In this document: in pieces, positions 1 to 64,000 of the stretch | Numbering within the stretch: the stretch's first letter is position 1 | How the letters are laid out: each line of letters starts with the position of its first letter | Source of the DNA: Mucilaginibacter segetis | GTDB lineage: Bacteria; Bacteroidota; Bacteroidia; Sphingobacteriales; Sphingobacteriaceae | Assembly (NCBI RefSeq): GCF_016522075.1 | Contig: NZ_JAEHFW010000002.1 | Coordinates: 434,001-498,000, forward strand | DNA: 64,000 nt | Reading direction: 5' to 3' | Notes under the pieces: model-generated | Databases searched by the model: none | What the model was told of the DNA's origin: nothing | What the model saw: the letters and a program-made list of their open reading frames with translations, nothing else | Made by a program: the position numbers and the translations under genes

Positions 1-279
1 ATATACAGTAGGATTAATTAAAGAATATATCCGGTATATTATTACAAACAACACGGGTATGCCCAACCAATGCGCTCCGAAAGATCGGCGTACATCACCA
101 TGAAAAAGAAAAGATATGGCATGCCCTAAGCCACAACCGGGGCACCATTTAAAGCCCAGTAACTTAAAAGGACAAAGTGTATAATGAGATTGGCCTGTAG
201 GGTTAGTAAGAGCAAGACAAGCCATTGCAATTATCCAAAAAAGGAGTTCGAAATACCTGTTAAAAAGCTTTTTAATCAA
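1..279 (-). CDS. DUF2752 family membrane protein (partial, runs off window start)
   Basis: This reading frame is open to the left window edge, so the C-terminus is missing. It carries the DUF2752 signature WCPGCGLGHA (about residues 45-54), preceded by a hydrophobic segment (ELLFWIIAMACLAL) and followed by SFLFHGDVRRSFGAHW and a second hydrophobic stretch. DUF2752 proteins are small membrane proteins with a Cys-rich CPxCG motif and no firm function. The likely start is TTG at 279, overlapping the stop of the upstream DUF4199 gene by 8 nt, which suggests a two-gene operon. ATG at 225 is an alternative but would cut off part of the first membrane segment. Confidence 0.75.
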   Translation of the reverse strand, partial: MIKKLFNRYFELLFWIIAMACLALTNPTGQSHYTLCPFKLLGFKWCPGCGLGHAISFLFHGDVRRSFGAHWLGIPVLFVIIYRIYSLINPTVY

Positions 280-685
280 CCCTGTTTGATTTGGTGGTAA
301 GCAATAAAGATACGCCTATTGCCATAATTACACCAACTAATAACGCGCCAAAGATACGACCGCTAAAACTTTGAAAAGTAGTATCGTTGCTGGAAGAAAA
401 CCAATTTACAAAAACAATTCCGGCAAATACGGCTATAGCACCGCCAACAAGTAATATTTTAAAGCTTTGTATAAGCGCTTCTAAAAACCCCATTTGTCCT
501 TTAAGCTCGCCGTTTCTGAAATTTTTTACTCCAAAAAACAATCCAATAAGAGGAATAATAACAGATACATATTCAATTGGAGAAACTTTGCTATCTGTAA
601 GATCGTATCCTGTTCCGCGCATAACAAAAAGCCATATGGTGCTTAAAACGCCTATTAATAATCCAAATATTACTGAGTTTTTCAT
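272..685 (-). CDS. DUF4199 family membrane protein
   Basis: 137-residue protein with four hydrophobic segments (about residues 5-22, 40-55, 75-97, 112-130), typical of the Bacteroidota DUF4199 family. The GxxxGxxxFxxA-like central part (GQMGFLEALIQSFKI) and the helix arrangement fit the family. The function is unknown; it is an inner-membrane protein. I chose the ATG at 685 (MKNSVIFGLL). An in-frame ATG six codons upstream (703) would add a short non-membrane leader. It overlaps the DUF2752 gene by 8 nt and probably shares its transcript. Confidence 0.75.
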   Translation of the reverse strand: MKNSVIFGLLIGVLSTIWLFVMRGTGYDLTDSKVSPIEYVSVIIPLIGLFFGVKNFRNGELKGQMGFLEALIQSFKILLVGGAIAVFAGIVFVNWFSSSNDTTFQSFSGRIFGALLVGVIMAIGVSLLLTTKSNRVD

Positions 686-805
686 AGTTATAAAGTTTAG
701 CAAGTGTGCGTATTCAAAATATCATTTAAAAGTAAATATAAGGGTAAATTGTTTGGTACAATTTTTAGATAATAATTCCATACAAACATAAAAGTCCTTT
801 TTATC

Positions 806-813
806 TATATTTG
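806..813 (+). promoter_or_regulatory. Bacteroidota -7 box (TATATTTG) for mfd
   Basis: TATATTTG matches TAnnTTTG, the -7 element of the Bacteroidota primary sigma factor. Its last G lies 7 nt before the TTG start of mfd, so the 5' leader would be only a few nucleotides long. No clear TTTG -33 element is seen about 20 bp upstream. Confidence 0.55.
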
Positions 814-820
814 CAGCGTT

Positions 821-3800
821 TTGAACATCCGTGATATATTAGAGCGTTACAAGGCTGACCAACGGATAAAGACATTGGCGCAAGCGCTTAATGCACATAA
901 AAATCCAAGGATACAGCTTCGTGGTTTAGTCGGATCGGGTGATGCGGCCATGGCTACCGCATTATATTTTTTACAGCACAACCACATGGTGTTCATTCTT
1001 CCTGAGCGCGAAGAGGCTGCTTACTTTCAGGCTGATCTGGAGAATCTGACCGGAAAGGATGTTTTACTTTTCCCATCATCATACCGTAAAGCTTTTGAAT
1101 TTACCCAACCCGACAGCAGTAATGTACTGGCCAGGGCCGAAGTGTTAAATGAACTCAATCATTCTACAGAATTTGGACAACTAATAGTAACCTATCCGGA
1201 GGCTGTTGCTGAAAAAGTTATCGACCGAAAATCTCTTGAAAAAAACACGCTGGAAATCGCAGTAAACAACAAGCTCAGTATTGAGTTTATTAACGAGTTT
1301 TTGGTAGAATACGATTTTGAACGGGTGGATTTTGTTTATGAGCCCGGGCAATTCTCTGTCCGCGGGGGTATTGTTGATATTTTCTCTTTCTCACATGACC
1401 TACCTTACCGGGTGGAGTTTTTTGGCGACGAGATTGAATCCATCCGCACCTTTGAAGTAGAAAGCCAGCTATCTGTTGAGCAGGTTAAAAGTGTAACCAT
1501 TGTGCCTAATGTACAGTCTAAGTTTTTAACTGAAAGCAATATCTCCTTGCTGGAGTACGTAGAGGCGGGCACTCAGGTTTGGATAAAAGATGTTCAGTTT
1601 ACCCTTGATATCATTCAAAGCGGATACAAAAAAGCGACTCAATTATGGAAGGCACTATCTGTAGAAGATAAAAATCTTAACCCTGATTGGATAGATCCAA
1701 AATTCAGTTTTACAGATGAGAAACTGATCGCTTCGCAGCTTCAGGATTTTGCCATAGTAGAATTTGGAAAACAGTTTTTCTATGATGCTAACGCCACTAT
1801 TAACTTCGATATGCGTCCGCAGCCGTCTTTCAATAAAGATTTTAGCTTACTTATTCACAACTTTAAAAACAACGAAGCCGAAAAAATTGAAAATTATATC
1901 CTTACCGACTCAGCAAGGCAGGTAGAGCGCCTGTATGCTATTTTGGATGACATGGATAAAAGCGCAAGATTTACGCCCATAAGCGTGTCTGTTAGAGAGG
2001 GTTTTATTGACCGCGACCAACACCTGGCATGCTATACCGATCACCAGATATTCGACCGTTACTATAAGTATAAATTAAAAAAGGGATATCAGCGCTCGCA
2101 GGCCATTACCCTGAAGGAGCTTCGCGAATTAAAGCCCGGTGACTATATTACCCATATTGACCATGGCATAGGCAAATATGCCGGGTTGGAAAAGGTAGAG
2201 GTAAATGATAAAGTACAGGAAATGATCCGTCTGGTTTATGCGGACAACGACTTACTGTATGTAAACATCAATTCGCTTAATCGCATATCTAAATACAGCG
2301 GCAGGGAAGGCACGGTTCCCAAAATGAACAAACTGGGGACCGATACCTGGGAACGGCTGAAGAAGACTACAAAAAAAAAAGTTAAGGATATAGCCCGCGA
2401 TCTCATTAAGCTATATGCGTTGCGTAAGGCTCAAACAGGCAATGCTTTTTCGCCGGACAGTTACCTGCAAAATGAATTAGAAGCTTCCTTCATTTATGAG
2501 GACACGCCGGATCAGGAAAAAGCTACGACCGATTTCAAAAAGGATATGGAGTCGCCCCATCCGATGGACAGGCTGATATGCGGCGACGTGGGTTTTGGTA
2601 AAACAGAAATAGCAGTGCGCGCCGCGTTTAAAGCCGTTGCCGATAGTAAGCAGGTGGCTATTTTAGTGCCAACGACCATCTTAGCGGCTCAACATTATAA
2701 AACCTTTAGCGACAGGCTAAGGGGCTTTCCTTGCAATATCGATTATGTTAATCGCTTTAAAACCAGCAAGCAGATAAAGGAAACGCTTAACAAATTAAAA
2801 GAAGGTAAAATTGATATAATTATCGGCACCCATCGCCTGGTAAGCAAGGATGTGAAGTTTAAGGACCTTGGGCTCATGATCATTGATGAGGAGCAAAAAT
2901 TCGGGGTATCAACCAAAGAGAAGTTGAAACAAATGCGCGCTAATGTAGATACGCTAACGCTTACAGCTACCCCTATACCGAGGACCTTGCATTTTTCGCT
3001 AATGGGCGCGCGCGATCTTTCCATAATATCTACCCCTCCACCAAATCGGCAACCTGTGGTTACGGAATTACATGTCTTTAATGATAAACTAATTAAAGAA
3101 GCCGTTGAGCATGAAATAGAGCGCGACGGGCAGGTTTTCTTTATCCATAATCGCGTCGCAGATCTGCCACAGCTTGGCGGCATGATACACACCCTTGTAC
3201 CCAAAGCACGGGTGGGCATAGCCCATGGTCAGCTGGAAGGCGATGCGCTGGAAGACGTAATGTTAAAGTTTGTTAACGGCGAGTATGATGTGTTGGTAGC
3301 CACTACCATAATTGAAGCCGGGCTGGACATCCCAAATGCCAATACCATAATCATTAACCACGCTCATATGTTTGGCCTAAGCGATCTGCACCAGATGCGG
3401 GGCCGCGTAGGGCGAAGCAATAAAAAAGCTTATTGCTATTTACTTAGTCCACCGTTATCAACCCTAACCAATGAGGCGCGTAAACGTTTGAGTGCCATAG
3501 AAGAGTTCAGCGACCTGGGCAGTGGCTTTAATGTGGCCATGCGCGATCTGGATATACGAGGCAGCGGAAACCTTTTAGGCGCAGAGCAAAGCGGCTTTAT
3601 TGCCGAAATTGGTTTTGAAATGTATCATAAAATACTGGACGAAGCCATACAGGAACTAAAAGAAGATGAGTTTAAAGGAGTGTTCCCGGAAGAAAAACCA
3701 AAAGAATTTATTGCTTTTACCCAGATAGATACCGACCAGGAAATATTGATACCTGACGAATATGTCACCAATATAGCTGAACGGTATAACCTGTATACGG

Positions 3801-4171
3801 AACTTTCTAAACTGGAAAATGAAACAGAACTTTTAGCTTTTCAGCAACAATTGCACGACAGATTTGGTCCTATACCCCTGCAAGTAAAACGCCTCCTAAA
3901 TACCATGCGACTGCAATGGTTGGGTAAGGCTATTGGATTCGAAAAAATTTCCCTGAAAAAGAATGTACTTCGCGGGTATTTTGTAACCGACCAGCAATCC
4001 CCTTATTTCGAAACAGATATATTTAAGGAGGTGCTTAATTTTGTACAGCGCAATCCACGTCGCACTAATTTAAAAGAGGTAAAAAACACACTGCGCCTGG
4101 GTATAAATGATATACACAATATTGATGAAGCGGTTGATTTATTGAGCGAACTGGTAGGTGTTGGTGTGTAG
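821..4171 (+). CDS. mfd: Transcription-repair coupling factor Mfd
   Basis: 1116 residues, normal for Mfd. This ATP-dependent translocase removes stalled RNA polymerase from DNA lesions and recruits UvrA. Domain order: UvrB-like N-terminal region (about 1-350); CarD-like RNA polymerase interaction domain (about 435-500, GDYITHIDHGIGKYAG); RecG-like helicase with Walker A GDVGFGKTEIAVRA (near 587), DEEQ box IIDEEQKFGV (near 688), TATPIPRTL, and motif VI QMRGRVGRS (near 860); then a C-terminal TRCF domain. The start is TTG at 821 (NIRDILERYK), which gives the usual family N-terminus. Upstream in-frame codons lie inside the promoter box. It converges on hpt with an 11-bp gap. Confidence 0.97.
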   Translation: MNIRDILERYKADQRIKTLAQALNAHKNPRIQLRGLVGSGDAAMATALYFLQHNHMVFILPEREEAAYFQADLENLTGKDVLLFPSSYRKAFEFTQPDSSNVLARAEVLNELNHSTEFGQLIVTYPEAVAEKVIDRKSLEKNTLEIAVNNKLSIEFINEFLVEYDFERVDFVYEPGQFSVRGGIVDIFSFSHDLPYRVEFFGDEIESIRTFEVESQLSVEQVKSVTIVPNVQSKFLTESNISLLEYVEAGTQVWIKDVQFTLDIIQSGYKKATQLWKALSVEDKNLNPDWIDPKFSFTDEKLIASQLQDFAIVEFGKQFFYDANATINFDMRPQPSFNKDFSLLIHNFKNNEAEKIENYILTDSARQVERLYAILDDMDKSARFTPISVSVREGFIDRDQHLACYTDHQIFDRYYKYKLKKGYQRSQAITLKELRELKPGDYITHIDHGIGKYAGLEKVEVNDKVQEMIRLVYADNDLLYVNINSLNRISKYSGREGTVPKMNKLGTDTWERLKKTTKKKVKDIARDLIKLYALRKAQTGNAFSPDSYLQNELEASFIYEDTPDQEKATTDFKKDMESPHPMDRLICGDVGFGKTEIAVRAAFKAVADSKQVAILVPTTILAAQHYKTFSDRLRGFPCNIDYVNRFKTSKQIKETLNKLKEGKIDIIIGTHRLVSKDVKFKDLGLMIIDEEQKFGVSTKEKLKQMRANVDTLTLTATPIPRTLHFSLMGARDLSIISTPPPNRQPVVTELHVFNDKLIKEAVEHEIERDGQVFFIHNRVADLPQLGGMIHTLVPKARVGIAHGQLEGDALEDVMLKFVNGEYDVLVATTIIEAGLDIPNANTIIINHAHMFGLSDLHQMRGRVGRSNKKAYCYLLSPPLSTLTNEARKRLSAIEEFSDLGSGFNVAMRDLDIRGSGNLLGAEQSGFIAEIGFEMYHKILDEAIQELKEDEFKGVFPEEKPKEFIAFTQIDTDQEILIPDEYVTNIAERYNLYTELSKLENETELLAFQQQLHDRFGPIPLQVKRLLNTMRLQWLGKAIGFEKISLKKNVLRGYFVTDQQSPYFETDIFKEVLNFVQRNPRRTNLKEVKNTLRLGINDIHNIDEAVDLLSELVGVGV

Positions 4172-4182
4172 GAATATAGAAG

Positions 4183-4719
4183 CTATACCTTCTTATAAAT
4201 ACCCTTTAAATTCCGACCCAATTCTTTGTAATCTAATCCATAACCAACTACAAAATCGTTTGGAATCTGAAAAGCAACATAGCGCAGCTCTTCTATGCTA
4301 TCCTCTAAAGAATCCGGTTTTAACAGCAGTGAGCATATGGTAATTGATGCAGGGTTGCGCACCGTAAGTTTTTCTACCAAATATTTAATCGTATTACCTG
4401 TATCAATAATATCCTCTACCAAAATAATATCACGCCCTTCAATGCTAACACTCAGATCGAAATCGTCGCGTATTTTGCGACTGCTGGATACTCCGCCGAA
4501 GTACGATGCGAGTTTTGTAAAGGTAATATCACAAGGCACAACAATTTCTTTAACCAGATCGGCTATAAACATAAAGCTCCCGTTCAGTATCCCAACAAAT
4601 AATGGTTTTTGATCTTTAAAATCTTCATTTATTTGCTGTGCTACCTGCACTATGCGTTTTTGTATCGCATCAGGCGCTATAAGCGGTTCAAATTCAAGAT
4701 CGGCAATTTGCAATTTCAT
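4183..4719 (-). CDS. hpt: Hypoxanthine phosphoribosyltransferase
   Basis: 178-residue type I phosphoribosyltransferase that salvages hypoxanthine/guanine with PRPP. The PRPP-binding loop is LVEDIIDTGNTIKYL. The N-terminal PLFVGILNGSFMFIADLVKEI and the C-terminal DFVVGYGLDYKELGRNL are diagnostic of Hpt rather than adenine PRTase. I prefer the ATG at 4719 (MKLQIADLEFEP) to the GTG five codons upstream, because TATGTTTA, a near-match to the -7 promoter box, ends 4 nt before that ATG. It is divergent from the M16 protease gene. Confidence 0.93.
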   Translation of the reverse strand: MKLQIADLEFEPLIAPDAIQKRIVQVAQQINEDFKDQKPLFVGILNGSFMFIADLVKEIVVPCDITFTKLASYFGGVSSSRKIRDDFDLSVSIEGRDIILVEDIIDTGNTIKYLVEKLTVRNPASITICSLLLKPDSLEDSIEELRYVAFQIPNDFVVGYGLDYKELGRNLKGIYKKV

Positions 4720-4763
4720 AACGTAAACATACACAATTGTTCATAATCTGTATAGAGATACAC

Positions 4764-4771
4764 TATCTTTG
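4764..4771 (+). promoter_or_regulatory. Bacteroidota -7 box (TATCTTTG) for the M16 protease gene
   Basis: TATCTTTG matches TAnnTTTG exactly and ends 8 nt before the ATG at 4780. The predicted 5' leader is therefore only about 4-5 nt. A TTG at 4737-4739 is somewhat too far upstream (24 bp) for an ideal -33 element. Confidence 0.6.
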
Positions 4772-4779
4772 AACCACGA

Positions 4780-6009
4780 ATGACAGATCATCAAATTCAC
4801 ACATTGCCTAACGGCATACGTATACTGTTAAAACATTCTCCGTCGACGATTACACATTGCTGTTTCGTGCTTAATGCAGGATCACGTGATGAGTTACCGC
4901 GCCAGACAGGGTTAGCCCACTTTATTGAACATCTGCTTTTTAAGGAAACAGAGCGGCGAAATACTCCTCAAATATTAAATCGCTTAGAATTGGTTGGCGC
5001 AGATTTGAACGCTTACACTACAAAAGAATATACCTGCGTACATGCATCTTTATTAAAACAGCACCTGGAGCGTACTATTGATCTGTTTGAAGATATCCTT
5101 TTTCATTCTACCTTCCCTACGGAAGAAATAGAAAAGGAACGCGGAGTAATATTAGATGAAATAGCCTCCTACCTCGATCAGCCGGAAGAAGCCATACAGG
5201 ATGATTTTGAAGAATTACTGTTTAAAGATCACCCGATAGGAAAAAATATTTTAGGCACGCCTGAAAGTGTCGGTTTGTTAAATATTGCTGATATAAAACA
5301 GTTTATATCAGTTAATAACAATACCCATCAAATGGTATTTGCTGTGTACGGCGATTATGATTTTAAAAAGCTGGTTAAATTAGCTGAAAAGTACTTTGGC
5401 TCTGTACCTGAAAATAACGCGCAAAAAAACCGAATTGCCCCTCCTTCTATTATACCCGGTTATCATGTAGTAAAACGTCCGATTGCTCAAACACATTGCG
5501 TTTTAGGCGGCAGGGCATATGCTTCGGATAACAACAATAAGTATGCCTTATCTTTATTGAACAATCTGCTTGGGGGCATGGGCATGAGCAGTCGTTTAAA
5601 TCTGGAAATACGAGAAAAATATGGTATTGCCTATACTATTGAATCGAATTATACTTCTTTAACCGATACCGGCATATTTTCGGTTTATTTTGGTACTGAT
5701 GCAGAAAAATCCGAAAAGGCGCTAAAACTGGTACATAAAGAGTTAAGAAAGCTGCGCGAACAAAAGCTTGGTACTATACAATTAAGCCAGGCTAAGAAAA
5801 AATTTATAGGCCAGATTGCTTTGGCTGAAGAAAATCGCATGAATTTGATCATATCAATGGCAAAAAGCCTGCTTGATTTTGGTTATATTGATTCGCTGGA
5901 AGATGTTTTTTTTAAAATAAATGAGGTTACCGCCGAGCAAATATTAGAAATAAGCAACGAAATTTTTGATAATGACCGTATGATAACCTTATTATTTGAG
6001 CCTGAATAA
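4780..6009 (+). CDS. M16 family zinc metallopeptidase (processing-peptidase type)
   Basis: 409 residues, a single-chain pitrilysin-family (M16B) peptidase. The inverted zinc motif HFIEH is at residues 47-51, followed by the downstream glutamate region ERGVILDEIASYLDQPEE (about 124-140). The C-terminal inactive half carries LLNNLLGGMGMSSRLNLEIREKYGIAY, the family's substrate-binding R/Y region. It probably degrades or processes peptides. No signal peptide is visible, so it is likely cytoplasmic. It is followed 21 bp later by def, but def has its own strong promoter starting inside this gene's last codons. Confidence 0.93.
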   Translation: MTDHQIHTLPNGIRILLKHSPSTITHCCFVLNAGSRDELPRQTGLAHFIEHLLFKETERRNTPQILNRLELVGADLNAYTTKEYTCVHASLLKQHLERTIDLFEDILFHSTFPTEEIEKERGVILDEIASYLDQPEEAIQDDFEELLFKDHPIGKNILGTPESVGLLNIADIKQFISVNNNTHQMVFAVYGDYDFKKLVKLAEKYFGSVPENNAQKNRIAPPSIIPGYHVVKRPIAQTHCVLGGRAYASDNNNKYALSLLNNLLGGMGMSSRLNLEIREKYGIAYTIESNYTSLTDTGIFSVYFGTDAEKSEKALKLVHKELRKLREQKLGTIQLSQAKKKFIGQIALAEENRMNLIISMAKSLLDFGYIDSLEDVFFKINEVTAEQILEISNEIFDNDRMITLLFEPE

Positions 6010-6026
6010 TAAATCACTTATTTTTG
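5995..6026 (+). promoter_or_regulatory. Full Bacteroidota promoter for def (TTTG - 20 bp - TATTTTTG)
   Basis: TTTG at 5995-5998 and TATTTTTG at 6019-6026 are separated by 20 bp, the ideal -33/-7 arrangement of the Bacteroidota housekeeping sigma factor. The -33 element lies inside the last codons of the M16 gene. Only four bases separate the box from the ATG at 6031, so transcription should begin at or next to the start codon, giving a leaderless mRNA. Confidence 0.75.
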
Positions 6027-6030
6027 TATA

Positions 6031-6603
6031 ATGAAATATCCTATTGTAGCGTATGGCGACCCGGTATTAAGACGCAAAGCAACTGCTATTGAGCCTGATG
6101 AATACCCGCATATAAAAGAACTGGTTGATAATATGTTTGAAACCATGTACGGTGCACGTGGCGTAGGATTAGCTGCCCCTCAGGTAGGAATGTCCATGCG
6201 TTTATTTGTAGTTGACGCATCGGTTTTTGACGATGAAGAACCCGAACTGAAAGATTTTAAAAAAGCCTTTATAAATGCCCTTATTTTGGAAGAAACGGGT
6301 GATGAGTGGTCTTTTAATGAAGGGTGCCTCAGCATACCGGATATACGCGAAGACGTATCCCGTAAACCTGTAATAAAGATTTCGTATTACGATGAGAACT
6401 GGAAGCATCATCAGGAAACATTCTCTGGCATGGCTGCCCGTGTTATTCAGCATGAATACGATCATATTGAAGGTAAGCTGTTTACAGATAAACTTAGTCC
6501 GCTCAGAAAGCGTCTTATTGAAAAGAAACTAACTGACATTTCAAAAGGCGCAGTTGATGTTGATTATAAAATGAAGTTTCCGAACGCTAAAAAAGGAAGA
6601 TAA
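6031..6603 (+). CDS. def: Peptide deformylase
   Basis: 190 residues; removes the formyl group from nascent N-terminal Met in the cytoplasm. All three family motifs are present: GVGLAAPQ (44-51), EGCLS (97-101, metal-binding Cys) and HEYDH (141-145, two His ligands and the catalytic Glu). Length and a short charged C-terminus are normal for a type 1 deformylase. The start follows a consensus promoter by 4 nt, so it is probably translated from a leaderless transcript. It converges on the 6629 gene across 25 bp. Confidence 0.97.
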   Translation: MKYPIVAYGDPVLRRKATAIEPDEYPHIKELVDNMFETMYGARGVGLAAPQVGMSMRLFVVDASVFDDEEPELKDFKKAFINALILEETGDEWSFNEGCLSIPDIREDVSRKPVIKISYYDENWKHHQETFSGMAARVIQHEYDHIEGKLFTDKLSPLRKRLIEKKLTDISKGAVDVDYKMKFPNAKKGR

Positions 6604-6628
6604 TTTCCCCTCTTATTACAACTATCGT

Positions 6629-7264
6629 TTAATTTTCTGAATTACGACTTTTATCGCCCTCCGTTATTGATTTTATTAAACTCCCCCAAGCCAATGGATT
6701 TAATAAAGGGTTTGTAATAGAGTGCGAATTAACAATGTTATTGTGCATAGCCTGGGCATTAGCAGATTGGATTTCCTGGCCGTCGCGCGGTAAAGTGTTA
6801 CTAAGTGCCGCCAATGAGGCCCTGCTTACATTCTTACGAGCAATTTCAAGATCATCATCAGCTAATTTAGCTGCAATAAAATCACGTCGGAATTCATCAG
6901 TTGTAGCCCATGGAAAAACCCGGAATGTTGGGAGATTATTTATCTGCGGCGTTATCTTTATTTTTGCAACATAGCTTTTATTGCTCACATTTGCCGGTAT
7001 TACTACAGTAACGGGGGCAAAACCGATAGCAGTAAACCTGATGGTATCCTGTTCATGGGCCACAAACGAGAAGTATCCACGGTAATTGGCTATGGTGGTA
7101 GTATTATGGTAGCTGATATTTGTGACACTTACATACGGCACTACAGATGTGGTGCTATCAGCATTATATATTACACCGGTAAACTGCACTAAAGGCTTTT
7201 CTTGTTGCTGGGCAAAAACCGATAGTGATGCAAATAAAAATAATATGCCTATTAATTTTTTCAT
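6629..7264 (-). CDS. Secreted carboxypeptidase-regulatory-like domain protein
   Basis: 211 residues with a clear signal peptide (MKKLIGILFLFASLSVFAQ, cleavage near residue 19). Residues about 25-110 form a carboxypeptidase D regulatory-like beta-sandwich (FTGVIYNADSTTSVVPYVSV... NYRGYFSFVAHEQDTIRFTAIGF), the fold that also begins TonB-dependent receptors. The remaining C-terminal part is helical and unassigned. Such stand-alone proteins are common in the Bacteroidota periplasm or outer membrane and have no proven role. A second protein of this kind is encoded at 26945-27694. Confidence 0.75.
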   Translation of the reverse strand: MKKLIGILFLFASLSVFAQQQEKPLVQFTGVIYNADSTTSVVPYVSVTNISYHNTTTIANYRGYFSFVAHEQDTIRFTAIGFAPVTVVIPANVSNKSYVAKIKITPQINNLPTFRVFPWATTDEFRRDFIAAKLADDDLEIARKNVSRASLAALSNTLPRDGQEIQSANAQAMHNNIVNSHSITNPLLNPLAWGSLIKSITEGDKSRNSEN

Positions 7265-7369
7265 GTAAACCCGTACTTATTACTACCAGCCGCTTTGTAA
7301 TTTGTTTTGGCAAGCTGATAAAAGTACGCTATTGAAATAACTCAATGCGCAATTTAACAATTCTTAACA

Positions 7370-7648
7370 TTATCTTAAATTTTCAGGAAGCACGGCATTG
7401 GGGTCGTCAATATCCGTCAGGTTTATTGCTTCTATTGCGGTAATTTCGGGCACAGCCTTTTTAATAGCTTGCTCTATGCCTGCTTTAAGCGTCATTATAC
7501 TCATAGGGCATGAGCCGCATGAGCCTAATAATTTCAACCTCACCACTTTGTCAGGGGTAATTTCCTCCACAGAAACGTTTCCCCCGTCGGCCTCTAAATA
7601 AGGACGGATGGTATCTAACGCTGCTTCCACCTGATCTGCTAAACTCAT
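7370..7648 (-). CDS. NifU C-terminal domain Fe-S scaffold protein
   Basis: 92 residues forming a stand-alone Nfu domain. The cluster-binding CxxC lies in LLGSCGSCPMSIMTLKAGIE (about residues 40-59), and the N-terminus has the family pattern ALDTIRPYLEADGGNV. It assembles or carries [4Fe-4S] clusters for apoproteins. It lies 26 bp downstream of apbC on the same strand, forming a compact Fe-S maturation operon. Confidence 0.93.
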   Translation of the reverse strand: MSLADQVEAALDTIRPYLEADGGNVSVEEITPDKVVRLKLLGSCGSCPMSIMTLKAGIEQAIKKAVPEITAIEAINLTDIDDPNAVLPENLR

Positions 7649-7674
7649 TTTATAAAATTATATAAGTAAAGTTA

Positions 7675-8763
7675 TTAATTATTTATCACATTACTATTAT
7701 TTGCAACTTGGGCATTACTGATGGATACCTGTTGTGCTACGCGCCTGGCCATTTCCATGAATGCCCCGTTCATCAAGCTATCATCTTCCAGCACTATGGG
7801 CTTACCGGCATCACCTGAATCGCTAATACCTTTAATTAAAGGTATTTCTCCTAAAAATGGAACATCCAGTTGGCTGGCGAGTTTTTGGCCCCCACCCTGC
7901 CCAAATATGTAATATTTGTTATCGGGCAGTTCTATAGGTGTGAAATATGACATGTTTTCTACTATGCCCAGTATAGGTACATTAATAGCATTCATCATAA
8001 ACATGCCTATACCTTTTTTAGCATCGGCCAATGCTACATTTTGGGGCGTGGTTACGATTACCGCTCCCGTAACGGGGAAACTTTGCGTAACAGTGATGTG
8101 TATATCTCCCGTTCCCGGTGGCAGGTCCACTACCAAATAGTCAAGCTCACCCCAGTCGGCATCATTAAAAAGTTGCTTAACCGCAGTGGAAACCATAGGT
8201 CCGCGCCAAGGAACAGGTTGATTTGGATCGGTGAAAAAGCCGATAGATAATAGTTTTATACCGTATTTTTCAATTGGCTCTATTCTTGTTTTTCCATTAT
8301 CCTGACTCGCTTTTGGGCGTGCACCTTCCAATCCAAACATAATAGGGATGGAAGGGCCATAAATATCGGCATCGATTAAGCCAACTTTGGCGCCGGTTTT
8401 TGATAATGCGAGTGCCAGATTTACCGATACAGTTGATTTACCCACCCCACCTTTGCCCGAAGCAACAGCAATTATATTTTTAACGCCCGGTACACCTGTG
8501 TTTTTTTGCGATGTAACCCTTGAGGTCATGTTGACGGTTACTTCTATCTCTTTGCTTATAAAATGGGCTATGGCATTACGGCAGGCATTTTCAATTAACG
8601 CTTTAAGAGGACATGCCGGAGTTGTTAATATAACCGAAAAGCTTAACCGGTTATCCTCAATATGTACATCCTGAATCATGTTTAACGTTACCAGATCCTT
8701 TTTCAGATCCGGTTCTTCGACATTTCCAAGAGCTTGTAATACTTGTTCTTTAGTTATATTCAT
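7675..8763 (-). CDS. apbC: Mrp/ApbC-type Fe-S carrier P-loop ATPase
   Basis: 362 residues. The N-terminal DUF59/MIP18 domain (about 1-85) is followed by a ParA/MinD-type ATPase with deviant Walker A SGKGGVGKSTVSVNLAL, the DADIYGPSIP segment, and VDLPPGTGDIHITVTQ. This is the Mrp/ApbC/Nbp35 family that binds and transfers Fe-S clusters. The bacterial C-terminal CxxC pair is not evident. I chose ATG 8763 (MNITKEQVLQAL). A GTG four codons upstream overlaps the -7 promoter box and would lie before the transcription start. It is in an operon with the Nfu protein. Confidence 0.93.
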   Translation of the reverse strand: MNITKEQVLQALGNVEEPDLKKDLVTLNMIQDVHIEDNRLSFSVILTTPACPLKALIENACRNAIAHFISKEIEVTVNMTSRVTSQKNTGVPGVKNIIAVASGKGGVGKSTVSVNLALALSKTGAKVGLIDADIYGPSIPIMFGLEGARPKASQDNGKTRIEPIEKYGIKLLSIGFFTDPNQPVPWRGPMVSTAVKQLFNDADWGELDYLVVDLPPGTGDIHITVTQSFPVTGAVIVTTPQNVALADAKKGIGMFMMNAINVPILGIVENMSYFTPIELPDNKYYIFGQGGGQKLASQLDVPFLGEIPLIKGISDSGDAGKPIVLEDDSLMNGAFMEMARRVAQQVSISNAQVANNSNVINN

Positions 8764-8774
8764 ATTATTGATCA

Positions 8775-8782
8775 CAAAAATA
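8775..8782 (-). promoter_or_regulatory. Bacteroidota -7 box (TATTTTTG) for apbC-nfu
   Basis: Read on the minus strand, TATTTTTG ends 11 nt before the ATG at 8763, predicting a leader of about 8 nt. No good -33 TTTG is visible. The position rules out the upstream GTG as the start. Confidence 0.55.
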
Positions 8783-8881
8783 CAAAAACTGCCTGGTGCG
8801 TGTACTTGTTAAGAAAACAATTTGCTGTTGCTAACCGTTTGCAGCACATTATATTTGTTTAGTTTTGGATAAAATTTATAA

Positions 8882-11128
8882 ATGCGCCGTATCAATATCA
8901 ATTCCAAATATATCCGTATTGCTGGCATAGTAGCAGCCTTAGTTATAGTAATAGTGCTGATTGGTGGTTATATTGCTTATTCAAAACGCGAAGTGCTGCT
9001 GCAAAAGGCTATTTACAAAGCTAAAACAAAAGCAAAGAGGGATTATAATTTAGATGTAAAAATAGGTTCAGCCCATTTTACGGGCATAAGTACCGTGGCC
9101 TTTTCGGACATCTCAATAATTCCGTATCAGCGCGATAGTTTGATGTTTGTTAAAAATTTTACGGTCAGCGTAAAGCTGTTACCTCTGATTTTTGGAAATA
9201 TAAAGTTAGCTGACGTTACTCTCCAAAATGGCCATTTAAGTTTAACCAGTATTAAAGGAGTTAAAAACTTCGACTTTCTTTTTAAAAAGAAAAAGGACTC
9301 TACTGCAACTAAAAACAAAGTAGATCTTTCTGTCCTTTCCAACAATCTGATCAATGAAGTTTTATATAAAATTCCCGATAATCTGTCGCTAAAAAACTTT
9401 ATGATAAGTTTTAGAGATGATAGTACTAAGCTAAAACTGCTGGCCCAAACAGCAATAATTAACGATGGCCAATTAACATCAACTATTAATGTTGATAATG
9501 GAGCTGCTATCTGGCATTTTGCAGGATTAATGCATCCATCGGACAAGGATATTGACGTAAAGCTCTTTGCCGATGGGAAAAAGGTAGAACTACCAATTAT
9601 AGAAAAGAAATTCCGATTAAAACTTAATTTTGATACCCTCACCACCCGCTTAACTAAGGTTAGTAATGGCGGTGGAGAAACTAAAATATATAGTTACTTT
9701 GCTGTTCGGAATTTATTAATAAACCACCCTGCTTTATCGGTAAGCAATATAGTTATCCCCAATGGATCAATAGATGCTAATATTTTTGTAGGAGAAAATT
9801 ATTTATCACTTGATAGCTCATCAGTTGTTCATCTTAAAAAGATAACAGCAAATCCTTACATCAAATACACGCTAAACCCTGTTAAAATTTACGAATTAAA
9901 AATCAATACCGGATGGCAAAATGCACAGGATCTTTTTGATTCATTTCCAGATGGCATGTTTGAATCCTTAGATGGGATGAAAGTTGCCGGAAAACTAAAT
10001 TATAATCTGAATTTGTTTCTCAATTCCGCTCATGTTGACGATGTTGTTTTCGATTCCAGGTTGGAAAAACAGAATTTTAAAATACTCAAATACGGAAAAA
10101 CAGACCTTAATAAACTCAACAGCTCTTTTGTATACGTTCCCTATGAAAAAGGGAAGGCTATGTCTCCTCATATTATCGGACCATCGAACCCGGAGTTTAC
10201 ACCCTTGCAAAATATAGCTCCCGATTTACGTAATGCCGTAATGACTGCAGAAGACCCCTCCTTTTACAGTAATCATGGGTTTGTTGAAGAATCAATCCGA
10301 AAATCAATAGCTACTGATTTTAAAGATAAAAAATTCAAACGTGGTGGCAGTACCATATCAATGCAACTGGTAAAAAACGCTTTCTTGAGTCGCAATAAAA
10401 CACTTTCAAGAAAGATAGAGGAAATACTGATAGTTTGGCTGATAGAAAACAACCAGATCATGAGTAAAAACAGGATGCTTGAAGTTTACTTTAACATTAT
10501 TGAATGGGGTAGAAACATTTACGGCATAAGTGAAGCTTCGCATTATTATTTTGGGAAGGCTCCTTCACAACTTACTTTGGGTGAAAGCATTTACCTCGCC
10601 AGTATTGTACCTAATCCAAAGGCGGGTTTATACGCTTTTCAGCCGGATGGAACTTTGCGGCAGGGTTTACATGGGTACTTTAACCTAATTGGCCGGCTTA
10701 TGGCAAGCAAAGGACTTACGCAAAGAGATTCTAATGCTTATGGCTTTTACAACGTTCGTTTGCGGGAGGCCTTGCGAAGGGAAGCCCCGGCCGACACCAC
10801 ACTGGCCGATAGTTTAATGATGCAGCTTAATGACGATGGGCAATTACCTGCATTTGATGAGGCTAAACGTCCTTCTTTTTTTCAGCGTTTACTTGGCAAA
10901 AAAGATACTTCTGCTGCAGCCAAAGCTGAGGCTAAAATAAAGGAAACTGATGAGATGATCAAAAATCGACTTAAACAGGAAATTGAGCAACTTAAAAATG
11001 ACTATGATTATAAAATAGATCATATTGATACTGCCGGAAAAACGAAAAAAGAGATACGACAAGAAAAAAGAAGATTGAAAAAAGAAGAAAAGGATAAAGA
11101 AAACACATTAAAAGACCGGATGCCGTAG
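8882..11128 (+). CDS. AsmA-like domain fused to GT51 peptidoglycan glycosyltransferase
   Basis: 748 residues. One N-terminal membrane anchor (about 12-32) is followed by an AsmA/TamB-like periplasmic start (YNLDVKIGSAHFTGISTVAFSDI, then FTVSVKLLPLIFGNIKLADV) and a long beta-rich region to about 430. Residues about 440-620 are a family 51 glycosyltransferase: TAEDPSFYSNHG with the catalytic Glu (near 456), RGGSTISMQLVKNAFL (near 486-501), and MLEVYFNIIEWG (near 532). There is no transpeptidase domain, so it should polymerise lipid II into glycan strands without cross-linking them. The C-terminus (about 690-748) is a Lys/Glu-rich coiled coil. The GT51 call is firm; the AsmA-like call rests on sequence pattern only. 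Confidence 0.88.
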   Translation: MRRININSKYIRIAGIVAALVIVIVLIGGYIAYSKREVLLQKAIYKAKTKAKRDYNLDVKIGSAHFTGISTVAFSDISIIPYQRDSLMFVKNFTVSVKLLPLIFGNIKLADVTLQNGHLSLTSIKGVKNFDFLFKKKKDSTATKNKVDLSVLSNNLINEVLYKIPDNLSLKNFMISFRDDSTKLKLLAQTAIINDGQLTSTINVDNGAAIWHFAGLMHPSDKDIDVKLFADGKKVELPIIEKKFRLKLNFDTLTTRLTKVSNGGGETKIYSYFAVRNLLINHPALSVSNIVIPNGSIDANIFVGENYLSLDSSSVVHLKKITANPYIKYTLNPVKIYELKINTGWQNAQDLFDSFPDGMFESLDGMKVAGKLNYNLNLFLNSAHVDDVVFDSRLEKQNFKILKYGKTDLNKLNSSFVYVPYEKGKAMSPHIIGPSNPEFTPLQNIAPDLRNAVMTAEDPSFYSNHGFVEESIRKSIATDFKDKKFKRGGSTISMQLVKNAFLSRNKTLSRKIEEILIVWLIENNQIMSKNRMLEVYFNIIEWGRNIYGISEASHYYFGKAPSQLTLGESIYLASIVPNPKAGLYAFQPDGTLRQGLHGYFNLIGRLMASKGLTQRDSNAYGFYNVRLREALRREAPADTTLADSLMMQLNDDGQLPAFDEAKRPSFFQRLLGKKDTSAAAKAEAKIKETDEMIKNRLKQEIEQLKNDYDYKIDHIDTAGKTKKEIRQEKRRLKKEEKDKENTLKDRMP

Positions 11129-11166
11129 TATGGCTTTAATGTGACCGTATTACATGTTTAAACATT

Positions 11167-11174
11167 TAATTTTG
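11167..11174 (+). promoter_or_regulatory. Bacteroidota -7 box (TAATTTTG) for the nitroreductase gene
   Basis: TAATTTTG matches TAnnTTTG and lies between two possible start codons (11154 and 11196). It therefore supports the downstream ATG at 11196, with a leader of about 18 nt. Confidence 0.45.
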
Positions 11175-11195
11175 CGTTTAATTAATTTGTTTATC

Positions 11196-11825
11196 ATGTC
11201 AATAATAGATAGTCTTGAATGGCGCTACGCCACCAAAAAATTTGATCCGGATAAAAAAATCTCACCGGATAAATTAGCCGACCTTTTAAAAGCAGTGCAA
11301 CTTTCGCCCTCATCGGCTGGATTACAACACTACAAAGTAGTAGTTGTAGAAGATGCCGCTATAAGGGAGAGATTACGTTTAGCGGGTTATAATCAACCGC
11401 AAATAACAGATGCATCTCAACTGATTGTTTTTGCAGCTGAAACAAATTTAGATGCCGCATATGCCAGGAACTATATTAAAAACATTGCTGTTACCAGAGG
11501 TGTAAGTGTTGAAAGCCTGGCCGGCTTTGAGCAAATGATCTTAGGTGCTATTAACAGCAAAACTCAGGATCAAAAAATAATTTGGGCTCAAAAGCAAGCT
11601 TATATTGGTGTGGGAGTGTTAATAAGTGTTGCCTCTGAAATGGAAATTGATACCTGCCCAATGGAAGGTTTTGAACCGGAAAAATTTGATGAAATACTGG
11701 GGTTAAAAGAAAAGAACTTAACATCAACTGTAATAGTTGCTATTGGCTTTAGAGCTGAAGATGACCCCTACAGCAAATTATTAAAAGTTCGAAAACCTTA
11801 TAAAGAATTGTTCATTCACATATAA
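11196..11825 (+). CDS. NAD(P)H-dependent oxidoreductase, nitroreductase family
   Basis: 209 residues of the FMN-dependent nitroreductase fold. The N-terminal SLEWRYATKKFDPDKKIS carries the RxxxKxF FMN-binding pattern. LLKAVQLSPSSAGLQHYKVVVV, GVGVLISVASEMEIDTCPMEGF and VIVAIGFRAEDDPYSKLLKVRKP match NfsB/YdgI-type enzymes that reduce nitro or quinone compounds. I chose ATG 11196 (MSIIDSLEWRY) over the ATG at 11154, because family members begin here and a -7 promoter box lies between the two. No partner gene suggests a specific substrate. Confidence 0.9.
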   Translation: MSIIDSLEWRYATKKFDPDKKISPDKLADLLKAVQLSPSSAGLQHYKVVVVEDAAIRERLRLAGYNQPQITDASQLIVFAAETNLDAAYARNYIKNIAVTRGVSVESLAGFEQMILGAINSKTQDQKIIWAQKQAYIGVGVLISVASEMEIDTCPMEGFEPEKFDEILGLKEKNLTSTVIVAIGFRAEDDPYSKLLKVRKPYKELFIHI

Positions 11826-11899
11826 TTATTTATATTATCTTTAAGTTTTTTAATCAAAAGTTAATAACGGCATGCGCTTTGCTATAATCATAAAAAGCA

Positions 11900-12271
11900 A
11901 TGTTTATGCGTAAGAAAATATTAATTGTGGATGATAATGAGTTGATTGTTGAAATGATGAGTTTCATACTGTCAGCGAACGGGTACGATGTTAAATCATT
12001 ACCGAGCGGCGAATATATTATGCGCGAAATTGATTCATCGCAGCCTGATCTCTTAATAATGGACGTAATGCTTCCGGGTGTTGATGGTATTAATTTATGC
12101 CGCATACTAAAACATAATAAAGCCACAGAAAAATTACCTGTTATTATTTGTTCTGGTAGCGCCGATCTCGAAAAAACATTACTTGCCGATGGTGCACCTG
12201 ATGATTACTTACGCAAACCATTTGATCTGTCAACTTTTATAAATAAAGTAGCATTTCAATTAGCTGCATAA
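11900..12271 (+). CDS. Single-domain response regulator (CheY-like receiver)
   Basis: 123 residues, a receiver domain with no output domain. The acidic pocket is in IVDDNE, the phospho-acceptor Asp is in LLIMDVMLPGVDG (about residue 55), the conserved Ser/Thr region is IICSGSA, and the Lys is in LRKPFD. It probably passes a phosphoryl signal by protein contact. Its kinase is not nearby: flanking genes are a nitroreductase and LigD. Transcription appears to end at a hairpin at 12292-12327 that lies partly within the convergent ligD gene. Confidence 0.92.
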   Translation: MFMRKKILIVDDNELIVEMMSFILSANGYDVKSLPSGEYIMREIDSSQPDLLIMDVMLPGVDGINLCRILKHNKATEKLPVIICSGSADLEKTLLADGAPDDYLRKPFDLSTFINKVAFQLAA

Positions 12272-12291
12272 GATTCTTTATATATATATTG

Positions 12292-12327
12292 AGCCAAAAG
12301 TTATTCGAATATGCTTTTGGCTTTTTT
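12292..12327 (+). terminator. Intrinsic terminator of the response-regulator gene
   Basis: Stem AGCCAAAAG (12292-12300) and CTTTTGGCT (12314-12322) with a 13-nt loop, followed by a T run (12322-12327). The right arm and T run are also the last codons of the convergent ligD gene. Confidence 0.75.
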
Positions 12328-15003
12328 AATGGTTTTTTCTAAATCGACACCCTTCCCTAAAACGCCTTTGAACAAATCCCCTTCTTTTTTCAACCGGCTT
12401 ACCGAATTATGGATAGTAAAATGTTTCATAGTCAGTCCGGGTTTTACCTCATCCCAATGCAATGGCATTGAAACGGTTGCTCCAGGCTTAGGACGCAATG
12501 AGTACGGTCCTGCAATTGTTGCACCTGGACGATTTTGTAAAAAATCAAGATACATTTTACCATCGCGGTTTTTTATTGACCTTTCTAAGGTAGTATAATC
12601 CGGTATTTGCCTATGCACAATGTTTACTATTAAGCGTGCGAACATTTGAGATTGATCGTAATCGTATTTCGCATTCAGCGGAATATAAATATGCATACCT
12701 GTTGAACCTGATGTTTTGCAGTAAGCAGGTACATCTATGGCGTCCAACACTTTTTTTACTTCAAGCGCTGCCGATATAACCTGATCAAAGGTATTTTTAT
12801 CAGGGTCAAGGTCTATTACACAATAGTCCGGATTGTCGGGCGATTGAATTCTGCTAAACCACGGATTCATTTCGATACAACCTAACGATGCCATCCATAG
12901 CAATGTGGCCTCGTCTGCGCCAACCAAATAATCTTTATCTCCACCATCGCTGGTTTTGTAAGGAAAGGTTTTTACCCAATCCGGCGATTTCCCTTTTACG
13001 TCTTTCTGATAAAAACCGGAGCTGTGTATACCCCCGGGGAACCGGTTAAGTGATTGAGGCCTGTCTTTTAAATAAGGCAATATGTACTCTGCAACCTGGT
13101 AATAATAATTAAACATATCGCGTTTAGTAATTCCATCCTCCGGCCAATACAACTTGCTTAAATGTGTAAATTTAAGATCGTGCCCGCATATCTTTTTTAT
13201 CTGGGTTTCTTCATTGGGGTTCAATAGCGTACGTTTTGTTTTCTCCCCGGGTGGTTTTATCATGGGATGGGCCTGCTGTTTTGAAGCGACTTTTTCATCT
13301 ACAACATCTTCAGTATCAGCCTCAGCTTCCCTTACAACTTCTCTTGCATTTTTATCCTCACGCATTCCCTGGAACGATGGGTGCCTGAATACGCCATCTC
13401 CTGTTACTTCGGTAAAACTCACCTCACATACCAATTCGGGTTTTAACCACGTAGCTTTTGCATTTGGCGGATTTGGCCTAAATCTTGATGGTTTGTTAAC
13501 ATCGGGCTCACTTTTAAACGGGCTTTCTTTTACAATTAGCGACTTAAATGCCTCCATCATTTCTTTTTGCTGCACGTCAGAAAAGCCTGTGCCCACCTTT
13601 CCTACATAATGAAAACCGTTATCTTCAAAAACGCCCAGCAATAACGAACTAAATAATTTACTGGTACCTGCATTTTTAGTAAACCCGCCAATAACTACTT
13701 CCTGCCTTTTGTTAATCTTGATTTTAAGCCACTCCTTTGATCTGCTGTCGGCTATATATGAACTATCCGCCTTTTTAGCAATTATTCCCTCAAGTCCTAT
13801 TTTCTCTGCGGCTTCAAAAAACTCAACGCCATTTGCCGCGAACACCTGGCTAAGCCTTATTCTGTCATCATTAGCTGGTAATATCTCCTTTAAAATGGCC
13901 TGTCGCTGAATTAAAGGGAGTTCCATTAAGTTTTTACCCTCATACCATAACAGGTCAAATACATACAAAACCAGTTCACCATCAGCCTCGCTACGCCAGT
14001 TTTGTAACGCTCCAAAGTTTGATATTCCTTTATTATCCAAAACCAAAATTTCTCCGTCAATAACAGCGTTTATCTTCCACTCCTCCAGCAATCGGGTTAT
14101 GGGATAATATTTGTCATTGAAAGATTTATTATTACGTGACAGCAATTGAACCTCGCCTTTGTTGATGAAACCTAACGTGCGGTAACCATCCCATTTCACT
14201 TCATAAACCCACTCGTCGTCATCAAATGGTTTGTCAACGAGTGTAGCCAGCATCGGTTTAATTCCTTTAGGAATGGCTGTTTTTGGTGCATGTTTTAATA
14301 GTTTATTAACATCCATTTTTTTTGTTTCACCCGCCTGCATGTCTTGAAGCGATTCTGTCGCATCTTTTCCTGAATTTTCGGAGTTTTTTACATTTTCCTC
14401 TTGTCCGTGTTGCCATACCTTTTCGCTGGTTTTTTCCATTTTTTCGATGGTCTTTCCGGATATTACCGATCTATCTTGTTTGGTAATATCCGCAGTAGAA
14501 GCGTAATCATCCTTATGTTTTATCAGCAACCACCCGTTCTCGCCCATACCGTATGTTTTAACTAAAGCATATTCACCCTTCAATTTTTTACCGTTCAGCT
14601 TTATTTTAAGTGAGCCCGATTTGAGTTGTTTTAACAAGTGTTTTTCCTGGGCTTTTTTACCCTTTATTTCCTCAATGGGTTCATAAGTCCCCTCATCCCA
14701 TACGATAACTGTACCTCCTCCATATTCACCTTTTGGTATGATCCCTTCAAACGTTCGGTAGTCAAACGGATGATCTTCTACCATCATGGCCAGTCGTTTA
14801 GTCTTGGGGTCTGTAGAGGGTCCTTTAGGAACAGCCCAACTTTTTAATACCCCATTCATCTCCAATCTAAAATCATAATGCAGGCGGCTTGCATCATGCT
14901 TTTGTATCACGAACAACAGCTTGCTTTCATCTTTACTTTTACCGGCCTGGGGTTCCGCTGTTTTAGTAAAATCCCTCTTGGCAACATATTCTTTAAGACT
15001 CAT
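12301..15003 (-). CDS. ligD: DNA ligase D (PE-LIG-POL), NHEJ repair enzyme
   Basis: 900 residues with all three LigD activities. The N-terminal 3'-phosphoesterase (about 25-175) has HDASRLHYDFRLE and KGEYGGGTV. The ATP-dependent ligase (about 245-590) has motif I YEVKWDGYR, with adenylated Lys at 270, and ELPLIQRQAIL. The C-terminal archaeo-eukaryotic primase-like polymerase (about 640-900) has VIDLDPD and SGSTGMHIYIPL. It joins double-strand breaks after end processing. It normally works with Ku, but no ku gene lies in this window. A low-complexity linker (about 180-240) separates PE and LIG. The isolated, monocistronic location is unusual for NHEJ genes. Confidence 0.96.
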   Translation of the reverse strand: MSLKEYVAKRDFTKTAEPQAGKSKDESKLLFVIQKHDASRLHYDFRLEMNGVLKSWAVPKGPSTDPKTKRLAMMVEDHPFDYRTFEGIIPKGEYGGGTVIVWDEGTYEPIEEIKGKKAQEKHLLKQLKSGSLKIKLNGKKLKGEYALVKTYGMGENGWLLIKHKDDYASTADITKQDRSVISGKTIEKMEKTSEKVWQHGQEENVKNSENSGKDATESLQDMQAGETKKMDVNKLLKHAPKTAIPKGIKPMLATLVDKPFDDDEWVYEVKWDGYRTLGFINKGEVQLLSRNNKSFNDKYYPITRLLEEWKINAVIDGEILVLDNKGISNFGALQNWRSEADGELVLYVFDLLWYEGKNLMELPLIQRQAILKEILPANDDRIRLSQVFAANGVEFFEAAEKIGLEGIIAKKADSSYIADSRSKEWLKIKINKRQEVVIGGFTKNAGTSKLFSSLLLGVFEDNGFHYVGKVGTGFSDVQQKEMMEAFKSLIVKESPFKSEPDVNKPSRFRPNPPNAKATWLKPELVCEVSFTEVTGDGVFRHPSFQGMREDKNAREVVREAEADTEDVVDEKVASKQQAHPMIKPPGEKTKRTLLNPNEETQIKKICGHDLKFTHLSKLYWPEDGITKRDMFNYYYQVAEYILPYLKDRPQSLNRFPGGIHSSGFYQKDVKGKSPDWVKTFPYKTSDGGDKDYLVGADEATLLWMASLGCIEMNPWFSRIQSPDNPDYCVIDLDPDKNTFDQVISAALEVKKVLDAIDVPAYCKTSGSTGMHIYIPLNAKYDYDQSQMFARLIVNIVHRQIPDYTTLERSIKNRDGKMYLDFLQNRPGATIAGPYSLRPKPGATVSMPLHWDEVKPGLTMKHFTIHNSVSRLKKEGDLFKGVLGKGVDLEKTIKKAKSIFE

Positions 15004-15123
15004 AATAATCTCTGAATTATTTGTATAGACAACAGCCTGACAATGATTAAGGTTTGCAAAAGTCTACGTTAGTTAGGCGTTGTGTTTTTAGATATGTAAA
15101 TTGCAGCGCCCCTTGGCTAAACC

Positions 15124-15513
15124 ATGAAAATTTTTAACCTGCTATTTTTTGTTTTGTTCATATTTTTCGCGGCATTGCAATACAACGATCCCGATCCCTA
15201 TTTATGGATGCCTATATATTTATATAGTTCGGCGTTGTGCTATTTTGCGGCTAAAAGAAAGTTTTATCCCAAAGCATACTTAGCCGGAATTATAGTTTAC
15301 GCAGCGTATGGCGCTTATTTATTTTTTGACAAAACAGGGGTTTTAGACTGGGTAGAAGAACACCAGGCTGAGAGTATGGTGCAAACCATGCAGGCTACTA
15401 AACCCTGGATTGAAGAATCAAGAGAGTTTTTTGGATTAATGATATTAATTGTTGTTTTGAGCGTTAACTGGATCTATTCCGCGCGAGTTACTAAAAATGC
15501 AAAAAAAGCTTAA
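15124..15513 (+). CDS. TMEM220-family small membrane protein
   Basis: 129 residues with about four membrane segments (3-18, 28-43, 52-67, 104-120). The N-terminal pattern AALQYNDPDPYLWMPIY is characteristic of the transmembrane protein 220 family, shared by eukaryotes and some bacteria, of unknown function. Its last four bases overlap the end of the convergent VOC-family gene. Confidence 0.75.
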   Translation: MKIFNLLFFVLFIFFAALQYNDPDPYLWMPIYLYSSALCYFAAKRKFYPKAYLAGIIVYAAYGAYLFFDKTGVLDWVEEHQAESMVQTMQATKPWIEESREFFGLMILIVVLSVNWIYSARVTKNAKKA

Positions 15514-15899
15514 GCCTTAGTTTCAATCACCGATAGTATATTTCCTGCAGGATCTTTAAACCAGGCTATTAATGGCCCTCCCCCTCTGAAGATATTGTCC
15601 TCATCGGTTTTAAAGTTTTCCATATCATAACTTTCGAATTGTATGCCTTTAGCTTTAAGTTGGTTTACCGAATCAGCGATATTATCAACCAGAAAATTTA
15701 AAATAGTAAAAGTAGCGGGTGAATGATTGGGCTTGGGATAGGCCAAAATTTTAGCGCCCCCTGTAACATGAATAGTTAACACTCCACCCATATTGTTATC
15801 CTGCGTCACGTTCAGGCCTAAAATATCCCCATAAAATTGTTTGGCTTTTTCCGTATCATCAACCGAAAATCCGCTGAATGCTTTTGAATTTTGCAACAT
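15510..15899 (-). CDS. VOC (glyoxalase/bleomycin-resistance) family protein
   Basis: 129 residues, one vicinal-oxygen-chelate unit with paired beta-alpha-beta-beta-beta modules: AFSGFSVDDTEKAKQFYGDILGLNVTQ at the N-terminus and FKDPAGNILSVIET at the C-terminus, which has the usual metal-ligand Glu. VOC proteins act as lyases, dioxygenases or binding proteins, and the substrate here cannot be inferred. It converges on the TMEM220-like gene with a 4-bp overlap. Confidence 0.88.
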   Translation of the reverse strand: MLQNSKAFSGFSVDDTEKAKQFYGDILGLNVTQDNNMGGVLTIHVTGGAKILAYPKPNHSPATFTILNFLVDNIADSVNQLKAKGIQFESYDMENFKTDEDNIFRGGGPLIAWFKDPAGNILSVIETKA

Positions 15900-15937
15900 A
15901 TGAACTTAATTATTTAAAATAATACAACCTTGGTATA

Positions 15938-15973
15938 CAAAAAATCCTTGCTGTAATATAACAAGCAAGGATT
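15938..15973 (-). terminator. Intrinsic terminator of the S9 peptidase gene
   Basis: Inverted repeat AATCCTTGCT (15943-15952) and AGCAAGGATT (15964-15973) with an 11-nt loop. On the minus strand it is followed by a U run (complement of 15938-15942), about 30 bp past the S9 peptidase stop codon. Confidence 0.75.
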
Positions 15974-16000
15974 CTTTATGTGTTACTAAACTCGAACTAT

Positions 16001-18130
16001 TTATTTCAACTCTTCCGGCATAGGTTTTTCCAACAGATATTGATAAATAAATCTGTTGGTTTCCATACGCTGGTGCATCGCTTTTGTACGGTCGCGGAAA
16101 CCATGACGCTGGCCCGGATAAAGCAGAAATTCAAAATGTTTCCCTGCATCCTCTAACTTATCAATTAATTGAATACTATTTTGAGCATGCACATTATCGT
16201 CCATTGTACCGTGTACTATACGTAAAACCCCCTTAAGCTTGTTGGCGTATGTTAATACCGAACTGCTTTTATAACCTTCGGGGTTGTTTTTAGGCGTTCC
16301 CATATAGCGCTCGGTGTAGTGCGAATCATATAAAGACCAATCCATTACTCCGAAGTTTGCTATACCATGTGTAAAATAATCTGATCCGTAAGTTAGAGCA
16401 TACGCCGTTATATAGCCTCCATAGCTTCCGCCGGTAATGCATATTTTGCTTGGATCAACATAGGTTTGGTTGCGCAACCATTTTACCATTTCTATATAAT
16501 CGTTCATTTCCCATTTTCCAAGGTCATGATACATATAATTTTGTCCCGCTTTACCAAAATGGCCGGATGCACGGTGATCCATAGCTACTTGTATCAGCCC
16601 TTCTTTGGCCCACCACTGGCTCATGCCGCTAAACCTCCAGCTATCCATTACTGTACCTGCATTGGGTCCGCCATATACGCTTATCATTACCGGATATTTC
16701 TTATTTGGATCATAATTAGGCGGGAGCATAATTGTCATCGGAAGGTCGAACCCATCTGGTGTTTTTACTCTTATTAATTGTGTGGTTGCCAATTGATAAT
16801 CGTTATATTCATCCCCCTTACTATCGGCTATTTCCTTTATAAATTTACCCGAACTGTTATACAATGCTATTTTTGTCGGAGTAGATACGTTTGAATACGT
16901 ATCGGTAAAATATGTACCATTATCGGAAACCGACACCTGGTGATTAAATTCTCCCGATGTTAAACGTGTTAAACTCTTTCCATTAAACGGGGCCTTGTAA
17001 AGATCAACCCTTGCAGAATTCTCCTTACGGGCGGTAAAGTATACTTGCTTGTTCTTCTCATCAATATACTCTATTCCTGTAACGGTGTATTTTCCATTGG
17101 TGATGCGTGATTTAAGTTTGCCATCCATACCATGCAAATACAATTGCATCCAGCCGCTTTTATCACTCTTTATAATAAAGCCCTGGTTGTTTTTTAGAAA
17201 ATCTATGTCGTCAAACCAATCGATCCAGGTTTTTTGTTTCTCGTCGTATATTTCAGTTTTACTGCCAGATTGCGGATTAACGGCATATATTTTAAGGTTA
17301 TTTTGATCGCGGTTCATCCACTGCATCCATAAAGCGCTGCCATCAGGCGACCAAAAAGGCGTACCCAGATAGGTATCAGCATTTTCATCAAAATCGGCCC
17401 AGCTTATCCTGTTATCTGCTATGGAATAGAAACCCATTTTAACTTTTGGGTTAGGATCACCCGCTTCAGGATAACGTTGTTTCTCCACAAAACCATGCTG
17501 ACCTTCGGAGTTATAAATCGGAAATACCGGCACCTGCGAGTCGTTAAAATGCATCCATGCTATCCGCTTACTATCAGGCGACCACCAAAAAGCTCTGTAG
17601 CGGGATGCTCTGCCTAATATCTCTTCATAATAAACCCAGGATGCATATCCATTATAAATAACGTCTGAGCCATCATTTGTTATTTGAGATTGTTTGCCCG
17701 TGGCGATATCAATTATAAAAAGATTGCCACCCTCAGTAAAGGCAATCTTACTTCCATCGGGAGATAATATGGGATTTTGTTCTTCGTCAATCGTTTTTGT
17801 TAAACGCGTTTCTGTACCATCCTCTTTTTTCAGATAAATATCTTTATCACGAACAATAACTGTTGTTTCTTTGGCGGGGCTATATGGGGTTTCTATGCCG
17901 GTTTTAACATCAACCTGCATGCTGCCCCCTCCTCTGCGACCAAAGCTTCTGGTAATATAGTGCGAATCATCAGCCCAACCGGTAATTTGCGGTATCGGTG
18001 CAATTATTTTATTAGGCTCGTTTTGCAGCATCTGCCCTGTGGTAAGTTGCTTTTTTTGGGCCTGCGCGGATAAGGCAGAAACTGCAAGTAGCAGTAAAAC
18101 ACTTTTGCGAAAAGGTAAAGTTAACATCAT
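16001..18130 (-). CDS. S9 family prolyl oligopeptidase (dipeptidyl peptidase IV type)
   Basis: 709 residues with a signal peptide (RKSVLLLLAVSALSAQAQ), so exported. The N-terminal eight-bladed propeller (about 60-440, DPPIV_N) is recognised by repeated SPDGSKIAF and WSPDSKRIAW strands. The alpha/beta-hydrolase domain has the nucleophile elbow GGSYGGY (Ser near 568), an Asp in MDDNVH, and a His in GQRHGF. It should release X-Pro or X-Ala dipeptides from oligopeptides in the periplasm. Either of the first two ATGs could start it. It is monocistronic, with a terminator downstream. Confidence 0.95.
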   Translation of the reverse strand: MMLTLPFRKSVLLLLAVSALSAQAQKKQLTTGQMLQNEPNKIIAPIPQITGWADDSHYITRSFGRRGGGSMQVDVKTGIETPYSPAKETTVIVRDKDIYLKKEDGTETRLTKTIDEEQNPILSPDGSKIAFTEGGNLFIIDIATGKQSQITNDGSDVIYNGYASWVYYEEILGRASRYRAFWWSPDSKRIAWMHFNDSQVPVFPIYNSEGQHGFVEKQRYPEAGDPNPKVKMGFYSIADNRISWADFDENADTYLGTPFWSPDGSALWMQWMNRDQNNLKIYAVNPQSGSKTEIYDEKQKTWIDWFDDIDFLKNNQGFIIKSDKSGWMQLYLHGMDGKLKSRITNGKYTVTGIEYIDEKNKQVYFTARKENSARVDLYKAPFNGKSLTRLTSGEFNHQVSVSDNGTYFTDTYSNVSTPTKIALYNSSGKFIKEIADSKGDEYNDYQLATTQLIRVKTPDGFDLPMTIMLPPNYDPNKKYPVMISVYGGPNAGTVMDSWRFSGMSQWWAKEGLIQVAMDHRASGHFGKAGQNYMYHDLGKWEMNDYIEMVKWLRNQTYVDPSKICITGGSYGGYITAYALTYGSDYFTHGIANFGVMDWSLYDSHYTERYMGTPKNNPEGYKSSSVLTYANKLKGVLRIVHGTMDDNVHAQNSIQLIDKLEDAGKHFEFLLYPGQRHGFRDRTKAMHQRMETNRFIYQYLLEKPMPEELK

Positions 18131-18270
18131 ATATACAAATGGTTTAAAAGCTAAAGTTTGTAAAAATACCCGACAATCTTGTTATCTGTAAGGGTAATTT
18201 TACAAGGATGCTTTTAATAGTATTTTGTTTTATTTAATTCTTAACATCACCCTTAAAAAATTCAATCAAT

Positions 18271-18304
18271 AAAAAAGCGCCCTGAATTTTGAAGTCCGGG
18301 GCGC
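18271..18304 (-). terminator. Intrinsic terminator of ffh
   Basis: GC-rich stem GCGCCC (18277-18282) / GGGCGC (18299-18304). On the minus strand it is followed by a U run from AAAAAA at 18271-18276, just past the ffh stop. Confidence 0.75.
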
Positions 18305-18324
18305 CTTGTATTGAAGTTTTGTTA

Positions 18325-19653
18325 TTACATCTTTGGCATTCGGCGCATCATGTTTGCCATAGCAGCCGGATTGCTCATTTGTTTCATCATTTTGCGCATA
18401 TCATCAAACTGCTTCATCAGGCGGTTAACTTCCTGCAGTTCGGTACCGGCACCTTTTGCTATACGTGTGCGTCGGCTTTGGTTAATAATATCCGGATTTT
18501 CTTTCTCCTTAGGTGTCATGGACTGAATAATTGCTTCGATGGATTTAAAAGCATCATCACTTACCTCTACATCCTTCATCATTTTACCAACACCAGGTAT
18601 CATCCCCATCAGATCTTTCATGTTGCCCATTTTTTTGATCTGCTGTATCTGGCTATAAAAGTCGTTAAAATCAAACTTGTTCTTACGTATTTTTTTCTGT
18701 AGTTCCGCTGCTTCTTTTTCGTCAAACTGTTGTTGAGCCCTTTCTACTAATGATACGACATCACCCATTCCTAATATCCTGGATGCCATACGATCCGGGT
18801 GGAAAACATCTAATGCTTCCATCTTTTCGCCGGTACCTATGAACTTTATAGGCTTATTCACCACGGATTTAATAGAAAGCGCAGCACCACCACGGGTATC
18901 ACCATCCAGTTTAGTAAGCACAACACCCGTAAAGTCTAATCTGTCGTTAAACACCTTAGCGGTATTCACGGCATCCTGCCCGGTCATGGCATCAACCACA
19001 AATAACACTTCTTGTGGATTAACAGCCGCCTTTACACGCTCAATCTCCTGCATCATGGCTTCGTCAATAGCTAAGCGACCGGCTGTATCAATAATTACTA
19101 TGTTATTGCCATTCTGTTTTGCCTGAGCAATACCTTCTAAAGCTATCGCTACGGGGTTTTTAGACTCTAAATTTGCATAAACCGGAACGCCTATATGCCC
19201 GCCCAATACCTGTAGCTGATCAATAGCCGCGGGGCGATAAATATCATCGGCCACCAATAGCGGCTTCTTATTTTTTTGCGTCTTTAAGTAGTTTGCCAGC
19301 TTTCCTGTAAAGGTGGTTTTACCGGCACCGTTTAACCCGGCAATAAGTATAACTGTAGGAGACCCCTTAAGTTCCAACTCAGCAGCTGTACCTCCCATAA
19401 GTTCGGTAAGCTCATCATTCATGAGCTTGGTTAACAACTGCCCCGGCGAAACAGCCGTCAACACATTTTGGCCAATTGCTTTTTGCCTTACGTCGTCAGT
19501 AAAGGCTTTAGCTGTTTTATAATTTACGTCGGCATCCAAAAGAGCTTTTCTTATCTCTTTCATGGTTTCGGCCACGTTTATTTCTGTAATTGATCCTTGT
19601 CCTTTCAGTACTTTAAAAGCCCTGTCAAGTTTATCCGAAAGATTTTCAAACAT
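18325..19653 (-). CDS. ffh: Signal recognition particle protein Ffh
   Basis: 442 residues; the SRP54 GTPase that binds signal sequences and 4.5S RNA and targets ribosomes to FtsY/SecYEG. N domain about 1-90; G domain with GLNGAGKTTFTGKL (P-loop), VDAMTGQDAVN, IDTAGRLAID and TKLDGDTRGGA; Met-rich M domain (about 300-442) with the RNA-binding SRRTRIAKGAG and a C-terminal MRKMMKQMSNPAAMANMMRR. A -7 box, TAACTTTG, lies at 19678-19685. Confidence 0.97.
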   Translation of the reverse strand: MFENLSDKLDRAFKVLKGQGSITEINVAETMKEIRKALLDADVNYKTAKAFTDDVRQKAIGQNVLTAVSPGQLLTKLMNDELTELMGGTAAELELKGSPTVILIAGLNGAGKTTFTGKLANYLKTQKNKKPLLVADDIYRPAAIDQLQVLGGHIGVPVYANLESKNPVAIALEGIAQAKQNGNNIVIIDTAGRLAIDEAMMQEIERVKAAVNPQEVLFVVDAMTGQDAVNTAKVFNDRLDFTGVVLTKLDGDTRGGAALSIKSVVNKPIKFIGTGEKMEALDVFHPDRMASRILGMGDVVSLVERAQQQFDEKEAAELQKKIRKNKFDFNDFYSQIQQIKKMGNMKDLMGMIPGVGKMMKDVEVSDDAFKSIEAIIQSMTPKEKENPDIINQSRRTRIAKGAGTELQEVNRLMKQFDDMRKMMKQMSNPAAMANMMRRMPKM

Positions 19654-19677
19654 TATTATTATTAATTTTTGAGGTTA

Positions 19678-19685
19678 CAAAGTTA
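19678..19685 (-). promoter_or_regulatory. Bacteroidota -7 box (TAACTTTG) for ffh
   Basis: On the minus strand TAACTTTG matches TAnnTTTG and precedes the ffh ATG by 24 nt. The -33 element is not clear. Confidence 0.4.
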
Positions 19686-19813
19686 TGATTTTGAAACAAT
19701 TCGGCCACCTTCATTGTGCATAAACATTTTTTAACATTCATTAACCAACATTTAACATAAAAAAGTGTAACGTTTTTCCATCTTCATCCATCTTATAGCC
19801 TATAAACTAACTG

Positions 19814-22267
19814 ATGAGAATTTTACCTGCCTTATTTTTATCTGCATTCACACTGACGGCCTTCGCTCAAAATCCAAAAAAAACCCTTGTTGCCATTAAA
19901 ACAGAAACCGCTCCAAAAATAGATGGCATATTGGATGATGCGGTTTGGAATAATGTTCCTATAGCAACAGATTTTGTTGAACTGCAACCCAATGCCGGCC
20001 AGCACGAAAAACAAGATGAACGTACCGAGGTGAAAATATTATACGACAACAGTGCCATTTATATTGGCGCACGCATGTACGAAACATCTGCCGATAAGGT
20101 GGCGAGAGAACTGGCTACCCGGGATAAAATTGGAAATGCAGATTTTATAGGTATTATCCTGGATACTTATAAAGACGGGATAAATGGCTCCGGTTTTTTT
20201 GTAACAGCTGCAAATAGTCAGTTTGATGCGAAATATGCACCAAACCCTAACGGAAATATAGAAGATGAAACCTGGAATGCGGTTTGGATAAGTCGCGTGA
20301 ATGTTGACAGTTTAGGCTGGACAGCAGAACTTAAAATACCCTATTCGGCATTACGTTTTGCAAAAAAAGATGTGCAAACCTGGGGTATGAACCTGATAAG
20401 AAAACGGCAGTTTGAACAAAAGCAATTATTTTGGAATGAACTCGACCCCAAGCAAAGCGGCTTAATAAATCAGGAGGGTATACTAACCGGATTGGAAAAA
20501 CTAACGCCGCCGGTAAGGCTGGCTTTTTACCCGTATTTTTCTACTTACGTAAATAACTATCCATACAATACACCTGGAGTTAAAAACACGACTACATCTG
20601 TTAATGGAGGTATGGATGTTAAATATGGTATAAATGAAAGCTTTACCCTTGACCTTACCCTGATCCCAGACTTTGGACAGGTACAATCGGACAATAAAAT
20701 TCTGAATCTTACTCCGTTTGAAGTAAAATACAATGAGAATCGTCCGTTTTTTACCGAGGGAACGGAGCTTTTTAATAAGGGGAATTTGTTTTATTCCCGC
20801 CGCGTAGGCGGACAGCCTATAAATTTTAATAATGCGTACAATGATTTGAAACCCGGTGAGGAAGTGGTGAAAAACCCGACAGAAACCAAATTGCTTAATG
20901 CTACTAAGCTTTCGGGGCGTTTGAGCAATGGCTTAGGAATCGGAGTTTTTAATGCTATTACAAATACTTCTTACGCTACCATTGAGGATGCACAAGGTAA
21001 CAGGCGCGAAGTGCAAACCAGCCCGTTAACAAATTATAACATTATTGTACTTGATCAAAATTTAAAGAACAATTCGGCTGTTACGCTTATTAACACCAAT
21101 GTAGACAGGTTTGGTAAAGATTATTCTGCTGATGTTGGCGGGTTGGTTTATAATTTAAATAATAAAAAAAACAACTATAACCTAAGTGGCTATGGTTTCA
21201 TGAGCAACTTGTTTTATCCGGATAAACCAACACAAACCGGATACAGTTATGAAATTGGCGGTGGTAAATCTTCAGGGAATTTTACATGGAATGTTTATGA
21301 AGATTTTGTAAGCAGTACGTATGATCAGAACGATTTAGGCATTTTATTCAATAATAATTTTATAGATCATAATATTAACCTTCAATACACTAATTATAAA
21401 CCTAAAAAGTTTTTTACCCAATGGGGAGCCTGGACAAACACCTATTATTCACGTAGGGTAACACCATCGGCCTATCAGTATTTTAACCAAAACTTTGGCG
21501 CCTTTTTTAACTTCAAAAACTTTTGGTACGGCAATTTTAACGGCCACTTTCAACAGGAAGGGAATGATTTTTATGAACCCCGAACTGAGAGTAGGGTTTA
21601 TAAATCGCCGCAAACTTTTATTCTGAATTTTAATTTAGGTACTAACCAGGCTAAAAGACTTTCAGGAGGGCTTTTTTATTCCAACAAATGGCTTAACCGA
21701 TTAAATGGGAAAGGCACCGACATTGAAGTGTATTACAATTTGCGGCTTAGTAACCGGTTCTCCTTCGGTGGCGATGTCACCTACAGTCCGCGGATAAATT
21801 ATACGGGATACTCTACACGCGACACCCTAACGTCTGATCCGATATTTGCTTTACGTAATGTGCACACCGTTGAAAATATATTTAACCTAAAATATACTTT
21901 TAATAGTGTAATGGGGCTGTCACTAAGATTAAGGCATTATTGGAGCAAGCTTAACAATAAGGAGTTTTTTGATCTTGCACAGGATGGCTCCCTGGCTCCG
22001 CTTAGTACGAACAATTTCAATCATGAGGTTGATCAAAATTTTAACACCTGGAATATTGACATGATATATGTTTGGCAATTTTCTCCGGGAAGCGAATTAA
22101 GTATTTCCTGGAAAAACTCTACACAAACATTTAGCAACCTGGCCAATCAAGGGTATTTCCGTAATTTTGATAATACTTTTAATCAGCCTCAGAATAATAA
22201 CTTTTCGCTGAAATTACTATACTATATTGATTTTCAAGATCTGAGAAAAAGACATAAATCAAAATAA
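19814..22267 (+). CDS. DUF5916 outer-membrane protein with CBM9-like N-terminal domain
   Basis: 817 residues with a signal peptide (MRILPALFLSAFTLTAFAQ). Residues about 30-215 form a carbohydrate-binding family 9-like domain (PKIDGILDDAVWNNVPIATDF, YIGARMYETS, DETWNAVWISRV, GWTAELKIPYSALRF). The rest is DUF5916, with alternating aromatic beta strands that look like an outer-membrane beta-barrel and end near an aromatic strand (SLKLLYYIDF). DUF5916 proteins are widespread in Bacteroidota with no settled function; uptake or hydrolysis of a glycan is only a guess. Confidence 0.88.
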   Translation: MRILPALFLSAFTLTAFAQNPKKTLVAIKTETAPKIDGILDDAVWNNVPIATDFVELQPNAGQHEKQDERTEVKILYDNSAIYIGARMYETSADKVARELATRDKIGNADFIGIILDTYKDGINGSGFFVTAANSQFDAKYAPNPNGNIEDETWNAVWISRVNVDSLGWTAELKIPYSALRFAKKDVQTWGMNLIRKRQFEQKQLFWNELDPKQSGLINQEGILTGLEKLTPPVRLAFYPYFSTYVNNYPYNTPGVKNTTTSVNGGMDVKYGINESFTLDLTLIPDFGQVQSDNKILNLTPFEVKYNENRPFFTEGTELFNKGNLFYSRRVGGQPINFNNAYNDLKPGEEVVKNPTETKLLNATKLSGRLSNGLGIGVFNAITNTSYATIEDAQGNRREVQTSPLTNYNIIVLDQNLKNNSAVTLINTNVDRFGKDYSADVGGLVYNLNNKKNNYNLSGYGFMSNLFYPDKPTQTGYSYEIGGGKSSGNFTWNVYEDFVSSTYDQNDLGILFNNNFIDHNINLQYTNYKPKKFFTQWGAWTNTYYSRRVTPSAYQYFNQNFGAFFNFKNFWYGNFNGHFQQEGNDFYEPRTESRVYKSPQTFILNFNLGTNQAKRLSGGLFYSNKWLNRLNGKGTDIEVYYNLRLSNRFSFGGDVTYSPRINYTGYSTRDTLTSDPIFALRNVHTVENIFNLKYTFNSVMGLSLRLRHYWSKLNNKEFFDLAQDGSLAPLSTNNFNHEVDQNFNTWNIDMIYVWQFSPGSELSISWKNSTQTFSNLANQGYFRNFDNTFNQPQNNNFSLKLLYYIDFQDLRKRHKSK

Positions 22268-22277
22268 ACATCCCTCT

Positions 22278-22967
22278 TTAATATATTAATTTATATCCTT
22301 GCCCGCGTATATTCAGGATAGACACCGATGGGTCGTCTTTCAAATACTTACGGAGTTTGGCCATAAATACGTCAAGGCTACGGCCGGAAAAATAATCGTC
22401 ATTGTTCCATAGTTCCATTAATAGACTGTTCCGGTTCAATACATTATTCCGGTTTAAAAGAAGTAAGTGCAGAATTTCACTTTCCCGGGTTGTAAGCGTA
22501 CGTTTGTTTTCCATCCGGCTTAAAATACCCAAAGGGTATTGAAATTTATAGCTCCCTATCTGTATGGTTTTAATTTCTTCTTTTTCTTTTATTAAGATCC
22601 TGTTTCTACTTAATAACGCTTTAACACGAATTATTAATTCCTCCAAGCTAAAAGGTTTTTTTAAGTAGTCATTTCCTCCGCTTTCAAACCCTTTTACCAC
22701 GTCCTGAATTAAAGATCTCGAAGTGAGGAAAATTATGGGAAGCTCTGCATCTATGTTTCTTATTTGTTTTGCAAAATCAAATCCGCTGCCATCCGGCAGC
22801 ATCACATCAAGAATAATTATATCGGGAAGAATATTATAATACAATTCTTTTGCACCATGTATGGTATCAGTGTGTACAACTTCAAATCCACGCGAATTAA
22901 GGCTTTCATGCACAATTTCCGCAAGTACAAGTTCATCTTCTACCAATAATATTTTACTATTGTTCAT
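22278..22967 (-). CDS. OmpR-family response regulator
   Basis: 229 residues. Receiver domain (about 1-115): LVEDE acidic pocket, DIIILDVMLPDGSG phospho-Asp, KKPF Lys. A winged-helix DNA-binding domain follows (about 135-229): LTTRESEILHLLLLNRNNVLNRNSLL and MAKLRKYLKDDPSVSILNIRGQGYKL. ATG 22967 overlaps the TGA of the kinase gene (ATGA), indicating translational coupling. An upstream GTG gives only three extra residues. It is the cognate regulator of the kinase at 22964-24472. Confidence 0.94.
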   Translation of the reverse strand: MNNSKILLVEDELVLAEIVHESLNSRGFEVVHTDTIHGAKELYYNILPDIIILDVMLPDGSGFDFAKQIRNIDAELPIIFLTSRSLIQDVVKGFESGGNDYLKKPFSLEELIIRVKALLSRNRILIKEKEEIKTIQIGSYKFQYPLGILSRMENKRTLTTRESEILHLLLLNRNNVLNRNSLLMELWNNDDYFSGRSLDVFMAKLRKYLKDDPSVSILNIRGQGYKLIY

Positions 22968-24472
22968 ACAGGCCACGCTAATGTTAATTTTGTGCCTTGC
23001 CCGTATTCACTTTCTGCTTTATACCAACCATGGTGTTTCTCTATAATACTTTTCACGTAGCTTAAACCCAATCCGTGTCCTTTTACAAAATGTTTGTCAC
23101 CTGAACTCACTCTATAAAACTTTTCAAATACGCGAGGCAGAGCTTCAGAAGATATTCCGATACCGTTATCTTTTACCGCTATAGCCAAAAATCCATTTTC
23201 TACACTACAAGCTACCTGAATATTTACTTCACCGGGCGTATATTTTATAGCATTATCAATAACGTTTTTTATAGCATGTTCAAAGTATGTCTTATCTGCA
23301 TACAGTTCATGTACCTGGCTTAAATTATTATAAAACCAGTTAATTTGCTTCTGCTGTATTGCTGCCGATTCATATAACATTTTCTTTAGCAGATCATCAA
23401 CGTTAAACCACTCGGGGGCAATACTAAATTGTTGTGTATCATATATGGCTACATTTAATATCTTATCCACTAAAGCCGATAGTCTGACTAATTCATTTTT
23501 TGAGTGATTAAGGTATTTCTGCGTTTTCGCTTTGTCATCAAGCACATTAAAATCTGTTAAGGCTTCAATAGCTGCAGATGCTGTGGCAATAGGCGTTTTA
23601 AATTCATGAGTGATATTTCCTATAAAATCGTCCTTTATTTTTGACAGGCGTTTCTCATTAAACAATTGCTTTAATAAATAAAGAAGGCTAAAGGCTACCA
23701 TTATAATTACCATTAACGATCCTGCAAACATCAGCCCCATTTTAGAAATAATATAGGAAAAAGGGTTGGTAAACATCGCCCGTACATATTGCTGTTCCCC
23801 TTTCTGCTTATATGTAGGATAAGATTTGGTAATTATCGGATATTTTGTTTTAAGAGCAGTATTAAAATTGCTTTTATTAAGAGTGCTATCTTTAGCACGC
23901 AAATAAAACCTGAAGGGTACGTTAATATCGCGTTGTTTTAAATAATTGGTTAATACTGGTCTTAAACGTATTGTATCGAAGTCGTATTTTTGACTATTAT
24001 CTATCATAAAACCTCCCAAATTTTGGGTACGGTAGTATACTATGTGGTTTTCCAGGTCTTCGCTTCTGAAAGTATAAGCAAAACTTTCTGCTATTTCCCT
24101 TTTAAAGATGGTATCATTTAAGTGTAATACTCCTTTTATATTTTTGTTTGAAAATGATGATGATGAAAACTTATCTCCCGGGTTATGGGCATTTGCTATA
24201 GTATAAATGTATTTCTTTTTATCTTCGTTATATTCTCCTGTTATCTTAAACTCAGCCGTATCCATTAAGCGATTTGCGATAAGGTGCTGTATAGTGTCAC
24301 ACCGCAAGCTGAATTCTTTTTTTAAAGCATCCTCAAATGCCATGTTCACTTCCTTTTCGAAAGTTTCCTGATTTACTTTATAATAATTTTTTACCCAAAA
24401 AAACTGTAGCAGCAGCACTATTGCAATTGCAGATACACATAGTATTAATATAAACCGTGTTTTGGCGTTCAT
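22964..24472 (-). CDS. Two-transmembrane sensor histidine kinase
   Basis: 502 residues. TM1 (about 8-27) and TM2 (about 250-270) flank a roughly 220-residue periplasmic sensor of no recognised family. The DHp H-box is IGNITHEFKTPIATASAAIE. The CA domain has the N-box NVIDNAIKYTPG, G1 VKDNGIGIS, F-box FEKFYRV and G2 GHGLGLSYVKSI, so it appears catalytically complete. It is coupled to the OmpR-family regulator through an ATGA overlap. The start lies 4 nt after a TATTTTTG box. It is divergent from the TlpA-DUF3738 gene, a plausible but unproven target. Confidence 0.93.
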   Translation of the reverse strand: MNAKTRFILILCVSAIAIVLLLQFFWVKNYYKVNQETFEKEVNMAFEDALKKEFSLRCDTIQHLIANRLMDTAEFKITGEYNEDKKKYIYTIANAHNPGDKFSSSSFSNKNIKGVLHLNDTIFKREIAESFAYTFRSEDLENHIVYYRTQNLGGFMIDNSQKYDFDTIRLRPVLTNYLKQRDINVPFRFYLRAKDSTLNKSNFNTALKTKYPIITKSYPTYKQKGEQQYVRAMFTNPFSYIISKMGLMFAGSLMVIIMVAFSLLYLLKQLFNEKRLSKIKDDFIGNITHEFKTPIATASAAIEALTDFNVLDDKAKTQKYLNHSKNELVRLSALVDKILNVAIYDTQQFSIAPEWFNVDDLLKKMLYESAAIQQKQINWFYNNLSQVHELYADKTYFEHAIKNVIDNAIKYTPGEVNIQVACSVENGFLAIAVKDNGIGISSEALPRVFEKFYRVSSGDKHFVKGHGLGLSYVKSIIEKHHGWYKAESEYGQGTKLTLAWPV

Positions 24473-24476
24473 TACT

Positions 24477-24484
24477 CAAAAATA
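24477..24484 (-). promoter_or_regulatory. Bacteroidota -7 box (TATTTTTG) for the histidine kinase operon
   Basis: The minus-strand box is separated from the ATG at 24472 by exactly four bases (AGTA), which predicts transcription from about the A of the ATG (leaderless). No consensus -33 is seen. Confidence 0.6.
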
Positions 24485-24598
24485 CTGTATGGCATGTTAA
24501 ATTATATTTCTATTAACCTAATATAACCTAAATTAACCCTTTCGTTAACCCTGTTTGTAGTAATTATTCTTCAGTTTTGATTAACAAATTTTACTGCA

Positions 24599-25798
24599 AT
24601 GAAAAAACTTTTGATTTTTGCTTATTTGGTTGGCTGTTTACAAACCAGTGCTCAAAATACCGCTTTAAAGGTTGGAGACATCTTTCCACATATTCTTTTT
24701 AAACCTATTATAAACGCACCTGTTAAGGAGTTTTTAATTCCGGCTAACGCCAACACTAAATTGTATATAATTAATTTTTGGGGCACATGGTGTAGCCCAT
24801 GTATTCCGGAAATGGATAAACTTGCAAAGCTGCAAATTACCAATCAAAAGGATGTACGAGTAATTGCCCTTTCTGACGACTCACCTGAACGGTTAAAAAA
24901 GTACCTGATTAAAAAGCCTTCCAAGTTATGGTTAGCAAGCGATACATCATTTTTTTTATATAAAGCTTTTGGCTTTTCTTATGTAGGACAAAGCGCCATA
25001 ATTAATAGTAAACACCAAATAGTAGCTTTGGTTAAAACAGATTATATTAATCAAAAAATGATTGATGATTTATTGAAAGGGAATAAGATTAGATCCGGTG
25101 CGGAAATTAAAGAACAAGCGGTAACTTCCGGAAAAGACATTTTTGGCGTAGATAGTACACAATCTGAAAGTTTTACTATTCGGGGTTATATGAAAGGTCA
25201 ACAAAGTATGGGACGACATTATATAAACGCTCCGTACAATGGCCGAAGGATTAGTTATATTAATGTTTGCGCAACAAATATGTATAAAGATGCCTTCGAT
25301 ATTGTTTCCTCAAAGCAAATTATTTATGAAATAGAGGAAAAACAAGTGTGTGATTACGATAATAAAAACTCGCTTTATTGTTTCGATCTGTTGGTGAAAC
25401 CAGAACAAAAAGATAGCCTTAAAAGTATAATGAAAAAAAAATTATTAGCTGTTTTACCAATAAAAGCACGAACAGAACAAAAACTGATCCCTGTTTATAT
25501 ATTAAAATGTAGCGACTCTACTAAGCTAAATAAATCAACAAATGAAAAGTTTAGTTATAGCTTTAGCGGACGGGGTTTTGACGGTACAGCCGCCACTATG
25601 AAAGATTTTTCATCGACATACTTAAGCAACGAGATGGACCTTCCAGTCGTAGATGAAACGGGTTTATCTCAGCGCTTCGATATAAAAACAAATGTTGAGG
25701 TAAGAACCCTGGATGGTATTAAAAAATCTTTGCACGATCTTGGACTAACCCTTGAGAAGGCTGAAAGGAAACTTGACATGTTGATTTTTTATAAATAG
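24599..25798 (+). CDS. TlpA-type thioredoxin domain fused to DUF3738 (TIGR03435)
   Basis: 399 residues with a signal peptide (MKKLLIFAYLVGCLQTSAQ). A periplasmic thioredoxin-like domain occupies about 25-160, with the redox motif WCSPC in FWGTWCSPCIPEMDKLAKL. The C-terminal half (about 190-399) matches DUF3738: DLPVVDETGLSQRFDIKTNV followed by a SLHDLGLTLEKAERKLDMLIFYK tail. The TlpA part should reduce or oxidise disulfides, and DUF3738 has no known role. It is divergent from a two-component system 126 bp away. Confidence 0.85.
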   Translation: MKKLLIFAYLVGCLQTSAQNTALKVGDIFPHILFKPIINAPVKEFLIPANANTKLYIINFWGTWCSPCIPEMDKLAKLQITNQKDVRVIALSDDSPERLKKYLIKKPSKLWLASDTSFFLYKAFGFSYVGQSAIINSKHQIVALVKTDYINQKMIDDLLKGNKIRSGAEIKEQAVTSGKDIFGVDSTQSESFTIRGYMKGQQSMGRHYINAPYNGRRISYINVCATNMYKDAFDIVSSKQIIYEIEEKQVCDYDNKNSLYCFDLLVKPEQKDSLKSIMKKKLLAVLPIKARTEQKLIPVYILKCSDSTKLNKSTNEKFSYSFSGRGFDGTAATMKDFSSTYLSNEMDLPVVDETGLSQRFDIKTNVEVRTLDGIKKSLHDLGLTLEKAERKLDMLIFYK

Positions 25799-25801
25799 TT
25801 T

Positions 25802-26857
25802 TTACGGAAACTTATAAATTATTCCTAATCCTAAACCTTCCGTTCCCTGAACTGAATCTGATGTGTTTTTATCAAATAATAGGGTACCGCTTATAGATAC
25901 ATTAATCAACCTGTTCACTTTTGAAACCAAAGCCGCATCTAAACGGTGGCGAACATAGGTAAGCGGCTGTCCATAAGGAATAAACATATCATAACGCGTA
26001 TTCAAATGCATATTTTTAGCTATATCTTTATCGAAAATAGCTACTATTTGAAATGCGATATCATTTCTGATTGTTTTACCAGGTGTAACCCCATAGTTAG
26101 CCGGTTGATTATGATATATAGTAGTATCTAAAACAAATGTTTGGCGTGCCGTTCCGGTACCAAGGCGCAGATCAAAATAGGGCGCTGGTTTATATTCAAA
26201 ACCTAAAGATTCGGTTAAATAACCCGGAGACATAAAATTGGAAATAAGTAACGGAGGATTTAGAACAGCTCCTGAACCATCAGTATATTGATATCCTTTA
26301 TCAAATTGCGATTCGAAACTTAACGAACCAAAAAAGTACCAGTGTTTAGATAATTGAGTGGCTACTTTATTATCAAGGAAAATTCTGTCGTTTGATTTCC
26401 GGGCAGATTGACCCTTATTTTTAGATTTTCCGTAAAGCAGGTTTAATTCAGTTGAATAACTAAAAGGAGCTTTATTATAATCCAGACGGTAAATAAAATT
26501 AGACCCTAATGCAATAGAGTTTACACCACCGGCACTATAATTATCACTAAACGCTGCCTGATTAAAATTTAAAGCGAATGTTACATGTCTGCGCCAGTAA
26601 CTTACCTTATAATCAAGCATGGTAACAGGTATCAATTCCTGCTGAATTTGCAATGGTTTAGACGGAACAGGTATAGCGTTTCTTTTAGGAGAGATGCGAT
26701 ATCCGTTTAGTACTGCAGTATCAATTTTTACTGTATCTTTTTTTACTGTGTCAATTAAAACTGTATCTCTTTTAACGGTATCGGTAGTTTGCGCATTTGC
26801 GGAGAACACGATTGAAAATGACAATAATAAAAGTGTCTTAAGTCCGGTTTTCAACAT
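25802..26857 (-). CDS. DUF3078 family outer-membrane beta protein
   Basis: 351 residues with a signal peptide (LLLLSFSIVFSANAQ). A low-complexity stretch of repeated DTV(K/L) units (about 24-48) precedes the DUF3078 barrel-like region: WRRHVTFALNFNQAAFSDNYSAGG, then many aromatic beta strands. The function is unknown; it is likely an outer-membrane barrel. Four bases separate its stop from that of the TlpA-DUF3738 gene, so the two genes converge. Confidence 0.82.
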   Translation of the reverse strand: MLKTGLKTLLLLSFSIVFSANAQTTDTVKRDTVLIDTVKKDTVKIDTAVLNGYRISPKRNAIPVPSKPLQIQQELIPVTMLDYKVSYWRRHVTFALNFNQAAFSDNYSAGGVNSIALGSNFIYRLDYNKAPFSYSTELNLLYGKSKNKGQSARKSNDRIFLDNKVATQLSKHWYFFGSLSFESQFDKGYQYTDGSGAVLNPPLLISNFMSPGYLTESLGFEYKPAPYFDLRLGTGTARQTFVLDTTIYHNQPANYGVTPGKTIRNDIAFQIVAIFDKDIAKNMHLNTRYDMFIPYGQPLTYVRHRLDAALVSKVNRLINVSISGTLLFDKNTSDSVQGTEGLGLGIIYKFP

Positions 26858-26944
26858 ATTACAAATAAAATGTAAAATTCTCTTATTTCATTACTCTTTT
26901 TTAAACTTCTACTTCACATAACTCCTGCTCAAACCTTACATCGA

Positions 26945-27694
26945 TTAGGGTATAGTTGTGGTTGGCACAATCACCGGCAAATTGTATGCATCCGGATTTC
27001 TTAAATATCTTTTTAAATTATTTTGTATAGATGCAATAAATTCATAATCTTTTGCAGCAATTACAAAATAATATCCGGGCCGGTATTTTGCCATAAAATC
27101 TGATAAATCCGGATCGTGCAAACCGGTTACACGACCAACAAACGATTTATTGAACCTAAAATCAATTATAGATTGCTTATAATCTGCCTCTATAACCTCC
27201 TGTAAATGTCTTGCATTTCTTCCACTTTTGCTGAAAATATTATACAGCGCATCTATATTGATCCCAACTCCGGCCCCGGGCGAAACGCTAAGCAAATCAC
27301 GATCTCCTAATGAGCCATAAATTTTATTGTACGCTTTTTTTGTGGCTTCCAATTTTTTTTGGGGAGAAATTTTAGTGTCAAATATATCTACTTGCTTTAG
27401 CTGAATAACTAATGGCTGCATATACACAGCCAACGGGCTATAATTTTTTAATATTATAGTATCTGCTTTATAATCCGCAGAAGAAAATATCAACTTATCG
27501 CCAGGGGAAACATCTATTTTAAACTCGCCTTTAAAATTATTATAAACTGATTTGCCTGTATTAGTGTTCAGAATGTTAACCTTAGCTACCCTGGCCTCAC
27601 TTTCCTTATTAAATACAATGCCGTCTATCTCTTTTTGCTGTCCAAAAACGGAGAACGAACTAATAAGGAAGAAAACACATAGCCATAATTTCAT
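26945..27694 (-). CDS. Secreted carboxypeptidase-regulatory-like domain protein
   Basis: 249 residues with a signal peptide (MKLWLCVFFLISSFSVFGQ). Residues about 20-95 are a carboxypeptidase-regulatory-like beta-sandwich (EIDGIVFNKESEARVAKVNI, NNFKGEFKIDVSPGDKLIFSS). The C-terminal 150 residues are mostly helical with no recognised domain. It is the same general type as the protein at 6629-7264 but not an obvious recent duplicate. Confidence 0.7.
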   Translation of the reverse strand: MKLWLCVFFLISSFSVFGQQKEIDGIVFNKESEARVAKVNILNTNTGKSVYNNFKGEFKIDVSPGDKLIFSSADYKADTIILKNYSPLAVYMQPLVIQLKQVDIFDTKISPQKKLEATKKAYNKIYGSLGDRDLLSVSPGAGVGINIDALYNIFSKSGRNARHLQEVIEADYKQSIIDFRFNKSFVGRVTGLHDPDLSDFMAKYRPGYYFVIAAKDYEFIASIQNNLKRYLRNPDAYNLPVIVPTTTIP

Positions 27695-27756
27695 TATTAA
27701 ATAAAACTACATTTTTTAAAAGCGGTTTACTTTGGTATTAACAATAATTAACATGC

Positions 27757-28587
27757 TTATTTTGCTACGATTAGCTTTTGTCCTATCTTAATGATATTAT
27801 CTTCCATATTATTTAATGCCTTTAATTCATCAACAGTTAAACCAAAACGTTTGGATATATTGTATAGTGTATCGCCTTGGATTACTATGTAAATTTTATC
27901 AACAGGTGTATTTTTCACTACCGTGTCTTTATCTTCTTTTCCTATATTCTTATTTATTTCCGATAACACCCTGTCTTCTCTTTTTATTTTTTGTATTTCA
28001 CCTTCGGCTCTGTCATATTGGGTAAGATCGTATTTATTAATAACACTAATTAACAGCTGTGGATATTTAGGATTAGTTGCATAACCGGCATCTTTTAGTC
28101 CGTAAGCCCAGCCTTCGTAGTCATTTTTATCCAACTCAAATAATTTAGCGTATCTTTTTTTCTTTAAAAATTCTGAATGGTCGCGAAAACTGTCTTCCGG
28201 ATTATTATACACTCTAAAGCAGTCATTAGAATTATCATCATCTTTATAATAGCTTTTGCCGTTCCATCCACTGCCACATTTAATTCCAAAATGATTATTA
28301 GCTACTTTAGCTAATTCGCTGTTACCACTACCTGATTCAAACAAACCCTGTGCAAGTGTAATACTTGCAGGAATGCCATACAGGTTCATTTCTTGTATAG
28401 CAATATCCTTAAATCGTTCTATATACTGTACAGATGTATAGGAAGTATAATTAGCTATTGCTTTACGATTAGCTTTTTGAATGCTTTTATTATTACGGCG
28501 AGCTTTTTTATTACTTATTGTATTTTTATGCGCGGCGCATGAGGAAAAGAAAATAACGGCGATTATTAAAAATAAAAACTTCTGCAT
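27757..28587 (-). CDS. GH73 N-acetylglucosaminidase lipoprotein with LysM domain
   Basis: 276 residues. Lipobox FFSSC puts the lipidated Cys near residue 17. The glucosaminidase domain (about 55-195) has GIPASITLAQGLFESGSGNS, whose Glu is the expected catalytic acid, then NHFGIKCGSGWNGKSYYKDD and DAGYATNPKYPQLLISVI. A C-terminal LysM (about 230-276, IQGDTLYNISKRFGLTVDELKALN) binds peptidoglycan. It should cleave the glycan backbone at the outer membrane-wall interface. Tandem with a second GH73 gene. Confidence 0.93.
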   Translation of the reverse strand: MQKFLFLIIAVIFFSSCAAHKNTISNKKARRNNKSIQKANRKAIANYTSYTSVQYIERFKDIAIQEMNLYGIPASITLAQGLFESGSGNSELAKVANNHFGIKCGSGWNGKSYYKDDDNSNDCFRVYNNPEDSFRDHSEFLKKKRYAKLFELDKNDYEGWAYGLKDAGYATNPKYPQLLISVINKYDLTQYDRAEGEIQKIKREDRVLSEINKNIGKEDKDTVVKNTPVDKIYIVIQGDTLYNISKRFGLTVDELKALNNMEDNIIKIGQKLIVAK

Positions 28588-28642
28588 TATAATACCTTAA
28601 TAGCTTGTATCATGATCCAAACTTAAGGTTAAAAAATATAAT

Positions 28643-29182
28643 TTAATTATTTTGAGCTATTTGACTTTCATTAGCAGGGTTTCCGTCTAAATCATGTAGA
28701 TCGTACTTTTCTATTATACCTAATACCTGAGAAGCCCATTTTTTGCTGCTTGCGTATCCGTTACGCTGTATTCCTAAAGCCCAGGCTTTATAATCATATT
28801 GGGTAAATTTATCTGCCAATTTACTGAACTGCTTTCTTTCAGTCATTATACGGGCAAAATCTTCAAATGAATCTAATACAGAATCGTAGCGTTTATATGC
28901 TGATCTTACTTTCTTTTTATTTTTATAATAAACTACCGATTTGCTTCCCTTTACTCCAAATTGATTGTTTAAATGTTTAGCAATTGCACTTTTGCCGCTT
29001 GCAGACTCATGAATTGCAATGCCTAAAACAATACTTGCCGGTATTCCGGTCTCATGCATTATACGAATGGCATTATCTTTGAACTTATCAATATAGGATT
29101 CAGCTGCTGTTTGTCCGAAAGAAGTTTGTGAAGTTGCTGTAAAAGCTATTGCAAGTAGCAAAAACGTAAAGAGTTTCTTCAT
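28643..29182 (-). CDS. GH73 N-acetylglucosaminidase domain protein (secreted, no LysM)
   Basis: 179 residues with a Sec signal peptide (MKKLFTFLLLAIAFTATSQ) instead of a lipobox. A single glucosaminidase domain (about 28-165) with GIPASIVLGIAIHESASGKS (catalytic Glu), NQFGVKGSKS and NGYASSKKWASQVLGIIEKY. It lies 2 bp after the O-methyltransferase stop, so the two are probably co-transcribed. It is a shorter paralogue of the lipoprotein at 27757-28587. Confidence 0.9.
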   Translation of the reverse strand: MKKLFTFLLLAIAFTATSQTSFGQTAAESYIDKFKDNAIRIMHETGIPASIVLGIAIHESASGKSAIAKHLNNQFGVKGSKSVVYYKNKKKVRSAYKRYDSVLDSFEDFARIMTERKQFSKLADKFTQYDYKAWALGIQRNGYASSKKWASQVLGIIEKYDLHDLDGNPANESQIAQNN

Positions 29183-29184
29183 AA

Positions 29185-29823
29185 TTATTTTTTTCTGATA
29201 ATCAATAGTCCGTCACGAACGGGTAGAATGAGTTTTTCAACCTGTGTGTCAACAGCTATTTTTTCATTTAGTTTGCGGAAACTTTCAGTATCGGTGTCTT
29301 TTTCACTACCGTAAACTTTCCCTTTCCATAAAACATTATCAATTATTATTAACCCTCCGGGTCTTACTTTTTCTAATACTAACTCAAAGTAGGTATAATT
29401 ATTCTTTTTATCAGCATCAATAAATACTATATCAAAGTTATTTTCCTCAAAATCAGCAATTACAGCCTCAGCAGCACCGAAATGAAGTTTAATTTTATTT
29501 TCAACATTTGTTGATTTAAAATGTGAAATAAGCATTTCCTCTAACTCGCGGTTAACTTCTATGGTATGTAATATACCATCATCCGATAAACCTTCAGCTA
29601 AACAAATTGCTGAATATCCTGTAAACGTGCCTATTTCCAAAATTAATTTTGGCTGCATCATTTTACTTAGCATACTCAACACCCTACCCTGGTAGTGCCC
29701 GGATAACATATTAGGTTTTAAAACCTTCAGATATGTTTCACGATTTATTTTTTGGAGTTGACCAGGTTCAGTATCGCAATGATCATCAAGGTATTTCTGC
29801 AAAGCCGGATCAAGAATTTCCAT
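29185..29823 (-). CDS. Class I SAM-dependent O-methyltransferase
   Basis: 212 residues of the catechol O-methyltransferase-like family (Methyltransf_3). Motif I is LILEIGTFTGYSAICLAEGL, the metal/SAM region is FDIVFIDADKKNNYTYFELVL, and LIIIDNVLWKGKV completes the divalent-metal site. The substrate is unknown. I chose ATG 29823 (MEILDPALQKYL). The longer TTG start lies inside the -7 promoter box, and the ATG sits exactly 4 nt after that box. The stop is 2 bp from the downstream GH73 gene. Confidence 0.92.
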   Translation of the reverse strand: MEILDPALQKYLDDHCDTEPGQLQKINRETYLKVLKPNMLSGHYQGRVLSMLSKMMQPKLILEIGTFTGYSAICLAEGLSDDGILHTIEVNRELEEMLISHFKSTNVENKIKLHFGAAEAVIADFEENNFDIVFIDADKKNNYTYFELVLEKVRPGGLIIIDNVLWKGKVYGSEKDTDTESFRKLNEKIAVDTQVEKLILPVRDGLLIIRKK

Positions 29824-29827
29824 AATG

Positions 29828-29835
29828 CAAAAATA
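29828..29835 (-). promoter_or_regulatory. Bacteroidota -7 box (TATTTTTG) for the O-methyltransferase gene
   Basis: On the minus strand the box is followed by CATT and then the ATG at 29823. This 4-nt spacing predicts a leaderless mRNA and fixes the start codon. There is no consensus -33. Confidence 0.6.
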
Positions 29836-29899
29836 CAAAATAGATATTTAACTCACTTTTTATAAGTACTCAGCTTTTTATCTTATTCATATCCAATCT

Positions 29900-30892
29900 C
29901 TACAGCCCTAATTGAGCAGAAATATCTAACATTCTTTCTATAGGTTTTACAGCTTTTTCTATAACATGAGGTGGAACATAAATTTCAGGCATCTCATTTT
30001 TTAAACATAAATATAACTTCTCTAAAGTATTCCTTTTCATGTGGGGGCAATCATTGCAGGCACAAGTATTATTTGGCGGAGCTGGTATAAATTTCTTATC
30101 AGGGTTGTCCTTTTCCATTTGATGAATAATACCTGCTTCTGTAGCAACTATGAATTCCTTATCCGGGCTGGAAGTAGCATATTTTAATATCCCTGTAGTT
30201 GATCCAATATAATCAGCCATTTTCAATATAACTTCCTCACATTCAGGATGCGCTAATATTTTAGCATCAGGATATCTTTCTTTAAGCTTAGTTATTTTTT
30301 CTCTACTAAAAATTTCATGTACCATGCATGCACCATTCCATAAAACCAAATCTCGTCCTGTTTTTTTTGCCACCCAAGCTCCTAAATTTCTATCGGGTCC
30401 AAATATTATTTTTTGGTCTTTAGGCAGGCTTTCTACTATTTGTACCGCATTGCTCGATGTACATACAACATCGCTTAATGCCTTTAGTTCCGCTGTACAA
30501 TTAACATATGTTATAACCAGATGATCGGGATAATTTTCTTTAAATTTTTTAAATAAATGTGGTGGGCAACTATCTGCTAATGAACACCCTGCCTTTAAAT
30601 CAGGTAATAATACCTTTTTATTCGGTGATAATATTTTAGCTGTTTCTGCCATAAAATGAACGCCGGCAAACACAATAATATCAGCGTCAGTTTTTGCAGC
30701 TTGCTGTGAAAGGCCCAAACTATCACCGATATAATCGGCAATATCCTGGATATCTCCTTCCTGATAGTAATGCGCCAATATAACTGCATTCTTTTGCTTC
30801 TTTAGTTTTTCAATTTCATCAAAAAGATCAATAGACGGATCTATATATTCGTCTGCAAAACCTTTCACTTTTATTTCTTCGAAGATATCCAT
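29900..30892 (-). CDS. nadA: Quinolinate synthase NadA
   Basis: 330 residues. NadA condenses iminoaspartate with dihydroxyacetone phosphate to quinolinate in NAD synthesis, using a [4Fe-4S] cluster. Cluster Cys candidates lie in [21 protein letters not shown] and ACNDCPHMK. Substrate-binding features include [26 protein letters not shown] and [21 protein letters not shown]. It is divergent from nadB, which supplies iminoaspartate, across a 406-bp AT-rich spacer. Confidence 0.97.
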
Positions 30893-31298
30893 TCAACAAT
30901 TCAATTAATAATAACTTCTTTTTATATATAAATAAAACTATTGTTATTAAGGTGTTAGTTATGTTAAAAAATAGTGTTACGCTTTATATAAAATGTTGTT
31001 TTTAATTATTTACTAACAATATATATGGAGTTTTTATTTTTTATTTTATTGATTTTAAGATTAATGTGACAATCAAAATTTATTTTAAAATCCTTTTTGT
31101 TAATAAATTGTAGTGTATAAAAATGTTAGTTTCGTCTCCCAATTATCTTATAAATCATTCAAAAGTATTGTTAAAAATCAAGAAATTCGGAGTTCTCCAC
31201 CTTGTTATTTATTTATAAAAATTTACTTACACAAATTTAACATGTTTTATACCGCTTATTAACATAAAGCATATTTTTACACCATACATATTTAAAAC
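30893..31298. other. nadA-nadB divergent intergenic region (406 bp)
   Basis: Very AT-rich and without a credible ORF. A TATTTTTA near-match to the -7 box at 31272-31279 could drive nadB, with a leader of about 16 nt. I see no clear nadA promoter, strong dyad or riboswitch-like fold. It is unusually long for a spacer in this window, so regulation of both genes from here is plausible but unsupported. Confidence 0.5.
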
Positions 31299-32891
31299 AT
31301 GTCTAAAACTGTTGATTTCCTGGTTATAGGTTCGGGTATCGCCGGACTAAGTTTTGCATTAAAGGCGGCAAAACATGGTAAGGTGCTGATAGTTACTAAA
31401 GCTAATGAGGATGAAAGCAACACTAAGTATGCACAGGGTGGTGTTGCTGTAGTTGTGGATAAAAAAGAAGATTCATTTGAAAAACATATAAATGATACGC
31501 TTATTGCCGGAGACGGGCTTTGTGATAAGGAAGTAGTAGAAGCGGTAGTTAAGGAGGGACCGGAACGTATAAGAGAGATTATCGATTACGGAACCAACTT
31601 TGACAAAAATAATGAAGGCATTTATGACCTTGCGAAAGAAGGTGGTCATTCAGAATTTAGGGTTTTACATTATAAAGATATAACCGGTTTTGAAATAGAG
31701 CGGGCATTACTTGAAGAGATACACAGGGAGAAAAATATTGAAATTTTAACACATTATTTTGCCGTTGATCTGATCACCCAACATCATTTGGGTGAGTTGG
31801 TAAAAAAGTCTTCTGATGATATAGCATGTTACGGTATTTATGCACTTAATACCTTAAATAATAAGGTAGAGAAAATACTCTCAAAAATAACAGTAATGGC
31901 TTCAGGCGGTGCTGGCCATATTTATTCGGTTACTACTAATCCAACCATTGCGACGGGTGATGGTGTAGCAATGGTTTATCGTGCTAAGGGTAAAGTACGT
32001 AACATGGAATTTATACAATTTCATCCTACTGCGCTCTATAATCCGGGAGAATATCCATCATTTTTAATATCAGAGGCCGTAAGGGGTTTTGGTGGCATAT
32101 TAAAACGGACTAATGGTGAAGAATTTATGCAGGAATACGATGAACGCAGGTCCCTTGCTCCGCGTGATATTGTTGCACGAGCAATTGATGCTGAAATTAA
32201 AAAATCAGGTGAGGATTTTGTTTATCTGGATGTCAGGCATAAAAGTAAAAATGATATGCTCGAGCATTTCCCCAATATATATGCTAAGTGTTTAGATATA
32301 GGTATAGATATGACCAAGGATATGATACCTGTGGCTCCTGCTTGCCATTATATGTGTGGTGGTGTAATGGTTGATCATTCCGGACGATCTTCTATAACAA
32401 GGTTGTACGCTTGCGGTGAATGTTCGTCTACAGGGTTACATGGTGCTAACAGGTTGGCTTCTAACTCGTTGTTAGAAGCACTGGTATTCGCCCATAGAAT
32501 ATATAAAGATGCAATTGTGAACGTGGATAGATTTGTAATTCCTGATCATATACCAGATTGGAATGAACATGGAGTAAAGCTATCAAATGAGGATATTTTA
32601 GTTACCCACAATGTGCGTGAAATGCAGAAATTAATGAATGACTATGTGGGTATAGTACGGTCTGATTTTCGTTTAGAAAGGGCTATGCGACGTTTAGGGT
32701 TACTTTATGAAGAGACAGAAGAGTTTTATAAAAAAACAAAGTTATCTGTAAAGTTATGTGAACTTAGGAATTTAATACAGGTGTCTTATCTGGTTGTAAA
32801 ATCGGCTATGAAACGTAAAGAAAGCAGAGGGTTACATTACACCACTGATTATCCTGTACATGCTGATATTTTGGAAGATACTGTTTTTTAG
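31299..32891 (+). CDS. nadB: L-aspartate oxidase NadB
   Basis: 530 residues of the succinate dehydrogenase/fumarate reductase flavoprotein family. FAD-binding GSGIAGLSFALKAAKHG; covalent-type SKYAQGG region is NTKYAQGGVAVV; catalytic loop RAVEFxQFHPTAL is NMEFIQFHPTALYNPG; then CGGVMVDHSGRSSITRLYACGE and GLHGANRLASNSLLEA. It oxidises aspartate to iminoaspartate, the substrate of NadA. Its stop codon is 2 bp from the 3' end of the convergent tRNA-Gly. Confidence 0.97.
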   Translation: MSKTVDFLVIGSGIAGLSFALKAAKHGKVLIVTKANEDESNTKYAQGGVAVVVDKKEDSFEKHINDTLIAGDGLCDKEVVEAVVKEGPERIREIIDYGTNFDKNNEGIYDLAKEGGHSEFRVLHYKDITGFEIERALLEEIHREKNIEILTHYFAVDLITQHHLGELVKKSSDDIACYGIYALNTLNNKVEKILSKITVMASGGAGHIYSVTTNPTIATGDGVAMVYRAKGKVRNMEFIQFHPTALYNPGEYPSFLISEAVRGFGGILKRTNGEEFMQEYDERRSLAPRDIVARAIDAEIKKSGEDFVYLDVRHKSKNDMLEHFPNIYAKCLDIGIDMTKDMIPVAPACHYMCGGVMVDHSGRSSITRLYACGECSSTGLHGANRLASNSLLEALVFAHRIYKDAIVNVDRFVIPDHIPDWNEHGVKLSNEDILVTHNVREMQKLMNDYVGIVRSDFRLERAMRRLGLLYEETEEFYKKTKLSVKLCELRNLIQVSYLVVKSAMKRKESRGLHYTTDYPVHADILEDTVF

Positions 32892-32893
32892 AG

Positions 32894-32966
32894 AGCGGAA
32901 AACGGGATTCGAACCCGCGGCCTTCAGTTTGGGAAACTGATGCTCTACCGGCTGAGCTATTTCCGC
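32894..32966 (-). tRNA. tRNA-Gly (anticodon CCC)
   Basis: 73 nt on the minus strand. Acceptor GCGGAAA / TTTCCGC, D-arm AGCTCAGCCGGTAGAGC, anticodon stem TCAGT/ACTGA around loop TTCCCAA (anticodon CCC, reads GGG), T-arm GCGGG-TTCGAAT-CCCGT, discriminator T. CCA is not encoded. The 3' end faces nadB and is separated from its stop by only 2 bp. A TATGTTTG promoter box lies at 32979-32986. Confidence 0.95.
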
Positions 32967-32978
32967 TTATATCGTGCT

Positions 32979-32986
32979 CAAACATA
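32979..32986 (-). promoter_or_regulatory. Bacteroidota -7 box (TATGTTTG) for tRNA-Gly
   Basis: Minus-strand TATGTTTG ends 12 nt before the mature 5' end of tRNA-Gly, a suitable distance for a short 5' trailer. Confidence 0.5.
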
Positions 32987-33049
32987 AATAAAATTAAGAT
33001 AAATTTTTAAAAGCTTTTATCTTTAAGCATTCAACTTTAAGCATCTGCT

Positions 33050-33562
33050 ATGCCTGTTATACTTCCGGTTAAAGATAAAAGCCCGCTATGGGGCGAGGAT
33101 TGTTTCATTGCTGAAAATGCTACCATTGTGGGCGATGTAGTAATGGGTAATAACTGTTCGGTGTGGTTCAACGCGGTTATACGTGGTGATGTACATTATA
33201 TTAAAATTGGTGATAATACCAATATTCAGGATAATGCTTGTATACATGCTACTTATTTAAGGTCGCCAACAAATATAGGCAGTAATGTTTCTATAGGTCA
33301 TAATGCTATTGTACATGGCTGTACACTTCACGATCATGTTTTAATAGGTATGGGTGCTATAGTAATGGATAATGCGGTTGTACAGGCGTACGTTATAATA
33401 GGGGCCGGATCTGTAGTTCTGGAGAATACTGTTTGTGAATCAGGTTATCTTTACGCAGGTACACCTGCTAAAAAGATAAAAGCGATAACTATGGAACAAA
33501 GGCAGATGCTTGATAAACTTCCGCAAAATTACATAATGTATTCTGGCTGGTTTAAGGATTAG
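33050..33562 (+). CDS. Gamma-class carbonic anhydrase family protein (left-handed beta-helix)
   Basis: 170 residues of hexapeptide repeats, e.g. VMGNNCSVWFNAVIRGD, IKIGDNTNIQDNACIHA, IGSNVSIGHNAIVHGCTLHDHVLIGMGAIVMDNA. The zinc-site histidines fit IHA, IGHN and CTLHDH (about residues 64, 84 and 89), as in the YrdA/PaaY group. It is a trimeric metal-binding protein; carbonic anhydrase activity is not certain for this group. Its 3' end overlaps the convergent Ig-like lipoprotein gene by 11 bp. Confidence 0.9.
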   Translation: MPVILPVKDKSPLWGEDCFIAENATIVGDVVMGNNCSVWFNAVIRGDVHYIKIGDNTNIQDNACIHATYLRSPTNIGSNVSIGHNAIVHGCTLHDHVLIGMGAIVMDNAVVQAYVIIGAGSVVLENTVCESGYLYAGTPAKKIKAITMEQRQMLDKLPQNYIMYSGWFKD

Positions 33563-35192
33563 CTTCTTTAGGGATGTCCAAATTTTCTTCGGCATCCCAA
33601 TTGGGCCTCAAGGAAATAACCTTGTCGCTTATCCAGATATTTTCCGGTTGTGTTTGCGAGGCTACATTTCCACTATCCCAGCGTCCATTTTTATTATCAT
33701 CATAAATAACTCTTACACGGTATTTATCAGTGAGATAATTACGGTAAATTATATTCCCGCTTTTGGTGATTATATCGCTTCTTAAGGTTTTACCCTGTTC
33801 CGTAAGGAACTCAACAATATAGTTTTTTGCAGTATCAGGTACAGTTACTTTTAATGTTAGCACACTATAATTTTCGGGCTTGTCAACAACAAATCTGATA
33901 CCTGTTTTTTTGTTTTTATCGCCATAAATATCTGTAAATGCTCCTTTATCTAAAACTAATTCATATCGACTATTTGCTCGCCACCGATGTTTTAAAAAGT
34001 ATCCTCTAACACTACTCGTATCTTTTTGAATATTCAGATCATTTACCGGTACAGAGTCTTGTGTTAAGGAGATTAAGCTGGAATTATAATTTTCAATGGG
34101 AATAGTTGCAATTATATTTAGATCCGTATTAGGTTTTAATTTACCATCTCTGCTCAGATTATAGAGAAATTGGAGCGTGCGTTTATATGTTTCATTTTTG
34201 CCTTTTAATAAATAGGCGGTATCCAAAGGCTTATTGTTGTCAAAAAAGGCTACACTTAGGGAATCGAAATCCAAGTTTCGCAAATAAACGGAAGCGCTGT
34301 CTTTACTTTTAGAGAAATCAACTAATTTATCTTTATCTAAACCTTGGGGATAGAGTATTTTAATAGATGGATTAAAAAGTTGTTTATTAAAAACAAGATT
34401 AATTCTTCCTTCCGTATCGAATCTTTTTTCTATTACTCTAAACTTCTCGGGGATCTGTTTAAATAAAGTAAGCCGAATGTTGGATATATCCTTGTCTACA
34501 ATAATGGTGTCTTTTAAAAATGCTATAAGTTCATTGTCGTTATCAAATATTTTATTTGGACTGGCTTCTTTAAGTGCGTATATTTTATATGATCCCTCAT
34601 GTAAATTATTTAAAGAGAAATTACCAGAAGTATCCGTTGCTGTATAAATGCTTGGTTTCTTTTTGCCGAATATAGAAGTATCCTGGCTTAATGGCAAAAG
34701 CATAACAGTAACATCTTTCTCTTTTTTTTGTGTTAAGGAATTGATAACATTTCCTGATATACTTAAAGAGTCGATATGATTGCCAGTCGAAAAAACATAT
34801 GTAAAATTTTTTAGTACGTTACTTTCATTTACATCAGCGATAGCTTTTCCAAAGTTGATTACATATGTAGTGTTTTTTGAAAGCGTGTCTGTAAATTTAA
34901 TATTGAGTGTTTTTTTCTTGATGTTATATTCCGGCAGTTTTTCCTGGGACGGACTGATGCTTATTTCCTGGTAGGCATTAGTTAATTTAAAATATTCGTC
35001 AAATTCCAGATTGATCTCTTTTGCCGAGAAATTTCTTGTCATGTTGGGCGGGTCTGCCTTCAATAATTTTGGTGGTGTAAGATCTCTTGGGCCACCTTGC
35101 GGTTTTTGCATAGCTGCACAACCAAAAAGCATTAAAGCAATACTAAATAGCAATGTAAAATGAGATAAAAAAGGCGATTTTGAATTTAGCAT
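33552..35192 (-). CDS. Ig-like domain lipoprotein (SbsA/Big_5 type)
   Basis: 546 residues. Lipobox LMLFGC puts the lipidated Cys at about residue 25. Next comes the conserved Bacteroidota start GGPRDLTPPKLLKADPPNMT and a bacterial Ig-like domain (about 45-135, INLEFDEYF... LSKNTTYVINFGKAIADVNE). A further beta domain (about 140-230) resembles a carboxypeptidase-regulatory fold. The C-terminus ends with YRVRVIYDDNKNGRWDSG. Probably a cell-envelope surface protein of unknown role. Confidence 0.85.
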   Translation of the reverse strand: MLNSKSPFLSHFTLLFSIALMLFGCAAMQKPQGGPRDLTPPKLLKADPPNMTRNFSAKEINLEFDEYFKLTNAYQEISISPSQEKLPEYNIKKKTLNIKFTDTLSKNTTYVINFGKAIADVNESNVLKNFTYVFSTGNHIDSLSISGNVINSLTQKKEKDVTVMLLPLSQDTSIFGKKKPSIYTATDTSGNFSLNNLHEGSYKIYALKEASPNKIFDNDNELIAFLKDTIIVDKDISNIRLTLFKQIPEKFRVIEKRFDTEGRINLVFNKQLFNPSIKILYPQGLDKDKLVDFSKSKDSASVYLRNLDFDSLSVAFFDNNKPLDTAYLLKGKNETYKRTLQFLYNLSRDGKLKPNTDLNIIATIPIENYNSSLISLTQDSVPVNDLNIQKDTSSVRGYFLKHRWRANSRYELVLDKGAFTDIYGDKNKKTGIRFVVDKPENYSVLTLKVTVPDTAKNYIVEFLTEQGKTLRSDIITKSGNIIYRNYLTDKYRVRVIYDDNKNGRWDSGNVASQTQPENIWISDKVISLRPNWDAEENLDIPKEANP

Positions 35193-35308
35193 TGTTTTTA
35201 TGCGTTCTGAGCTACTTTTGGTTTTTGACGATATGTTTATTGAAAATCGTAAAAAAATCTGTTATAATTAATATTATTATAAACCACTGATTGTTAATAC
35301 TTTATATG

Positions 35309-37171
35309 CTATCTTGATACATGAACCATTAAAACGGATACGTCTGACGGAGAAACACCCGAAATTCGAGATGCCTGGCCAAGTGTTCTCGGTTTTATAC
35401 GCATCAATTTTTCACGAGCCTCTTTTGAAAGGGAAATCAGTTGATGGTAATCAAATTCAGGATTAATTTCTTTATCCTCCATTTTTTTCATGCGCTCAAC
35501 AATTTCCATTTCTTTTATAAAATAACTCTCATATTTAATTTTTATTTCAGCCTGCTCAATTGTTTCTTTATCATATGCTGCTAATTTATCTTGTAAAGCA
35601 GGATCAATTTTTTTAAGATCGTTAAAACCTATTTGAGGTCTGGTTAATAGGTTAAATAATTTAGCACTTTGATTAATAGCACTCGTTCCTAAACCCAGAA
35701 GTAGATTATTAACAGCAGATGGGTCTACGCTTTTACTGCGTGTAAAAGCAACTATATGGTCAGAATTTTTAATTTTATTATTTACCTTATCTATACGTTC
35801 CTGGCTTATTAAACCCAGCTTATAACCCATTGGGCTTAAACGAATGTCCGCGTTATCCTGTCGTAATAGTAAACGGTGCTCCGCTCTTGAGGTAAACATA
35901 CGATATGGTTCTTCGGTCCCTTTAGTTACTAAGTCATCTATTAGCACACCTATATATGATTCAGATCGTTTTAAGATCAATTCATGTTTATCATTTATTT
36001 TTTGATGCGCATTAATGCCAGCTATAAAACCTTGAGAAGCCGCTTCTTCGTAACCCGTTGTTCCATTTATTTGTCCCGCAAAGTATAAATTGCTTATCCG
36101 TTTTGTTTCGAGTGTTAAGCTTAATTGAGTAGGCGGGAAGTAATCATACTCGATAGCATACCCGGGGCGAAACATTTTTGCGCTCTCGAACCCTAGTATT
36201 TGGGTAAGGGCTTTGTATTGTACATCTTCAGGCAATGAAGTGGAAAAGCCATTCACATAGATTTCAACAGTATTCCAACCTTCCGGTTCAACAAATATTT
36301 GGTGACGATCGCGCTCAGCGAATCTATTGATTTTATCCTCTATGGATGGGCAATACCTTGGACCTAAACCTTTAATTCTTCCGGTGAACATAGGTGATTT
36401 CTCAAAACCTTCTTTTAAAGTTTCATGTACGGCGCTATTAGTATAAGTGATCCAACAGCAACGCTGATCTGCAGCTAATTCAACATCTGTATAGGAGAAT
36501 CGACCTCTTTCTTCGTCGCCCCATTGTTCTTCCATCAGTGCATAGTTCAAGCTGCGTCCATCTACACGTGGAGGGGTGCCGGTTTTCATTCTACCAGAAT
36601 CAAAACCTAACTCCACTAACTGTTCAGTTAAACCAGTTGCTGCTTTTTCGCCTGTTCTCCCTCCGCCAAATCGTTTCTCGCCTATATGTATGATACCGTT
36701 AAGGAATGTCCCATTAGTAAGTACTACTGCATCGGCCTCTATTTCAATCCCTATAGATGTTTTTACTCCAGCTATGGTATTTCCCTTTACCAATAGGGAT
36801 GTAACTGTATCCTGCCAGAAATCAACATTTGGTGTTTTTTCTAAGGCTATTCGCCATTCTTCAGCGAAGCGCATCCTGTCGCTTTGCGCCCTGGGGCTCC
36901 ACATGGCAGGCCCCTTTGAGCGGTTAAGCATTCTAAACTGTAAGGATGTTTTATCTGTTATGATGCCTGAATATCCACCAAGCGCATCTATTTCGCGTAC
37001 TATTTGGCCTTTAGCCACGCCACCCATAGCCGGATTACAGCTCATTTGAGCAATAGTGCCCATATTCATGGTTATTAATAAAACCGATGAGCCTAAATTA
37101 GCTGCCGCAGCCGCCGCCTCGCAACCCGCATGGCCGGCGCCAACTACTATTACATTGTATTTTTTAAACAT
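35309..37171 (-). CDS. mnmG: tRNA uridine 5-carboxymethylaminomethyl modification enzyme MnmG (GidA)
   Basis: 620 residues. FAD-dependent partner of MnmE that modifies wobble U34. Rossmann FAD motif [19 protein letters not shown]; MnmG signatures [48 protein letters not shown] and [21 protein letters not shown]-terminal tRNA-binding domain ends in [21 protein letters not shown] chose ATG 37171 ([10 protein letters not shown]). The ATG nine codons upstream begins in a parS palindrome and would give the artefactual leader MFHVEH. Confidence 0.97.
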
Positions 37172-37180
37172 ATAATCTCC

Positions 37181-37198
37181 ATGTTCCACGTGGAACAT
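37181..37198. promoter_or_regulatory. parS-like ParB-binding site 1 (perfect 18-bp palindrome)
   Basis: ATGTTCCACGTGGAACAT is a perfect palindrome containing the 16-bp parS form TGTTCCACGTGGAACA, close to the known consensus TGTTTCACGTGAAACA. It sits directly upstream of the mnmG start. No parA/parB genes lie in the window. Confidence 0.85.
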
Positions 37199-37210
37199 TT
37201 CTCTTTGTTA

Positions 37211-37456
37211 TTAAACAGATGTTCCACGTGGAACTTTAAAAAAAGAAAACAGGGCAAATGCTGCCCAAATGCTTTCTAAAACAACAAAAGGGTAAAAACT
37301 TATCATAAAGGAAGACAGGCCGCATAAGCCCGCTCCAATAAAATTCATTCCGCTATACCAGCGGCTTTGTGTCGATAATTTCTTATATAAATTCAACAGA
37401 AAAGCAATTAGTAGTATAATTACACCAGTTGATGCTATGATGTCTGACAGGCTCAT
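37211..37456 (-). CDS. CBU_0592-family small membrane protein
   Basis: 81 residues with three hydrophobic segments (about 6-23, 38-54, 55-72). The pattern NFIGAGLCGLSSFMISFYPFVVLESIWAAFALFSFF matches the CBU_0592-like family, membrane proteins of unknown function. Its last codons (KVPRGTSV) are encoded by the second parS-like palindrome, so the C-terminus may be constrained by DNA binding. It starts right after the ABC-F stop, probably in the same transcript. Confidence 0.75.
   Translation of the reverse strand: MSLSDIIASTGVIILLIAFLLNLYKKLSTQSRWYSGMNFIGAGLCGLSSFMISFYPFVVLESIWAAFALFSFFKVPRGTSV
37220..37235. promoter_or_regulatory. parS-like ParB-binding site 2 (14-bp core)
   Basis: The 14-bp palindromic core GTTCCACGTGGAAC (37221-37234) is identical to that of the site at 37181-37198. 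The two centres are 38 bp apart. This copy lies inside the 3' coding end of the CBU_0592-like gene. Confidence 0.82.
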
Positions 37457-39313
37457 TTATGCTTCTTTTAATTCAATTAATTCTAACCACCGTGTTGATT
37501 TAGTATTAATATGGTCGTTTATTTCAGTGATTTTGTTAGTTAAGGAAATTAACAAATCAGGGTTTATATTAACTGTGTCTAGTTTCTTCGTGATGTTTTT
37601 TAACTCAGATTCCAGTGCTTCAATTTCTTGTTCAACAGATTCCAACTCCTTTTCTTCTTTATAACTTAAGCCGGCTTTTTTAACTGGTTCTGATACTTTA
37701 ATTGGAGAGCTTTTCTTTTGCTGTTTACTTTCTTCCAATTCCATACGATAAGATGAATAATTACCATTAAATATTTTAACATGACCGTCCGGCTCCATTA
37801 TAAATAGTTGATCGGTCATCTTGTCGAGCAGATACCTGTCGTGAGATACCATTATTAATATGCCCGGATAATTTCCTAAAAATTCTTCTAAAACATTTAA
37901 TGTATCAATATCTAAATCGTTTGTTGGCTCATCCAATATTAAAAAGTTAGGGTTTTTCATCAGGATGCTCATCAAATGAAGTCGCTTTTTTTCGCCACCG
38001 CTTAATTTTGAAATCAAACCATATTGCTTATTTGGCGGGAAAAGAAATAATGTAAGCAGGGCTGATGCAGATATAGTTTTTCCGTCCGCCATGGTAATGA
38101 ATTCCGCCACATTTTTTACGATGTCAATAACGCGCTCGTTTTCCTGAAAGCTGATGCCTGATTGGTTAAAATAACCGATAACGGTTGTTTCTCCTTTTAT
38201 GATCTCGCCGTTATCTGGCTCTAATTGTCCAGTGATCAGGTTTAAAAGTGTTGATTTTCCGCTTCCGTTTTTGCCGGCTAAGCCAATTCTGTCGCCTTTT
38301 TTGAAGATATAACTAAAGTTATTTATATATGTGTTGCCATTAAAGGCTTTACTTATACCGTGCATCTCCATTATTTTATTGCCTTGTCTTGCCGTTTTAA
38401 CGCTAAGCTCTACATTTTGCTTGGGGCCATTATTTTTGGTCTTGGCTTCCAGATCATAAAAAGCGTCAATGCGCGATTTCGATTTAGTGCCCCTGGCTTT
38501 TGGTTGCCTGCGCATCCATTCCAATTCTTTACGCAACAAATTGGTGTTTTTTTGCAATGTTGCTTCTTCAGAAACTTCGCGTTCAGCCTTCTTTTCCAGA
38601 TAATAGCCATAGTTACCCGCATAAGGGATGATCTTGCCCCGGTCTATTTCTAATATCTCGTTACATACATTGTCAAGAAAATACCTGTCATGGGTAACCA
38701 TCAATATCGTTTTTGATCCTTCCGTTAAAAGTTTTTCCAACCATTCTATCGTATCAATATCAAGGTGATTGGTTGGTTCATCCAATATATAAAGTTCAGG
38801 ATCTTCAATTAATAACTTGGCTAATGCTAAGCGTTTTTTTTGTCCTCCGGAGAGTGTGTTAATATTTTGATTAAGGTGATGAATATCCAGACGTCCTAAA
38901 ATGGTTTTAATTTTATATTCATACTCCCATGCATCAATTTCACTCATCTCCTCCATTATCTGGTTAAGGGCATTCATATTCTCCGGATCGTTTTCCAACA
39001 GTTCCTCATAGCGGCGTATTAATTGCTGCTGGATGTTATCGGCATGAAAAATATAATCACTTATAGTAACGGCGTTCTTAAAAAAAGGATCTTGCTCCAG
39101 GTATCCTACATTAAGATCACGGCTTTGCGCCACGTTACCTTCCGTTGGCTTTAATGAGCCTGATAAAATTTTTAACAAAGTAGACTTACCCGCTCCGTTT
39201 ATACCCACCAATGCTACCCTCCTGCCCCGGTTAATACCAATGGACAAGTTTTTAAACAGCCAATTATCATGATACGAATGGCCTAAATTTTCGGCCGATA
39301 TAAATGTGCTCAC
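37457..39313 (-). CDS. ABC-F family ATPase (Uup/EttA-like)
   Basis: 618 residues with two ABC domains and no membrane segments. The first has Walker A GINGAGKSTLLKIL and signature LSGGQKKRLALAKLL; the second has GKNGSGKSTLLNLI and LSGGEKKRLHLMSIL. They are joined by a charged linker with RRQPKARGTKSKSRI, and a C-terminal coiled coil follows (about 545-618). ABC-F proteins act on the ribosome or translation rather than transport. It starts with GTG at 39313, whose first G is the last base of the upstream TAG, so it is translationally coupled. Confidence 0.94.
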   Translation of the reverse strand: MSTFISAENLGHSYHDNWLFKNLSIGINRGRRVALVGINGAGKSTLLKILSGSLKPTEGNVAQSRDLNVGYLEQDPFFKNAVTISDYIFHADNIQQQLIRRYEELLENDPENMNALNQIMEEMSEIDAWEYEYKIKTILGRLDIHHLNQNINTLSGGQKKRLALAKLLIEDPELYILDEPTNHLDIDTIEWLEKLLTEGSKTILMVTHDRYFLDNVCNEILEIDRGKIIPYAGNYGYYLEKKAEREVSEEATLQKNTNLLRKELEWMRRQPKARGTKSKSRIDAFYDLEAKTKNNGPKQNVELSVKTARQGNKIMEMHGISKAFNGNTYINNFSYIFKKGDRIGLAGKNGSGKSTLLNLITGQLEPDNGEIIKGETTVIGYFNQSGISFQENERVIDIVKNVAEFITMADGKTISASALLTLFLFPPNKQYGLISKLSGGEKKRLHLMSILMKNPNFLILDEPTNDLDIDTLNVLEEFLGNYPGILIMVSHDRYLLDKMTDQLFIMEPDGHVKIFNGNYSSYRMELEESKQQKKSSPIKVSEPVKKAGLSYKEEKELESVEQEIEALESELKNITKKLDTVNINPDLLISLTNKITEINDHINTKSTRWLELIELKEA

Positions 39314-39966
39314 TAAATTTTTTTTATTTTATCTGATGTATAAGTAAATATTCCAGGGGTGCTGTCTAATGACTTTTTATACATCGCATTTGCAACTGTA
39401 AGTGCAGGAATGCTTCTGTATTTTTTTAAGCCGCCTAAAAGTAAAGGATTAACAAATTTCATAATTGCAGTGGCTATTTTTTCTGTCGCTCTGTATTCTT
39501 TCCTGTCTCCTGTTAATAAAGAAGGTTGATATATATGTAAACTTTTAACCCCTGTGGTTTTTATAGCGTTCTCAGTTTCGCCTTTTATTTGGGTATAAAA
39601 ATTACCCGAGCTTGCATCTGCACCGATGGCAGAAACTAAATGATATTGCTCAACGCCATTTTTTACAGCCAATTTTGCCAACTCCAAAGGGTAAGAATAA
39701 TCTATCTTTTTGTATTCCTGCAGATTTGGCGTTTTTTTTCGTGTAGTTCCCAGGCAACAAAACAAAGCATGCCCTTTTATTTCTTTCGAGTGTTTAAAAA
39801 GATCATTAAAATCCACTACAAGCTGAGTCAATTTTTCATGCTTGATTTCTAACTCACTTCTTACCAAAAGCAATATCTCTACGTATTCTCTACTGGTTAG
39901 CAATGTTTCCAGCAAATTGCCACCAATAAGCCCGCTTGCGCCCACTATAATCCCTTTATATGCCAT
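39313..39966 (-). CDS. NAD(P)-binding oxidoreductase, HTATIP2/TIP30-like
   Basis: 217-residue atypical short-chain dehydrogenase. The nucleotide-binding motif is GASGLIGGNLLETLL; CCLGTTRKK and YHLVSAIGADASSGNFYTQIKGETE follow the TIP30 pattern, in which the usual YxxxK appears as Y-x-x-x-K. The substrate is unknown. It overlaps the ABC-F gene by one base. A TATTTTTG box lies at 39986-39993. Confidence 0.85.
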   Translation of the reverse strand: MAYKGIIVGASGLIGGNLLETLLTSREYVEILLLVRSELEIKHEKLTQLVVDFNDLFKHSKEIKGHALFCCLGTTRKKTPNLQEYKKIDYSYPLELAKLAVKNGVEQYHLVSAIGADASSGNFYTQIKGETENAIKTTGVKSLHIYQPSLLTGDRKEYRATEKIATAIMKFVNPLLLGGLKKYRSIPALTVANAMYKKSLDSTPGIFTYTSDKIKKI

Positions 39967-39985
39967 TGATGGTCAGTTTAAAATG

Positions 39986-39993
39986 CAAAAATA
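39986..39993 (-). promoter_or_regulatory. Bacteroidota -7 box (TATTTTTG) for the TIP30-like/ABC-F operon
   Basis: Minus-strand match to TAnnTTTG, 19 nt before the ATG at 39966. Confidence 0.5.
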
Positions 39994-40132
39994 CATATAA
40001 TAAAAAATATAGCTGTAAATAGTATCAGCGTAATGGATAATGTTGCACACAATCAGCTGTAGAGTGTCACTTTTCGTTTATAATATATTGATAATCAACA
40101 CTATAAAAATAATTGCACTCTCGAACAAAACT

Positions 40133-40163
40133 AATGAACTAATGTTCATTGTAATATTACAAT
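40133..40163. promoter_or_regulatory. Two overlapping dyads upstream of the mla operon
   Basis: AATGAAC-TAAT-GTTCATT (40133-40150) overlaps the perfect 16-bp palindrome ATTGTAATATTACAAT (40148-40163). The geometry is that of a repressor operator, about 55-85 bp before the mlaE start. No regulator gene is adjacent. Confidence 0.45.
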
Positions 40164-40217
40164 CAGTTCACAACAGATTAGGCTGATAGTGATAAAATCA
40201 ATTATATACTGACGCTT

Positions 40218-40994
40218 ATGGCAGAACAGATTGTTACAGGCTATAAAAAATGGCTTGAAAATATTGGTGAACAAGGAGTTTTTTTTACACGCTTTGTAGG
40301 GAATGTTTTTAATGGAAGTTTCGAATGGTCAGAGTTTGTGCGACAATGTTACGAAATTGGCTATAGGTCGTTAATGCTCGTGGGTATTACAGCGTTTATT
40401 ATGGGCATGGTTCTTATTTTGCAACTAAGGCCGTCTTTATTAGAATTAGGTGCAGAAAGCATGCTTCCCCGAACATTGTCTATTTCTCTGATTCGCGAGA
40501 TAGGACCGGTTATTACAGCAATTATTTGCGCTGGCAAAATAGCTTCAAGCATTGGTGCAGAGTTAGGAAGTATGAAGGTTACCGAACAAATAGATGCTAT
40601 GGAGGTTTCAGGAGCCAATCCGATACAGTATCTGGTTGTAACCCGTATACTGGCTACCAGCTTTATGGTGCCCCTACTGGCACTTACAGGCGATGCTATA
40701 GGCTTATTAGGGGGGTATTTGGCGCTAACTTTTACAGACAGTATTTCATTTTCACTTTACTTCCATAAATGCATAGCTGCGCTCGACTTTACCGATTTTA
40801 TACCGGCGTTTATTAAGACCATATTTTTTGGATTCGCAATTGGCTTTGTAGGATGTTATAAAGGATATCATTCTGATAAAGGCACCGAAAGCGTAGGGCT
40901 TGCCGCAAATTCTGCGGTAGTCACCGCGTCACTATGGATATTTGTTATTGATGCTATTGCCGTTCAGATCACCAGCTTATTATTTTACAGATAG
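40218..40994 (+). CDS. mlaE: MlaE-family ABC transporter permease
   Basis: 258 residues with about five to six membrane segments. Diagnostic MlaE text: RSLMLVGITAFIMGMVLILQ, SLIREIGPVITAIICAGKIASSIGAELGSMKVTEQIDAMEV (the family's EQIDAL-like motif), and FFGFAIGFVGCYKGYHS. It is the inner-membrane permease of a phospholipid transporter that maintains outer-membrane lipid asymmetry. First gene of the mlaE-F-D operon; no mlaA/B/C nearby, as is common outside Proteobacteria. Confidence 0.95.
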   Translation: MAEQIVTGYKKWLENIGEQGVFFTRFVGNVFNGSFEWSEFVRQCYEIGYRSLMLVGITAFIMGMVLILQLRPSLLELGAESMLPRTLSISLIREIGPVITAIICAGKIASSIGAELGSMKVTEQIDAMEVSGANPIQYLVVTRILATSFMVPLLALTGDAIGLLGGYLALTFTDSISFSLYFHKCIAALDFTDFIPAFIKTIFFGFAIGFVGCYKGYHSDKGTESVGLAANSAVVTASLWIFVIDAIAVQITSLLFYR

Positions 40995-40995
40995 C

Positions 40996-41775
40996 ATGGA
41001 AACCTTTATTAATAATAACGGAGAAAATGGCGCAATGGAAGACATTGTAGTTGAGATCAGCCATATTAAAAAAGCGTTCGGAGTTAACGAAGTGCTTAAA
41101 GATATTAGTGTTTGTGTTAAAAGAAGTGAGAACGTTGTAGTACTGGGTAAATCAGGACAGGGCAAATCAGTTACTATACAATGTATAGTCGGACTTTTAA
41201 CGCCAGATGAAGGATCTGTTAAAGTTTTTGGTAAAGAGGTTAGTGAAATGTCTGATGCAGAATTAAAGGATTTGCGTACAAAAGTTGGATTTCTGTTTCA
41301 AAGCGGGGCACTATACGACTCCATGACCGTTAGGGAAAACCTGGAATTTCCTTTAACAAGAGTATTAAAAATAAAAGATCAAAAAGAAATAGATAAACGA
41401 GTGGAAGAGGTGTTAGACGGAGTTGGCTTGTTAGACGCTGTTGATAAGCTGCCCTGCGATCTCTCGGGCGGAATGCGTAAACGGGTTGGCCTTGCACGCA
41501 CAATGATCGTAAAGCCTGAAATAATGCTTTATGATGAACCTACCACAGGCCTTGACCCTATTACATCCAGAGAAATTAGTGAACTCATATTGCATATGCA
41601 AAAACGATATAAAACCACCTCCATTATCATAACACACGATATGGAGTGCGCAAAAATAACAGCCGACAGGGTGCTCATAATGAATGATGGAATGTATATA
41701 GCCGAAGGGTCATTTGATGAGCTAAAAAACTCTGAGGATATTAAAATAAAAGCATTTTTTAACGAAACAACATGA
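40996..41775 (+). CDS. mlaF: MlaF-family ABC transporter ATPase
   Basis: 259 residues. Walker A GKSGQGKSVTIQC, Q-loop LFQSGALYDSMTV, signature LSGGMRKRVGLARTM, Walker B IMLYDEPTTGLDP, and H-loop IITHDMECAK. The SGALYDSMTVRENL stretch is typical of MlaF. I chose ATG 40996, one base after the mlaE stop; a longer ORF begins inside mlaE, and ATG 41035 is an alternative. The stop overlaps the mlaD start. Confidence 0.94.
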   Translation: METFINNNGENGAMEDIVVEISHIKKAFGVNEVLKDISVCVKRSENVVVLGKSGQGKSVTIQCIVGLLTPDEGSVKVFGKEVSEMSDAELKDLRTKVGFLFQSGALYDSMTVRENLEFPLTRVLKIKDQKEIDKRVEEVLDGVGLLDAVDKLPCDLSGGMRKRVGLARTMIVKPEIMLYDEPTTGLDPITSREISELILHMQKRYKTTSIIITHDMECAKITADRVLIMNDGMYIAEGSFDELKNSEDIKIKAFFNETT

Positions 41776-42524
41776 AAACAACATCATCACAGAAAATAAA
41801 GATCGGACTTTTTACCTTAGCAGGATTGCTCATCTTACTGTTAGCAATTTTTTTTATAGGTAATCAAAAAAGTCTTTTCAACTCAACCTTTAGGGTATAC
41901 GGTACATTTAATAATGTAAGTGGTCTTCAAGTTGGCAATAACGTAAGATTTGCAGGAATTAACGTAGGGGTAGTTGATGCCATAAATATTGTTAATGACA
42001 GCTCAGTAAGGGTTGATTTGACATTGAATACTTCTGTTCAAAAATTTATTAAGACGGACTCCAAGCTAAGTATAGGCAGCGATGGCCTGATGGGAGATAA
42101 ACTGGTAATTATTGCACCGGGAGGTATAACCAGTACGCAACAAGTAAAAGAAAATGGAGAGTTGGTAACCATTAATCCGGTTGATGTAGATAAGATAATT
42201 GGCAAATTAACCAAGGTAGCAGATAATGCGGAGTCGCTTACTGCGAACCTTTCTGAAATAGTAGCTAAAATAAACAACGGGAAGGGAAGCATTGGCCGTT
42301 TACTTAATAACGATAAAATTGCTAAAGATCTGGAAGGGACGGTAAAACAAGCCCAAACAACCATTAAGGGAGTACATAGTACTACGGCTACTTTAAACGA
42401 GGACTTAAAGGCAGCTCAACATAATTTTTTACTTCGCGGGTTTTTTAAGAAAAAAGAAAAGGCACGCCGGGATTCGATAAAAAAGGCACACGAAGCCATA
42501 CAAAAGGCAAAAGCTAAAAATTAA
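41772..42524 (+). CDS. mlaD: MlaD-family MCE-domain lipid-binding protein
   Basis: 250 residues. One N-terminal membrane anchor (about 10-28) and one MCE domain (about 37-115: VYGTFNNVSGLQVGNNVRFAGI, GSDGLMGDKLVIIAPGG). A helical C-terminal region follows with GKGSIGRLLNNDKIAKDLEG and a Lys-rich tail. It forms the periplasmic ring of the Mla transporter and carries lipids. Its ATGA overlap with mlaF indicates coupled translation. Confidence 0.93.
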   Translation: MKTTSSQKIKIGLFTLAGLLILLLAIFFIGNQKSLFNSTFRVYGTFNNVSGLQVGNNVRFAGINVGVVDAINIVNDSSVRVDLTLNTSVQKFIKTDSKLSIGSDGLMGDKLVIIAPGGITSTQQVKENGELVTINPVDVDKIIGKLTKVADNAESLTANLSEIVAKINNGKGSIGRLLNNDKIAKDLEGTVKQAQTTIKGVHSTTATLNEDLKAAQHNFLLRGFFKKKEKARRDSIKKAHEAIQKAKAKN

Positions 42525-42564
42525 AAAAAGCAGGGATAAGAACGTTATAGTTCCTGTCCCTGCT
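42523..42564 (-). terminator. Terminator hairpin between mlaD and the nuclease gene
   Basis: Stem AGCAGGGA (42529-42536) / TCCCTGCT (42557-42564) with an inner GAAC/GTTC pair. On the minus strand the U run from 42523-42529 follows it, so it serves mainly the nuclease gene, although the stem could also slow transcription leaving mlaD. Confidence 0.7.
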
Positions 42565-42578
42565 ACATATTATAGATA

Positions 42579-44024
42579 TTATAAATTATCTTTTTTTGTT
42601 TCTATAGCGTCCTGAATATTTTGTGGCAGGCTCGAAAGAAAATTATATCCGGTAGCAGTCTCTATATCTCGAACAGTTACCCTGTATTGTTTCCAGTCTG
42701 AGTTAATATTATTAACGTTTGGAGTATTTACAGCAATAACCCTTGTTGAAGAAGTTACCCTGTTTAAATCAGCATCTCCTTTATTTTCTATAACAGCTAT
42801 TTTCCAAACATTGCTTGGTACGGTTACATGGTTATTATTTATTTTATTAGCTGTACCATTAGATCCGGTACCGCCTACACCGTAGCTGCCCATAATAATG
42901 TAAACCTCGTTGCCGGCAACAACCTGCTCACGCAAATAGTTCTCCAGATTGGCCCAGGTTTGCTGATTGTTTTGCGGTGCTTGTGGTATCATATTTGTCA
43001 TCAAAAATGTTGCTGAATTAGCATTAGTTGAGCTTGTTCTGTCAGCAGAAGGGCAATTGTGTCCCCTGTCAAAACCAGAACCAGAATAACTGTTGCTCTG
43101 CACTTCGTAAAAACCTGAAGGTAAACCATTAAATCCGGCAAAATTATCAAGTCTTGATGTTGCATTGGTGATGTTGGTTGCATCTAAATGCCAGCTCACC
43201 CAGTTCGGGGTTCCTCGGGTACTGCTATATGATTCTACATAATATTTTTGATCAATAAGATAATTATCGCTCATAACAATTGCCGCTTGAGCTCCTGAAG
43301 GATTACCCAACAACAAATTGCTATTGTCCCCGGTCTCAGGCGGAGCATCGGCACCTGCAGTAACTCCTCTGTCAGCTGCGGGAGTTCCCGTGGAGCCGCC
43401 GGAGTTCCCTGTTGTATCGCTGCCATTATCCGGAGAACCTACAACAATACCAGGATCACCAGTACCCTTAAAGGTTATATCATCAATATTGATACGGGTA
43501 GTAGCAGTTTTTTGAATTCGGAAACGAACCTTTTCTGTTGTAGTAACCTTAAATGAATCAATAGTCAGTGTGGTGTTGTTTTCGGTAATGTCCGATCCTA
43601 TTTGCGTAAAAGTTGTACCACCATCTGTAGACATTAGCAATTGCCAAGTAGAACTGGCGTCATTGCCATATTTAGCGTGTTTAATATTTATTTGTTTTAC
43701 TCCATTTATATCAAAATTCATGGTAATATCGCCGTTACGTAAGCGAACCGATTTGTTCCCATCCTTAACATCGGCAGCAAGATTACCTAATAAGGCATCG
43801 TTAAAACTCCATACGCCTGTATTTAATTGTACATCGGCTTTTGCATAGGCGGTTTTTGAGCCCGACTCAAAATCTTCAGTAATAGCATAGGGTTGCGGTG
43901 CAGGAGGCGTAATAACAGTGGTGTCTCCGGTAGGAGGTGTAGGAGTTATAGGATTGTTGTCTTTTTTACAGCTTGCTACAATTAGTACAAGCGACAAATA
44001 AATAAGTACTTTTCTTAAATTCAT
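42579..44024 (-). CDS. DNA/RNA non-specific endonuclease lipoprotein (NUC family)
   Basis: 481 residues. Lipobox VASC (Cys near residue 19). A Pro/Thr linker leads to a beta-sandwich (about 45-190, ITEDFESGSKTAYAKADV... NIDDITFKGTG) typical of secreted Bacteroidota enzymes. Next comes a Gly/Ser/Thr-rich linker and a catalytic NUC domain (about 245-475) with active-site GFDRGHNCPSADRT, metal-binding Asn in FLMTNMIPQAPQNNQQTWANLE, and the closing VAVNTPNVN. It is a secreted, surface-anchored metal-dependent nuclease, likely for scavenging nucleic acids. Confidence 0.93.
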   Translation of the reverse strand: MNLRKVLIYLSLVLIVASCKKDNNPITPTPPTGDTTVITPPAPQPYAITEDFESGSKTAYAKADVQLNTGVWSFNDALLGNLAADVKDGNKSVRLRNGDITMNFDINGVKQINIKHAKYGNDASSTWQLLMSTDGGTTFTQIGSDITENNTTLTIDSFKVTTTEKVRFRIQKTATTRINIDDITFKGTGDPGIVVGSPDNGSDTTGNSGGSTGTPAADRGVTAGADAPPETGDNSNLLLGNPSGAQAAIVMSDNYLIDQKYYVESYSSTRGTPNWVSWHLDATNITNATSRLDNFAGFNGLPSGFYEVQSNSYSGSGFDRGHNCPSADRTSSTNANSATFLMTNMIPQAPQNNQQTWANLENYLREQVVAGNEVYIIMGSYGVGGTGSNGTANKINNNHVTVPSNVWKIAVIENKGDADLNRVTSSTRVIAVNTPNVNNINSDWKQYRVTVRDIETATGYNFLSSLPQNIQDAIETKKDNL

Positions 44025-44043
44025 GTATCTGTTTTTTTGAAAG

Positions 44044-44051
44044 CAAAAATA
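44044..44051 (-). promoter_or_regulatory. Bacteroidota -7 box (TATTTTTG) for the nuclease gene
   Basis: Minus-strand TAnnTTTG match 19 nt before the ATG at 44024. Confidence 0.45.
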
Positions 44052-44191
44052 CTGCTTTTGTATTAACTAAATATTAAATAGATATAGTTTAACTAAATTT
44101 TTACATCGAATATTAAATAACTTAAATGCTTGCATAACAGAGATATACACAGGCCTATCAAAATACTATGACCTATTTAGTTTTGCTTTCG

Positions 44192-44199
44192 TATTTTTG
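44192..44199 (+). promoter_or_regulatory. Bacteroidota -7 box (TATTTTTG) for thiL
   Basis: Exact TAnnTTTG match 22 nt before the thiL ATG at 44222. The -33 element is unclear. Confidence 0.45.
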
Positions 44200-44221
44200 C
44201 AGGATAATTTAAAAGAATATA

Positions 44222-45265
44222 ATGTTTGAAAACCAGGAGAAAACAGCCATAGAAAAATTAGGAGAGTTTGGTTTAATAAACCACCTTACCAAAAACATTA
44301 AACATACCCAAAAAAGCACATTAAAGGGTGTGGGAGATGATGCTGCTGTGCTTGATTATACCAACAAAAAAGTACTGGTATCTACTGATATGCTGTTGGA
44401 GGGCATTCATTTTGATTTGGCTTACACCCCTCTTAAACACTTAGGCTATAAAGCGGTACAAGTTAATTTGAGTGATATATATGCCATGAATGGTATTGCC
44501 ACGCAGGTAACTGTATCGGTAGGTTTGTCGAGCCGTTTTCCTCTGGAGGCTATTGAAGAATTGTATGAAGGAATTTACCTGGCGTGCTCTAATTACAATG
44601 TGGATGTTATAGGTGGTGATACCACAGCATCAAAACAAGGGCTTGTTATTAGTGTAACAGCTTTAGGTTATGCTGATGAGCAGGATGTTGTATATCGTAA
44701 TACAGCCGAAGAAGGGGACTTGATATGTGTATCCGGCGACTTGGGCGGCGCATACACCGGCCTGCAGTTGCTGGAACGTGAGAAACTGGTTTACATGGAA
44801 AATCCGAACATTCAACCCGACCTGGAAGGCAAAGATTATATTGTAGAGCGACAATTAAAACCCGAAGCACGTAAAGATATTATTGATTTGCTAAAAGAAA
44901 TGGATGTAAAGCCCACAGCTATGATAGATGTATCTGATGGGTTGGCATCGGAACTGCTGCACATTTGCAAACAGAGTAACAAAGGCTGTAATTTATACGA
45001 AGAGAAAATACCTATTGACCCCATGACGTATGAAACTGCACGTGAGTTTAACCTTGATCCAACGGTTTGCGCGTTAAGCGGTGGAGAAGATTACGAGCTG
45101 TTGTTCACTGTTAAACAAGCGGAATATGACAAGATCAAGTTTAAAATGGATTTTACCATTATTGGTTATATTACAGAACCCAATGCCGGGTGTAACCTGA
45201 TAACTAAATCCGGCAATGTGCATCCGCTTAAAGCACAGGGTTGGAATGCTTTTAAAGCGGAATAA
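44222..45265 (+). CDS. thiL: Thiamine-monophosphate kinase
   Basis: 347 residues of the PurM/ThiL ATP-binding fold. ThiL phosphorylates thiamine monophosphate to the pyrophosphate cofactor. Signatures: GVGDDAAVLDY, VSTDMLLEGIHFDL, NLSDIYAMNGIATQ, YNVDVIGGDTTASKQGL, TAMIDVSDGLASELLHICKQS and ALSGGEDYELLFTV. No other thi genes and no TPP riboswitch are visible nearby. It converges on rmuC. Confidence 0.96.
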   Translation: MFENQEKTAIEKLGEFGLINHLTKNIKHTQKSTLKGVGDDAAVLDYTNKKVLVSTDMLLEGIHFDLAYTPLKHLGYKAVQVNLSDIYAMNGIATQVTVSVGLSSRFPLEAIEELYEGIYLACSNYNVDVIGGDTTASKQGLVISVTALGYADEQDVVYRNTAEEGDLICVSGDLGGAYTGLQLLEREKLVYMENPNIQPDLEGKDYIVERQLKPEARKDIIDLLKEMDVKPTAMIDVSDGLASELLHICKQSNKGCNLYEEKIPIDPMTYETAREFNLDPTVCALSGGEDYELLFTVKQAEYDKIKFKMDFTIIGYITEPNAGCNLITKSGNVHPLKAQGWNAFKAE

Positions 45266-45276
45266 ACAGAAATAAT

Positions 45277-45313
45277 AAGTGAGGATTAATATCTTTGGGA
45301 TTATTCCTCACTT
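45277..45313. terminator. Hairpin between convergent thiL and rmuC
   Basis: Inverted repeat AAGTGAGGA (45277-45285) / TCCTCACTT (45305-45313) with a 19-nt loop that can pair further. The right arm lies within the last codons of rmuC, and neither side has a long T run. Its bidirectional terminator role is a moderate inference. Confidence 0.5.
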
Positions 45314-46632
45314 ATATACTTATTATCGATCTGTTTATTAGCCTTGGCACCTAATTTCTTTATTTTTTCGGCGGTAATCGTGAGATTCCCTCTGCCATCA
45401 GTGAGCTTATTTAGTGCCTTGTCGTAATTATCCTGTGTTTGTTTGATGTTTTTGCCAATGCCTTCCATATCGCCGACAAAACCTACAAACTTATCATACA
45501 TATCGCCACTTAAACGTGCTATCTCCAATACATTACGATTTTGGCGTTCCTGTTTCCAGATGCTGGCTATAGTGCGTAGCGTAGCTAATAAGGTTGATGG
45601 ACTTACAATTACCACCCGTTTATCCCAGGCATCACTAAACAGGTCGGCATCAAGTTGTACGGCAAAACTGAATGAGGATTCTATCGGTACAAATAGCAGT
45701 ACAAAATCAGGGGAATTTATCTCGTGCAGCGCGTGATAATTTTTTGACGATAAACCAAGCACATGGTTACGAATAGATTCAATATGAGCTTTAGAGAATA
45801 ATTTACGCTCTTCTTCAGTTTCGCAGTTAACCAGCTTTTCGTAAGCTATAAGCGACACCTTTGAATCTATTATCAGGTGTTTATCGTCAGGCAGATCAAT
45901 AATAACATCAGGCTGTAATCTTCCTCCCTCCAAAGCATTGAAGCTCGCCTGTACCCGGTACTCGCGGTCTCTGATCAAACCCGAGCGTTCTAACACCTTT
46001 TCCAGTATCACCTCGCCCCAGTTACCCTGCTTTTTATTGTCGCCCTTAAGTGCTTTAGTCAGGTTTGACGCCTCAGTGCTTATCAGTTTATTCAGGTCCA
46101 TCAACTGGGTAATTACACCCTTCAGTGTATTTCGTTCGGCTGCTTCCATATTATAAACCTTGTCTACCTTGTCCTCAAAAGCTTTTATATTCTCTTTAAG
46201 CGGATTCAGTATCGTATCTATACTCAGTTTATTTACATCGGTAAACTCTCGCGATTTTTCTTTCAGCAATTTCTCTGCAATGTTCTCGAACTCACGCTGG
46301 AAATATACGCGGGTTTGTTCGATCTCTGCTTTTTGCTCAATAAGCTTTTCCTGCTGCGCCTTAAAAAATGACCGCGACGATTCTAAGGATTGATTGGCCT
46401 GAGCGAGTTGTGAGCGTTCGTAAATTAACTCATCAAGCAGCCGGTTTTTTTCTTGGCTTAAGCTATCGGCCCGTTGCTCTGCTTTGGCCAGGTTTATTTT
46501 TAAAGCGTCAGTTTCAATCTTCAATGCTTCAAGTTCGGCCATTGATATGCCTTTTACAGGTTTTTTGAAGATGGTAAATACAAGAGCTAAAACAGCAATA
46601 ACACCTACAATAACTAAAACAACACTTTCCAT
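45301..46632 (-). CDS. rmuC: DNA recombination protein RmuC
   Basis: 443 residues. N-terminal membrane segment (about 3-21), long coiled coil (about 35-200), then the RmuC nuclease-like core (about 190-390): NWGEVILEKVLERSGLIRDREY, LQPDVIIDLPDDKHLIIDSKVSL, FVPIESSF and VSPSTLLATLRTIASIWKQE. RmuC limits recombination between inverted repeats and is a predicted PD-(D/E)XK-type protein. It overlaps a hairpin at its 3' end. Confidence 0.95.
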   Translation of the reverse strand: MESVVLVIVGVIAVLALVFTIFKKPVKGISMAELEALKIETDALKINLAKAEQRADSLSQEKNRLLDELIYERSQLAQANQSLESSRSFFKAQQEKLIEQKAEIEQTRVYFQREFENIAEKLLKEKSREFTDVNKLSIDTILNPLKENIKAFEDKVDKVYNMEAAERNTLKGVITQLMDLNKLISTEASNLTKALKGDNKKQGNWGEVILEKVLERSGLIRDREYRVQASFNALEGGRLQPDVIIDLPDDKHLIIDSKVSLIAYEKLVNCETEEERKLFSKAHIESIRNHVLGLSSKNYHALHEINSPDFVLLFVPIESSFSFAVQLDADLFSDAWDKRVVIVSPSTLLATLRTIASIWKQERQNRNVLEIARLSGDMYDKFVGFVGDMEGIGKNIKQTQDNYDKALNKLTDGRGNLTITAEKIKKLGAKANKQIDNKYISEE

Positions 46633-46782
46633 AATGATAAAAATATTAGCAAAACTAATATATAAATTATGTTTTGCTCTAATATGAGCTGTGCTTTATA
46701 AATGACCGATGGCGCCCATAAAGGAAACATAATGCATGGCACCTATCTGTTTGATAAGAAGTCTTTTAGGAAGTAAAACCGT

Positions 46783-48075
46783 TTATTTACAAAATTTTTC
46801 CAGGTTTTCAGCCGCACTTTGATCTCCTAATTCAGCCCCCTTTTTAAAATCTGCGCAAGATCCGCTATCGTCATGTAGTAAATGTTTGGCAAACCCTCGG
46901 TTATTATAAGTATTGCCATCGTTAGGGTCAAGTATTATCGCCTGATCGTAGTCTTTAATAGCACCTACATAATCATCCAATAAACGCTTTGCCACACCTC
47001 TGTTATTAAAAGCATTTACATATTTAGCGTCCATATTAATAACGAGCGTATAATCTTCAATGGCATTTTTATAATCCTCTAAACTTAGCTTGGTGTTTCC
47101 TCGTTTAAAATAACCATCAGGGTCTTTGGGTTTTAGCTTTATATATTTTTCATAACAATCTAAAGCCTCTATAAAATTATTAAGCTTATCGTATGCCAAC
47201 CCTTTGTTATAATATGACGGAGTGTATTTCGGATTTATAGCGATATTTTTATTTGCATCTTCAATGGCTCCTTCATAATCCTCAATGTCGTATTTTGCTA
47301 TTCCCCTGTTATTATAGGCATCCAAAAAATTGGGGTCTAGTTTTATCGCTATGGAATAGTCGGCAATAGCCCCATTATAATCTTGTAAATAACGTTTTGC
47401 ATCACCACGACTATAATAGCCATCAGCATACGCAGAATCTAAATGAATGGCCTTCGTAAAATCTTCGATAGCTCCTTTATAGTCTTCGATTAAAATTTTA
47501 GTAAGCCCTTTATTATAATGAGGCCTGAAATTTTGGGGATTAAGTGCTATGGCTTTGTCATATTCTGCCAATGCTCCGCTGTAATCCATAAGGCGTTTTT
47601 TAGTTATTCCTAATTCATTATAAAAATCCTCATCTGTCGGATCAATGGCTACCGCCCTTGTATAATCCTCAATGGCACCCTTATAATCTTCCGTTATGCG
47701 TTTTACTAATCCGCGGTTATAGTAAGCCGCAGAACTGTTCGGTTTAAAAACAAGATATTGGGTGTAATCTTTTATGGCTCCGGTATAATCTTCTAATGCC
47801 TGTTTAGTGCGGCCTCTTTCTAAATAAGCTCCGTAATATTTGGCATCCAGGATTATTACTTTATTTAAATCTAATAACGCACCCTGGTAATTGTTCAGGC
47901 CAAATTTTGCACATGCCCGTTTGTAATAAGCATCTGCATCATTCGGGGTTTTTGCTATTGCCCGGGTATAATACTTAACGGTGCTTACATATTTTACGCT
48001 ATCAGTATTAAGTTTGTTTGATTGGGCTTTTGCCAGCAATGGCAAAAATAGTGTGATAAGTATTAACTTTTTCAT
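46783..48075 (-). CDS. Secreted tetratricopeptide repeat protein
   Basis: 430 residues. The signal peptide (MKKLILITLFLPLLAKAQ) supports ATG 48075 instead of the longer ORF from 48129. The rest is about eleven to twelve TPR units of 34 residues in near-perfect register, each like EDYKGAIEDYTRAVAIDPTDEDFYNELG. It is a periplasmic scaffold for protein-protein contacts with no enzymatic domain. The repeated units also make the DNA quasi-periodic at 102 bp. Confidence 0.9.
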   Translation of the reverse strand: MKKLILITLFLPLLAKAQSNKLNTDSVKYVSTVKYYTRAIAKTPNDADAYYKRACAKFGLNNYQGALLDLNKVIILDAKYYGAYLERGRTKQALEDYTGAIKDYTQYLVFKPNSSAAYYNRGLVKRITEDYKGAIEDYTRAVAIDPTDEDFYNELGITKKRLMDYSGALAEYDKAIALNPQNFRPHYNKGLTKILIEDYKGAIEDFTKAIHLDSAYADGYYSRGDAKRYLQDYNGAIADYSIAIKLDPNFLDAYNNRGIAKYDIEDYEGAIEDANKNIAINPKYTPSYYNKGLAYDKLNNFIEALDCYEKYIKLKPKDPDGYFKRGNTKLSLEDYKNAIEDYTLVINMDAKYVNAFNNRGVAKRLLDDYVGAIKDYDQAIILDPNDGNTYNNRGFAKHLLHDDSGSCADFKKGAELGDQSAAENLEKFCK

Positions 48076-48156
48076 TCCAAGAAAAGAAGTTGGTTTAGAA
48101 TACCAATATAAATATTTTACCCAAAACAAAAGGGAATGATCTTTTATAAAGATTGA

Positions 48157-48627
48157 TTACTTCATTTTTTCAACCCTTAATCCTATATCGCTCACTTCGT
48201 GAAGCGGGTTGTCGCGCATGTTTTGTTCTACCTCGAAATGATAAACCCCTGTAGCTGGAAATTTATGGCCTATAAGTAATGGTAGTTGATAGCTGTATAA
48301 GTTACCGCTACCGCTGCCCAACCATTCCCCATCGGGAGATGCAAGCTTAAACTCATGCCGGGTTTTAACGGTAGAGTTATTAACACCCGATTCAAAAAAC
48401 AACACAAAAATGTTAGAGTATTTATAACCGCCTGTAACTCTCAAGTTAAAATAGATATTATAGGGAATACTCGGATCGTCAATTTTTACATTATACCTAA
48501 CCCGGTTAACATAAGCCCAGTTATGATTAGGAACAGGTTTGTTTTGGTCAAATACCGATAATGGATCGGTGCAACTTTGTACAAGCACAATTATTACAAT
48601 GATCCATATAGATTTAAAGCGATACAT
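48157..48627 (-). CDS. gldH: Gliding motility lipoprotein GldH
   Basis: 156 residues. Lipobox VQSC (Cys near residue 19). Residues 25-150 match GldH: FDQNKPVPNHNWAYVNRVRYNV, YFNLRVTGGYKYSNIFVLF, GEWLGSGSGNLYSYQLPLL and FPATGVYHFEVEQNMRDNPL. GldH belongs to the Bacteroidota gliding/type IX machinery but also occurs in non-gliders. Its ATG overlaps the ricT TAA by one base, so it is the last gene of holB-ricT-gldH. Confidence 0.92.
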   Translation of the reverse strand: MYRFKSIWIIVIIVLVQSCTDPLSVFDQNKPVPNHNWAYVNRVRYNVKIDDPSIPYNIYFNLRVTGGYKYSNIFVLFFESGVNNSTVKTRHEFKLASPDGEWLGSGSGNLYSYQLPLLIGHKFPATGVYHFEVEQNMRDNPLHEVSDIGLRVEKMK

Positions 48628-49928
48628 TATTCCTGGTTATTCTTATTGTTGTTATCGCGATTTTGATTGGTACGGTGAGGCCTGTGACGCCTGTTTCTGT
48701 TGTTGCGGGGCTTCGCGTTTTCGTTCTTTACATTCGTATCTGATTCTACTGATGGTTTCGCTTGCTGAGGCTGTGTATGATTATTTGTACCTGAACCTGA
48801 TTTTTTATTCCGGTTCTTGCTTTTTTTCTTATTACGGTTGCGCTCATCAAGTCGGGTTAAACTATCCTGACCTACTACATTTTCATAATCAAGCACTTTT
48901 GCCGGCTTGGTCTCAATTTCCAAAATCTCTCCGAGATCTGGAGGAATAACGCCATCGCGGTTCAATTTTTGAATTTCCTTTACCCTATCAATATGCAGAG
49001 GAACCCAGGCATCCTCTCGAGGATAGCTAAACCACATCATTTTCTTGAAGATATCCGTTTTTTGTAAACGCGCGTCACCCTTCTCTGTTCTGAGGGTATT
49101 TACATTATCCGGAATATGCTTTAAAGCATCCATATAAGTGTCTAATTCGTAATTAAGACAACATTTTAATTTCCCGCATTGCCCGGCAAGTTTAAGGGTG
49201 TTCAATGAAAGGTTTTGATATCGCGCAGCTGAGGTAGAAACGGTTTTAAAATCGGTAAGCCAGGTAGAACAGCAAAGTTCGCGTCCGCAAGAACCAATGC
49301 CTCCTAAACGGCTTGCTTCCTGCCGCATCCCTATCTGCCGCATTTCAATGCGGATACGAAATGCTTCAGCCATTTTTTTAATTAGTTCCCTGAAATCCAC
49401 CCGACCTTCTGCCGTATAATAAAAAGTAGCCTTAGTTTTATCTCCCTGATAATCCACGTCACTTATTTTCATGCTCAGGTTAAGTTCCAGTGCCAGTGTG
49501 CGTGATTTGTGCATGGTTTCCCACTCCAGATCTTTTGCCATCTTCCATTTATCTACATCGGCAGGTGTAGCCCGTCGATATATCTTTTTTACAACGTCGG
49601 CTTCCTTAACGTGGCGTTTAACCATTTGCATCCTAACTAACTCACCGGTTATAGAAACGTGGCCTATATCATACCCGCCGGTGGTAGTTTCAACCGCTAC
49701 TAAATCACCTGTTTCTAGATAGATATTATCATTATTATGATAAAACTCCTTACGCGAGCCTTTAAATTTTACCTCTACAATTGAAAAAGGCTTATAATTG
49801 TTAGGCATATCCATATGCGATAGCCAATCGTAAACATCTAATTTGCTGCAACCATTTGTAAGGCATGAGCCATTACTTTTGCAGCCTGCGGGCGAACATC
49901 CGCCCGTTGAGCAACTTCCGCATCCCAT
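48627..49928 (-). CDS. ricT: PSP1-domain protein, RicT/YaaT-like
   Basis: 433 residues. The PSP1 core (about 45-330) has LVAVETTTGGYDIGHVSITGE, IEMRQIGMRQEASRLGGIGSCGRELCCSTWL and AGQCGKLKCCLNYELD. The N-terminus is unusually Cys-rich (Cys at 3, 6, 11, 16, 22, 27), and the C-terminus is a disordered Asn/Arg-rich tail. In Bacillus, RicT works in a [4Fe-4S]-containing Ric complex affecting RNA processing; here a role is inferred only by family. It is 2 bp after holB and overlaps gldH. Confidence 0.9.
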   Translation of the reverse strand: MGCGSCSTGGCSPAGCKSNGSCLTNGCSKLDVYDWLSHMDMPNNYKPFSIVEVKFKGSRKEFYHNNDNIYLETGDLVAVETTTGGYDIGHVSITGELVRMQMVKRHVKEADVVKKIYRRATPADVDKWKMAKDLEWETMHKSRTLALELNLSMKISDVDYQGDKTKATFYYTAEGRVDFRELIKKMAEAFRIRIEMRQIGMRQEASRLGGIGSCGRELCCSTWLTDFKTVSTSAARYQNLSLNTLKLAGQCGKLKCCLNYELDTYMDALKHIPDNVNTLRTEKGDARLQKTDIFKKMMWFSYPREDAWVPLHIDRVKEIQKLNRDGVIPPDLGEILEIETKPAKVLDYENVVGQDSLTRLDERNRNKKKSKNRNKKSGSGTNNHTQPQQAKPSVESDTNVKNENAKPRNNRNRRHRPHRTNQNRDNNNKNNQE

Positions 49929-49930
49929 AA

Positions 49931-51076
49931 TTAATTCGGTATATAATGATTCCCCGTGGGGATAGTTTTTAAGTTTAATATTTTAATAATCTGCAAAGAT
50001 ACGTCTAAAAACAAGATTTTAGGGTTAGCATTGCGTTCAATATGATAATGAGCTTTTTCCAACTCTTCAACAATAGCCTGTGCTTTTGGTATATTCATTA
50101 CCGAGGCCATTTTTTTTGCAGTATCAAGCTCTCGTTCCGGCAGATGTACCATGGTGATTGCGTCGGCAAGTATTAAACAACACTCACGTATAAAATTAGT
50201 TCCGTAACGTAAAAAGTTCTTTTGATTCTCACGTCCCATTTTTGCAGTTTGTTCAACAAACGTTAATACATCCAGCCCCTTATTAGCAAAACAAAAACGC
50301 AGCCATTGCACAAATAACGCATGGTAGCTTTTGGCATCGTGCTGTAGCATGCGCAATGCATCTGTTAAATTGCCATTGCTTAGATAAGCTATTTCAGCAG
50401 CTGCAGTTTCGGTTTGGTGATGGCGGGTTATAAGGTAATCTTTTATATCGTTATAGGCAAGCGTTGGCACTTTTATCAATTGGGTTCGCGATAAGATCGT
50501 ATTTAATATCTGATCCTGATTTTGAGCTACTAAAATAAAAAGTGTATTAGGCTGGGGTTCCTCAATAACTTTTAAAAGTGCATTCCCCTCTTTATCCAGA
50601 TATTCCGGCAGCCAAAGAATAAGTACCTTGTATTTTGATTCAAAAGGTTTAAAACTTAGTTTTTTAATAATTTGGTGGCATTCCGCAATGTTTATATTGG
50701 CTTGTTTGTTTTCCGCATCCAAATAACCACGCCAAATGTCCAGGTTTATATAAGGGTTGGCTATAAAAGCTTCGCGCCATTGTTCAATAAAAGTTAAGGC
50801 GGTATCGTCTTTGTGCTTTGCAAAAAACGGATAAGAGAAATGTAGATCGGGATGCATCAGCTTTTGATATTTACGGCATGATGAACAAACCCCGCAAGAG
50901 TCATCGGGTTGCTTATCTTCACAAGATAAATATTGCGCGTAGGCAACAGCAAGCGGCAAACTGCCCGAACCCTCAGGTCCTAACAAAAGCTGGGCATGGC
51001 TCACACGATTTTCGTTGACCGCCTTTATCAGCTGGCGCTTTAAGGTATCCTGTCCAATTATTTCCTTAAACTGCAT
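49931..51076 (-). CDS. holB: DNA polymerase III subunit delta prime
   Basis: 381 residues of the clamp-loader AAA+ family. FKEIIGQDTLKRQLIKAV, P-loop-like LLLGPEGSGSLPLAVAYAQYL (divergent), zinc module C-x8-C-x2-C-x2-C in SCEDKQPDDSCGVCSSC, KYKVLILWLPEYLDKEGNALLKVIEEP, and the sensor-like LSRTQLI. The degenerate Walker A is normal for delta prime. First gene of the conserved Bacteroidota order holB-ricT-gldH. Confidence 0.93.
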   Translation of the reverse strand: MQFKEIIGQDTLKRQLIKAVNENRVSHAQLLLGPEGSGSLPLAVAYAQYLSCEDKQPDDSCGVCSSCRKYQKLMHPDLHFSYPFFAKHKDDTALTFIEQWREAFIANPYINLDIWRGYLDAENKQANINIAECHQIIKKLSFKPFESKYKVLILWLPEYLDKEGNALLKVIEEPQPNTLFILVAQNQDQILNTILSRTQLIKVPTLAYNDIKDYLITRHHQTETAAAEIAYLSNGNLTDALRMLQHDAKSYHALFVQWLRFCFANKGLDVLTFVEQTAKMGRENQKNFLRYGTNFIRECCLILADAITMVHLPERELDTAKKMASVMNIPKAQAIVEELEKAHYHIERNANPKILFLDVSLQIIKILNLKTIPTGNHYIPN

Positions 51077-51117
51077 TGGTGCAAAATAAGAAATAGATTT
51101 TAGATGTGAGATATTAG

Positions 51118-51149
51118 ATTTGAGCGGTTAATTGGTTTACCTATCTTTG
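51118..51149 (+). promoter_or_regulatory. Full Bacteroidota promoter for the ruvX leader ORF (TTTG - 20 bp - TATCTTTG)
   Basis: TTTG at 51118-51121 and TATCTTTG at 51142-51149 are 20 bp apart, the ideal -33/-7 spacing. The box ends 4 nt before an ATG at 51154, not near the ruvX ATG at 51207. Confidence 0.7.
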
Positions 51150-51153
51150 ATAC

Positions 51154-51210
51154 ATGTTTACATTTATGCCACGGTATTTGATTTTCCTGTTTAAAAACTG
51201 CCTGTTATGA
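51154..51210 (+). CDS. Putative 18-codon leader ORF overlapping ruvX
   Basis: Encodes MFTFMPRYLIFLFKNCLL, then TGA overlapping the ruvX ATG (ATGA, 51207-51210). It begins 4 nt after a consensus promoter, so the mRNA would be leaderless at this ATG. Translation could deliver ribosomes to ruvX by termination-reinitiation. The peptide is hydrophobic and unlike known leader peptides. It could be chance, since it depends only on promoter geometry and the overlap. Confidence 0.4.
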   Translation: MFTFMPRYLIFLFKNCLL

Positions 51211-51614
51211 GAATAATGGCTTTTGATTATGGTACCAAGCGCATCGGCATTGCGGTAACCGATCCTATGCAAATTATTGCAACCGGACTTGATACGGTAC
51301 ATCCGTTAAAAATCATAGATTATTTAAAAAAATATGTGCTTACAAATCCGGTAGAAAGATTTATAGTAGGCGAACCTAAACAAATGAATAACATGCCATC
51401 ACAATCTGCAATACATGTAAAAGGGTTTGTAAATTTACTTAAAAAAACTTTTCCGGATATACCAGTCCAAATGTTGGATGAGCGCTTTACCTCTAAAATG
51501 GCGTCTGCAACTATTGCGCAAAGCGGTATGAACAGAAAGGCAAGACAAAACAAAGAACTGGTTGATACCATATCTGCCGTTATTTTATTACAAAACTGGA
51601 TGGAGTATAAATAG
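51207..51614 (+). CDS. ruvX: Holliday junction resolvase-like YqgF (RuvX)
   Basis: 135 residues of the RNase H-like YqgF family. N-terminal catalytic strand AFDYGTKRIGIAVTDP (acidic Asp near residue 6), ERFIVGEPKQMNN, QMLDERFTSKMASATI, and the C-terminal acidic NKELVDTISAVILLQNWME. Involved in pre-16S rRNA 5' maturation or Holliday junction resolution. ATG 51207 overlaps the stop of an 18-codon leader ORF. Confidence 0.95.
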   Translation: MRIMAFDYGTKRIGIAVTDPMQIIATGLDTVHPLKIIDYLKKYVLTNPVERFIVGEPKQMNNMPSQSAIHVKGFVNLLKKTFPDIPVQMLDERFTSKMASATIAQSGMNRKARQNKELVDTISAVILLQNWMEYK

Positions 51615-51649
51615 GTACATCTTTTTGTAAACATAGATTGATGAAAAAT

Positions 51650-51686
51650 AAAGGCCGCAAGAAATATGACATTTCTTGCGACCTTT
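51650..51686. terminator. Bidirectional terminator between ruvX and glutathione peroxidase
   Basis: 16-bp stem with one mismatch (51650-51665 / 51671-51686), loop ATGAC, A-rich to the left and T-rich to the right, so it can end both converging transcripts. Confidence 0.8.
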
Positions 51687-51702
51687 ATTTTATTATGATA
51701 CC

Positions 51703-52218
51703 TTATAAAGCGCTTGTAATACGTGGATCTAAAGGAGTTACCTGTGAACGGTAACGATGTATCAGGTTGCCATTTTCATCTATCAGGAATTTTTCGAAGT
51801 TCCATTTAATTTCACCGGTAAAGTCGGGATTTGAAGCTTCGGTAAGATATTTAAATAACGGATCAATATCATCACCTTTAACGCTCACCTTTGAACTTAG
51901 CGGGAATGTAACGCCATAGTTTTTTTCGCAAAAAGTTTTAATTTCTGTATTGGCGCCCGGTTCCTGGCTGCCAAAGTTATTGGCAGGGAAACCTATAACC
52001 ACAACCTTGTCTTTATATTCATCTGCAAGTTTTTGTAATTCGGCATATTGCGGAGTAAAACCACATTTTGATGCAGTGTTTACGATCAGTAATTTTTTTC
52101 CCTTGTATTTGGCAAGCGAGAATGGTTTGCCATCTATTGTTTTTAGTTTGAACTGGTATACTGTAGATGGAGCTGATGTAACAAACAGCAACGATAATAT
52201 TAAAGCTAACGTTTTCAT
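51703..52218 (-). CDS. Glutathione peroxidase family protein (Cys form)
   Basis: 171 residues with a signal peptide (MKTLALILSLLFVTSAPS). Thioredoxin-fold peroxidase: nucleophilic Cys in NTASKCGFTPQY (Sec replaced by Cys, about residue 52), conserved Gln in FPANNFGSQEPGAN, and Trp-Asn in KWNFEKFLID. It should reduce peroxides in the periplasm, probably with thioredoxin rather than glutathione as donor, as for most bacterial Cys-GPx. Confidence 0.92.
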   Translation of the reverse strand: MKTLALILSLLFVTSAPSTVYQFKLKTIDGKPFSLAKYKGKKLLIVNTASKCGFTPQYAELQKLADEYKDKVVVIGFPANNFGSQEPGANTEIKTFCEKNYGVTFPLSSKVSVKGDDIDPLFKYLTEASNPDFTGEIKWNFEKFLIDENGNLIHRYRSQVTPLDPRITSAL

Positions 52219-52257
52219 GGTTTTAATAAATTGAATATGAATAATTTGTGAGTAAAA

Positions 52258-52689
52258 TTAGCCAATAAAATTTCTTGTCGCCAAATAAAAATCTTCTTTA
52301 AATGTCATTTTTTTCTTGTCCGCGGGAGTTTTGTCTTTATAACCCAACAGATGCAATGTACCATGTATCATTACGCGGTGTAATTCCTGAACTTCAGTGA
52401 CATTAAATTTTACAGCGTTTTCGCGAATTCGCTCAACGGAGATGAATATGTCGCCGGTAATTTCTTTTCCTTGAGCGGAATTATCAAAGGTGATGATATC
52501 TGTATACGTATTGTGATCCAGGTATTGTTGATTTATGGACAATAAATATTCGTCCGAGCAAAAAATGTAATTAAGCTCTTTCAACCTATAACCTTCGGCC
52601 AAAATAGTCTCAGTTATCCATTTACGGATAGCCTGTTTGTTTTTCAGCGAATAGTTAACGTCTTCTTCAAAAAAGTTTATAGAGGGCAT
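52258..52689 (-). CDS. ybeY: Endoribonuclease YbeY
   Basis: 143 residues of UPF0054. Family text: YLDHNTYTDIITFDNS, GDIFISVERIRENA and the metal motif MIHGTLHLLGYKDK. The first two His of HxxxHxxxxxH are present, but the third position is Asp, so the metal site is H-H-D. It acts in 16S rRNA maturation and ribosome quality control. ATG shares a base with the TAA of the upstream HATPase gene (TAATG). Confidence 0.93.
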   Translation of the reverse strand: MPSINFFEEDVNYSLKNKQAIRKWITETILAEGYRLKELNYIFCSDEYLLSINQQYLDHNTYTDIITFDNSAQGKEITGDIFISVERIRENAVKFNVTEVQELHRVMIHGTLHLLGYKDKTPADKKKMTFKEDFYLATRNFIG

Positions 52690-53111
52690 TATATCTTAAA
52701 GTGAAGCTCAACCTCATTGCCTTTTGCATTGAATATGCATTGATCGGCAAGATGTTTTATTATAAATACGCCGCGACCTGTAAGTTTTTCCAGCATATCG
52801 GGAGCTGTAGGATCTGGTAAATCTGCATAATTAAAGCCCTCGCCCCCATCAGTAATGGTCCAGACAATACGCTTAGTATCAATTTCGGCATTTACAATAA
52901 CCAGTTTGTTTTCATCAAATTTATTGCCGTGTACAATGGCATTTATTACGGCTTCATTAAGGCATGTCATCATATTGGCAAAGGTGTCTTCACTTACCTG
53001 ATATTTATCAGCTATTTCTTCTATTAAATTTTCAAGCAGAGTAATGCTTTCGTGTTTTGATGGAAGCTGTAAGGTATACAATTGTCCTGCCTGAACATTC
53101 GCCTGTTCCAT
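52689..53111 (-). CDS. RsbW/SpoIIAB-like HATPase (anti-sigma factor-type kinase)
   Basis: 140 residues from ATG 53111 (one base after the DUF4175 TGA); ATG 53123 or 53135 would overlap that gene. HATPase_c_2 fold: NEAVINAIVHGNKFDENKLVIV (N-box), ITDGGEGFNYADLPDP and GRGVFIIKHLAD. Such stand-alone domains are serine kinases that bind anti-anti-sigma or sigma partners, but no partner is adjacent. Part of the DUF4175-HATPase-ybeY operon. Confidence 0.88.
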   Translation of the reverse strand: MEQANVQAGQLYTLQLPSKHESITLLENLIEEIADKYQVSEDTFANMMTCLNEAVINAIVHGNKFDENKLVIVNAEIDTKRIVWTITDGGEGFNYADLPDPTAPDMLEKLTGRGVFIIKHLADQCIFNAKGNEVELHFKI

Positions 53112-53112
53112 A

Positions 53113-56100
53113 TCAATTTGCATTAAGTTGATCAAAATATACTTTAATTTTTTTCCTGTAATACAAATTTAGCGCCGATGGGACTGTTTTTATCTGTTCT
53201 GTTTGCTTTGCCTTTATCTGCTCGTAATCCTGCAAAGCTTTTATATAACCGGGTGGTATTTCCGTTCCGGCTTTGCTTTCTCTCTTTGAGTCCTGATCTC
53301 GTTGCTGCTCGGCCTTTTCGGCCTCCAACAGCCTTGTTTGAATTTGCTGTTGGCGCTTAAGCGCGTCATCTGTAATTTTCCTGTTTACGAGATCTTTCTC
53401 AGTTTGTTCCATTTGTTTTGAAATTTTATCCAAATCTCCCAATCCACCTGTTCCATCTTTGTTTTGTTCACGATTAATCTGCTGTAAAGTTTCCCGTATC
53501 AATTGCTGTTCCCTTGCCATTTTGGCCAGTTGTTCGCTCATACCCTGTTCACTTTGCTGCCCGTTTTTACCTGTTGAGGGGTTCCCTTGCAGTTGCATTT
53601 GTTCGCGAACTTTTTGCATGTTTTTGTTTAGCTGCTGTTGCATCTGGCTCAATTGCGAAATAGATGGGTTCCCCTTTTTGCCTTTTCCTCCCTTACTTTT
53701 ATTCATCATTTTTTGCAACTGATCCAGCGCTTCGCTTAACATAAGTGCTAAATTGTTCATTGATGTCATGGCGTATTGCTGATTGCGATTTGCTTCAAAT
53801 GTTTTACGTTCGCCAAGGCGGTTTAATGCTTCGTCAATATGGTCGTTAATACTTGTTATTTCCTTGTTAACGGTCGATTGTATTTGTGGCAATCTTTTAC
53901 TCAATGAATATAAGCTATCTTCGGCGGTTTTTAGATTATCTTTTATATCTTTTTGGTTTTGGGCCAAAGTAACATAAGCGGGGTCAGACGGACTGGTATT
54001 TTTGAGCGATTGCATTGTTTTTTCCTGATCAAAAGAGCTGTTTACTAACGACTTTAACAATTCACGCAATTGCCGGGCATTAACAGCATTTCCGGTTTCT
54101 TCTCCCTCCGTTTCGTTATCCTCCAGCTTTTGTGCGAGTTGTTTCATCTGTTTGGCTGCTTTTTCTTGTGCGGCAGAGGCTTGCTTGCGATTATTTTTTG
54201 TAAGTTGTTCAACGCTTTCATTCATTTGCTCATCAATGGCCTTTTTCTCGTTTTCAGGATTTTCAAAATTTTGTTTATTGCCATTTTCCTCATTTGACTT
54301 TTGCAGGTTATTCAGCTGGCCCTTAATATCTTGAAAATTCTCGTTTAGCTTTTGTTGTTGTTGCAGGTCGGCGGCGTTATCCCCCTCTTTTTTTGTTTTT
54401 TCTGACAGTTTTTGCTGTTCGTCCGCCATTTGGGTTAGCTGATTTACTGTTTGATTTAATTTTTGTTCAAATTCAAGTTTTTTATAAAGTTCCAGCATCC
54501 GATCAAGTTCGCGTTTTAATGATTTATTATCCGTTTGCATTTTTGACAGTTCATCACGGGTATCATCTTTTTGATCTTGTTGTAAAAGCTTTTGCAATTT
54601 ATCAAGCAATTGTTTGGTCCTGTCGTCCAATACATTATTGAAGAGCTTTTCAATTTGCTGCTGCATTTGGGTTAGCTGTTCGTTCTGCTGCTGATTTTCC
54701 TGACGGTTATACAAATTCTTTTTGTTATCCTTTTGAATGTCTTTTACCAGATCATTAAGATCGCGTCGTTTTTGAAGTAATTCTTCAATCTGCTTTTTTT
54801 CATCAAAACTAAGTGTGTTTTTATCCAGCAATGTTTGATTTAACTTTTGTGCATCACGTTCAACCTGCCCGGCAATTTTAATAGCCGATTGCATTTTTTG
54901 TTTTATTGCTTGTGTACCGGCATTCAATTGCTCTGCTAATTGACCGGCGTCGGGCATGGTTAAAGTGCGCTCTGGTGTTCTTGTGCTTTTTGGTCCCGCT
55001 ATTCCATCATTATCAGTTACTTCAAAATAATAAATAACCTTGTCGCCTGGGGTTATGCCGAGTGCTTTAAGATCCCAAAAGTAAAAGAAAGCCGATGTTG
55101 TTGAAGAAAGATCAGCCTTAACCTGTTTTGTAAATTTTTTTTCCTGGTTGCCATTCCCCATTATATAATGAAATGTCAGGGACGTGAATCCGTGATCGTC
55201 CTGTATTTTCCCGTTAAAGTAAATAGCCTTAAGACTTACAGAGTCCGGTTTTTCTTCGACGCCTATGTATGGTGAAGCATCAGCAATTATATTTATCCGG
55301 TACGATGCGGAATCAGCGGTTTTAACCTCGCCATTTTCAGGGCTTATAGTATAGTTGGTGTTATTTATTATCTTTTCGGCATGTTCAAAAACGTCTTTTT
55401 GCGACGGGATGATCTTTTGAACGCTGTGGTTAATATTAAATAAAAGCGTATTAGCGTTTTGGGTGTGAATTTTCCATTTTACAATTGTTCCGGCCGGTAA
55501 TGTAAGATCGCCCGCATTGCTTATTACCTCGTCAGGCTTATGCAAATATTCTGGATATTTTAAGTCGGCATCGAAATGTAACACCACGGGGCGCAAGTTC
55601 ACCTTAATTTGATAATCTGCGGAAGTAAACCCATTTCCAGTAAGTTTAAAGATTGTGTTTTGCTGCAGATTTGTAAACAAATACTTAAAACGTGTGATGT
55701 TCTCTTTATCTAACTTAAAAGTGTTGTTAGCCGTTATCAGATAAATATTGGCCGGAATTTTGTTTCCGGTTAGTTTGATCTGTAGATTAAGATCATCGCC
55801 CTGCACTGCTGACAACGTTTTATTTAGTACTTGAAACTGAAACGGGGCAACCGGAGCAAAATAATCGTTATGGTGGATAAGTCGTTTGGTACTTTCTGTC
55901 AACACCGACGGTGCAGCCAAAGCTATAATGCAAATAACAGCAACCGGTGGAATAACATATTTAAGATATTTACTGTTTTCGCGGAGATTAATTGCCGAAG
56001 GAAAACTCACCGGTTTAAGTTCATCTATTTTTTGAGTTATACTAGCCTCTATCAATTCACGATGTTCTGCATTCCCCAATGTTTGTTTTTTTAGTTGGAG

Positions 56101-56442
56101 CGTATTGAGTAATTTATCATTAACATCATTAAAGTGCTTGCCTATTATTTGTGCAGCCTGATCATGAGTAAGCGTTTTACCAAGTCGAAAACGTGCGAGC
56201 AATGGTGGTAATACCAACCATGCTACCAATGCCAGATTCAGAATAATAAAGAAATAAAATAATATGCTGCGTAGAAGTGTATTAAAATTCCCAAAGTATT
56301 CACTAAGGGTTATCACTACATACGCCGAAAATAATCCTGCGCCCAAAAACAGCAATCCGCGCAGCAAATTGTTGTAATGATATTTGCGAATAAAAGTGTT
56401 GATCTTCGCAATCAGCAAGTCGTAGTTTTCAGACGAGGTCAT
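53113..56442 (-). CDS. DUF4175 family membrane protein
   Basis: 1109 residues. N-terminal membrane segments (about 25-43, 60-82, 150-168) precede an Ig-like region (about 200-500: PEYLHKPDEVISNAGDLTLPAGT, VSLKAIYFNGKIQDDHGF). The long C-terminal half (about 510-1060) is a Gln/Lys/Asn-rich coiled coil. DUF4175 proteins are a Bacteroidota/proteobacterial family without a demonstrated role; the topology suggests an envelope scaffold. First gene of an operon with the HATPase and ybeY. Confidence 0.9.
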   Translation of the reverse strand: MTSSENYDLLIAKINTFIRKYHYNNLLRGLLFLGAGLFSAYVVITLSEYFGNFNTLLRSILFYFFIILNLALVAWLVLPPLLARFRLGKTLTHDQAAQIIGKHFNDVNDKLLNTLQLKKQTLGNAEHRELIEASITQKIDELKPVSFPSAINLRENSKYLKYVIPPVAVICIIALAAPSVLTESTKRLIHHNDYFAPVAPFQFQVLNKTLSAVQGDDLNLQIKLTGNKIPANIYLITANNTFKLDKENITRFKYLFTNLQQNTIFKLTGNGFTSADYQIKVNLRPVVLHFDADLKYPEYLHKPDEVISNAGDLTLPAGTIVKWKIHTQNANTLLFNINHSVQKIIPSQKDVFEHAEKIINNTNYTISPENGEVKTADSASYRINIIADASPYIGVEEKPDSVSLKAIYFNGKIQDDHGFTSLTFHYIMGNGNQEKKFTKQVKADLSSTTSAFFYFWDLKALGITPGDKVIYYFEVTDNDGIAGPKSTRTPERTLTMPDAGQLAEQLNAGTQAIKQKMQSAIKIAGQVERDAQKLNQTLLDKNTLSFDEKKQIEELLQKRRDLNDLVKDIQKDNKKNLYNRQENQQQNEQLTQMQQQIEKLFNNVLDDRTKQLLDKLQKLLQQDQKDDTRDELSKMQTDNKSLKRELDRMLELYKKLEFEQKLNQTVNQLTQMADEQQKLSEKTKKEGDNAADLQQQQKLNENFQDIKGQLNNLQKSNEENGNKQNFENPENEKKAIDEQMNESVEQLTKNNRKQASAAQEKAAKQMKQLAQKLEDNETEGEETGNAVNARQLRELLKSLVNSSFDQEKTMQSLKNTSPSDPAYVTLAQNQKDIKDNLKTAEDSLYSLSKRLPQIQSTVNKEITSINDHIDEALNRLGERKTFEANRNQQYAMTSMNNLALMLSEALDQLQKMMNKSKGGKGKKGNPSISQLSQMQQQLNKNMQKVREQMQLQGNPSTGKNGQQSEQGMSEQLAKMAREQQLIRETLQQINREQNKDGTGGLGDLDKISKQMEQTEKDLVNRKITDDALKRQQQIQTRLLEAEKAEQQRDQDSKRESKAGTEIPPGYIKALQDYEQIKAKQTEQIKTVPSALNLYYRKKIKVYFDQLNAN

Positions 56443-56585
56443 ATTAATGCTAAGCTTCCAACATATGGAATTAAACGAAAATAACTATTAATTAATGTGT
56501 GCGGAAATTTGTTTGTATATAAAAATAATATTTGGCCACTTATGATTAATGATATAAAAATGATACTTAGAAAAATAAACAATTG

Positions 56586-56593
56586 TATTTTTG
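56586..56593 (+). promoter_or_regulatory. Bacteroidota -7 box (TATTTTTG) for marR-MFS
   Basis: Exact TAnnTTTG match 31 nt before the MarR-family ATG at 56625. GCAAACTTATAAGGTTAACTT nearby (56598-56618) has weak dyad symmetry and could be the MarR site. Confidence 0.45.
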
Positions 56594-56624
56594 TAAGGCA
56601 AACTTATAAGGTTAACTTATTAAA

Positions 56625-57059
56625 ATGAGCGAAATTAAAAATGAACAATTGGCATCTGATTTAAGGACTGTGACCACCCGGCTTATAAAGAAACTACGTA
56701 AGAAATCGGCTACAGGAAGCCAGCTGTCGCTTACCGAGCGCTCAACCATGTCTCTGCTTTACAAAGGCGAATATCTGCCAAGCGAACTTGCAGCAATGGA
56801 GAAGATTACTAATCAATCGATGTCTCAAATTCTAAGTCATTTATTGGAGTTGGGATATATTACGCGTACAGCATCTATAACCGATAAACGAAAGGTACTG
56901 ATCTCGTTATCTGCAGAGGGCGAAAAGACGTTGTTAAGAGTTAGAAGCGAAAGGGATGAGTGGATAAAAAAGGCTGTGGCAGAAACCTGTGATGCCGAAG
57001 AACAAGAGTTATTAAGGAAAGCAATAATTACATTAACGAAACTTGTTGATTTTGATTGA
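56625..57059 (+). CDS. MarR-family transcriptional regulator
   Basis: 144 residues of winged helix-turn-helix fold. Recognition region SQLSLTERSTMSLLYKGEYLPSELAAMEKITNQSMSQILSHLLELGYITR, followed by the wing with TDKRKVLISLSAEGEKTL. MarR proteins repress neighbouring efflux genes and respond to phenolic or oxidant ligands. The MFS transporter starts 37 bp downstream on the same strand and is its likely target. Confidence 0.92.
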   Translation: MSEIKNEQLASDLRTVTTRLIKKLRKKSATGSQLSLTERSTMSLLYKGEYLPSELAAMEKITNQSMSQILSHLLELGYITRTASITDKRKVLISLSAEGEKTLLRVRSERDEWIKKAVAETCDAEEQELLRKAIITLTKLVDFD

Positions 57060-57096
57060 CCCTAAGGTTTTGCAGTTGATAACAGGGTTATTATAA

Positions 57097-58356
57097 ATGA
57101 ATATAAATACATTTAAGGCTTTAAAAAGTCGCAATTACAGATTATATCTTACCGGCCAGTCTATATCACTTATAGGTACCTGGATGCAGAAAACAGCCGT
57201 TAGCTGGGTAATATATGAACTTACCCACTCTACCTTTATGCTGGGGTTAACCTTGTTCGCTACAATGTTTCCGTCATTTTTATTCTCATTGATCGGGGGT
57301 GTTGTTTCTGACAGGTATAACAGGTTCAAAGTTTTATTAGGCACGCAAATAGCGTCGATGATACAGGCGGTGCTATTGGCAACGCTTATACTTTTAAAGC
57401 ACTATGCCGTTTGGGAAATACTTTCGCTTAGTGTGGTTTTAGGGATCATAAACGCATTTGACGTACCGGCGCGTCAATCGTTAGTCGCCGAAATGGTTGA
57501 TGATAAAGAGCATTTGCCCAATGCGTTGGCCCTAAACTCTTCTATGGTAAATCTTTCGAGACTGATTGGACCGGGAATAGCGGGCTTGGTTTTGGAAACC
57601 CTTGGTGATGGTGTTTGCTTTGCATTGAATGCGGCAAGTTTTATTGCAGTTATAGGCTCGTTGCTCATGATGCGGCTGCCTAAGTATGAAGCAAAAATCC
57701 ACACCAAAAATGTTTTCGAAGAATTAAGGGAAGGAATGGCGTATCTAAAAAGAACCCCGTCAATATCATTTGTATTACTAATGCTGGCGCTTATTAGCTT
57801 ATTTGTACTGCCCTTCAGTACCCTTATACCATATTATGCCAAAGATGTTTTTAACGGAACAGCATCCACTTTTGGCGTTATTGACAGTTTTATAGGATTA
57901 GGCGCTTTTGCAGGTGCCATATTTTTAGCCTCAATTAAAGCGGGGCGTAATTTAAGGCAGATTTTATTTGTAAATACTTTGGTGTTCGGTACGGGGCTTA
58001 TTCTGTTCTCGCATGAACATAATTATGTGCTGGCATTAGTTTTTGTTACCATAGCTGGCTTTGGTATGATGTCACAGATAACCATTAGCAATACGCTCAT
58101 TCAAACGTCGGTAACACCTGAGATGCGGGGGCGTGTCATCAGCTATTATGCTATGGCTTTTTTTGGAATGCAGCCTTTGGGGGGGCTGCTGGTTGGGGCT
58201 CTTTCTAAATGGATAGGCACAACTAACACGCTTTTATTTGAAGGGTTTGCCGCATTGTTGATAGGATTGATGCATTGGATATTTCTGAGGAAATTAAAGC
58301 AAAAAGAAATCCGGAAAAAAGTGATTGACAGGAACGCCATGATACATGCCGTTTAG
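57097..58356 (+). CDS. MFS exporter (EntS/MFS_3 type)
   Basis: 419 residues with about twelve membrane segments. Features: SRNYRLYLTGQSISLIGTWMQKTAVSW at the N-terminus, GGVVSDRYNRFKVLLGTQ (motif A between TM2 and TM3), PARQSLVAEMVD, NLSRLIGPGIAGLVLE, and TPEMRGRVISYYAMAFFGMQPLGGLLVG. The MFS_3/EntS group exports siderophores or other small molecules. Its pairing with MarR suggests drug or metabolite efflux. Confidence 0.92.
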   Translation: MNINTFKALKSRNYRLYLTGQSISLIGTWMQKTAVSWVIYELTHSTFMLGLTLFATMFPSFLFSLIGGVVSDRYNRFKVLLGTQIASMIQAVLLATLILLKHYAVWEILSLSVVLGIINAFDVPARQSLVAEMVDDKEHLPNALALNSSMVNLSRLIGPGIAGLVLETLGDGVCFALNAASFIAVIGSLLMMRLPKYEAKIHTKNVFEELREGMAYLKRTPSISFVLLMLALISLFVLPFSTLIPYYAKDVFNGTASTFGVIDSFIGLGAFAGAIFLASIKAGRNLRQILFVNTLVFGTGLILFSHEHNYVLALVFVTIAGFGMMSQITISNTLIQTSVTPEMRGRVISYYAMAFFGMQPLGGLLVGALSKWIGTTNTLLFEGFAALLIGLMHWIFLRKLKQKEIRKKVIDRNAMIHAV

Positions 58357-58407
58357 CTTTTCGGGATATTATCTTTCAAAAGATATTTACAATTTATGTG
58401 CTATAAT

Positions 58408-58415
58408 TATATTTG
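58408..58415 (+). promoter_or_regulatory. Bacteroidota -7 box (TATATTTG) for tRNA-Pro
   Basis: Exact TAnnTTTG match 17 nt upstream of the mature 5' end of tRNA-Pro. Confidence 0.5.
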
Positions 58416-58432
58416 CATTCCGGAAAATTCTT

Positions 58433-58506
58433 CGGGATGTAGCGTAGCCCGGTATCGCGCCAGCATGGGGTGCTGGAGGTCGTGGGTTCGAATCCCGCCA
58501 TCCCGA
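58433..58506 (+). tRNA. tRNA-Pro (anticodon GGG)
   Basis: 74 nt. Acceptor CGGGATG / CATCCCG, anticodon stem CCAGC/GCTGG around loop ATGGGGT (anticodon GGG, reads CCC/CCU), T-arm with GGTTCGAATCC, discriminator A. CCA is not encoded. A strong terminator follows at 58514. Confidence 0.95.
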
Positions 58507-58513
58507 CTAACAA

Positions 58514-58545
58514 AAAGCCCGGTAAAATTTGTTTTACCGGGCTTT
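58514..58545. terminator. Terminator between tRNA-Pro and the OmpA-family gene
   Basis: Perfect 14-bp stem (58514-58527 / 58532-58545) with a TTTG loop. A-rich on the left and T-rich on the right, so it can terminate the tRNA and the convergent OmpA-family gene. Confidence 0.85.
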
Positions 58546-58563
58546 AATATATCTGCAATTTAA

Positions 58564-59430
58564 TTATTGTTGTGGCTGGTCTTCAGGTGCCTTTCCTATT
58601 AGATCCATAAACTGATCAAGTTTAGGAGTGATGATAATTTGCGTACGCCTGTTTTTTGCCTTACCGGCTTCCGTAGAGTTATCCGCAATAGGGTTATACT
58701 GCCCTCTTCCGCCTGCTGTTAAACGCTTAGGATCAACCCCATAGTTGTTTTGTAAAGCCTGCACAACCGAAGACGCTCTTAAAGCACTTAAGTCCCAGTT
58801 GTTGCGGATATTTTTTTGAGAGATAGGCACATTGTCGGTATTACCTTCTATTAATACATCGTAAGTGCTGTAATCTTTAATGATCTTGGCAATTTTACCC
58901 AGTGTTTCATCTGCTTTTTCAGACACCTCATAGCTGCCCGATTTATATAGCATATTATCTGAAAGCGAAATGTAAACAACGCCTTTTAACACCTGTACAT
59001 CAACATCCTGCATTTCTTCACGGCTTAAGGAGCGGGTAAGATTATTGGTTAACACCATATTGAGTGAGTCGCTTTTATTTTTGGCGTTCACCAATTGTTG
59101 AATATATTTATTAGAACGGTTAATCTCATCAGCCAGTTTAGATATATTTACATTTCCCTGGCTTGTAGAATTCAGACACTTATCCAGCGCATCCTGCAGC
59201 GATTTAACGTTTGCTTTTTCAGATGCTATCTGCTCCTCTAAACTTTTAGCGCGGTTATTTACTACTGCTAAATTTCTTTCACTGGTTAAATATTTCCCCC
59301 TGAGATCGCGCGTATCTTTATCTAATTGATTATAATTGCTTTGCAGCTCCTCATATTTTTTTTTGCTTACGCAACTTTGGGCCATAATCGCAACAACAAG
59401 CAAGCCCGGTATAAATAGTTTGAGTCTCAT
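58564..59430 (-). CDS. OmpA-family peptidoglycan-binding lipoprotein
   Basis: 288 residues. Lipobox AQSC (Cys near residue 20). A coiled coil (about 25-115) leads to an OmpA C-terminal domain (about 165-280) with YDVLIEGNTDNVPI, NWDLSALRASSVVQAL, PKRLTAGGRGQYNP and KNRRTQIIITP, the residues that bind meso-diaminopimelate in peptidoglycan. Pal-like link between outer membrane and cell wall. Monocistronic. Confidence 0.93.
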   Translation of the reverse strand: MRLKLFIPGLLVVAIMAQSCVSKKKYEELQSNYNQLDKDTRDLRGKYLTSERNLAVVNNRAKSLEEQIASEKANVKSLQDALDKCLNSTSQGNVNISKLADEINRSNKYIQQLVNAKNKSDSLNMVLTNNLTRSLSREEMQDVDVQVLKGVVYISLSDNMLYKSGSYEVSEKADETLGKIAKIIKDYSTYDVLIEGNTDNVPISQKNIRNNWDLSALRASSVVQALQNNYGVDPKRLTAGGRGQYNPIADNSTEAGKAKNRRTQIIITPKLDQFMDLIGKAPEDQPQQ

Positions 59431-59665
59431 AACGTATTTTTTTGATAAATAATTATTTATGATTTAACCCCAAATTACCTATAAAGTTTTTACTTACAGT
59501 AATTTGTGAGTTTAATTTCCCTGATAAACTGTTTTTTTAATAATAATTTCGGATACGATAAAGAATTAAACTAAATAGAAAAATATCATTGGATAATGCT
59601 GAGGCTGGCTTATCTGATGCCAGATTTTAATTAATATTCATGAATGAGCAATTATCATTTCCAGG

Positions 59666-59869
59666 TTAATTACCATTACCATGATACAAGAGCATATTTG
59701 CTAGTCGTTTATAGAGTTGATAAATATCCTTCCTGAAATTTAATGTCAACTCGCGGTCAACCAACGCCGTGAGATAAGCATAAAAAACCGACACTTTACG
59801 TTTGAGGGTAACATATTGCTTCCTGCCAGCTCGCATCCCTTCATCAATCTTTATCGTATCCAAGGTCAT
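59666..59869 (-). CDS. Small hypothetical protein (67 aa), uncertain
   Basis: ORF of 67 codons (MTLDTIKIDEGMRAGRKQYV... ) with basic, helical composition and no recognised domain, signal peptide or membrane segment. It lies alone between the OmpA-family gene and the PAS sensor. No promoter box or purine-rich ribosome site is evident. Protein-like composition favours a real gene, but it could also be a remnant of a larger gene. Confidence 0.35.
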   Translation of the reverse strand: MTLDTIKIDEGMRAGRKQYVTLKRKVSVFYAYLTALVDRELTLNFRKDIYQLYKRLANMLLYHGNGN

Positions 59870-59983
59870 GATGAGGGCGCGGACAATTCATGATTAAAAA
59901 TATGTAGCTTATTTTCAGGGAGGTACTTGATTAATTCGATACTATTTTTTAGGTTTAAAATCCTATACCGAATCAACAAGAGC

Positions 59984-62900
59984 ATGTGTGCGCAAAAACA
60001 ATCACCAGGTGAGTGTCTTTTCGATCTTTTCAGTGCAGGCATCACTGACCAGGCGATCTGTATGGTTGACGAACGTGGAATTGTTAGTGCCTGGAATGCC
60101 GGCGCCGCAAATTTCTATGGTTATGCCGCTGATGATATAGTGGGTGTGTCCGCCAATTGCCTGCTTGGAGGTATCGAGGTCCTGCCTTATCTGCAACAGG
60201 CATTTGCGGCAGGTAGTTATAACCTCGAATCAAAAACTTACAAGAAAGATGGTTCCTGGTTTCCGGCTTATCTGACCTTTCAGCCACTTTATCAGGAAAA
60301 ATTGTTAACCGGGTATGGATTTACGGCACAAAGCCTGGCCTATACACAAAAAATTGCCTACCGTTTTGACGAAGCTGAGGAAATAAAAAAGAACCCAGGA
60401 TTATATCAACGCTTAATTGAGCATAGCTATTCGGGTATCACTTTATTTGATGCGGATCTTAATTTCATTTATCGTAGTCCTTCCGCGGCCAGAATCACGG
60501 GCTTTAACGATCAGGGAAGGGCTGATATCACTTTTAATGACATTATTCATCCGGCCGACAGGAACCGTGTCAAAACTTTGCTGGATGATTTGAAGAAAAC
60601 ACCCGGCGCTTCCATAACATGCCGCCTCCGTTCGCGGCATTATGATGGTCATTTTATTGATTTGGAAGGTGTTTTTACTAACTGGCTGCATGCGCCGGAC
60701 ATTGGAGCAATTGTACTCAATTTCAGGGATATTACAGAACACCAACTGACGGAAAATGTGCTGAACCAAACTATAGCGGAACTCTCAGATTATAAATATG
60801 CATTGGATGCGGCGGCTATCGTGGCAATCACCGATCAAAAAGGGATTATTCGCTATGCTAACAAAAATTTCAGTACTATATCCGGCTATACGCAACAAGA
60901 ACTGATAGGTCAGGACCATCGGATCGTCAATTCAGGCTATCATGATAAGGCCTTTATGAGAACCTTGTGGCGTACCATTTCAAAAGGCGATATTTGGGAG
61001 GGTGATTTATGCAATCGCCGAAAAGATGGCACTCTATATTGGGTTGCTACCACTATTGTTCCTTTCCTAAATACTCAGGGCAAGCCTTACCAATATCTTG
61101 CTATACGGTACGATCGTACCGAAGCCAGGTATTCAAAGGAGGAACTTATGCAAAAGAACCGGCAGATCGGCAACCTGTTGGAGAGCATCAACGATGGTTT
61201 TATTGCGCTTGATCGGGAACTACGGTATACCTACGTTAACCGTCGGACTTGTGAAATGGTTGGCATGTCTTCCGCGGCTATGCTTGGCCGTAAAATGTGG
61301 GACATTTTTCCGGATGCCGTAGGTTCGGCAACCTGGCGCGCGGTAGAGCAAGCGCTTGCAACCGGCCTGCCAGTCAGTAACGAAGATCACTATCCTCCGC
61401 TCGGCCTTTGGCAAGAAAATCATATATATCCGAATGAGCAGGGTCTCTCTATCTTTATTAATGATATTACCTGGCGGAAACAGGAAGAAGCACAAAAAGA
61501 CCTGTTGGCTGATGTTAGTCAAATTTTTAGACAACCGCTGAAATTGTCAGCATTGATGCAGGAAGTAATGGAAAGGCTGATATCGCTAAACAATGATTTT
61601 TGTTTGGTTGAAACATGGCTGCTCAGCAGGGACAGTCAACGATTGGTGCTAAGTGCACAAACTGCTGCAAATAAACTAATGGTAGGTTTTTTTAATGACC
61701 ATGCAGAACTAAGGCAGCTTAAAGCCGGGCAGGGACTTCCCGGAAACGCTTGGCTGGAAGGTGGTGTGACATTTTGGACTAATCTCGACCATCATCCGAA
61801 CTTTTTGCGACGGGAAGCGGCGGCGAAAGCCGGGTTACAGTCTGCGTTTGGTGTACCGTTGCGCCATGGTGGACAACTTGTCGGCATATTATTGCTTGGT
61901 CAAAGCTGCGTTGAACGTCCGGATTTACTTGATGATAAGCTACTGATCCGTCTCGGCGATCACCTCGGCACGGAGATCAGCCGGCGGCAGTTGGAAAATG
62001 ATCTGCAAAATATTTTTGAAGCTGCGCCTGATATTATTTGCATTGTGGGCACAGACCGCTATTTTAAAAAGGTGAATCCTGCCATGTGTGCAATGCTTGG
62101 CTATAGCGATGCCGAGTTGCGAAAAATGTCCATTGACGCACTTGTGCATCCCGATGATCTGGCTGAAAGCCAGGCGCGGATGCGCCGCTTTATTAACGGG
62201 GAATTGCAGACGGTTTATTTTGAGAACCGTTACCAATCGCGCTCGGGCCGGATTATTGACCTCGCCTGGACGGCCGCAAAAAGTAAAGAAGAGGGGATTC
62301 TTTTTTGTGTTGCCCGGAATATCTCCGGTCAGAAAGAACTTGAGCGTTTATTGAACAAGGCCAGTGAATTGGCGCGTATTGGTAGTTGGGAGATCAAGTC
62401 TTCCGGTGACCCGGTTTTTTGGTCACAGATAACGGCTGACATACTGGAAGTAGAGCCGAACTTCCGGCCTGCACGCGGAAATGCCGCTTTATTTTATACA
62501 GGCGACGATTTGGCCAAGTTAAACGAGGCTCTGCAATCGGTAAGCCGGGGTGGCCCACCGTTCGATCTGGAATTGGAATTGGTTACTGCGAGACAAAACC
62601 GGCGCTGGGTACGGGTTCTCGGCGAAGCAGAGTTTGAAGGGGAATGTTGCAGTCGGGTTTATGGTTCTATACAAGATATTGATGTACGTAAACGGGCCGA
62701 ATTGGCAGCGAACCGTTTTCTTTCGGAAAGAAATTCCATATTGGAAAGCATTGGTGATGCATTCTTTTCGGTAGATAGTAACTGGATTGTTCAATATTGG
62801 AACCATGTTGCAGAGCAAAACCTGAATACGCCTAAAGAAAGCATCGTGGGTAAAAACCTTTGGTCAGTTTTTGACTCTGCGAAAGACTCGCCTGCTTATA

Positions 62901-63658
62901 CTTACTATATAGAAGCTATGGCTTCCGGTGAGGCGCGACATTTTGAGGATTATTATACCGTTGGTAAAAGATGGTATGATGTGAGCGTTTATCCTTTAGA
63001 AGATGGTTTATCTGTGTTTTTCAAAGATATTACCGCTCGCAAGAATACGGAACGTGATTTAGAAATTTCACATCAGCGATATAGCGACCTATTCCAGCTG
63101 AGCCCTTTGCCAAAATTCGTATTTGATGCTGATACACTTGCCTACCTTGATGTTAATCGTGCGGCGGTGCAGCATTACGGGTATAGCCGCGAGGAATTTC
63201 TGAAGATGACATTACGTGATATACGTCCGGAGAGTGAAGTCGCACGATTAGAAACCGTCGTAAAAAATACCGATCGCGCAGCTTATTTATATCAAGCCGG
63301 CGTTTTTACGCACCGTAAAAAGAACGGGGAATTGATCCAGGTGGAAATTACAAGCAGTGCTTTAAATTACGATGGCCGGCCGGCTCGAATTGCACTTGCG
63401 GCAGATGTAACTGAACGTGTAAGACATCTTGAAGCAATAGAACAACAAAATAAAAAATTGCGTGAGATCTCCTGGATGCAATCACATGTAATACGCGCCC
63501 CCCTATGTCGTATTATGGGCTTAGTTGGGTTGATGCGCAATGTACCAGAGGGGGATGAATTGAGGGAAATCATGCAGTATATTGAACTTTCGGCAAATGA
63601 GCTTGATGAGGTGATCCGCGCGATTACACAAAGCGCCACTAACCTTGGGGAGAGTTAA
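59984..63658 (+). CDS. Multi-PAS/GAF sensor protein ending in a DHp domain (no CA domain)
   Basis: 1224 residues. I count about eight PAS-like modules and one GAF domain: PAS (about 20-110, 140-255, 265-385, 395-505), GAF (about 525-670), then PAS (about 675-790, 795-910, 915-1030, 1035-1155). The C-terminal 65 residues form a dimerisation/H-box segment, LREISWMQSHVIRAPLCRIM, with the phosphorylatable His, but the protein stops without any HATPase domain. It has no membrane segment. I chose ATG 59984 (MCAQKQ); the longer ORF uses TTG. It may act as a dimeric scaffold or phospho-acceptor. By eye its composition is more GC-rich than its neighbours. Confidence 0.85.
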   Translation: MCAQKQSPGECLFDLFSAGITDQAICMVDERGIVSAWNAGAANFYGYAADDIVGVSANCLLGGIEVLPYLQQAFAAGSYNLESKTYKKDGSWFPAYLTFQPLYQEKLLTGYGFTAQSLAYTQKIAYRFDEAEEIKKNPGLYQRLIEHSYSGITLFDADLNFIYRSPSAARITGFNDQGRADITFNDIIHPADRNRVKTLLDDLKKTPGASITCRLRSRHYDGHFIDLEGVFTNWLHAPDIGAIVLNFRDITEHQLTENVLNQTIAELSDYKYALDAAAIVAITDQKGIIRYANKNFSTISGYTQQELIGQDHRIVNSGYHDKAFMRTLWRTISKGDIWEGDLCNRRKDGTLYWVATTIVPFLNTQGKPYQYLAIRYDRTEARYSKEELMQKNRQIGNLLESINDGFIALDRELRYTYVNRRTCEMVGMSSAAMLGRKMWDIFPDAVGSATWRAVEQALATGLPVSNEDHYPPLGLWQENHIYPNEQGLSIFINDITWRKQEEAQKDLLADVSQIFRQPLKLSALMQEVMERLISLNNDFCLVETWLLSRDSQRLVLSAQTAANKLMVGFFNDHAELRQLKAGQGLPGNAWLEGGVTFWTNLDHHPNFLRREAAAKAGLQSAFGVPLRHGGQLVGILLLGQSCVERPDLLDDKLLIRLGDHLGTEISRRQLENDLQNIFEAAPDIICIVGTDRYFKKVNPAMCAMLGYSDAELRKMSIDALVHPDDLAESQARMRRFINGELQTVYFENRYQSRSGRIIDLAWTAAKSKEEGILFCVARNISGQKELERLLNKASELARIGSWEIKSSGDPVFWSQITADILEVEPNFRPARGNAALFYTGDDLAKLNEALQSVSRGGPPFDLELELVTARQNRRWVRVLGEAEFEGECCSRVYGSIQDIDVRKRAELAANRFLSERNSILESIGDAFFSVDSNWIVQYWNHVAEQNLNTPKESIVGKNLWSVFDSAKDSPAYTYYIEAMASGEARHFEDYYTVGKRWYDVSVYPLEDGLSVFFKDITARKNTERDLEISHQRYSDLFQLSPLPKFVFDADTLAYLDVNRAAVQHYGYSREEFLKMTLRDIRPESEVARLETVVKNTDRAAYLYQAGVFTHRKKNGELIQVEITSSALNYDGRPARIALAADVTERVRHLEAIEQQNKKLREISWMQSHVIRAPLCRIMGLVGLMRNVPEGDELREIMQYIELSANELDEVIRAITQSATNLGES

Positions 63659-63848
63659 AAGCTTCGCTAATTATAGTATAATTGTTTTATTATATAGACC
63701 CATTGAGATTCAACTTTTCGGACGGGGATTATACCTAACGAAAGTTAATTCCGGTTTCTTCAAATGGTTAACGCCATGGGACACTGTAAAAACTGTACAT
63801 CATTTGAATTATGAACACTGATAATATTTCGGAGTTTTGAATATAAAA
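63659..63848. other. Intergenic region after the PAS sensor
   Basis: Beyond an AU-rich hairpin candidate near 63670-63685 I see no ORF, promoter or repeat. It separates the PAS sensor from the hairpin/tRNA-like segment. Confidence 0.5.
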
Positions 63849-63879
63849 AAAGCGCTTAGACCAGTAATCTAAGCGCTTT
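63849..63879 (-). terminator. Terminator hairpin of a minus-strand transcript (tRNA-like fragment)
   Basis: Perfect 12-bp stem AAAGCGCTTAGA (63849-63860) / TCTAAGCGCTTT (63868-63879), 7-nt loop, with an A run to the left that becomes a U run on the minus strand. It is placed as the terminator of whatever minus-strand RNA ends at the tRNA-like segment 63903-63915. Confidence 0.7.
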
Positions 63880-63902
63880 GATGTGCCTCGCGGCTCTTTT
63901 TG

Positions 63903-63932
63903 CGGAATGGACGGGTCATGAACATCGTTCAT
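63903..63932 (-). other. Possible tRNA-Asp 3'-end fragment with adjacent inverted repeat
   Basis: On the minus strand, CCCGTCCATTCCG looks like the 3' T-stem, acceptor and discriminator G of a Bacteroidota tRNA-Asp, but the rest of the tRNA is absent. It is replaced by ATGAAC-ATC-GTTCAT (63918-63932). This is the structure expected at the far end of an element integrated into a tRNA-Asp gene. The identification rests on 13 nt and recall of tRNA-Asp. Confidence 0.4.
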
Positions 63933-64000
63933 AACTGTCTATATATCACATATTTATATTTTCAAATAATCAACTACTTTACGAATCACGCAATGGATAA

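Follow-up and report, generated by a model that had tools for sequence, protein, structure and literature searches.

A single open reading frame in the window, by which we mean the whole 64,000-nucleotide stretch of Mucilaginibacter segetis DNA analysed here, encodes a protein in which sequence and fold prediction together recognise an N-terminal anchor, an AsmA- and bridge-like groove and a GT51 glycosyltransferase domain with catalytic-type residues, and the joining of these parts is constant among its relatives. Tentatively, we read the protein as an inner-membrane-anchored monofunctional lipid II polymerase, belonging to a GT51 subfamily of its own, whose lipid would be handled by its own short AsmA-type groove. 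The first-pass annotation had proposed that an AsmA/TamB-type membrane-anchored beta region and a GT51 domain share one chain, and the reading frame, the PF00912 match, the profile matches of relatives and the Foldseek results all agree with it. Both halves are of known kinds, and for their combination in one protein a literature search (bioRxiv as such and most subscription papers lying outside its scope) returned no published description.

Domain layout and the predicted N-terminal groove

The features of the gene are collected in Table 1. Transgly (PF00912) is the sole Pfam family over its cut-off in the protein, so no transpeptidase domain was detected by Pfam at curated cut-offs, as the first-pass annotation had also held. 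Residues 12-33, within the predicted anchor, have a mean hydropathy of 1.97 over 37 relatives, and the second helix presumably resembles that of chorein-N/AsmA proteins; in the predicted structure, the succession of anchor helix, second helix and strands is that of a chorein-like groove start. The junction proper occupies residues 404-434 of the model, between the beta-rich region and GT51, and the long C-terminal tail is restricted to near relatives within alignment A3. The host genome holds five GT51 genes, namely the fusion, a 242-codon MtgA-type gene and three with frames of 755-796 codons, and the nearest genus-named loci among those compared are from Mucilaginibacter (63% and 67% identity).

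Table 1. Positions of the fusion gene and its parts in the window, with the basis of each assignment
Feature	Position	Strand	Basis or remark
Whole fusion open reading frame, 748 aa	8882..11128	+	ATG start, no internal stop
Predicted N-terminal transmembrane anchor helix, residues 8-34	8903..8983	+	Helix in AlphaFold2 model
Second helix, residues 36-55, leading to the groove	8987..9046	+	AlphaFold2 model
Predicted AsmA/TamB-like beta groove, residues 57-403 (about 35-403 with second helix)	9050..10090	+	Relatives' profiles, Foldseek, strand alternation
Conserved groove end and junction to GT51, residues 348-434, with AxxFFxSLPxGxF box	9923..10183	+	Mean information 2.2-2.7 bits
GT51 peptidoglycan glycosyltransferase domain, residues 435-600	10184..10681	+	PF00912, 3nb6, SaMGT 3vmt_A
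GT51 motif I EDPSFYSNHG, residues 457-466, Asn at the usual His	10250..10279	+	Motif alignment
GT51 motif II RGGSTISMQLVKN, residues 487-499	10340..10378	+	Motif alignment
GT51 motif III RKIEE, residues 510-514, with second catalytic-type Glu514	10409..10423	+	Motif alignment
Charged C-terminal tail, residues 620-748	10739..11125	+	Low confidence about 640-678; predicted long helices 676-713, 722-746

The window protein alone matched neither Pfam AsmA (PF05170) nor DUF748 (PF05359) at E up to 1, and we therefore place the fusion in the AsmA-like superfamily and not in those two Pfam families. The superfamily profiles were reached through relatives. Of 12 same-genus sequences, 8 showed DUF748 and 5 AsmA (E up to 1 admitted); among 37 diverse aligned relatives (E up to 0.1 admitted), the E-values were weak to moderate, with DUF748 in 24 (best 3.3e-8), AsmA in 10 (best 1.6e-7) and YhdP in 4 (best 4.3e-4). 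Three of the most distant fusions showed Transgly alone to Pfam, with no AsmA or DUF748. Searched against its own genome, the groove-region profile found two further long, TamB-like reading frames, one of 1509 codons (E 9.8e-13) and one of 1723 codons (E 2.2e-12); PF05170 is passed by one of the two. The N-terminal profile returned nothing AsmA-like from the PDB sequences; it returned repeat proteins, and a leucine-rich-repeat kinship was set aside, the match to 4psj (whole-sequence E 6.3e-8) having its best part just at positions 351-370, the SLPxGxF box, and no single stretch that was significant on its own.

An AlphaFold2 model built from 37 sequences reached a pLDDT of 85.6 and a pTM of 0.72 (an earlier, weaker model, a pLDDT of 69.8). 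When this better model was compared with the PDB by Foldseek, LPD-3 (2.3e-6, probability 1.00) and TamB (2.6e-3, probability 0.54) were returned along with GT51 structures, and the weaker model had matched the Atg2 N-terminus (1.7e-3, probability 1.00). For the N-terminal part, VIA-align placed Vps13 at Z 8.2 (rmsd 4.7 over 151 aligned residues) and LPD-3 at Z 7.8 (rmsd 5.3 over 150), but also listed beta-barrels such as porins, VDAC and BamA (Z 7-9); because these score so near to Vps13 and LPD-3, VIA-align alone is indecisive, and it is Foldseek and the profiles that decide the predicted fold. Hydrophobicity alternated along the strands at 1.97 against a shuffled mean of 1.21, a value attained by 2 of 2000 shuffles, and was weak in four of the 16 strands (109-124, 167-179, 183-194 and 389-403, the last adjoining the junction); together with the lipid-transfer fold matches, this alternation suggests a real groove. 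Thus, the N-terminal region is predicted to adopt an AsmA/TamB-like, bridge-like lipid-transfer fold. The claim of a fusion had been staked on some AsmA, TamB or chorein-like match being found by structure prediction and profile search, and such matches came from the model and from relatives' profiles, if not from the window protein itself; an unrelated beta fold was rejected on the relatives' DUF748, AsmA and YhdP matches together with Foldseek.

Conservation rises towards the enzyme: alignment columns of the anchor, and of the groove as far as residue 347, carry on average 1.5-1.9 bits of information, against 2.66 bits for residues 348-372 (AxxFFxSLPxGxF), 2.17 for 373-405, 2.37 for 406-434 and 3.03 in GT51. 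On the alignment, the groove end and its joint with the enzyme are under strong constraint and form the best conserved parts outside GT51, and for this reason a working link is preferred over a loose tether. The groove has about 16-19 strands in the predicted model, some 350-390 residues, roughly a quarter of the length of the host's two TamB-like reading frames. With a rise of about 4.8 Å per strand, it would reach roughly 80-90 Å, which probably falls short of crossing the periplasm, and the envelope bridge suggested by the first-pass annotation is therefore not supported in its original form.

A GT51 subfamily with an altered motif I

PF00912 covers residues 435-581 (E 2.7e-44, 151.2 bits against a cut-off of 27), the PDB GT51 chain 3nb6 was matched at 3e-21, and VIA-align superposed the domain on SaMGT 3vmt_A with Z 14.6 (212 aligned, rmsd 3.4). 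The GT51 motifs EDxxFxxH and GGSTIxxQL had been called intact; the latter is indeed present as GGSTISMQL and the core catalytic residues are in place, whereas the former is off by one, the literal EDxxFxxHxG being replaced by EDPSFYSNHG with Asn464 at the place of SaMGT His107 and the His one residue later. His stands at this place in 117 of 123 fusion GT51 domains (113 of the 119 distinct ones, at least two genomes having been entered twice), and Asn in 5 of 16 MtgA-type domains, the host's own MtgA included, so Asn464 is unlikely to kill the enzyme. According to PMC6053601, motif I of SaMGT includes Asp101, His107, Gly109 and Asp111, and either Asp101Asn or Gln136Glu abolishes polymerisation. 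In all 123 fusion domains (119 distinct), E457, D458, G466, S490, T491, Q495 and K498 are invariant, as are N499, R510, K511, E514, Y536 and N538. Work on PBP1b also bears on the roles of GT51 residues. A dead enzyme was rejected as an explanation, both catalytic-type Glu and the core residues being invariant throughout. Since the domain passes its curated Pfam model and keeps the catalytic-type residues, we assign the domain to GT51 at the sequence level and regard Asn464 as family variation, not as exclusion from GT51.

The motif I Asp equivalent to SaMGT Asp111 is found in all 16 MtgA-type domains and in 7 of 8 long GT51 proteins, but in merely 1 of the 123 fusions, and its loss is, from these alignments, a hallmark of the fusion subfamily; with this Asp mostly lost and Asn464 in place of His, lipid II handling may differ in the fusion. 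Met494 is present in 123 of 123 fusions, where all 16 MtgA-type domains have Gln and 2 of the 8 long GT51 proteins have Met. The hydrophobicity of the jaw flap and of motif III is about equal to that of MtgA-type and long GT51 proteins. The mono_pep_trsgly equivalog (TIGR02070) is still the best NCBIfam match, at 141.9 of the 182.65 bits that its cut-off demands, and since this cut-off is missed the fusion is not classed as MtgA. An MtgA with merely a long N-terminus was likewise dismissed, on the missed cut-off and on the separate clade described below.

Distribution, single clade and gene neighbourhood

The first-pass annotation had called for the taxonomic distribution of the fusion, which proved conserved and spread over Bacteroidota, and no oddity. 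Near full-length matches were found in 35 of 37 same-genus genomes, its own included, the two without being 58% and 61% complete, and one match (G011) has an internal TAA. Both domains lie in one reading frame at 123 of 123 loci, the window included, with one locus (L177) broken by a frame change and another (L085) cut by a contig end. In the class as a whole, the N-terminal profile A2 has a match in 98 of 395 genomes; in eight of these the match is solely to reading frames of 800-1690 codons that look like stand-alone AsmA/TamB proteins, in G375 solely to a 132-codon contig end, and for many distant members the alignment is confined to the later part of the profile. Seven genomes from other classes of the phylum gave fusion-length matches, and all six retrieved have both domains in one reading frame. 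The survey covered Bacteroidota/Chlorobiota, and among the best 80 of 556 matches were Flavobacterium, Sphingobacterium, Pedobacter, Pontibacter, Rufibacter, Bacteroidales bins and one Chlorobiales bin.

Because the 123 loci were gathered largely via the N-terminal profile or the whole protein, a search with the GT51 part alone serves as an independent check of the fusion. Against 197 class genomes it gave 58 places of at least 184 bits, one per genome, in reading frames of 567-765 codons, the next-best match being a 258-codon MtgA-type frame at 132.6 bits. An N-terminal match was found in 58 of the 58 subfamily members, 51 by profile A2 and seven by profile A4, the latter at 1.8e-12 or better and mainly over the last third of the groove, the first half of these seven proteins being weakly matched or unmatched; in the three of the seven that were scanned, Pfam reported Transgly alone. 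The GT51 subfamily was thus never seen without an N-terminal domain of the groove kind (58 members, 197 genomes). A chance open frame or misjoined genes was excluded by the 123 one-frame loci, the 35 of 37 same-genus matches and the 58 of 58 in the GT51-alone search.

In a tree of 89 GT51 domains, comprising 65 fusions (thinned at 78% identity), 16 MtgA-type domains from short reading frames and 8 long proteins (726-778 aa, picked by length only), the fusions form one clade with support of 99/99 and a stem of 0.68. Rooted on the long GT51 proteins, this clade adjoins the MtgA type, at a split of 97/62; the bootstrap of the tree had yet to settle fully. As the N-terminal profile had served to choose the fusion rows, unfused members could not have come to light in the tree by itself; its topology is consistent with a single origin of the fusion.

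No conserved gene neighbourhood was found across the loci, the neighbours varying by lineage, and no peptidoglycan genes were recognised among the neighbours of the compared loci. Upstream of the fusion gene, the window and 9 of 11 Sphingobacterium loci have a divergent gene for an Mrp/NUBPL-type ATPase (PF10609 in the window), 18 of 28 Flavobacterium loci have a RadA-like gene, and all 7 Pontibacter and all 3 Rufibacter loci have a PurB-like gene (the last two genes named from their sequence starts); downstream in the window stand a nitroreductase gene and a response-regulator gene. A promoter scan was uninformative (12 found versus 11.9 expected). In the small-genome lineage f43/g46, each of the 6 genomes has the fusion gene overlapping a frame downstream of it that the groove profile recognises at 3.3e-6 or better. 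This frame has 763-777 aa in three genomes and 471-491 aa in a fourth (L249/L255), is cut by the stretch end in the remaining two, and carries DUF748 in 5 of 5 scanned genomes, above the cut-off (50) in one (L248/L256). In the 123 loci compared, a set with no f43/g46 locus, no second groove-profile frame (E 0.01) was found, the broken copy L177 apart. The overlap is the only genomic hint of cooperation with other AsmA-like proteins.

Candidate functions and their meaning

Known proteins resemble the fusion in part. MtgA, the nearest clade, shares the GT51 domain, the lack of a transpeptidase and a single membrane anchor; it differs in that the 16 short frames (215-286 aa) leave no space for a groove domain and that the fusion forms its own GT51 clade with the motif I Asp mostly absent, Met494 and a score below the TIGR02070 cut-off. 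AsmA-like proteins (AsmA, TamB, YhdP and YdbH) share the N-terminal anchor helix, the chorein-like start and the beta groove, whereas the groove of the fusion is shorter and terminates in an enzyme domain, not in more groove or an outer-membrane contact. LPD-3/BLTP1, Vps13 and Atg2 share the predicted fold of the N-terminal region; these bridge-like lipid-transfer proteins are eukaryotic, much longer and without a catalytic domain. Class A penicillin-binding proteins share the GT51 sequence and fold, and the fusion differs from them by having no detected transpeptidase and a large beta domain ahead of GT51. PMC12045153 gives a count of seven AsmA-like proteins for F. johnsoniae, five of them listed, and this set may include the fusion, unremarked; in the main text of that paper 'transglycosyl' is absent and 'glycosyl' occurs once, in another context.

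In the reading that we tentatively favour, the anchor would keep the groove's N-terminal mouth against the inner membrane on its periplasmic side, where the groove would take up or steady a lipid tail, most likely an undecaprenyl tail, whether from lipid II, from the growing glycan or from the released carrier, and would present it to the GT51 jaw at its far end; GT51 would then polymerise lipid II into uncrosslinked glycan, to be crosslinked by other enzymes. This groove-to-jaw lipid path, like the identity of the lipid, is one that we infer. Against it stands the fact that GT51 enzymes draw their lipid II straight from the membrane, with no need of a carrier. A motif I without its Asp, Asn464, the weak alternation in four of 16 strands and the varying neighbours also weigh against groove-feeding, as do the lack of a Pfam AsmA or DUF748 match in the window protein itself and in three of the most distant fusions and the beta-barrels at similar Z in VIA-align.

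It is possible, if less probable, that the AsmA-like region is a spacer, a rigid arm or docking surface that places an ordinary MtgA-like polymerase and has no functional lipid binding. The jaw surface resembling that of other GT51 proteins, the weakly alternating strands and the MtgA-type gene kept in the same genome would all fit such an arm, as would a groove body that varies more than either the junction or GT51, a pattern to be anticipated where it is chiefly the form of the groove and its end that count; the overall strand alternation and the lipid-transfer fold matches, which suggest a real groove, and the second AsmA-like gene coupled to the fusion in one lineage speak against it. A more far-reaching form of groove handling, in which the groove lifts lipid II (or returns spent carrier) between the inner membrane and a GT51 domain some 80-90 Å off, we consider unlikely.

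Less likely again, the groove, either unaided or together with a longer AsmA-like partner, may deliver phospholipid in the direction of the outer membrane, with GT51 making glycan at that place so that growth of the wall and of the outer membrane stay matched; among the alternatives this stands nearest to the first-pass annotation. The hydrophobic groove of E. coli AsmA-like proteins is believed to carry phospholipids (PMC8593681), and an overlapping AsmA/DUF748-like gene of 763-777 aa accompanies the fusion in three f43/g46 genomes; yet the groove is about a quarter of the TamB-like frames and ends in GT51 instead of an outer-membrane contact, and no partner frame was found in the loci without f43/g46, L177 apart. 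Least probable of all is a changed enzyme, acting on another undecaprenyl-linked glycan or turned into a lipid II binding module, for which the motif I Asp lost in 122 of 123 fusions, the constant Met494 (shared with two long GT51 proteins), the long clade stem and the missed mono_pep_trsgly cut-off could be cited, but the invariant catalytic-type Glu pair and core residues argue against a dead domain.

Returning to handling of lipid by the protein's own groove, the fusion would tie lipid movement to wall synthesis. If the groove did lift lipid II to a distant GT51, glycan polymerisation would take place beside or within reach of the wall already present, away from the membrane surface, and a bridge-like protein would transport a lipid-linked precursor while physically coupled to its polymerase. 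The fusion bears on two open questions, the selection and movement of lipids by AsmA-like proteins and the means by which Gram-negative bacteria coordinate the growth of the wall with that of lipids and membranes. It is predicted to unite a lipid groove with a wall polymerase in a single conserved chain, and it occurs in tractable genera, Flavobacterium and Sphingobacterium among them; therefore groove mutants could test whether an AsmA-type groove handles a lipid-linked sugar.

Asparagine at the motif I histidine place

The host's own short monofunctional GT51 gene of the MtgA type (L003) reads ENHGF, with Asn in the place of the usual motif I His. Among the MtgA-type domains examined, Asn was found at this place in 5 of 16, the host L003 domain being one of the five.

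Coordinates of the features described
Feature	Position	Remark
Host MtgA-type gene (L003)	G000:C3:270235-270726	host's own genome; 242 codons
C-terminal tail of the fusion protein	window 10739-11125	long, charged, helix-predicted
211-aa protein	window 6629-7264	adjoins deformylase gene

The tail and the neighbouring genes

The charged C-terminal tail of the fusion protein was found in the host genus and near relatives; of the 37 members in the alignment, most lack it. For the 211-aa protein, a Pfam search at 1e-5 matched no family, and its own family was present in 9 of the 123 fusion loci compared, the window included. In the small-genome lineage f43/g46, a second AsmA/DUF748-like ORF lies downstream on the same strand and is overlapped by the fusion gene in all six genomes (6/6; L248-L253, L255-L257); at L256, a methyltransferase-like gene stands directly upstream.

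Apparently interrupted copies and a phage family match

The aligned stretch of the fusion match at L034, in the same-genus genome G011, contains one in-frame TAA. In Sphingobacterium alimentarium (L177, 3983-6022), the fusion is divided between two adjacent ORFs of 178 and 496 aa, and so this copy looks frame-broken or affected by a sequencing error.

A phage family of unknown function, phrog_33002 (765 positions), matched residues 444-647 of the window protein (3.3e-12); judging from this sequence match, a GT51-like region seems to be held by a phage protein family.
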